IMG/VR virus record: IMGVR_UViG_3300032298_000463
Span: 1 to 22,765 of that record
DNA from: a virus
Strand: one strand, 5' to 3'
Length of the DNA: 22,765 bases
The position numbers and the translations under genes are program-made. The notes below the pieces were generated by a model that searched no databases, was not told the origin of the DNA, and saw only the letters and a list, made by a program, of their open reading frames with translations. Below are positions 1-22,765 of this stretch, one piece after another. How positions within the stretch are numbered: the first letter of the stretch is position 1; each line of letters starts with the position of its first letter.

Positions 1-12
1 CTAAGCACCCAG

Positions 13-87
13 TGGTACACCGTAGGAGAATCGAACTCCTCTTACTGCCGTGAAAGGGCAATGTCCTAACCGATAGACGAACGGTGC
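13..87 (-). tRNA. tRNA-Glu (TTC)
   Basis: A full cloverleaf on the minus strand. The acceptor GCACCGT pairs with ACGGTGT (the first pair is a G-U wobble), followed by discriminator A and an encoded CCA. The anticodon stem TTGCC/GGCAG closes the loop CTTTCAC, giving anticodon TTC. It is the last tRNA of the cluster and has its own promoter at 97-125, whose expected start is only a few bases before the tRNA 5' end. Confidence 0.93.
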
Positions 88-96
88 ATTTTATAT

Positions 97-125
97 ATTA
101 TACCATATAAATTCTTTGTTGTACA
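97..125 (-). promoter_or_regulatory. sigma70-like promoter for tRNA-Glu
   Basis: Minus strand: -35 TGTACA (120-125), a 17-bp spacer ending in TGG, -10 TATAAT (97-102). The expected start is near 90, about 3 nt before tRNA-Glu. Same architecture as seven other promoters in this window. It lies in the 40-bp gap between tRNA-Cys and tRNA-Glu. Confidence 0.8.
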
Positions 126-127
126 TA

Positions 128-202
128 TGGAAGTGAGAGTGGGAATCGAACCCACGAACAACAGTTTTGCAGACTGCGACATTACCATTCTGTCATCTCA
201 CT
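128..202 (-). tRNA. tRNA-Cys (GCA)
   Basis: The acceptor AGTGAGA pairs with TCTCACT, followed by discriminator T and an encoded CCA. The T arm is GTGGG-TTCGATT-CCCAC. The anticodon loop CTGCAAA lies between CAGT and ACTG, giving GCA. U73 is the usual discriminator of bacterial tRNA-Cys, which supports the isotype. Confidence 0.94.
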
Positions 203-204
203 CT

Positions 205-278
205 TGGCCCCCCGATAGGGACTCGAACCCCAACCAACGGTTTTGGAGACCGCTATGCTGCCATTACACCATCGAGGA
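205..278 (-). tRNA. tRNA-Trp (CCA)
   Basis: The acceptor TCCTCGA pairs with TCGGGGG (two U-G wobbles), then discriminator G and an encoded CCA. The anticodon stem GCGGT/ACCGT closes the loop CTCCAAA, giving anticodon CCA. G73 is the known tRNA-Trp discriminator. It is separated from tRNA-Cys by 2 nt. Confidence 0.93.
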
Positions 279-290
279 ATAAAATTTCTT

Positions 291-364
291 TGGGGTGACC
301 AACGGGAGTTGAACCCGTACGATCAGAATCACAGTCTGAGATGCTACCATTACATCATGGTCAC
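291..364 (-). tRNA. tRNA-His (GTG)
   Basis: The acceptor GTGACCA pairs perfectly with TGGTCAC, then C73 and an encoded CCA. The anticodon stem TCAGA/TCTGA closes the loop CTGTGAT, giving anticodon GTG. C73 fits tRNA-His. The base at -1 in the DNA is T, not the G usually encoded in bacterial tRNA-His genes (see findings). Confidence 0.92.
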
Positions 365-380
365 ACCAAAAAAATCTTTA

Positions 381-457
381 TGGTACGACTAGCACGATTC
401 GAACGTGCGACCCACAGCTTAGAAGGCTGTTGCTCTATCCATCTGAGCTATAGTCGT
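381..457 (-). tRNA. tRNA-Arg (TCT)
   Basis: The acceptor ACGACTA pairs with TAGTCGT, then discriminator A and an encoded CCA. The anticodon stem ACAGC/GCTGT closes the loop CTTCTAA, giving TCT, which reads AGA/AGG. The T arm is GCACG-TTCGAAT-CGTGC. Supplying the AGA decoder is common in AT-rich T4-like phages. Confidence 0.94.
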
Positions 458-461
458 ATCT

Positions 462-546
462 TGGTGCGAGTAGCCAGAATCGAACTGGCACGACTTGCGT
501 CGAGAGATTTTAAGTCTCTTGTGTCTACCTATTTCACCATACTCGC
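462..546 (-). tRNA. tRNA-Leu (TAA)
   Basis: A class II tRNA of about 85 nt with a long variable arm. The acceptor GCGAGTA pairs with TACTCGC, then discriminator A and an encoded CCA. The anticodon stem AGAGA/TCTCT closes the loop CTTAAAA, giving TAA, the reader of UUA. The variable arm stem is CGAC/GTCG. Only 1 nt separates its 5' end from the next tRNA-like gene. Confidence 0.94.
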
Positions 547-547
547 G

Positions 548-622
548 TATCCTTGCTTGGATTCGAACCAAGAAACCTAACTCTCGTGAAGTTAGTGGCT
601 TTACCATTTAGCCTACAAGGAT
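548..622 (-). tRNA. atypical tRNA, isotype undetermined
   Basis: The acceptor ATCCTTG/CAAGGAT, D arm GGCT/AGCC and T arm CTTGG-TTCGAAT-CCAAG are all perfect. Discriminator is A and no CCA is encoded. The anticodon arm is odd: stem CTAAC/GTTAG encloses a 9-nt loop TTCACGAGA. If a sixth pair forms, the loop is TCACGAG with anticodon ACG (Arg) but C at position 33 in place of U. An 8- or 9-nt loop could also centre CAC. It may be a degenerate gene or a tRNA with unusual decoding. Confidence 0.7.
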
Positions 623-628
623 TTAACT

Positions 629-703
629 TGGTGGGCCATGATAGAATTGAACTATCACTCAATCGATTATGAGTCGACTGCTTTACCATTAAGCTAATGG
701 CCC
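629..703 (-). tRNA. tRNA with CAT anticodon, probably tRNA-Ile2 (elongator Met possible)
   Basis: The acceptor GGGCCAT pairs with ATGGCCC, then discriminator A and an encoded CCA. The anticodon stem GTCGA/TCGAT closes the loop CTCATAA, giving CAT. It has C4-G69, C5-G68 and C29-G41 with A37 A38, the features described as favouring lysidine modification by TilS. That would make it an AUA-reading tRNA-Ile2 instead of elongator tRNA-Met. The anticodon arm also looks more like E. coli tRNA-Ile2 than tRNA-Met. Confidence 0.9.
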
Positions 704-704
704 T

Positions 705-792
705 TGGCGGAAGCGGTGAGATTCGAACTCACGGTGCCTTTCGACACGGCAGTTTTCAAGACTGCTGATTTAAACCACTCATCCACGCTTCC
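705..792 (-). tRNA. tRNA-Ser (TGA)
   Basis: A class II tRNA of 88 nt. The acceptor GGAAGCG pairs with CGCTTCC, then discriminator G and an encoded CCA. The anticodon stem GCAGT/ACTGC closes the loop CTTGAAA, giving TGA. It has a long variable arm. It is the first tRNA of the cluster, and its 5' end is 13 nt from the terminator hairpin at 806-828. Confidence 0.94.
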
Positions 793-797
793 AAAGC

Positions 798-828
798 AAA
801 AAAAACCCCGGAGATTTTAAGTCCGGGG
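798..828 (-). terminator. strong terminator hairpin upstream of the tRNA cluster
   Basis: The stem CCCCGGA/TCCGGGG (806-812 with 822-828) has a 9-nt loop. On the minus strand it is followed by eight T (complement of 798-805). The plus strand also has a TTTT tract after the stem, so it could act in both directions. It ends transcription coming from the 944-1755 genes, immediately before tRNA-Ser. Confidence 0.85.
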
Positions 829-933
829 TTTTAGTGTATTAGTTAACTTACTTCTACATACCCCGTGACACATCCTCAAGCCATAAGCATGATAATCTTG
901 TTGTTGGGTGTATAGAATAATTTTTCATAGATT

Positions 934-941
934 TATTTATA
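934..941 (-). promoter_or_regulatory. T4-type late promoter box
   Basis: Minus strand TATAAATA, an exact match to the T4 late promoter consensus, placed 3' of the 944-1495 stop codon. T4 late promoters have no -35; the start would be near 928. It is the only exact match I found by eye in this window. By composition an 8-mer like this could occur by chance in AT-rich DNA. Confidence 0.45.
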
Positions 942-943
942 TG

Positions 944-1495
944 TTAAATTACTTTAACTTTGAATTTTTCCCCATCTTTAGTCATTTTTTTAGGATCACA
1001 CATTTTTAATAGTAATTCTCCAGCTGGTATGACTGATAACACCAACATTTCAGGTTTATCACCTAATTTTAAAGGTTTAGTTGGACGATCCATAAACTTC
1101 CAAAAAGCGAAGTAATGCAATTGTCCTTGTCTATACGATTCTAAATATTGCGTATACTTATTCATATGCAAATAAAATTCTGAATCGTGTAAAACTTTAT
1201 TGTCTACCGCCCATTCAACGTTCTCAGGCAGTTTTTTAATTCTAAAATCATGCTTGCGCAATTCTGTGGAAGGCAAAATAACATCTTTTGCTGAGTGATT
1301 AACAATCTCATCAGCGAATTCACAATCTATATCAAGACGTTTTTCTTCGTACGATCTAGACTTACCATTGTTGTCTTTATACGACTTTGCTTTAGCGTTT
1401 GCTTTTTCTAAATAAGCTTCGTCAACAGCATAAGTTGTATGCAAATTTATATCTGATAAAACGTCTAAGACGTATCTTGAATTTTTATCGTTCAT
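944..1495 (-). CDS. hypothetical protein, 183 aa
   Basis: I do not recognise this protein. It is soluble, with no signal peptide or membrane segment. Residues 30-60 are Lys/Glu-rich and probably helical. The middle is aromatic and may form a compact fold, with Tyr, His and Trp around 107-136. The C-terminus is mostly hydrophobic then basic. Its ATG overlaps the stop of the upstream two-helix membrane protein in an ATGA arrangement, so the two are translationally coupled. Both are served by the promoter at 1791-1819. The transcript would end at the 798-828 terminator. A role beside the membrane protein is an inference from position only. Confidence 0.8.
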   Translation of the reverse strand: MNDKNSRYVLDVLSDINLHTTYAVDEAYLEKANAKAKSYKDNNGKSRSYEEKRLDIDCEFADEIVNHSAKDVILPSTELRKHDFRIKKLPENVEWAVDNKVLHDSEFYLHMNKYTQYLESYRQGQLHYFAFWKFMDRPTKPLKLGDKPEMLVLSVIPAGELLLKMCDPKKMTKDGEKFKVKVI

Positions 1496-1755
1496 ACTGT
1501 TGCTGCACTATAAAATAGAAAATATTTGACAATCATAAAAATTATGAAACCAGCAATCACATACTGTAGCAAATACAAGATAGGTTTGAGTAGTAGCACA
1601 AACAACAAAACAACAATCAATGTAGAAAATCCAGTGAAGTCGCCTTGAATTATATCATCAAATGCTTTTCCCCAACCGTCATCTTGCACAGTCGTATTGG
1701 TTTTTTCTACTTGTTGCTCAACCTGTTTCTTTACTTCTTCAATATCTAAAGCCAT
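1492..1755 (-). CDS. small two-helix membrane protein, 87 aa
   Basis: The N-terminal 40 residues are charged and probably helical, with Glu/Lys/Gln-rich repeats (VKKQVEQQVEK). Two hydrophobic segments follow, about 45-62 and 64-83, rich in Leu, Val, Ile and Phe, so both likely cross the inner membrane. ATG at 1755 is preceded by GAGGT at a 6-nt spacing. A sigma70-like promoter lies just upstream (1791-1819). The gene comes directly after the LPP20-like lipoprotein but has its own promoter. A holin-like or exclusion role is conceivable for a short phage membrane protein, but nothing in the sequence decides it. Confidence 0.82.
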   Translation of the reverse strand: MALDIEEVKKQVEQQVEKTNTTVQDDGWGKAFDDIIQGDFTGFSTLIVVLLFVLLLKPILYLLQYVIAGFIIFMIVKYFLFYSAATV

Positions 1756-1790
1756 ATTATACCTCGCAAATTATCATCATATATGGATAT

Positions 1791-1819
1791 ATTATACCAT
1801 AAAAATAACTCGCTGTACA
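1791..1819 (-). promoter_or_regulatory. sigma70-like promoter for the 1755 operon
   Basis: TGTACA (1814-1819), a 17-bp spacer ending in ATGG, TATAAT (1791-1796). The expected start is near 1784, leaving a leader of about 29 nt that contains the GAGGT ribosome site of the 87-aa gene. The spacer (CGAGTTATTTT) is almost the same as that of the promoter at 8552-8580. Confidence 0.85.
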
Positions 1820-1822
1820 TGC

Positions 1823-2542
1823 CTAGTTGAGAGTATGGGTCATAATAACAGCGTCCCCGCGAGCTATTGCATCCTCTACTTGTTTCTTAACTTTGGCATC
1901 ACTGATTGTGTTATGGGGGAGTTCCTGGGCTCTCTGAGATAAGCTCTTGGGAGGATCCACCTTTGCAGGTTCATTACCAAGCTCTTTATCTAGCTCTTTA
2001 AAAGCGTTAGACTTATCGAACTTATTCTTAAGAACTTTGTTGTCTTTAATAGCTTGCGCCATTAACTTGTTGGTGTCGTTGTACGGGAATATCAAGCGTG
2101 TGTATACACGATATCCTTTACCTTCTCTACGGATCTCAAACTTATCTCTTTTGAATCCTACCATCAACGTTGTGTTGGTGATTGTGCGAGTAGTACGTTC
2201 GATCTCACGTTGAATATCTGCATCTGGACCTAAACCAGCTTCAGCAGTGTATTCTTTCATCATGCTTTCAACTTGATTGTTGACTTGCGTTGCTAGTTGA
2301 CGCTTAGCGCTCATCGTAGCTTTGTCAATAGCGAATTGTAGATCCATTGAGAATTCGGTTGCATTCGCATAAATGTAACCATCGTCCTTAGTTAGGTACA
2401 TCGTAAACCATTCAGGTGCAAGTGCTACATCGACTTTTTCAGATCCTTGCTGCCATTCTGCTTTTTCACCTACTAAGCTTTTTGTACCAGCACATCCAGT
2501 TAAGGCTGCAGCGATACATGTTGCTATAACTAACTTCTTCAT
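1823..2542 (-). CDS. LPP20-like lipoprotein, 239 aa
   Basis: An N-terminal lipoprotein signal is clear: two Lys, a hydrophobic run, then lipobox LTGC with Cys17. The residue after Cys is Ala, not Asp, so the lipoprotein would be sorted to the outer membrane. Residues about 40-175 fit the LPP20 lipoprotein family: a Pro-Glu-Trp start, a YIYANATEFS segment, then a long helix where Ala, Lys and Arg alternate (AKRQLATQVNNQVESMM), and a C-terminal strand region (YRVYTRLIFP). The C-terminal 60 residues are charged and probably disordered. AAGGA lies 7 nt before the ATG. It is 9 nt downstream of the DUF4384-like gene, so the two form one unit. Exported proteins of this kind are unusual cargo in T4-like phages. 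Confidence 0.85.
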   Translation of the reverse strand: MKKLVIATCIAAALTGCAGTKSLVGEKAEWQQGSEKVDVALAPEWFTMYLTKDDGYIYANATEFSMDLQFAIDKATMSAKRQLATQVNNQVESMMKEYTAEAGLGPDADIQREIERTTRTITNTTLMVGFKRDKFEIRREGKGYRVYTRLIFPYNDTNKLMAQAIKDNKVLKNKFDKSNAFKELDKELGNEPAKVDPPKSLSQRAQELPHNTISDAKVKKQVEDAIARGDAVIMTHTLN

Positions 2543-2551
2543 AATATATCC

Positions 2552-3292
2552 TTATTGTTCAATAATAAGATTTCGACGAACAATTCGCCGATCACTGATC
2601 TTCAACGACATTAATTTGTTGTTGAGATCTTCTACATTGTAATCACGCATGAATTTTGGATCTTCATTCGTAAATACAAATACCACTGACTCGTCAAACT
2701 TTCCTGCTCGAGCAATCATTTTGTATCCAGGTGTTGGTATAGCTAATTCATTAGCAACTGCATTATTGGTGCCTATAAAACTAGGCCAAACTAATGTAGC
2801 TCTATTACCTTCAACATGGAAAGCCCAAACCTTTGTGGGTTTGTTGGTTTTCAACATAAAGTTTATGTTTTCACCAGACTTATAAAAAAATCTACCATCT
2901 ACAAAAGCATCAATACTTGGTCGTTCATTAGTAACACGTACATCTACATCAACGCTACAACTTTTTTTACCGTATACAGTGTAAACTTCTTTACGTGTAA
3001 CCTTTGCGCTTTTAATATATGCATCAGATGTAGAATATAGTGCTGTATTAGCATTACACTTTAGATCTCCGCGATGTTCAGTACATTGGCTGAATTCATC
3101 AACAAAGATGTTTTCGCCTATTGCATTACGAACAGCATCAATCTTAGCATACATCTCTGCTTTTTGGCATGCATAGTTTTCACTAACATCGGGCCCAAAG
3201 TGCCACTCAGCAGTGCCTGTTGCAGCTGTGCTAGTGCCCATAACTGCGGACAAAGCTAAGCTCGCTAAACTAATCGGTAATGGTATTTCCAT
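2552..3292 (-). CDS. secreted protein with DUF4384-like domain, 246 aa
   Basis: The N-terminus is a hydrophobic signal-like segment (residues 4-20) ending in Ala-rich sequence before TGTAEW. It lacks the usual basic start. Residues 25-115 hold four or five Cys and look like a periplasmic fold, with a motif (KIDAVRNAIGE) recalling FlgT- or LPP20-type proteins. Residues about 125-215 match the DUF4384 pattern: YKSGENINFMLKTNKP, then a Trp-rich strand, LVWPSF, and a VVFVFTNEDP strand. An in-frame TGA lies just upstream, fixing the ATG at 3292. A promoter is at 3325-3353. DUF4384 and LPP20 genes often occur together in bacteria, which supports a shared envelope function. What it does for the phage is unknown. 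Confidence 0.83.
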   Translation of the reverse strand: MEIPLPISLASLALSAVMGTSTAATGTAEWHFGPDVSENYACQKAEMYAKIDAVRNAIGENIFVDEFSQCTEHRGDLKCNANTALYSTSDAYIKSAKVTRKEVYTVYGKKSCSVDVDVRVTNERPSIDAFVDGRFFYKSGENINFMLKTNKPTKVWAFHVEGNRATLVWPSFIGTNNAVANELAIPTPGYKMIARAGKFDESVVFVFTNEDPKFMRDYNVEDLNNKLMSLKISDRRIVRRNLIIEQ

Positions 3293-3488
3293 CTTTTGCA
3301 GTAAAAATATCGTTCATATAGGATATTATACTACATTTTTCGACATTTGTAAACTGGCCTGCTATTTCTCGCAGCACATTTTCTACAGAATCACTTCTTA
3401 CTTTGAGTTGTTTTTCTTGCAGCTGGTTTTGCTGGTCTCTGTACCTTACGTTTACTTGGTACTGGTTTCTTTTTAGGTGGTGTTTCAT
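3270..3488 (-). CDS. small overlapping gene, 72 aa, unknown function
   Basis: The first 33 codons overlap the basic tail of the ClpP-like gene in another frame, and the last seven codons overlap the start of the DUF4384-like gene. The N-terminal half is Gln/Arg/Lys-rich with alternating hydrophobics (YQVNVRYRD), suggesting beta-strands. Residues 33-60 look like a regular helix and strand (SVENVLREIAGQFTNVEK), which is hard to explain as a chance frame. AAGAG lies 8 nt before the ATG. The promoter for the next gene (3325-3353) lies inside it. I do not recognise a family. Alternatively it is a long chance frame, but the non-overlapped part favours a gene. Confidence 0.6.
   Translation of the reverse strand: MKHHLKRNQYQVNVRYRDQQNQLQEKQLKVRSDSVENVLREIAGQFTNVEKCSIISYMNDIFTAKDGNTITD
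3325..3353 (-). promoter_or_regulatory. sigma70-like promoter for the DUF4384/LPP20 pair
   Basis: TTTACA (3348-3353), 17 bp, TATAAT (3325-3330). The expected start is near 3318, giving a leader of about 26 nt before the ATG at 3292. It is embedded in the coding sequence of the 72-aa gene. Confidence 0.8.
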
Positions 3489-4083
3489 TTTTCACGCTCT
3501 TCATTTTTTTCTCAAACTTTTTCTGACGTTCTGTTAAACGTTTCAATACTTCTTGTCCATCCATCCAAAGATCTTTATTAGCTAATAGAGCTGCAATTTC
3601 TTCGGGGCGTAAGAAACCATCATAGATACGTTTTAATAGGTGTTCAGACCATTTACGTTCATGTACAATATTATCATACATCTCTCCACCTTTTCCGTGT
3701 GTCATACTCGAATAGTTATGGAACATAAACATTGAATGTTCGCTAACTTCAAAAGTATCACCACATAAGAAGATCATCGTTGCAGCTGACATACATGCAC
3801 CTTCAACTGAGCAAATAACATGTGCTTGAGTATCGGCGATTGCTCTTAAGAATTGAATAGCTGTAAATAAATCACCGCCATAAGAGTTAATGTGAATTTG
3901 AATCACATCATTCTCTCCAGCATTTCGCATGATTTCAAACCATGCAACATATTCAGCTGAATCTTCTATTGCACCGCTAAGATAAAACGAGTGTAGAGAA
4001 TTTATTGATTTATTAACAAAAGCTTTTTGAATAGAAGAATTTTGTTGAACTGGTGGAGATGTGGGGTTATTTTTTGGTGTCAT
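3391..4083 (-). CDS. ClpP-like serine protease, 230 aa
   Basis: A ClpP/crotonase fold. After a 20-residue Pro/Asn/Gln-rich start come the strand FYLSGAI, the turn INSYGGDLFTAIQFL, the nucleophile motif GACMSAATM (Ser99 counted from the chosen start), and the His motif MFMFHNYSS (His122). A candidate acid lies in NKDLWMDGQE (Asp171 or Asp175). Residues beyond about 190 form a Lys/Pro-rich basic tail not seen in bacterial ClpP. ATG at 4083 is chosen because AGGA lies 8 nt upstream; an earlier ATG at 4107 is possible. It overlaps the nuclease gene by 17 nt. T4-like phages encode ClpP-like proteins of uncertain use; prohead processing is one option, but the gene lies here among early genes. Confidence 0.9.
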   Translation of the reverse strand: MTPKNNPTSPPVQQNSSIQKAFVNKSINSLHSFYLSGAIEDSAEYVAWFEIMRNAGENDVIQIHINSYGGDLFTAIQFLRAIADTQAHVICSVEGACMSAATMIFLCGDTFEVSEHSMFMFHNYSSMTHGKGGEMYDNIVHERKWSEHLLKRIYDGFLRPEEIAALLANKDLWMDGQEVLKRLTERQKKFEKKMKSVKNETPPKKKPVPSKRKVQRPAKPAARKTTQSKK

Positions 4084-4786
4084 AGGTAATTCCTTTTTCT
4101 TTCTCATATAAGGTTATCTTATGTATAAGGTCATTGACATGGTTATCCCGGTGTTCAATGAAGATTAATGGTGCGTTACTATTTTCAACAGCCATGATTG
4201 TCACTAGATTCACGATTGGTTTATTAGTTCGTTCTTCGTACATTACTGCGTATGCTGCTTCTTGCTGGAAATAATCTGTGATGTCTTTAACTTTTTTAAT
4301 TCTCGACGACGTTTTAAAATCGATGATTGACGGTACTCCATCAAACTCTGCGATGAGGTCCACTCTTCCAGCCAATCTGAGGTGGTCCGAGTAGAGAGGC
4401 ACTTCTTGCATGTATACCACTCCAATTCGCTCATCCAAGATTGGCTTGATTGTATTGAACATTCCCCGCACATGCGGCATGGCTTCTTTGAAATAATCTA
4501 CCTCGTTATCTATGTAACGTTCACAAATAGAGTGTAACGATGTACCTCTACCGGCGGCTCTTGTAGAAATTTTATTGGCTTCTTCTTCGCCAACTCTATT
4601 TCTCCAAGCTTGAATTTCATGCTTTGTAAAATGACCAAGAACGGTGGTAATTGACGGATATTTTATACCACTTGGAGTGACATATTTTCTGCCATCTATA
4701 GTCGATTCTGTTATTAAGTCTTCATAACCAAGATCAATTTTTTGATGAGAAAAATTCTTCCTCGTCAACTCTTCTATATTTTTCAA
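4067..4786 (-). CDS. PD-(D/E)XK nuclease, RecB/Cas4-like, 239 aa
   Basis: Motifs in order: GRGTSLHSICE (His85 and Glu89), a strand ending EVP near 128-130, GRVDLIAEFDG (Asp143), IIDFKTS (Asp156 and Lys158 of the DxK core), and QQEAAYAVMYEE (the Gln-Tyr motif). This is the layout of the RecB/AddB exonuclease family, a magnesium-dependent nuclease acting on DNA ends. Marine T4-like phages often carry such a single-domain exonuclease, probably for host DNA breakdown or recombination. No ATG is near the N-terminus; TTG at 4786 with AGAG 8 nt upstream is the best start. It overlaps the 60-aa gene by 53 nt and the ClpP-like gene by 17 nt. Confidence 0.9.
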   Translation of the reverse strand: MKNIEELTRKNFSHQKIDLGYEDLITESTIDGRKYVTPSGIKYPSITTVLGHFTKHEIQAWRNRVGEEEANKISTRAAGRGTSLHSICERYIDNEVDYFKEAMPHVRGMFNTIKPILDERIGVVYMQEVPLYSDHLRLAGRVDLIAEFDGVPSIIDFKTSSRIKKVKDITDYFQQEAAYAVMYEERTNKPIVNLVTIMAVENSNAPLIFIEHRDNHVNDLIHKITLYEKEKGITYDTKK

Positions 4787-4916
4787 ATTTTTTATCTCTT
4801 TTTAATTCCATTTTGCGAAGATGCACATCATGTAATGTTGCATCTTCATATAATTTAGGACTACCGTTTTTGCGCTTTGTTTTTTTAGCGCTATCACGAC
4901 GTCTAAAACTTGTCAT
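4734..4916 (-). CDS. small basic protein, 60 aa
   Basis: A very basic protein with RRR and KKTKRK in the first 16 residues, then mixed Lys/Glu helix (MELKRDKKFEKYRRVDEEEFF). It has no Cys and no membrane segment. The charge suggests nucleic acid binding, but this is inference. It sits between the FmdB-like and nuclease genes with a 10-nt gap upstream and a 53-nt overlap downstream, as expected for a member of this tightly packed cluster. I do not recognise a family. Confidence 0.65.
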   Translation of the reverse strand: MTSFRRRDSAKKTKRKNGSPKLYEDATLHDVHLRKMELKRDKKFEKYRRVDEEEFFSSKN

Positions 4917-4926
4917 GTTACACTTT

Positions 4927-5178
4927 CTAAATATGTTTAATGGTGTTACGTCTACCAGATCCCTTTTTGATCTGTTTTAATCTATCGTTGAAGTCTGAAC
5001 CAGCTCTACGATGAATCGACTTAGAGTCAGAAACTAAACCACCAGTTTCCATAGTACGATATACTTCTCCTCCGCATTCTTTACATGGTTGAGATACTGG
5101 CTGATCGCGCTGCGACATTTTTAACATCTCTTCGAAATAATGATTGCAACTCTTGCATTTGTAAGCGTACGTAGGCAT
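4927..5178 (-). CDS. FmdB-family zinc-ribbon protein, 83 aa
   Basis: It begins MPTYAYKCKSC, the typical FmdB start. Cys8, Cys11, Cys32 and Cys35 form two CxxC knuckles about 20 residues apart and should bind one zinc. The C-terminal half is basic and probably disordered (RRAGSDFNDRLKQIKKG). FmdB-like proteins are named as putative regulators; in phages their target is unknown. The start at 5178 is chosen because the family begins there; a frame opening at 5199 exists. It overlaps the tail of the 227-aa gene by 98 nt, long for this genome. Confidence 0.88.
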   Translation of the reverse strand: MPTYAYKCKSCNHYFEEMLKMSQRDQPVSQPCKECGGEVYRTMETGGLVSDSKSIHRRAGSDFNDRLKQIKKGSGRRNTIKHI

Positions 5179-5764
5179 CTTTCTCTTTAATCCCTTCAAT
5201 AAACCACTGTGGTGGTTGTCGTTTGGTCCATTTGGCCATATTCACCTTTTTATCTATATAGTATTTACGATACGAAGCTAAATGATCTCCATCGATTTTA
5301 CATTCATCTGGCATTGCAGGAGTTGGTCCTAACCAAATTCTAGTTTGATTATCCATGAATATGTTATCTGGCTGTGTGCGCAATATCTTGCGTAATTTCG
5401 CATCAGTCATATGAACTTTGTCATAACGATAAGTGTATTCGTCGCATACAGCACAAAATAATTGATAAAGATACTTATAATTGACTGCATGAGCACGAGC
5501 CCATATCGCTGATGGATGGTTAGCGTGTGTAGCTTTGTATAGGATACTATCACGTTCATCATCAAGTTGCCATCGTTTCAAGCTACGATAGCGTGCTGGT
5601 AACGAACCATTTACATACTTCTTTTCAATGGTTTGTGTGCCATCGAGCATGCGATGTGCAGTCGACAATAGTTGTGCATACTCGATGATCATCTTAACTA
5701 CGTGCTTGTCGAGATGGTATTCTGCCGACTTGACAGGATCATGATCTAAATAGAAGATATTCAT
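5081..5764 (-). CDS. conserved phage protein, 227 aa, possibly related to pyrimidine-dimer glycosylase-like proteins
   Basis: The N-terminus MNIFYLDHDP, followed by a Lys/His motif DKHVVKMIIEYAQLLSTAHR, is a pattern I know from many marine T4-like phages, usually without a function. The same order (Met-Asn-Ile start, Asp-x-Asp-Pro, Asp-Lys-x-Val-Lys-Met) recalls the Pyr_excise family of pyrimidine-dimer DNA glycosylases, so a DNA repair role is possible but unproven. Trp-rich segments follow (HPSAIWARAHAVNYKYLY; WLGPTPAMP). Its ATG overlaps the upstream stop (ATGA). The last 30 residues lie over the FmdB-like gene and look unlike the rest, perhaps a run-on after loss of an earlier stop. Confidence 0.82.
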   Translation of the reverse strand: MNIFYLDHDPVKSAEYHLDKHVVKMIIEYAQLLSTAHRMLDGTQTIEKKYVNGSLPARYRSLKRWQLDDERDSILYKATHANHPSAIWARAHAVNYKYLYQLFCAVCDEYTYRYDKVHMTDAKLRKILRTQPDNIFMDNQTRIWLGPTPAMPDECKIDGDHLASYRKYYIDKKVNMAKWTKRQPPQWFIEGIKEKDAYVRLQMQELQSLFRRDVKNVAARSASISTM

Positions 5765-5925
5765 CGTCCACCGTATATTTGTTTTTCAAGTTGTGCAATC
5801 TGATCTCTCATAGCAGAGCATTCTTGTTCTAAGAATTTATTTTTTTCAATGAGTTTCTTATTTTCTAATTGCAAGTTTGCGCATAGCAAATCTAATTCTA
5901 CAAAATCTTCAGCATCTCTATTCAT
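5761..5925 (-). CDS. small coiled-coil protein, 54 aa
   Basis: Nearly the whole protein is a predicted coiled coil: leucines and other hydrophobics recur every three to four residues from residue 10 to 50 (LQLENKKLIEKNKFLEQE), ending KQIYGGR. ATG at 5925 has GGAG 8 nt upstream and overlaps the end of the 80-aa gene by 8 nt; a longer frame from 5991 would overlap much further and lacks a ribosome site. It could be an oligomerisation or anti-host adaptor peptide; the sequence gives no more. Confidence 0.75.
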   Translation of the reverse strand: MNRDAEDFVELDLLCANLQLENKKLIEKNKFLEQECSAMRDQIAQLEKQIYGGR

Positions 5926-6160
5926 CTGATTTCTCCTCAAATTTTTTCTCTTGTATAGTCTTTTCTCCCCAAATCTTGCGAGGATTTCCACACATCACAC
6001 AATTTGGGATACCACAATTCATAGCATGATGTTTAATAAATTTATGTGGTTCAGATACATCTAAACCGTGCTCTTTAGCAATCTTAACTTGACGTTTAAT
6101 TTTAGTTTCTTTTTGATAGATTCGTTGAGAATGTTTAAGCTTGTGATCTTCATTAGACAT
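5918..6160 (-). CDS. conserved phage protein with Cys motif, 80 aa
   Basis: The first 40 residues are strongly basic and helical. A conserved-looking core HHAMNCGIPNCVMCGNPRK follows, with Cys49, Cys54 and Cys57 next to His44 and His45, consistent with a single zinc site. The pattern CGNPRK followed by GEKTIQEK is one I have seen in small proteins of T4-like marine phages. No function is assigned to them. AAGGA precedes the ATG, and the previous gene ends 1 nt before it. Confidence 0.82.
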   Translation of the reverse strand: MSNEDHKLKHSQRIYQKETKIKRQVKIAKEHGLDVSEPHKFIKHHAMNCGIPNCVMCGNPRKIWGEKTIQEKKFEEKSDE

Positions 6161-6161
6161 G

Positions 6162-6386
6162 TCAAGTCCTTGTGGTATTCAATCTCTTAGTTGTGTTTTG
6201 TAAGATAAGTTTTCTACAATCTTCTCTTACTTGCTGTGGAAAATCTGGAGAAATTTCGGCTATTCTACAATCATAAACTATGATTTTTTCGCTTGAATTT
6301 ATCATACGCAAAGCAAATATTGACCATGCTATCAAGCCACTGACAGCAAACGTATACAATGCTATTAATCTTATTCTATGAATCAC
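6162..6386 (-). CDS. single-pass membrane protein, 74 aa
   Basis: Residues 5-27 form one hydrophobic segment (LIALYTFAVSGLIAWSIFAL). The remaining part, with the motif YDCRIAEISPDFP and two Cys about 18 residues apart, would lie outside the cytoplasm, where they could form a disulfide. The start is GTG at 6386, overlapping the TGA of the upstream gene (GTGA). I know similar single-pass proteins from marine T4-like phages as unassigned. Being next to another small membrane protein suggests a joint role in the host envelope, by inference only. Confidence 0.8.
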   Translation of the reverse strand: MIHRIRLIALYTFAVSGLIAWSIFALRMINSSEKIIVYDCRIAEISPDFPQQVREDCRKLILQNTTKRLNTTRT

Positions 6387-6670
6387 ATGACCATCCTAAG
6401 AAGTCCAAACGTATCGATAGTAACTAACAAAAGGTAGTTAGCAAGCATCCCAAAAGATTTCCTAGTATAAGCAGCCCAAGCATACATAGCACAACCAGCG
6501 ATCCAAATAGGATACAAAATAAGTAGAGGAGGATTGGGAACAGTAAGAGCCATGGTAATACTGCAACCAATAGAAATAGCCCAAGCAAGCAACTCAACAA
6601 AAAACCTAAAACGATTAGAGCGAAGATCATCCTTTATCCACTGTAAAGTGCCTATAAAAATATCATTCAT
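6383..6670 (-). CDS. conserved phage membrane protein, 95 aa
   Basis: After an amphipathic start (QWIKDDLRSNRFRFFVE) there are three hydrophobic segments at about 25-43, 48-66 and 75-93. The loop TVPNPPLLILYPIW and the motif AAYTRKSFGMLANY give it a recognisable layout shared with hypothetical proteins of T4-like marine phages. The frame is open further upstream to 6727, but that part runs through the promoter at 6698-6726, so ATG at 6670 is taken as the true start. Function is unknown; the topology recalls small vitamin or ion transporters but is too short for them. Confidence 0.82.
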   Translation of the reverse strand: MNDIFIGTLQWIKDDLRSNRFRFFVELLAWAISIGCSITMALTVPNPPLLILYPIWIAGCAMYAWAAYTRKSFGMLANYLLLVTIDTFGLLRMVM

Positions 6671-6697
6671 GCGAGAATCATCCAAATAATTAATAAT

Positions 6698-6726
6698 ATT
6701 ATACCACACCATTCGACAAAAGTACA
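6698..6726 (-). promoter_or_regulatory. sigma70-like promoter for the 6670-3391 unit
   Basis: TGTACT (6721-6726), a 17-bp spacer ending in GTGTGG, TATAAT (6698-6703). The expected start is near 6691, giving a leader of about 20 nt before ATG 6670. It could drive about ten tightly packed genes down to the ClpP-like gene, with no terminator seen between. Confidence 0.82.
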
Positions 6727-6727
6727 C

Positions 6728-6785
6728 TGGTAATAGAAAGCATGTAATTTTCTATGTGTACATAGCCAAATGTATAGTCTATCTA
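6728..6785. other. short intergenic region with CTATGT/ACATAG inverted repeat
   Basis: This gap contains CTATGT-GT-ACATAG at 6752-6765, an imperfectly spaced 6-bp inverted repeat that includes the CTATGTACA word found around several -35 elements. A TGTACA is present, but no TATAAT follows at 17 bp. It may be an operator or a decayed promoter. Confidence 0.4.
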
Positions 6786-7001
6786 TCATCGTTCAAGAAT
6801 AACGTACTCACCAAAGTGTTTATCAAAGGTAGAGACTAAATGCTCGTAGTCTCCATCCTTCATTTCATTGAGGATTGTATCTCCATCTAAATCAAGCTGC
6901 CGAGCAAACTTCTTTGCATAACCCAGCAAACAAAATGCATTGCCTTCTGGACCTGTGAGATCAATGATAGGAGGATGTGTAAGTTGTTTTTCTCTGATCA
7001 T
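6786..7001 (-). CDS. conserved phage protein, 71 aa
   Basis: The motif PPIIDLTGPEGNAFCLLGYAKKFARQL at residues 10-36 is typical of a small, acidic, helical protein common in phages that has no assigned function. The C-terminal half continues with DGDTILNEMKDGDYEHLVSTF. It is soluble, with a single Cys. ATG at 7001 follows the upstream stop by 1 nt with GGTGG before it; an in-frame ATG at 7019 would overlap the upstream gene. It is the last gene of the 7982 unit. Confidence 0.8.
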   Translation of the reverse strand: MIREKQLTHPPIIDLTGPEGNAFCLLGYAKKFARQLDLDGDTILNEMKDGDYEHLVSTFDKHFGEYVILER

Positions 7002-7002
7002 A

Positions 7003-7389
7003 TTACCACCACGAATCATAGTAAACTACGCGACCTGCATCAATCTCATTACGAGCTTTGGCAAGAAACTCATGAGCAGATTCTATTTGATAATCTTCGA
7101 TCTCTTGTTCTCCAAAAAAGAATCCAGAGGTTGGTTCGAGGTTACCATCAATAAGATCAAGATCTAATCGTATCAGATCTTCTTCTGTTAAGCGTACAGG
7201 TACACAATTAAAAGATTCTTTGTCTCCGCCTTTTTCGCGATACAGCTTTTCCATCCAACCATGTAATGCATTGAATTTACGCCAATATGCAATTTCTTTA
7301 TGCTCACCACCATCGTTGTCGGTTTTACATTCAAAATCTCCAAGTGCGTCTTCTTTGCGCACAGAGAATGCGTACATATCTAAACCCAT
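7003..7389 (-). CDS. conserved phage protein, 128 aa
   Basis: It begins MGLDMYAF, followed by EIAYWRKFNALHGWMEKLY, the loop SFNCVPVRLTEEDLIRL, the Gly-Phe motif SGFFFGEQE, and ends VVYYDSWW. This combination is a familiar phage and plasmid protein family, predicted to be a small alpha/beta protein; its biochemical role has not been established as far as I know. ATG at 7389 has GGAG 7 nt upstream and follows the previous stop by 1 nt, so an earlier start at 7404 is unlikely. Confidence 0.85.
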   Translation of the reverse strand: MGLDMYAFSVRKEDALGDFECKTDNDGGEHKEIAYWRKFNALHGWMEKLYREKGGDKESFNCVPVRLTEEDLIRLDLDLIDGNLEPTSGFFFGEQEIEDYQIESAHEFLAKARNEIDAGRVVYYDSWW

Positions 7390-7390
7390 T

Positions 7391-7594
7391 TTAAAGCTCC
7401 TCAACAGTTATACGATACGATTTACCATTTCTATCAATCACAGACATAGTTTTTTTAGTTGATAAAAATTCGCCTTTTTCGCCAAGATCCCAATTCACTT
7501 TACCAACTGAGTCTACGTATGTTCCATATTCATGTGCATCTTTTTTCAAAGAATCATGAATCACTTTTGCCATATAATCACAATATGCTATCAT
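7391..7594 (-). CDS. small hypothetical protein, 67 aa
   Basis: A soluble protein with a helical N-terminus (CDYMAKVIHDSLKKDAHEYG) and beta-rich C-terminus (KTMSVIDRNGKSYRITVEEL). Aromatic residues are spaced as in a small alpha/beta fold. ATG at 7594 has GGAG 6 nt upstream and follows the stop of the 128-aa gene at 7596; an apparent start at 7669 inside that gene is rejected for lack of a ribosome site. No family recognised. Confidence 0.75.
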   Translation of the reverse strand: MIAYCDYMAKVIHDSLKKDAHEYGTYVDSVGKVNWDLGEKGEFLSTKKTMSVIDRNGKSYRITVEEL

Positions 7595-7595
7595 C

Positions 7596-7982
7596 TTAAG
7601 CTCCATAAATAACTGCGTCATTATCTGCAGACATCTCTGCATACTCCATTGGATCTGTATAACGATCATTTAGTTCGTTATAGTCCATACGTGGTTCTTT
7701 ACACGTGATCTTACCATCGTACTCCAATTGAGACTTTTCAAACCATGACATATAGTCATCGCTTTCGAGAGACCAATCGAGAATATACTCGCGCACATAC
7801 TCGTTGTTTTTCTCTACTTCAGCCATTTCGACCACTGCAGCATAGTCGATGTTGAGTGGTACATTGTCAATCATGTACTCAGAACCACCTTTCATCTTCC
7901 AATATTCGGGACATTCACCTTCGCCATCCCAATCATGAGCGCCGTAGTTTTCCATAAACTGTGTTCTAATAACGAGTATCAT
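7596..7982 (-). CDS. conserved acidic phage protein, 128 aa
   Basis: The N-terminus ILVIRTQFMENYGAHDWDGEGECPEYWKMKGG is a pattern I know from many T4-like and other large phages, where it is unassigned. The protein is strongly acidic, as is typical of DNA-mimic or anti-host proteins, though that is only an inference. The middle repeats VVEMAEVEKNNEYVREYILDW. AGGA lies 8 nt before the ATG. The gene is first in a four-gene unit with its own promoter at 8014-8042. Confidence 0.85.
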   Translation of the reverse strand: MILVIRTQFMENYGAHDWDGEGECPEYWKMKGGSEYMIDNVPLNIDYAAVVEMAEVEKNNEYVREYILDWSLESDDYMSWFEKSQLEYDGKITCKEPRMDYNELNDRYTDPMEYAEMSADNDAVIYGA

Positions 7983-8013
7983 ATAATTTGTCCTTTTGTC
8001 AATTTATAGAACC

Positions 8014-8042
8014 ATTATACAGCATTTCATGCAGTTTGTACA
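8014..8042 (-). promoter_or_regulatory. sigma70-like promoter for the 7982-6786 unit
   Basis: TGTACA (8037-8042), a 17-bp spacer ending in CTG, TATAAT (8014-8019). The expected start is near 8007, giving a 25-nt leader with AAAGGA before ATG 7982. GGGCCCTA lies directly upstream of the -35. Confidence 0.83.
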
Positions 8043-8211
8043 TAGGGCCCCTGGCCTTGCAAGTCGTTGATTCCATTAGCTTTTTAAAAATATTTTATTT
8101 TGTCACCCCATGAAACGTCCCAGGAGTCCCCCAAGGGGCCCCTCATCTTGGGGTGCGTTAGGGGGCCCGGGGTGTCACCCGCGCAGTTTTACTTTGGAAA
8201 AAAATCTGGAA
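8043..8211 (-). other. GC-rich intergenic region with nested inverted repeats
   Basis: No reading frame is convincing. The right half (about 8101-8185) is strongly GC-rich in an AT-rich genome. It holds a stem CCCCAAG/CTTGGGG (8129-8135 with 8147-8153), a 10-bp palindrome AGGGGCCCCT (8134-8143), and CACCCC (8104-8109), which can pair with GGGGTG at 8150 or 8169. GGGCCC occurs three times (8045, 8136, 8163). A terminator for the 8212-8544 gene may be included, but there is no clean T tract directly after the stems. A structured RNA is possible. Confidence 0.5.
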
Positions 8212-8544
8212 TTAACCACGACGCATCTTGCTGATCTCAACGGCCTCTTCGCTGCTGAAGATAGGTACTGCATTAGATTTGTGTAGTGTACCGATACCGA
8301 TCATCGCTGTACCTGTGTACTGATGTTGAGTCTTCTTAGTGCAGTCGTGATAGCCACTATTGAGTGATGGATAGCGAGGTGTCTCGCGTACGTATGGCTT
8401 AGATGGTTGTACCAATTTAACTGTCTTAGGTACAGGTTTGGTTTCGTACTTCTTGAGCATCGCTTGCCAGGATTCTGCTAAGGCACGTTGCTTAGCATTT
8501 GGCTTGCGCTTTTTTGACTTTCCGATCGGTGTGTGTATAATCAT
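8212..8544 (-). CDS. conserved basic phage protein, 110 aa
   Basis: The N-terminus is basic (KSKKRKPNAKQRALAESWQAMLKKYE), a pattern I know from hypothetical proteins of marine T4-like phages. The middle is Pro- and Lys-rich; the end (NAVPIFSSEEAVEISKMRRG) is a probable helix. It is soluble with one Cys, and its basic charge suggests nucleic acid or ribosome contact, by inference. It is a single-gene unit: its promoter at 8552-8580 ends 7 nt before the ATG, and there is no ribosome site, so the mRNA should be leaderless. Confidence 0.82.
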   Translation of the reverse strand: MIIHTPIGKSKKRKPNAKQRALAESWQAMLKKYETKPVPKTVKLVQPSKPYVRETPRYPSLNSGYHDCTKKTQHQYTGTAMIGIGTLHKSNAVPIFSSEEAVEISKMRRG

Positions 8545-8551
8545 GGTTAGT

Positions 8552-8580
8552 ATTATACCATGAAAATAACTCGTTGTACA
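8552..8580 (-). promoter_or_regulatory. sigma70-like promoter placing the start at the ATG of 8544
   Basis: TGTACA (8575-8580), a 17-bp spacer ending in ATGG, TATAAT (8552-8557). ATG begins 7 nt after the -10, where transcription should start. The spacer matches that of the 1791-1819 promoter over about 11 bp. Confidence 0.85.
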
Positions 8581-8586
8581 TAGGCC

Positions 8587-8847
8587 CTAGGACTTTTTTA
8601 TCCAGTTTGGATCCCACATATCCTTATATGGATCATCCTTATACCAATCCTCTTTTTCCCATGCTTTAAATTTTTCTAAAGATTCTTTTGGGATATAAAG
8701 CTGCTTTTCTTTCTTTTTATCGAGGTAATTAATGGCTTTCTCTCCGCCTTTAACTACGATCGTGATAGGATTAATATAATCTATAGGAGATGCAGTACTA
8801 GCATCAGCCATATACATCGCGCTTACTGTTGCTAATTCAACTATCAT
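8587..8847 (-). CDS. small protein with hydrophobic N-terminus, 86 aa
   Basis: The first 35 residues are hydrophobic or small (VELATVSAMYMADASTAS, then NPITIVVKGG) and could be a signal or membrane-contacting segment. The rest is Lys/Glu/Trp-rich and ends DMWDPNWIKKS. ATG at 8847 overlaps the upstream TGA as ATGA; a TTG two codons earlier is less likely. Similar small proteins occur in T4-like marine phages without an assigned role. It forms a two-gene unit with the 42-aa protein. Confidence 0.75.
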   Translation of the reverse strand: MIVELATVSAMYMADASTASPIDYINPITIVVKGGEKAINYLDKKKEKQLYIPKESLEKFKAWEKEDWYKDDPYKDMWDPNWIKKS

Positions 8848-8972
8848 GCGCAATCACTAAGAGAATCTATCCATCTGCGAGTGCATGCCTTATCTTCATC
8901 TTTGCATGGCATTTCTGGTTGTATTTCTTCTTTTACTTCTTCTATTTGTTTTACTTCTTTTGTATCGTCCAT
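8844..8972 (-). CDS. very small acidic protein, 42 aa
   Basis: The first 25 residues are an acidic helix (MDDTKEVKQIEEVKEEIQ). Three Cys follow (Cys25, Cys32, Cys41), with Trp near the end. GGAGAA lies 6 nt before the ATG. The frame is open upstream to 9041 but that part runs through the terminator hairpin at 9005-9027, so the short form is taken. It is the first gene of the unit with 8587-8847. No family recognised; a heme- or metal-binding role is not supported by the Cys spacing. Confidence 0.65.
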   Translation of the reverse strand: MDDTKEVKQIEEVKEEIQPEMPCKDEDKACTRRWIDSLSDCA

Positions 8973-8998
8973 AATGTATTCTCCTTTTGGGTTTGTAA

Positions 8999-9027
8999 AA
9001 ATAACGGGAGGTCTTGTGAACCTCCCG
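8999..9027 (-). terminator. terminator after the 9051-9230 gene
   Basis: The stem CGGGAGGT/ACCTCCCG (9005-9012 with 9020-9027), a 7-nt loop, then TTATTTTTA on the minus strand. It closes the unit that holds the 59-aa gene. Confidence 0.85.
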
Positions 9028-9050
9028 AGATATCTGATCACCGCCTTTAC

Positions 9051-9230
9051 TTAATTGACTAGGTTAACTCTTCCTTCTTCCGTATATTGTTGAACGTATG
9101 AGTCTATCTGTGCTTTTTTTATCTTAAGTCTACCAGCAACATCGCTTCGTCCTCGTTTCCGCATTTTTTGTATAAAATGTCCGAGCTCTCTCGAATCGCG
9201 TTTTAATTTTTCTAAATTGGAAAAAATCAT
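9051..9230 (-). CDS. small basic HTH-like protein, 59 aa
   Basis: Found by reading the gap. ATG at 9230 has GGAGAT 6 nt upstream and the frame ends TAA at 9051. The first 30 residues are a basic helical stretch with the pattern LKRDSRELGHFIQKMRKRG. Residues about 29-47 (RSDVAGRLKIKKAQIDSYV) have the spacing of a helix-turn-helix: a short helix, a Lys-rich turn, then an Ile/Tyr helix. A DNA-binding regulator is therefore possible but not proven. It stands alone between two terminators, so it must have its own promoter, which I could not recognise. Confidence 0.72.
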   Translation of the reverse strand: MIFSNLEKLKRDSRELGHFIQKMRKRGRSDVAGRLKIKKAQIDSYVQQYTEEGRVNLVN

Positions 9231-9304
9231 GCATATCTCCGTGAAGTTAAAAGGTTAAAAAATCACATGATGTAAGTTAAGCTAGTCTATCGTTCTCCTA
9301 AAGC
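9231..9304 (-). other. leader region of the 59-aa gene, no promoter recognised
   Basis: Between the nrd-operon terminator and the 59-aa gene there are about 70 bases, AT-rich on the minus strand, with no TATAAT and no match to the common promoter form of this window. Weak boxes such as TTTTAACTT are present but unconvincing. Confidence 0.35.
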
Positions 9305-9337
9305 AAAAAAGGCCTAGATCTGTCGGGAATCTAGGCC
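9305..9337 (-). terminator. terminator of the nrd/rnh unit
   Basis: A perfect 9-bp stem GGCCTAGAT/ATCTAGGCC (9311-9319 with 9329-9337), a 9-nt loop, then TTTTTT on the minus strand. It closes the transcription unit starting at nrdA and at rnh. Confidence 0.9.
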
Positions 9338-9375
9338 TTACGGGTTGATGGGGTGCGTGCAAGCATATACTATAT

Positions 9376-9810
9376 TTATTTAACTATGAGTCCTGGAAAT
9401 GCTTCTTGAACTAATTTTTTAGTGACACCTTTATATACGCCATCAAGTGTTTTGTCTTTCATGTGGCATATCAATGGAATCTCTTTAGAGTCGACTCTGT
9501 ATAATATATCTATAAACATCTTCTCTCTACGAACTCTATTGACTTGATCTCCAGGTCCACCTTTTACAAAGTATCTAAACTTTTTGGTTTCTGATAGTAG
9601 ACGAGTCTTATCGTAATTTTTCTTTTCATCTTCGTTGATAGGAGGAACTCCTTTTGGAAGGATGAATTCAATTGTATCATCGAAAGCGCCTTTAAGGATA
9701 TCACGAAGTTCTAAGCAGTTGAACTGTTTTAAAAGTTCAAGCTTTTCTTTACGTGATTCTGCCTTAGCGACAGCTTCTAACATTTCGGTGACAAGTAATT
9801 TTTTGGCCAT
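9376..9810 (-). CDS. DUF6433-like conserved phage protein, 144 aa
   Basis: It starts MAKKLLVTEMLEAVAKAESRKEKLELLKQFN, then RDILKGAFDDTIEFILPKGVPP, the order I recall for the DUF6433 family found in T4-like marine phages, a family without assigned function. The rest is basic and mixed (VRREKMFIDILYRVDSKEIPL). It has no membrane segment. It is 2 nt downstream of rnh and ends just before the terminator, so it shares the rnh promoter. Placement next to rnh hints at DNA replication or recombination, but this is positional inference. Confidence 0.8.
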   Translation of the reverse strand: MAKKLLVTEMLEAVAKAESRKEKLELLKQFNCLELRDILKGAFDDTIEFILPKGVPPINEDEKKNYDKTRLLSETKKFRYFVKGGPGDQVNRVRREKMFIDILYRVDSKEIPLICHMKDKTLDGVYKGVTKKLVQEAFPGLIVK

Positions 9811-9812
9811 AT

Positions 9813-10664
9813 TTAAAATTCGCTTATAGATTCGACTAACATTTTACAACGTTTCTTAATAAGATAATCCAACATTCTTGCACGAGGTGCTGGTGATTGA
9901 TTATCATATGCATACTTGATTGAGTCTACATAATCCTCTGGAATCATATCAAGATCAATCAATGTTTTATTCCTTTGATAATTTCTATACGTCTCATCAT
10001 CCATCGCAGATTTAATGTCTTCAGCTTTTTCTAGCCAAGCATCAATCTTTTTCTGAGTGATAGGAGTTTGTCGCAAACCATCCACAAAGGTGCTATCACT
10101 AGATAACACATTAGGAATACCATCGCCGCTATCGCCACGAAGAACATGCTCAAACAAGTATAGGTGAGGGTTCGTGTCTGTAACCATTTTCTTCTGGACT
10201 GGCGAGAACTGTTTAACATTTTTATATTTCTGTAATTGAATAAAATCTTTATCAGATGATATGATCATTACTGGTTCATTTTTACCAAACTCTTGTGTCT
10301 CTTTAACTAATGTTGCTATAACATCATCAGCTTCTATATGTTCGAGATGGATAACTTTATATGGAAAGTTTTCTTTAATCTCTTCGCGTATCTGATTCAA
10401 GTATTCAAAGAATAAGTTCCAATCTAAACCGCTATCTTCGCGAGCTTTCTTGCGATGAGCTTTATATTGTGGGAAATAGCCTTTACGCCAAGATTTTCCA
10501 CCATCACAAGCTATAACGATATCGCCATACTCTTTCTTAAACTTATGCGAATACATCCTAATACTATTTAGGATCATGTGTCTTAGAAAGTCTTCGCTAA
10601 GCTCAGCATTTGGTTGAGCATAGAAAGATGCGATAGAAATTTGCGAATAATCAATAATAATCAT
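9813..10664 (-). CDS. rnh: T4-type ribonuclease H (5' to 3' exonuclease, FEN-1 family)
   Basis: A strong match to T4 RNase H, which removes RNA primers from lagging-strand DNA by 5' to 3' exonuclease action using two metal ions. Acidic motifs in order: Asp5 in IIIDYSQI, Asp54 in ACDGGKS, Glu111/Asp113/Asp114 in EADDVI, Asp138/Asp140 in SSDKDF, and Asp178/Asp181 in RGDSGDG. Other conserved parts are HMILNSIR and NVKQFSPV. It is about 20 residues shorter at the N-terminus than T4 RNase H. ATG at 10664 is the only plausible start because Asp5 must be included. It lies 6 nt after a TATAAT, so its own transcript should be leaderless. Confidence 0.95.
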   Translation of the reverse strand: MIIIDYSQISIASFYAQPNAELSEDFLRHMILNSIRMYSHKFKKEYGDIVIACDGGKSWRKGYFPQYKAHRKKAREDSGLDWNLFFEYLNQIREEIKENFPYKVIHLEHIEADDVIATLVKETQEFGKNEPVMIISSDKDFIQLQKYKNVKQFSPVQKKMVTDTNPHLYLFEHVLRGDSGDGIPNVLSSDSTFVDGLRQTPITQKKIDAWLEKAEDIKSAMDDETYRNYQRNKTLIDLDMIPEDYVDSIKYAYDNQSPAPRARMLDYLIKKRCKMLVESISEF

Positions 10665-10670
10665 AGTATA

Positions 10671-10699
10671 ATTATACCACAGTTTTTGTCTGTTGTAAA
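10671..10699 (-). promoter_or_regulatory. sigma70-like promoter fused to the rnh start
   Basis: TTTACA (10694-10699), a 17-bp spacer ending in GTGG, TATAAT (10671-10676). The -10 overlaps the TAA of the GIY-YIG gene and the expected start is the A of the rnh ATG. GGGCCC occurs a little upstream. Confidence 0.84.
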
Positions 10700-11112
10700 C
10701 CCTTTATGTGGGCCCTATGAACTTTAACCATTATCCAATCATTGTAATATTGGTCGCTGGTTAATACTCCGCGAGTAAACTGTTCATGTGCCTCTAGATA
10801 ATTACACTCACCCTTTCCTGCACATAAGTGAAGGATCTCGCGCTTATAGTTATCTACACCATTCTTTGTAACTTCTTCAAGCAGCAGTTTATTGGAACCA
10901 AAATAGGTTTTCCAATCTGATTCTACTTTCAGTCGTTTTTTCTTGCCTTTAACTTGTTTGGTCCTACTCGACCAAAATAGTTTCTTACCTACATACTGTT
11001 TGTTTGTTTTTAAATCAGTAATTAGGTAAACAAAACCATATACTTCTTTATGTGTCTGCTCGCCTAGTTCGTAAGGCTTACCATTGTAAATCCATGTCAT
11101 CGTCGAACCCAT
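10672..11112 (-). CDS. GIY-YIG endonuclease-like protein, 146 aa
   Basis: The GIY-YIG core is recognisable as YGFVYLITD (residues 25-33) and YVGKK (40-44), followed by a basic stretch with SRTKQVKGKKKRLKVE and by DWKTYFGSN, KREILHLC and NYLEAHEQ. The Glu of the last motif may be the metal ligand. It is a single domain without a clear DNA-binding extension, so a conserved phage nuclease fits better than a homing enzyme. ATG at 11112 follows AAAGG closely; ATG at 11100 is an equal candidate. It overlaps the zinc-ribbon gene by 35 nt and is last in the nrd block before rnh. Confidence 0.78.
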   Translation of the reverse strand: MGSTMTWIYNGKPYELGEQTHKEVYGFVYLITDLKTNKQYVGKKLFWSSRTKQVKGKKKRLKVESDWKTYFGSNKLLLEEVTKNGVDNYKREILHLCAGKGECNYLEAHEQFTRGVLTSDQYYNDWIMVKVHRAHIKGLQQTKTVV

Positions 11113-11269
11113 CACCTTTCAAGAGGTTAACATCATCTTCTAACTCCTCTTGTATATATGATGACCCACAGAACGGACAGTATTGTGGTTCTTCTACGAC
11201 TGAATCATAGTCATACTTTATGGTAGCTTCAGCACCACATTCTAAACACTCGTGTATTTTTTCTGTCAT
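11078..11269 (-). CDS. small zinc-ribbon protein, 63 aa
   Basis: Two CxxC knuckles, Cys8/Cys11 and Cys31/Cys34 (ECLECG and YCPFCGSS), 20 residues apart, form a classic rubredoxin-like zinc ribbon. An acidic tail follows (EELEDDVN, then GFDDDMDLQW). ATG at 11269 overlaps the glutaredoxin stop in an ATGA arrangement, which decides against the apparent start at 11308. The protein could bind nucleic acid or a polymerase; its place in the nucleotide-reduction operon does not prove a role there. Confidence 0.82.
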   Translation of the reverse strand: MTEKIHECLECGAEATIKYDYDSVVEEPQYCPFCGSSYIQEELEDDVNLLKGDGFDDDMDLQW

Positions 11270-11511
11270 ATTTTTATTTGAGATGTAATTTCTTGAATGG
11301 TTACCCACTCTTTTAGTTTATCTAATCCACCAATCAATGTAGTTTCTTCATAGATTTGTGGCACTGATCTAAGACCTTGAGTTACTAAGAAACTCCTAGC
11401 ATCTGCATCGTCTTCTATATTTACGGCTTCATAACTAATGCCCTTTGAATCTAACAAAGCTTTCGCTTGATCGCAGTAAGGGCAAACTGTTCTTGTATAA
11501 ATCTTCATCAT
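11266..11511 (-). CDS. glutaredoxin (electron donor for ribonucleotide reductase)
   Basis: A glutaredoxin of normal short length (81 aa). The redox motif CPYC is at residues 10-13, the cis-proline motif SVPQIY near 49-54, and IGGLDKL near 60-66, all in the expected order. It reduces the active-site disulfide of NrdA after each turnover, equivalent in role to NrdC/GrxA. It overlaps the nrdB stop by ATGA, so it is translated with the reductase. A second Met one codon later is possible. Confidence 0.94.
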   Translation of the reverse strand: MMKIYTRTVCPYCDQAKALLDSKGISYEAVNIEDDADARSFLVTQGLRSVPQIYEETTLIGGLDKLKEWVTIQEITSQIKI

Positions 11512-12632
11512 AATGATAGTCCTTTCAATGAATCTGCAGTAGCATCTTGTTTGACACCACCAGTTATATATGATGTAATCTCAGTTTCTTGAGGTGCTAC
11601 TTGTACATTACCTCCTGAGATCCACTTCTCTGTCCAAGGGAGTGGATTTGATTGTGAAACCGTGTATGGGCAGTGGTACCCTAGTGCACGCATACGACGA
11701 CAACCAATCCACTCGACGTAATCGGCTAATAATTTCTCATTCAAACCAATCATCGAGCCATCTTTAAATAAATGCTTAGACCATTCTTTTTCTTGTTCTA
11801 TTGCAGATACAAACATATCGTTGATTTCTTTTTCAGTTTCTTGGCGAATACGTTCGATATCTTTATCATCTTTAATAAGATGTTTAATAATAGTAGTGCT
11901 TGCTGCTAAGTGTACGTTCTCGTCTCGTGCAATAAACTTAATGATCTTAGCATTGCCTTCCATCTTTTTAAGTTCTGCAAATGCCCATGAGCATGCGAAA
12001 GAAACATAGAAACGAATACCTTCGAGTATGTATACACTCAATAAACAAAGGAATAACTTCTTCTTTAATTCATAAAGATCTACATTAATAGTTTCACCAT
12101 TAATTGTATGAATTCCAGCACCAAGCATTTCATAGTAACGCGAAGCCGTAATAAAGTCATCGTAATACTTAGAAATATCTTCAGCGCAATCTAAAATAGG
12201 TTGTATAGTTTTAATCTCGTCAAATACTTTAGAAGGATTTGCGTAGATGTTCCTAATTATATGCGTGTAAGAACGAGAGTGAATAGTCTCGAAGAATGCC
12301 CATGTTTCAACCATTACTTCTAATTCTGGCACTGAAGCCATAGGTAAAAATGCCAGATTCGGCGATCTACCTTGTACAGAATCTAATAAAATTTGGCGTT
12401 TTAAATTTGATGTAAAGATGTGTTGTTCAAAAAGATTTAAGTCATGAAAATCTTTGCGATCGCTTGATAAGTCAACTTCTTCTGGTCTCCAAAAGAAACC
12501 TAATTGTTTATCTGTAATCTTTTCAAACTGTGGGTATCTAACTGTATCATATCTTGCTATATCTACTGATTCTCCGAAAAACATGGGAGATTCAAGGTGG
12601 CTCTTCGTTTTTAATTTAAATACTGATGACAT
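11508..12632 (-). CDS. nrdB: class Ia ribonucleotide reductase, beta subunit
   Basis: It makes and stores the tyrosyl radical that NrdA uses to reduce ribonucleotides to deoxyribonucleotides for phage DNA synthesis. Numbering agrees exactly with E. coli NrdB: Trp48, Asp84, Glu115, His118 and radical Tyr122 in ETIHSRSYTH, then Glu204, Glu238 and His241 (RDENVH) as iron ligands. A C-terminal Tyr355 (TSYITG) is the counterpart of Tyr356 in radical transfer. It is uninterrupted: no intron, unlike T4 nrdB. It starts 1 nt after the stop of the 53-aa zinc ribbon and has AGGA upstream. Confidence 0.97.
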   Translation of the reverse strand: MSSVFKLKTKSHLESPMFFGESVDIARYDTVRYPQFEKITDKQLGFFWRPEEVDLSSDRKDFHDLNLFEQHIFTSNLKRQILLDSVQGRSPNLAFLPMASVPELEVMVETWAFFETIHSRSYTHIIRNIYANPSKVFDEIKTIQPILDCAEDISKYYDDFITASRYYEMLGAGIHTINGETINVDLYELKKKLFLCLLSVYILEGIRFYVSFACSWAFAELKKMEGNAKIIKFIARDENVHLAASTTIIKHLIKDDKDIERIRQETEKEINDMFVSAIEQEKEWSKHLFKDGSMIGLNEKLLADYVEWIGCRRMRALGYHCPYTVSQSNPLPWTEKWISGGNVQVAPQETEITSYITGGVKQDATADSLKGLSL

Positions 12633-12794
12633 TTACCATTTTCCTAAAGGACAATTAGATGAAGGTGCTATAATCTTAAATAAAATTACGCACCCGCATG
12701 CTTTACAACGTTCTATTTTTAATAGATCTGTTTTCTTAGGACACTTAGAACAGATCTCGTATCTTTTTGTAGCTAGTTCTTTTATATTTTGCAT
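12633..12794 (-). CDS. small zinc-ribbon protein between nrdA and nrdB, 53 aa
   Basis: Found by reading the gap. Cys15/Cys18, Cys30/Cys33/Cys35 and Cys48 form the pattern CSKC, CKACGC and a C-terminal NCPLGKW. This arrangement is typical of phage mini zinc-ribbon proteins (I know the CxxCGC plus CPxGKW signature), whose function is unknown. The ATG lies within the last codons of nrdA (overlap 13 nt), and the TAA is followed directly by the nrdB ATG, so it is translationally bound to both subunits. A regulatory or structural link to the reductase is possible but unproven. Confidence 0.85.
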   Translation of the reverse strand: MQNIKELATKRYEICSKCPKKTDLLKIERCKACGCVILFKIIAPSSNCPLGKW

Positions 12795-15082
12795 GAATCA
12801 CAGTCGTCTTCACCATCAACGGGTTCAGCGAGCTGTGCTTCTATTGCTTTGAATTCTTTTTCATGAAGTTCACCAGCACCGTCGTAGGTGTTGAAGTAAT
12901 ATAGTTGTTTACCACCGTACTTATAAAACATAACTAGGTGTTTAATCATGTCAGCCATTGAGACCTTATGATCTTCATAATTTTCTGGGTTGTATGATGT
13001 ATTGACAGAAATACCCATATCGATGTACTTCTGGAGTATTGCGCAAATCTTTAAGTAACCTTCAGGAGATTTATGATCCCACAATAAGTCGTATTGATTT
13101 TTTAATTTGTAAAAACCGGGAACGACTTGAGCCATCACGCCGTCTTTAGATTGTTTGAATGAAACTAAAGCACGTGGTGGCTCGATACCATTTGTTGAGT
13201 TACTAATTTGAGCAGAAGTTTCTGCAGGCATTAATGCCATCAGTGTTGAGTTACGGATACCGTGTGTGCGTAGATCGTTTCGCAATGTTTCCCAATCTAA
13301 TCTTTCACTATGTGGTACTAACTCATCTACTTCTTTCTTATATGTATCATTTGGAGTTTTTCCAAGTGAGTACTTAGTCTCATGATTTTTAGGACATGCA
13401 CCTTTTTCTTTCGCTAGATCGTTAGAAGCTTTAATCAAGTAATATGACCATGCTTCTGTGTATTCATCTATCGTTGAGAGTGCTGCATCGTCGTACTTAA
13501 GTCCTCGTTTTGCAAGGAAGTACGCGAGGTTGATGATGCCGACACCAAGAGGACGGCGATCTTTGGTTGATCTCTCTGCGGCCAAGACTGGGTATTGTTG
13601 ATAGTCGAGGAGGTTGTCGAGAGCTCTGACTGTAAGCTCGCAATACTTTTCAAATTCTTTCGGGTCGTTGATGAGTCCCCAATTGATGGCCGACAAAGTG
13701 CACAGACTGATTTCTCCATTAGTATCCTCCGGTGATGTTAAAGGTTTAGTAGGTAAATCGATTTCGCAACACAGATTGGACATCCTTATAGGTGCATGTT
13801 CTGGTAAGAATGCTCCATGACTATTAGCATGGTCAACGTTCATCAAATAAATTCTTCCAGTGTCTTTACGTTCTGTCATGAACTGTGTAAAGACTTCCAT
13901 AGCTGGAAGTACCTTCTTGCGAATACCTTCTTTTTGTTCGTAATGAACATATAACTCTTTAAACTTGTCCTGATCTGCATAGAATGCTTCGTATAAATCA
14001 GGAACTTCATCAGGTGAAAACAATGTAATGTTACCTCCAGTCAATAGACGTTCATACATCGTCTTATTAAACTGGAAACAGTAATCCATATGACGTACTC
14101 GTGTTTCTTCTGTACCTTTATTATTCTTTAGTACAATTAAATTCTCGAATTCAAGATGCCATACTGGAAGATAAATCGTTGCAGCTCCACCACGTACACC
14201 ACCTTGTGAACATGATTTGACTGCAGATTGGAAATACTTTAAGAAAGGGATAAGCCCCGTGTGAATAACGGAACCATCACCAATACGGCTGCCGATAGCA
14301 CGAATGCTGCCAGCACCGATCCCAATGCCAGCCTTTTTAGAAATGTATCTGACAATGGAAGTTGACGTCGAATTGATCGAGTCCAAAGAATCGCCAGACT
14401 CAATAAGCACACAGCTTGAAAACTGACGAGTAGGCGTACGAACTCCAGCCATGATTGGGGTAGGTAAGCTAATATAAAATTGAGAAATTGCATCGTAATA
14501 CTCCTTAACATACTTCATGCGCGTATCTTTAGGATAGCTCATGAATAAGTTCATTGAGATTAACATATACAATATTTGAGGCGTTTCATATGGAATTCGG
14601 GTAATGCGATCTTGTACTAAATACTTACCGCGGAATTGTTCCATTCCTACATATGTAAAATCGTTATCTCTATCATGCTTAATGTATTTGTCTAATTGAT
14701 CGAATTCAGATTCGCTATATTCAATAAGAACTTGAGCATCATACATTCCACGATTAACGTTTTCTTGTACGATCTTGATTAAAGACCAAGGTTCATATTG
14801 ATTGTATACTTGTTTACGCAACTTGTAATTTACAAGTCGTGCAGCTACTGATTGATAATTTGGGGTGTGTTCACTGATAAGTTCAGCAGCAGAAATAATT
14901 AATAATTCGTGGATATCTGATGTTGCCATACCATCGCTAATTTGAATATTTGCTTTTAATTCAATCTCGCTAATGGAAATACCATTTATACCTTCTGTTG
15001 CCCATTCTAAAACTTTATGGATCTTGTTTACATCGAACGGTTCTTGTTGACCATTTCTTTTTGTAATATTCTTGTTATGCAT
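12782..15082 (-). CDS. nrdA: class Ia ribonucleotide reductase, alpha subunit
   Basis: The catalytic subunit, 766 aa. The N-terminal ATP cone (about 1-90) aligns to E. coli NrdA from its first Met, which decides ATG 15082 over the open TTG at 15094. Catalytic parts are intact: Cys224 (FSSCVLIE), Asn436/Cys438/Glu440 (NLCCEI), Cys461 (SLCTLSA), the LYYFNT tyrosine pair for radical transfer, and the C-terminal CDSCKI thiol pair. Numbering is one less than E. coli. It is first in its operon, with a promoter at 15128-15156 under a perfect inverted repeat. An allosteric ATP cone is present, so dATP feedback is plausible. Confidence 0.97.
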   Translation of the reverse strand: MHNKNITKRNGQQEPFDVNKIHKVLEWATEGINGISISEIELKANIQISDGMATSDIHELLIISAAELISEHTPNYQSVAARLVNYKLRKQVYNQYEPWSLIKIVQENVNRGMYDAQVLIEYSESEFDQLDKYIKHDRDNDFTYVGMEQFRGKYLVQDRITRIPYETPQILYMLISMNLFMSYPKDTRMKYVKEYYDAISQFYISLPTPIMAGVRTPTRQFSSCVLIESGDSLDSINSTSTSIVRYISKKAGIGIGAGSIRAIGSRIGDGSVIHTGLIPFLKYFQSAVKSCSQGGVRGGAATIYLPVWHLEFENLIVLKNNKGTEETRVRHMDYCFQFNKTMYERLLTGGNITLFSPDEVPDLYEAFYADQDKFKELYVHYEQKEGIRKKVLPAMEVFTQFMTERKDTGRIYLMNVDHANSHGAFLPEHAPIRMSNLCCEIDLPTKPLTSPEDTNGEISLCTLSAINWGLINDPKEFEKYCELTVRALDNLLDYQQYPVLAAERSTKDRRPLGVGIINLAYFLAKRGLKYDDAALSTIDEYTEAWSYYLIKASNDLAKEKGACPKNHETKYSLGKTPNDTYKKEVDELVPHSERLDWETLRNDLRTHGIRNSTLMALMPAETSAQISNSTNGIEPPRALVSFKQSKDGVMAQVVPGFYKLKNQYDLLWDHKSPEGYLKICAILQKYIDMGISVNTSYNPENYEDHKVSMADMIKHLVMFYKYGGKQLYYFNTYDGAGELHEKEFKAIEAQLAEPVDGEDDCDSCKI

Positions 15083-15127
15083 GTATTGTTTCAAAGCTCC
15101 ATATCAATCAATAGAAGAGAAGAGTAT

Positions 15128-15156
15128 ATTATACCACGTTAGCTATGATTTGTACA
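15128..15156 (-). promoter_or_regulatory. sigma70-like promoter of the nrd operon
   Basis: TGTACA (15151-15156), a 17-bp spacer ending in GTGG, TATAAT (15128-15133). The expected start is near 15121, giving a leader of about 39 nt before ATG 15082. GGAG lies 14 nt before the ATG, rather far for a ribosome site. Confidence 0.86.
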
Positions 15157-15164
15157 TAGCTAAC
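15138..15164. repeat. perfect 10-bp inverted repeat over the nrdA promoter
   Basis: GTTAGCTATG (15138-15147) and CATAGCTAAC (15155-15164), separated by 7 bp, overlapping the -35 element and part of the spacer. No T tract follows, so it looks more like an operator than a terminator. Confidence 0.8.
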
Positions 15165-15194
15165 TAAAATTTATTTTACTGCGAGGGGAGAGTA

Positions 15195-15770
15195 CTACGG
15201 GTTAAGTTTTTTCTGCTCTGTAACCCACTCTTGTAGAGCTTTTAATTGCTCTCTTATTTCCCAGCAGGTTCCGTAGTTTTGGACGATTGTTGTTGTGGCT
15301 CCAGAGAGTTTAACTTCGCTGGCTCCCGCATCAGAAGCTCTGGCGGGGTCGGGAAGCTGGTTTTCTGCGGCAGCATTGTGGAGCACGACGAAAGAATTAG
15401 GCAACTCACACTTAGTATCAGACTCTTTATTAACGTATTTGACAATTTCGTTTCCTTTTTCTTTAACAACTTGTATCCTATCTATATATTTAGTTACGAC
15501 TTTCGTCGAGACTTTTTCTGATTTAGCTTTTAATTCTGCAATCTCTGCATTAGTCTTGGCTACTTTTAATTGCCATGCTGCTTCATTAGCCAATCCACCG
15601 CATAAAAATACACTTAAAAGTAATAAGACAAATGATAATAATTGAATGGGTATTGCATACTTACCTATGAATGGTATAACCTTGAAGAATGTTGCTGCAA
15701 CTAAGGCAACAAAACTTGCTAGTGCAAGCCCATAAAAAATCCAATCTGGTACAAATGATAGTAACCACAT
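15195..15770 (-). CDS. Rz-like i-spanin, 191 aa
   Basis: The inner-membrane spanin that, with Rz1, fuses the two host membranes at lysis. It has two hydrophobic segments, about 10-30 and 42-62, then a helical coiled-coil periplasmic part with VKVAKTNAEIAELKAKSEKV and a Lys/Ile/Val region. The C-terminal segment GTCWEIREQLKALQEWV is the ending typical of phage Rz/gp18.5-type proteins. Two membrane segments rather than the single N-terminal one of lambda Rz is unusual. AGAGGA precedes the ATG. Rz1 is nested in another frame (15254-15445). It sits between the late tail genes and the nrd operon. Confidence 0.88.
   Translation of the reverse strand: MWLLSFVPDWIFYGLALASFVALVAATFFKVIPFIGKYAIPIQLLSFVLLLLSVFLCGGLANEAAWQLKVAKTNAEIAELKAKSEKVSTKVVTKYIDRIQVVKEKGNEIVKYVNKESDTKCELPNSFVVLHNAAAENQLPDPARASDAGASEVKLSGATTTIVQNYGTCWEIREQLKALQEWVTEQKKLNP
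15254..15445 (-). CDS. Rz1-like o-spanin lipoprotein nested inside Rz, 63 aa
   Basis: It lies wholly within Rz in a different frame. A hydrophobic signal (SLILSVSCLILSSC) ends at the lipobox LSSC, Cys21; the mature part of 43 residues is Pro/Ser/Gln-rich (FPTPPELLM, then QQQSSKTTEPAGK), as in Rz1 proteins that attach to the outer membrane. No ATG is available: TTG at 15445 with AAGGA upstream is the best start, and TTG at 15469 is an alternative. Composition and position make it hard to explain otherwise. Confidence 0.85.
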   Translation of the reverse strand: MSNTLIKSLILSVSCLILSSCSTMLPQKTSFPTPPELLMREPAKLNSLEPQQQSSKTTEPAGK

Positions 15771-15782
15771 GTTATTAATCCT

Positions 15783-16490
15783 CTATTCTAAAAATTCTAA
15801 AGTTGGTTTTCTTTTATACTTACTAAACACACCATATAATGTTTTTAATGGACAGCGTGCTTGATAATGTTTAGCTCCTGTGGCTGAAGCTAAGATATCT
15901 TTTAAGCCGTCTGTTAACTTAACTTCTTTGATCTTAACTACATCAGTAGGATCTTTTGTTACAAAGGTAAGATAGAATAATGGATCACCACGTTTAATTA
16001 TAATCTCTTGTCTTCTTTGTTTTAACTGTATAGCAAAATCTACTGGTCTCCACCAATCACTGATCTTAAATCTTCCTGGTATTACTCTAAAATCGTGGTG
16101 TGTTTCTTCAAACCATGGACCAGTCATAGTCATTTCAACTTCTTTATTTTCAGTAACGAATATCTGATGATAGTTTATAGACATTATTGGTTGGTCTGTA
16201 TCAGAATATTCACCGGCTCTCATATGAAAAAAGTCAAATGGTTGTACATTTGGTTGTACAAACTCGATTGTCCGTTTATCTGCATCAACTATAAAGTGCG
16301 CATTAAATGGAGACCTTACTACGAATGTATTACGTGTCAGATCTTTATTAGCTGGACATAACTTGTATTTATGATTTCCAGCTTTTATATGAGTGTCATA
16401 TAAACTGATTGGTTTCTCAGCAAAAAATGCCAAACCTTTTTGATAATCTGTTTCTAAATACGGAGCCCAACCAACAACAACTCTACTCAT
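15783..16490 (-). CDS. conserved phage protein, 235 aa, unassigned
   Basis: Mostly beta-strand, with aromatic and proline-rich segments: VVRSPFNAHFIVD, QPFDFFHMRAGE, YHQIFV, MTGPWFEETHHDFRVIPGRFKISDWWRPVDF and IIIKRGDPLFYLTFVTK. I recall similar proteins near 2OG-oxygenases in marine phages. The layout (a Trp-rich strand, then RGDPL) recalls DUF6065-like proteins, but this is a weak resemblance. It has no signal or membrane segment. ATG at 16490 overlaps the stop of the upstream oxygenase (TAATG) and has GGAG upstream, so it is in the same unit and could act with the oxygenases. Confidence 0.85.
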   Translation of the reverse strand: MSRVVVGWAPYLETDYQKGLAFFAEKPISLYDTHIKAGNHKYKLCPANKDLTRNTFVVRSPFNAHFIVDADKRTIEFVQPNVQPFDFFHMRAGEYSDTDQPIMSINYHQIFVTENKEVEMTMTGPWFEETHHDFRVIPGRFKISDWWRPVDFAIQLKQRRQEIIIKRGDPLFYLTFVTKDPTDVVKIKEVKLTDGLKDILASATGAKHYQARCPLKTLYGVFSKYKRKPTLEFLE

Positions 16491-17107
16491 TATACATACT
16501 CCAACCAGCCTGTCATGATGTATTTATCTTGTCCGCTTAATACTGGATTGCCTCTGTGTACATGAGTGAAATATGCTGGGAATATAATGACCTTTCCAGT
16601 TTCAGGTTTAACTCTGATGGCTTGATGTAAAAATTCTGTTTCTCCACCATCATCTATATCATTTAAGTATATGATATATGCCATCACCCTTCTCATATTT
16701 GCAACTCCGCTATTTTCTATGTGGAAGTTGTGATAACCCCCTCCATCTTTAGCATCATACTTTTGTATTTGCCAAGCTGTGACATCGTGCTTACTTAGAT
16801 ACTGATTAATTTGCCAGTATTCAGCCATGTATAAGTTATAGCATTCTTGCAAGTGTGTATTGCATTCGTATAAAAGATCTTTATAATAATGATATACGCC
16901 AAGTTCAATATCTCTGCTATTTTTAGCGGACTTGTTTACTTCTGCTGGTTTACCAACACCACCAACTCTGCCTTGTACAGATTTACCCATCTTATCCAAA
17001 TCTTCATAAGCTTCGATAATCTTTTGACAAGTTTTTGCGGGAAATCCAGTTGGAAACATCCCTATAAAATCTTTAAATTGTGGTTCATTTGATTTTAAAA
17101 ACTTCAT
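16490..17107 (-). CDS. 2OG-Fe(II) oxygenase, prolyl-4-hydroxylase-like, 205 aa
   Basis: The C-terminal half has the double-stranded beta-helix signature: YHNFHIEN (His129 and Glu131, an HxE in place of HxD), RRVMAYIIYLNDIDDGGETEF, VKPETGKVIIFPAYFTHVHRG (His182 or His184), and QDKYIMTGWLEY, where Lys195 or nearby should hold 2-oxoglutarate. Glu instead of Asp is known in this phage subfamily. The N-terminal third is a helical part rich in Lys. It probably hydroxylates a protein or another substrate; which one is unknown. It overlaps the next oxygenase by ATGA. Confidence 0.92.
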   Translation of the reverse strand: MKFLKSNEPQFKDFIGMFPTGFPAKTCQKIIEAYEDLDKMGKSVQGRVGGVGKPAEVNKSAKNSRDIELGVYHYYKDLLYECNTHLQECYNLYMAEYWQINQYLSKHDVTAWQIQKYDAKDGGGYHNFHIENSGVANMRRVMAYIIYLNDIDDGGETEFLHQAIRVKPETGKVIIFPAYFTHVHRGNPVLSGQDKYIMTGWLEYV

Positions 17108-17649
17108 GCTAAAAATCCTTTAACAGTCACAGTAAATCTAGGCACATTACATAGAATAGAAGGAGCTCTTGCAGTATGAGGTATAGTGGAATTGAATAGT
17201 ACAGCTCTACCTCCACGTGGTAATACAGATTGCTTTACTTCTAATAAATCATCTGAAAAAAACTGAGTCTCTCCTGCCCAATCTAATTGCCATTGCGGGT
17301 TTGCATACATTATCAAGGTAATAGCATCGCTATCTCTATCATCAGTGTGTACTGCAGTAGGAGTATAGGGGAAGTATACGTTGATGTAAGACCTATCTAT
17401 CTTAACATCTTTGTTATAGTGTTTCTTAACTAATGATGAAAGTACTTTATCAAGACCTATCATAGTTAACTCTTCATACGTTAAATTACATATGAACCTA
17501 GAAAGGTTGTGTTCACTAACTGAAGAAGCAGAATGACCAAAAGAAAACTTACTATTTTTACAAAAAGAAAATAAAGCTTCTTGATTACTATAGTCAATTA
17601 CATTATCTGCTACGTATATTTTTTCCGTTTTTGATATACGACCAAACAT
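17104..17649 (-). CDS. 2OG-Fe(II) oxygenase, 181 aa
   Basis: Facial triad as HTD (His101 and Asp103 from the chosen ATG) after NVYFPYTPTAV, then WAGETQFF, LPRGGRAVLFNSTIPHTARAPS with distal His158, and RFTVTVKG with Arg171 for 2-oxoglutarate. The start is uncertain: ATG 17649 has AAAGA 7 nt upstream; GTG at 17664 would add five residues and lengthen the overlap with the chaperone-like gene. It is the second of three oxygenases in this block, so a shared or successive chemistry on one substrate is possible. Confidence 0.9.
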   Translation of the reverse strand: MFGRISKTEKIYVADNVIDYSNQEALFSFCKNSKFSFGHSASSVSEHNLSRFICNLTYEELTMIGLDKVLSSLVKKHYNKDVKIDRSYINVYFPYTPTAVHTDDRDSDAITLIMYANPQWQLDWAGETQFFSDDLLEVKQSVLPRGGRAVLFNSTIPHTARAPSILCNVPRFTVTVKGFLA

Positions 17650-18085
17650 ATTGAAGTCTTTCACAAATGGTTAATTTAATTTCATCTCTATATGGTTCTA
17701 TAGGAAACTTTACATCATAAGGACTATCATACTTTTCGGGTAAGTCTCTTAGCTCTCGTCTGTATTTACTATATCTTTTTTGCATAACCTTATCTGGAAA
17801 ATCAAGTAACTGTGTATAGTCAGAAAGATTTAATGCAGTGTTTCTAATATTTCTTACACCATTCCAAGCTATCTGTAAATTTTTTGGATGATTTGGATCT
17901 TGAGATTCTGGTTTTTCAAATGTTCTAGTAGCAGGATTGAATTCATCTAAAATTTCTGGCTTAGGATAATAATCAGTAACATCATGATAGTAAATTCCAG
18001 GCTGTCCATAAGGAGCAGTAGGTGCTTCAAATATATATCTGACTATTCCAACATGTATTTCAGCCCACGTTTTCATGCTATCCAT
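17603..18085 (-). CDS. tail assembly chaperone-like protein, 160 aa
   Basis: Residues about 75-135 fit the phage tail assembly chaperone domain: VRNIRNTALNLSDYTQLLDF, then KRYSKYRRELRDLPEKY and FPIEPY, matching the known order Arg-Asn ... DWTQL ... Tyr-Arg-x-x-Leu-Arg-Asp-Leu-Pro ... Trp-Pro. The N-terminal half is beta-rich with Tyr/Pro (GIYYHDVTDYYPKPEIL). Such proteins fold or assemble tail fibres. It lies among the fibre genes, between two oxygenases. Start at 18085 overlaps the upstream stop by 8 nt; ATG at 18076 is an alternative. Confidence 0.82.
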   Translation of the reverse strand: MDSMKTWAEIHVGIVRYIFEAPTAPYGQPGIYYHDVTDYYPKPEILDEFNPATRTFEKPESQDPNHPKNLQIAWNGVRNIRNTALNLSDYTQLLDFPDKVMQKRYSKYRRELRDLPEKYDSPYDVKFPIEPYRDEIKLTICERLQYVWSYIKNGKNIRSR

Positions 18086-18656
18086 TTCTAATAAAGATCC
18101 TTTGATTTATTGTCCAACGAACTATTCCAGATTCAGTAGTTTTTATTTGAGTAACTTTATGTTGTTCATATGAAGGAAATATTAAACAGCAATTAGATTC
18201 TAGTTTTGGTTTATAGTTACCAAACACTAATTCTCCTCCATCAAAATCCGTGTCAAAAAACGGGTACACCAAAGATAAGACACTCTTATCATGATGTTCA
18301 TAATAACTTGAATCATTTCCGTATGCATGTAACATAGTATTATCCGCATTGGATAAGCCTATGTAATTTAAGAATGGATTCTTAGATCTATCTATTTTAC
18401 CATCAAAATATAATTTATAAACTTTGGTGGTTAAATCTAAGATCTTGCTTTCATGCCTTCTATTTTCATAGAGGATGTCTAGTGAATAGCTTTTTACATT
18501 ACCATTAGCTAATATTGATTCATGATGTTGATCTAATTGAACGTGTTCGTTCTTTATTAGATTGATTTCGTTTTTAATATCATTAAGTTCTGTGTCATCA
18601 AAGAAATCATATATGATGGTATGATAAAAAGGTTTCTCAATATATTTTATTTTCAT
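18078..18656 (-). CDS. 2OG-Fe(II) oxygenase, 192 aa
   Basis: Facial triad His121-x-Asp123 (YYEHHDKSVLSL), distal His166 (FPSYEQHKV) and Arg180 (GIVRWTIN). A DFDGGELVFG loop at 137-146 is typical of the fold. The N-terminal part is helical and acidic. It is the first of three oxygenases and directly follows the polyglycine adhesin, whose stop is 1 nt upstream. Substrate unknown; modification of a fibre protein or of a host surface polymer is an inference. Confidence 0.88.
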   Translation of the reverse strand: MKIKYIEKPFYHTIIYDFFDDTELNDIKNEINLIKNEHVQLDQHHESILANGNVKSYSLDILYENRRHESKILDLTTKVYKLYFDGKIDRSKNPFLNYIGLSNADNTMLHAYGNDSSYYEHHDKSVLSLVYPFFDTDFDGGELVFGNYKPKLESNCCLIFPSYEQHKVTQIKTTESGIVRWTINQRIFIRNG

Positions 18657-18657
18657 T

Positions 18658-19398
18658 TTACCAATTGATTACGACTCTTCCTGCACCACCGCCTGATCCT
18701 GGATTGCCGTTACCATCATATTGACCAGACGAATTGCTATATGGTCCACCCGCTCCGCCAGATCCAACAGCTCCATTTCCGCCATTTCCACCAGGTCCTG
18801 ATGTTCCCCAATTTCCGTTATTTGATGTAGAAGCTCCTTGAGATCCTGCAGTTCCGCCAGCAATAGCAGCTCCGCCTAATCCTCCCGCAACAGTACTACC
18901 TTTTCCTAAGCCTATTGCACTAGTGGGTTGTCCGTTTGAAGCAGCTCCGATTGAAGCCAATAGACCAACATACGTTGTACCTGCTCCTCCTCCGCCAACT
19001 CCCATGTTTGAACCACTACCGCCTTGAGATACTTGTACAAAATGAGTAGATCCACTTGTCACAGTAGCAGTGAAGTTGGCTGTGCCTGATCCACCACCAC
19101 CACCTCCACTAGCATATGCAGCATTATTATCGAAACTGTTTCGTGAACCGCTACCACCGCCACCACCGCCGCCGCCATAAAGTGTACCGCTAATTTCATA
19201 GACTCCAGTCGGTACAGTAAATGTTCCAGAAGTATTAAACGTTTGTGAACCAGGGCCTGGATAAGGTTGATGAACTTCTCTCCACACACCTCCGTTTTTA
19301 ATGTATACTCTACTAGTATCTTTCCAAACGCCAGATATTTTTACGTATACGTTCTTTATAAATCTCCAGACACTAGAATGTTTTACATGTATTGGCAT
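18658..19398 (-). CDS. glycine-rich tail-fibre adhesin, 246 aa
   Basis: The first 50 residues contain three copies of a VYVK-GVWK type unit (NVYVKISGVWK, RVYIKNGGVWR), seen at the start of phage tail tip proteins and likely the attachment part. From about residue 75 the sequence is glycine runs separated by short Ser/Asn/Ala segments, the pattern of T-even gp38 adhesins, whose polyglycine-II sandwich presents receptor-binding loops. It ends GGGAGRVVINW, a typical finish of phage glycine-rich domains. AGGGGAT lies before the ATG. The receptor-binding role is inferred from composition and from the neighbouring fibre genes. Confidence 0.88.
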   Translation of the reverse strand: MPIHVKHSSVWRFIKNVYVKISGVWKDTSRVYIKNGGVWREVHQPYPGPGSQTFNTSGTFTVPTGVYEISGTLYGGGGGGGGSGSRNSFDNNAAYASGGGGGGSGTANFTATVTSGSTHFVQVSQGGSGSNMGVGGGGAGTTYVGLLASIGAASNGQPTSAIGLGKGSTVAGGLGGAAIAGGTAGSQGASTSNNGNWGTSGPGGNGGNGAVGSGGAGGPYSNSSGQYDGNGNPGSGGGAGRVVINW

Positions 19399-19407
19399 AT
19401 TAATCCC

Positions 19408-20037
19408 CTATTCTTTAGGAATATCTTCTTTTATTTTTTTAATGGTTGATAGTATAGAGTTAAAATCTTCTGGTAACGGATTGCCTTTGCTTAAAGCTTC
19501 AACAGCATTAAACAATGCACCGAGTTGATCTCCTATCCCGATATTCCTTAAGTATTCTAATTTCCTTTTTTCTTTATAGTCGCCATTTATTACCCACGTA
19601 TTATTTATTTGATCCCAATGGTAACTTATTCCAAACGATTCTAAGTATGTATCCTTAGGGTGAAACGATGGAGCTTCTATCAAGTTTGGTTGTGGAAGTA
19701 CCTGTAGGCCAACGTAATGACCCTTCTCATTAACTGCATGTTTTAATTGAGGTGGTGGATCAAATTTCTCTGGAATTTTTTTATATTCTTTTAAAAAATT
19801 TTCGAGATAGTTATCATCATCTAGTTTGGATAAGAACTCGTTGATGAGTTTAATCTCATCTTCAGTTAAATGCTGATAGACTAATTCATCATTAACTTTA
19901 ACAACTTTTCTAACGTGTTCTGTTTCTGGCTCATAATAAAGATATGTAAAACTAAATTCTAGTGATGGCACACCTATAAGATCATAGGTAATATCGTTGT
20001 GCTTAACTTTGATTTCACTTGGAGAAATAACGAGCAT
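19408..20037 (-). CDS. XkdW-like phage tail protein, 209 aa
   Basis: The C-terminal motif EYLRNIGIGDQLGALFNAVEAL (residues about 162-183) fits the XkdW family, whose signature is IGDQLDxLW; in phages it marks proteins of the tail tip or fibre. The first 60 residues are beta-rich and the middle is charged and proline-rich (IPEKFDPPPQLK). It lies between the large fibre protein and the adhesin, 12 nt and 9 nt away. It may help assemble the fibre or form a connector. Ribosome site GGTG is weak. Confidence 0.8.
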   Translation of the reverse strand: MLVISPSEIKVKHNDITYDLIGVPSLEFSFTYLYYEPETEHVRKVVKVNDELVYQHLTEDEIKLINEFLSKLDDDNYLENFLKEYKKIPEKFDPPPQLKHAVNEKGHYVGLQVLPQPNLIEAPSFHPKDTYLESFGISYHWDQINNTWVINGDYKEKRKLEYLRNIGIGDQLGALFNAVEALSKGNPLPEDFNSILSTIKKIKEDIPKE

Positions 20038-20049
20038 GATGAATCACCG

Positions 20050-21951
20050 CTATGCAGTATACTTGTACCAAATATCTCCGTCTGATCCGCCGCTTGGATC
20101 ACTCGTTGAAACAGTCTTTACACCCTGTGAATTATAACCAGACGATTGCACATATGCTGTAGTTGCTATCTTTGTAGAACTATCTCCAGCAGTGGGAGTT
20201 GGTGCAGCTGTTGTACCTGTAAATGTAGGACTTGCAAACATAGTTGCTTTAGATTCATTAGTAACATTACCTAAACCTACCATAGTTGCCGTAATACCAC
20301 TAACCGTTCCTGTAAATGTAGGGTTTGCTAATGGAGCTTTAGTTCCTAAAGCAGTAGTTATAGTACTTGCATAATTTTGATCATCAGCTAATGCAGCAGC
20401 AAGTTCATCTAAAGTGTCTAATGCAGCTGGCGCATTTGATATCAAATTATCTACTGCAGTTTTTACGAATGCAGTAGTTGCTATCTGTGTAGTATTTGTT
20501 CCTGCATCGGCCGTCGGTGCGAGAGGTATACCAGTAAATGTAGGACTTGCTTTTTCGCCTTGTACGAATGCTGTAGTTGCTAGTTGTGTTGTGTTTGTAC
20601 CTGCACTTGCTGTTGGTGCAAGTGGTGTACCAGTAAATGTAGGACTATGTGTATATGCTCGTGAACCAGTATCTGATGACTCTGTATATAGTTCTGCTCT
20701 ACCAAATACTTTCCATGTTCCAGCATTACGAACTAGATTATATGTCCATACTGTCGTTTGGTTTGCAGTACCAGATGGGTAAACTCCACCTTCCCAAGTA
20801 ACTGCGACGTCAGTGCCAGCAATTTTTATTGGGCTAAGTGGTTTATATGGAGTAGAACCATTAGCTACGATCAACTTAATAGGAATAATCCTATCATTAT
20901 CTGTCGGTACGTTAGTAAAGTTTGGAGTAAAGTTCTGTGATATTGAACTATGATACCATGTAGAAGATGTTTTAAAGTCGTGTACAACAGTTAAACCAGC
21001 ACCAGTTTTTGTGCGAAGTGTTTCGACTAGTTGAGCGTGTGTAGTTTCTCCTTCTAATGTTATATTAGATAATCTAGCCTCTTCACTTAAAGCTACAGGA
21101 CCAGATCCTGTAGATGTATAAAAGGGTATGACAGTCGGTGAACTTGTACTAGAAGAATATACTGTATACTCATTACCGCCTTGATCGTTTGGTGAAGTAG
21201 AAAATGCATATTCAGTTATAGCGTTAATCTGTTGTATCCACATCGTGTATGATGTTTCAGGCAATAACGTGTAATTGGTGGTTGCAAGTAAATTGGAACC
21301 AAGAGTATTTACGATGGTAGCATTAGGACCAAAGTGTCCATAGGCAACGTGATCGGCTGTGATAGCAGTTTGCGAAGCTGTCCAAGTTGAACCCACTTGT
21401 ATAGCAAACCATGCTCTATTATCAGCACTGATAAACTTGGTTAAGTATAATGCAGATATTGGGTCTTCGCCAGTCGTAAACGTTATAAAGTTCTTAGCCG
21501 TGCCAGGTACTGTTACACCATCTAAATATCCATGAATAGTTAATCTAGGTTCACCTGATGCACCACCAGATCCTCCCAATAAACTATCACCGTACTCATC
21601 AACGATGTCTCCACCTGTAGGAAGGTATAATAATCCTGTAGAATCGAAGTTCCAGTTTTTTATGCCTGATGAAATAGTAACTTCATCAGCAGCATTAATA
21701 TTTAATGCATCATTAGTGTTTGAAATTTCAGGACCAACCCCAAAATTTATTTTACCATCAGCTGGAATTGTTAATTCGCCCAACCCGGCCACATCTTTAA
21801 ATGCAAATTCTGTAGAAGTACTATCTTGTTCTACTATAATCTTTACATCTTTATTAGATTTGACTGTTAAGTCTTCAAGAAACGTACTTCTGTTGATCGT
21901 TTCTCCAGAAGAAAATCTAATCTTTTTTATTGTTTTTGGTAATATTGACAT
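20050..21951 (-). CDS. large tail fibre or baseplate-attached structural protein, 633 aa
   Basis: The N-terminal 130 residues are beta-rich and end in ISSGIKNWNFDSTGLLYLPTGGDIVDEYG, a motif shared by many marine phage virion proteins. Middle region: Thr/Ser/Asn-rich beta structure. From about residue 436 come repeats of the phage tail-fibre type, SPTFTGxxxAPTA then TxxATTAFV, with spacers. The end DGDIWYKYTA is common in such proteins. It therefore belongs to the tail fibre or a fibre-like appendage. The ribosome site before ATG 21951 is weak. Confidence 0.88.
   Translation of the reverse strand: MSILPKTIKKIRFSSGETINRSTFLEDLTVKSNKDVKIIVEQDSTSTEFAFKDVAGLGELTIPADGKINFGVGPEISNTNDALNINAADEVTISSGIKNWNFDSTGLLYLPTGGDIVDEYGDSLLGGSGGASGEPRLTIHGYLDGVTVPGTAKNFITFTTGEDPISALYLTKFISADNRAWFAIQVGSTWTASQTAITADHVAYGHFGPNATIVNTLGSNLLATTNYTLLPETSYTMWIQQINAITEYAFSTSPNDQGGNEYTVYSSSTSSPTVIPFYTSTGSGPVALSEEARLSNITLEGETTHAQLVETLRTKTGAGLTVVHDFKTSSTWYHSSISQNFTPNFTNVPTDNDRIIPIKLIVANGSTPYKPLSPIKIAGTDVAVTWEGGVYPSGTANQTTVWTYNLVRNAGTWKVFGRAELYTESSDTGSRAYTHSPTFTGTPLAPTASAGTNTTQLATTAFVQGEKASPTFTGIPLAPTADAGTNTTQIATTAFVKTAVDNLISNAPAALDTLDELAAALADDQNYASTITTALGTKAPLANPTFTGTVSGITATMVGLGNVTNESKATMFASPTFTGTTAAPTPTAGDSSTKIATTAYVQSSGYNSQGVKTVSTSDPSGGSDGDIWYKYTA
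20180..20660 (-). repeat. tail-fibre sequence repeats
   Basis: A 17-20 nt unit recurs as (c)c(a/t)gtaaatgtagga, near 20216, 20310, 20531 and 20630, encoding the SPTFTG/NPTFTG units. The copies are similar enough to recombine. Confidence 0.75.
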
Positions 21952-21957
21952 ATATGT

Positions 21958-22765
21958 TTATTCGTAGTCGTGTTCTTGAGAAACGTACATTTTAAATTTA
22001 GGTAACGGTTTACGTTTTAATGGTTGACTCATCATCTTAACTTTTTTACCAGCATCGCCTACAAATCCTGCTATTTTGCCATCACCTGCGTTATTAGCAG
22101 GTACAGCGCCTTCGCCTTCTTCTTGTACAACTGATTCGCCCATGTTTTGGCCTTTAGCATTTCTCCAATGACGATTGCCAGTAGGCTTACCTTCATGATC
22201 TACTTCTTGGTATTCTTTAGTCTTCTCACCGGTTTCACGATGAGTTCCTTCTTTACCAGTCGGTGACCATGCATTTCTATTCTTAAAAAATCTTTCTAGT
22301 GTTTTATGACCGCGTGATTCAGTTTGTATACGTCTACGAGTCATTACACCTTGCATATAACCGTTTTCATATTCAGCATATTCAGCTGTATCTTCTGCAT
22401 ATGGATTTTGTTTAGGTTCTTCTTGCTGACCTGACCAGAATGCATCAACAAATGGAATCGCTTCTTCGTTTAAATCTTCTTTAACTAGTTTAGACATTTG
22501 ATCTTTTACCTTATTCATCATTCTTTGATGATGTTTAACCTTCTCGTCATGACCTTCTTTATTTGCTTTGATAGCAAGTTCTGAATGTTTATTCAACATC
22601 TTGCGAAGTTGGTCCATATCTTCTTTAAGAGATTCTTTTACAGTGTGCTTAGCATACTCTTTGTCCAAGTCTAAGCGTCTTTGCTGTACAGCTTTTTGAT
22701 CTACATCTTTATTCAAAGATAGGTCGTGTAATGCTTTGCGCTTAGCTTCATAATCTTTATGTGGA
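21958..22765 (-). CDS. Lys/Glu-rich structural or internal virion protein, truncated by window edge
   Basis: The frame is open to the right edge of the window with no start or stop, so this is a C-terminal part of at least 268 residues. It is highly charged. The first 90 visible residues look like a long coiled coil (YEAKRKALHD, HTVKESLKEDMDQLRKML, HHQRMMNKVKDQMSKL); then VKEDLNEEAIPFVDAFWSGQQ and a Gly/Lys/Glu-rich end with repeats such as TGKEGTHRETGEKTK. I recall such proteins in marine T4-like virions as structural proteins of unknown role. It ends YVSQEHDYE. Its stop is 6 nt from the fibre gene ATG. Confidence 0.72.
   Translation of the reverse strand, partial: PHKDYEAKRKALHDLSLNKDVDQKAVQQRRLDLDKEYAKHTVKESLKEDMDQLRKMLNKHSELAIKANKEGHDEKVKHHQRMMNKVKDQMSKLVKEDLNEEAIPFVDAFWSGQQEEPKQNPYAEDTAEYAEYENGYMQGVMTRRRIQTESRGHKTLERFFKNRNAWSPTGKEGTHRETGEKTKEYQEVDHEGKPTGNRHWRNAKGQNMGESVVQEEGEGAVPANNAGDGKIAGFVGDAGKKVKMMSQPLKRKPLPKFKMYVSQEHDYE

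Follow-up and report, generated by a model that had tools for sequence, protein, structure and literature searches.

Several phage and viral systems resemble parts of the locus described here. Loci of Kyanoviridae cyanophages (Syn1_038-042 and S-RSM4 SRSM4_204-211) combine three subfamilies of 2OG-Fe(II) oxygenase with a tail fibre and a PF16778-type chaperone, and their genes overlap or abut. The oxygenases of these loci were deposited as AMGs, as 'DNA endonuclease V' or as hypothetical proteins, and no fibre role has been proposed for them in the open literature that was searched. 2OG oxygenases were found in 14 of 16 cyanophage genomes (PMC3037559); they are among the commonest unexplained cyanophage genes and have hitherto been assigned to nitrogen signalling or DNA repair. 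Glycine-rich tip proteins with their own chaperone are represented by the Pam3 tail fibre gp24, which contains a domain with 39% Gly and is accompanied by chaperone gp25, and by the S16 adhesin gp38; no oxygenase was reported for Pam3 (PMC9608196). Lastly, mimivirus L230, the PBCV-1 prolyl 4-hydroxylase and the COLGALT-PLOD-like fusions of phages S-CAM9 (gp218) and CRP-6 (gp58) are 2OG oxygenases whose actual or predicted targets are repetitive, Gly-rich viral surface proteins, with the fibre lying beside the hydroxylase.

We analysed a stretch of 22,765 nucleotides (the window) from IMG/VR virus record IMGVR_UViG_3300032298_000463, a phage of aquatic source. The window shares the oxygenase, fibre and chaperone content of the Kyanoviridae loci and their overlapping or abutting genes, although its gene order differs (C-APC-B-A rather than A-APC-C-B) and the Kyanoviridae chaperone is larger (275-315 aa). 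As in Pam3 and S16, a glycine-rich protein is accompanied by a chaperone and, unlike in Pam3, oxygenases are present. As in the viral collagen-modifying systems, fibre and candidate hydroxylases are neighbours, but the window has neither their Gly-X-Y repeat nor their glycosyltransferase.

Organization of the oxygenase block

All genes of the block lie on the minus strand. The first encodes a tail fibre protein of 633 aa (20050..21951) that matches many phage tail-fibre PHROGs, the best being phrog_2631 (E 1e-36). It is followed by p19408 (19408..20037), a conserved companion whose place between fibre and adhesin is kept in all relatives reaching this far, and by a glycine-rich adhesin-like protein of 246 aa (18658..19398) with phrog_36019/25859 matches at its N-terminus. 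Next come the oxygenase gene oxyC (18078..18656), the gene for a tail-fibre assembly chaperone of 160 aa (APC; 17603..18085), oxyB (17104..17649) and oxyA (16490..17107). The block is closed by a conserved protein (15783..16490; phrog_17480, E 2e-22) that is present in all relatives reaching this far. Distant cyanophage homologues of this closing protein are located away from fibres, and its AlphaFold2 model was poor (mean pLDDT 43).

The earlier note had recognized an adhesin, an oxygenase, a chaperone-like gene and another oxygenase in that order. These four genes were confirmed, as was the overlap between the chaperone-like gene and oxyC, which amounts to 8 nt. Both of the oxygenases that it counted are present, but it missed the third, oxyA. 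The chaperone gene also overlaps oxyB (17603..17649). As the true start of oxyB is the ATG at 17649, where MFG is conserved across all relatives, the ORF coordinates give an overlap of 47 nt rather than the 62 nt that follow from the longer frame 17104-17664; it is kept in relatives L009, L012, L015-L017 and L032. oxyC is an optional member of the block, being absent from L015, L017-L020 and L032.

Oxygenases, adhesin and chaperone

Each of the three oxygenases exceeded the PF13640 family cut-off of 27 bits, with oxyA giving the strongest match (51.6 bits), oxyB an intermediate one (36.9 bits) and oxyC one barely above threshold (27.8 bits). The catalytic residues were invariant in the alignments: H129/E131, H182 or H184, and K195 in oxyA; the HxD motif H101/D103, H158 and R171 in 10 oxyB sequences; and the HxD motif H121/D123, H166 and R180 in oxyC. 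The profile matches, the facial triad and the basic 2OG-binding residue identify the three proteins as probable members of the 2OG-Fe(II) oxygenase superfamily. For the double-stranded beta-helix fold, the AlphaFold2 model of oxyC reached a mean pLDDT of only 40. All three genes are under purifying selection (dN/dS 0.05-0.22 overall, 0.06-0.22 for oxyB and 0.05-0.19 for oxyC).

By sequence, oxyA appears closest to prolyl 4-hydroxylases; its catalytic domain matched the Bacillus enzyme structures 3itq and 5hv0 in the PDB at E 1e-10. We did not class it as a prolyl 4-hydroxylase because its iron motif is HxE rather than HxD, a replacement that is shared by the cyanophage A-type homologues. A PLOD-type collagen lysyl hydroxylase/glycosyltransferase module was considered for the block and rejected: no Gly-X-Y run of at least five triplets occurs anywhere in the window, a profile search detected no glycosyltransferase domain in the block, and no PLOD-like gene was found in the window.

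The adhesin consists of SGVW-type repeats at the N-terminus, a glycine-rich body and VVINW at the C-terminus. Its glycine content is 28% overall and 42% in the best 60 residues, so that 'polyglycine', the label originally given to it, is fair. Identity among relatives is 58-87%, and the GGGGGGSG runs are conserved. The protein scored 15.4 bits against PF21722 (Gly_rich_2), below the cut-off of 24.3, and an adhesin profile search found no related solved structure. A role like that of gp38 or gp24 is therefore suggested by composition and gene context only, and not by profile homology. The chaperone scored 37.6 bits against PF16778 (cut-off 26.6 bits) and matched tail fiber assembly PHROGs (phrog_4912). 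Together with its place after the fibre and adhesin, these matches identify it as a chaperone of the Phage_tail_APC tail-fibre assembly type. No homologue was found in a search of bacterial genomes.

When adhesins from loci with and without oxyC were compared, only six alignment columns differed and no acceptor motif emerged. Bacterial prolyl and arginyl hydroxylases can modify EF-Tu or ribosomal proteins, and the substrate here might likewise be a protein other than the fibre, such as the chaperone, p19408, the closing protein of the block or a host translation factor. The lack of an obvious acceptor motif in the adhesin is compatible with this explanation, and p19408 and the closing protein are retained as consistently as the adhesin. 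However, neither of these two proteins was found beside the cyanophage cassettes, and the collagen-fibre loci described below point to the fibre; we consider a substrate of this kind unlikely.

Recurrence of the oxygenase trio with fibre and chaperone

The order of the block was conserved in six further IMG/VR lineages, with adhesin identity down to 58%. The arrangement fibre-A-APC-C was present in seven isolated cyanophages (S-RSM4, S-CAM3, Sf-CH11, ACG-2014h, S-H9-1, S-H9-2 and Syn1), five of which carry a B-type enzyme next, annotated as 'DNA endonuclease V' or hypothetical. The endonuclease label is ruled out by the PF13640 match of these B-type genes and by their alignment with oxyB through the iron motif. 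A tree placed the oxygenases of the window and those of the cyanophage loci in the same three subfamilies. Location beside a fibre or chaperone clustered on this tree, requiring 8 changes compared to 16.5 after shuffling, and none of 500 shuffles gave a value as low. As order is kept in the IMG/VR lineages and content in the isolated cyanophages, the linkage is more than chance; equal gene content in differing order points to a functional unit.

Exceptions were also observed. All three subfamilies have members away from fibres, in RN05-S, in S-SCSM2R and in the head/tail and uvsY region of Syn33. Syn33 is only a partial counterexample, since at 33.5-38.5 kb it carries an oxygenase, a Gly-rich gene, a small gene and an oxygenase. 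In S-RSM4 a second glycine-rich gene is followed by a run of oxygenases. S-WAM2 has a chaperone and a polyglycine protein without local oxygenases, its oxygenases being elsewhere in the genome, while in C48C1 and CRP-4, which encode both a fibre and a chaperone, oxygenases are missing altogether. ACG-2014h and S-H9-1 lack the polyglycine adhesin in the vicinity of the cassette, so that it is not strictly required there. The earlier note had held that conserved oxygenases without adhesins nearby would speak against action on fibre proteins. Some subfamily members are of this kind, but as an enzyme encoded elsewhere could still act in trans, they do not settle the matter. In whole genomes, which were chosen non-randomly, proximity of oxygenases to other genes was modest (chaperone, p 0.005; glycine-rich, p 0.04; collagen, p 0.12), and the latter two results are too slight to lean on.

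The oxygenases could instead be auxiliary genes that piled up in a hypervariable region, their real role being in 2-oxoglutarate/nitrogen signalling or in the repair or modification of nucleic acids. For the 2OG oxygenases, which abound in cyanophages, a role in 2OG/nitrogen stress or in DNA repair has been suggested (PMC3037559), and relatives of the oxygenases also occur near replication and tRNA genes. We nevertheless regard this explanation as quite improbable: it would leave unexplained why the same three subfamilies remain linked to fibre and chaperone across distant phages despite varied gene orders, and why oxygenases pair with collagen fibres. The published proposals likewise leave the fibre linkage unaccounted for.

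Collagen-fibre loci and a candidate maturation pathway

A sister module was found in S-CAM9, S-8S56, CRP-6 and further contigs, in which the gene immediately after a collagen-like tail fibre (gp222 in S-CAM9) encodes an A/C-type oxygenase and/or a complete collagen lysyl-hydroxylase/glycosyltransferase fusion resembling COLGALT1, LH3 and mimivirus L230. S-CAM9 is a cyanophage and CRP-6 a Roseobacter phage. Lysine in the collagen of this module occurs solely as X-Lys-Gly, whereas phage collagens in loci lacking the COLGALT-PLOD fusion contain no lysine. The sister module gives the proposed substrate a concrete form and points to the fibre itself.

Alternatively, the oxygenases might modify the host surface or a glycan (LPS, capsule or a sugar that is released) so as to block superinfection or aid adsorption or release; this would account for their place in the host-recognition island. 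In marine T4-like phages, glycosyltransferases and surface genes lie in the fibre islands as well (PMC7029224), putative cyanophage clusters for polysaccharides or secondary metabolites include 2OG enzymes (PMC7824862), and some relatives of the B-type enzyme and of the closing protein lie near nucleotide-sugar genes. The block in the window, however, has no sugar gene, its oxygenase genes are interspersed with that of the fibre chaperone, overlap it and reappear alongside it in varied orders, and oxyA resembles protein prolyl hydroxylases. We therefore hold a host-surface target to be improbable.

Given the recurrent trio and the collagen-fibre sister module, hydroxylation of the fibre or adhesin is the best-supported explanation, ahead of the weaker host-surface alternative. 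The proposal of the earlier note that the oxygenases act on fibre proteins before assembly thus stands as the preferred reading, qualified by the missing acceptor motif and by cassettes without a nearby adhesin. As the same set occurs in distant cyanobacterial phages, hydroxylation of the phage's own fibre prior to assembly is probable, and with moderate confidence we interpret the block as a fibre-maturation cassette. What the sequence itself shows, as the basis of this interpretation, is the order of the genes and their overlaps, the catalytic motifs, the purifying selection and the fact that distant phages keep the trio together with a fibre and a chaperone. The fibre, the glycine-rich tip adhesin, the dedicated chaperone and the three oxygenases would be co-produced from overlapping genes. 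The oxygenases would hydroxylate side chains of the nascent fibre or adhesin while the chaperone keeps the substrate unfolded or unassembled, after which the modified fibre would trimerise and the chaperone depart. Hydroxylation may make the glycine-rich or repeat structure more stable, or it may adjust receptor binding.

The open-access literature that we searched contained no account of fibre hydroxylation in a phage, and this step has apparently not been described in phages so far. Tentatively, aquatic phages, including marine ones, may widely hydroxylate their own tail fibres by means of a dedicated set of chaperone-coupled Fe(II)/2OG oxygenases, with the collagen branch also glycosylating them, comparable to animal procollagen. 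If so, a sizeable class of 'auxiliary metabolic genes' would prove to encode virion-maturation enzymes, and phages, like animals and giant viruses, would make modified collagen-like proteins. A post-translational layer dependent on O2 and Fe would be added to phage host recognition, and fibre assembly, and with it infectivity, would require oxygen, iron and 2-oxoglutarate from the host.

Composition of the minus-strand block

The window, a complete 22,765-base IMG/VR virus record, encodes T4-type genes (NrdA/NrdB, glutaredoxin, RNase H, DenV-like and SegE-like) and a run of nine tRNAs (Glu, Cys, Trp, His, Arg, Leu, Arg, Met and Ser; 13-792, minus strand). Its right end is occupied by the oxygenase block, on the minus strand and read from right to left: a tail fibre (20050-21951), the companion protein p19408 between fibre and adhesin, a glycine-rich adhesin-like protein (18658-19398), oxygenase C (oxyC, 18078-18656), a PF16778 tail-fibre chaperone (17603-18085), oxygenase B (oxyB, 17104-17649), oxygenase A (oxyA, 16490-17107) and a closing conserved protein (phrog_17480, 15783-16490). 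A 1-nt gap separates adhesin and oxyC; the subsequent genes overlap by 8 nt (oxyC/chaperone), 47 nt (chaperone/oxyB), 4 nt (oxyB/oxyA) and 1 nt (oxyA/closing gene). The oxyB start was placed at the ATG at 17649 because MFG is kept in all relatives. The adhesin, chaperone and two oxygenases reported in an earlier note are all present, and oxyA is added to them. The closing protein has distant cyanophage homologues located away from fibres, and its AlphaFold model was too poor for classification. Beyond the block lies an Rz-like spanin gene (15195-15770, minus strand), and nested in it in another frame is a small ORF for a lipoprotein (15254-15469, minus strand; lipobox LILSSC); the two look like an Rz/Rz1 pair.

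All three oxygenases scored above the PF13640 cut-off in profile searches, and the HxD/E...H triad and basic 2OG ligand were invariant within each alignment. Pairwise dN/dS was 0.04-0.22 for every block gene wherever dS was estimable. Among solved proteins, oxyA, with an HxE iron motif, was nearest to bacterial prolyl 4-hydroxylases (E 1e-10); oxyC matched PiuC only weakly (E 0.06). Structure models of oxyC and the closing protein were too poor to be informative.

Recurrence in relatives and isolated cyanophages

The block was found in six further IMG/VR lineages (loci L009-L020 and L032), which keep the order fibre (or remnant), p19408, adhesin, chaperone, oxyB, oxyA and closing protein as far as the contigs extend. 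Loci L009, L012-L014 and L016 carry oxyC, which is cleanly missing from L015, L017-L020 and L032, where the chaperone directly follows the adhesin. As its presence or absence falls exactly between these two genes, we conclude that oxyC is an optional cassette inserted there. Between L012 and L016 the dN of oxyC was 0.10, below the 0.14-0.26 of neighbouring genes, which suggests exchange. Downstream of the block, window relatives also carry lysine-free Gly-X-Y repeats within other structural genes (L012:14788-16192).

In isolated Kyanoviridae (S-RSM4, S-CAM3, Sf-CH11, ACG-2014h, S-H9-1, S-H9-2 and Syn1), the fibre gene is followed by an oxygenase, a tail assembly chaperone, a second oxygenase and frequently a third one, filed as 'DNA endonuclease V' or hypothetical; the S-RSM4 copy of this third gene matches PF13640 (30.9 bits). 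When 49 phage oxygenases were placed in a maximum-likelihood tree, window A grouped with the enzyme encoded upstream of the cyanophage chaperone, window C with the one encoded downstream of it and window B with the 'endonuclease V' product. The cyanophage order is therefore A-chaperone-C-B, whereas that of the window is C-chaperone-B-A. This same content in altered order is the strongest evidence that these genes function together. Adjacency to fibre or chaperone was also clustered on the tree (8 changes versus a shuffled mean of 16.5, none of 500 shuffles being as low), a result to which near relatives contribute. The gene-block observation holds, and extends to a third oxygenase and to close and distant relatives.

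Members here of phrog_274 ('DNA endonuclease V') and phrog_2297 ('DNA endonuclease') match 2OG-Fe(II) oxygenases; the names are probably a mis-annotation passing into RefSeq phage records. S-RSM4 has a second cluster (L079:142-6165; record 90.5-97.5 kb) in which a Gly_rich_2 protein, a small gene and some seven oxygenase-like genes follow one another on one strand, and Syn33 (L078:703-4012; record 33.5-38.5 kb) has an oxygenase, a Gly_rich_2 protein, a small conserved phage protein (phrog_1787) and another oxygenase.

Oxygenases beside collagen-like fibres

Fibre gp222 of S-CAM9 has 59 Gly-X-Y triplets (Pfam Collagen, 76 bits); after it come gp221, gp220 (an A-type oxygenase), gp219 (a C-type relative) and gp218 (L021:2414-4255). 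The three domains of gp218 match procollagen galactosyltransferase (COLGALT-like, E 1e-19), the LH3/PLOD3 glucosyltransferase (E 5e-33) and a mimivirus-L230-like lysyl hydroxylase (E 1e-8). Such fusions, deposited as hypothetical proteins, lie directly downstream of collagen-like tail fibres. S-8S56 (L024:2964-4829) is arranged as S-CAM9; in Roseobacter phage CRP-6 the fusion (gp58, L023:7926-9695) accompanies a collagen fibre and a tail-fibre chaperone; and further fusions occur in L056-L069. No report of phage lysyl hydroxylase-glycosyltransferase fusions was found in the open-access literature.

A collagen fibre precedes the fusion in all 11 IMG/VR contigs with a fusion and enough upstream sequence, several being near-copies. 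Their collagen lysines are always in the Y position and never in X (Y/X, for example, 22/0, 23/0, 109/0 and 70/0), and X-Lys-Gly is where collagen lysyl hydroxylases are known to act. Lysine is absent altogether from phage collagens of loci lacking the fusion (L012, S-SCSM2R). The single-cell virus AG-345-L05 combines Lys-Gly-type collagen with B- and C-type oxygenases, its fusion being on another contig. Homologues of the window enzymes (A-, B- and C-type) are therefore found in collagen-fibre loci, in which the fibre is evidently the substrate.

An accessory role and a proposed mechanism

No oxygenase lies near the chaperone and polyglycine protein of S-WAM2; C48C1 and CRP-4 encode a fibre and its chaperone with no oxygenase anywhere; and ACG-2014h and S-H9-1 have the cassette with no polyglycine protein nearby. 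Members of the A, B and C subfamilies also occur near replication, nrd or head genes, and whole-genome oxygenase proximity tests gave p values of 0.005 for chaperone (from a biased sample), 0.04 for glycine-rich and 0.12 for collagen genes. From these data we conclude that the oxygenases are accessory and unnecessary for fibre assembly, and that the link is with fibre and chaperone rather than with polyglycine as such.

The Pam3 chaperone gp25 wraps around the glycine-rich tip of fibre gp24 until folding and trimerisation, and is missing from virions (PMC9608196). By analogy, A, B and, in loci that have it, C would hydroxylate residues exposed on the adhesin or fibre during the time that the window chaperone holds it. 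Being translated together from overlapping genes, enzyme and client would stay close to each other. We infer the substrate, modified residue and consequence for the window oxygenases.

Cyanophage 2OG oxygenases were already known and ascribed to 2OG/nitrogen signalling or DNA repair (PMC3037559), their likeness to human prolyl hydroxylase EGLN3 has been pointed out (PMC12774648), and viral use of prolyl 4-hydroxylase has been called 'cryptic', with tail-fibre collagen mentioned alongside (PMC9301287). A link of these enzymes to fibre chaperones was not found in the open-access literature. The fibre-chaperone cassette would be a new form of a known kind, viral surface-protein modification by 2OG oxygenases. 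The earlier proposal that the oxygenases act on the fibre before assembly is supported in part and has moved from speculation to the best-supported hypothesis, although the mechanism itself is unproven; it is directly testable in cultured phages.
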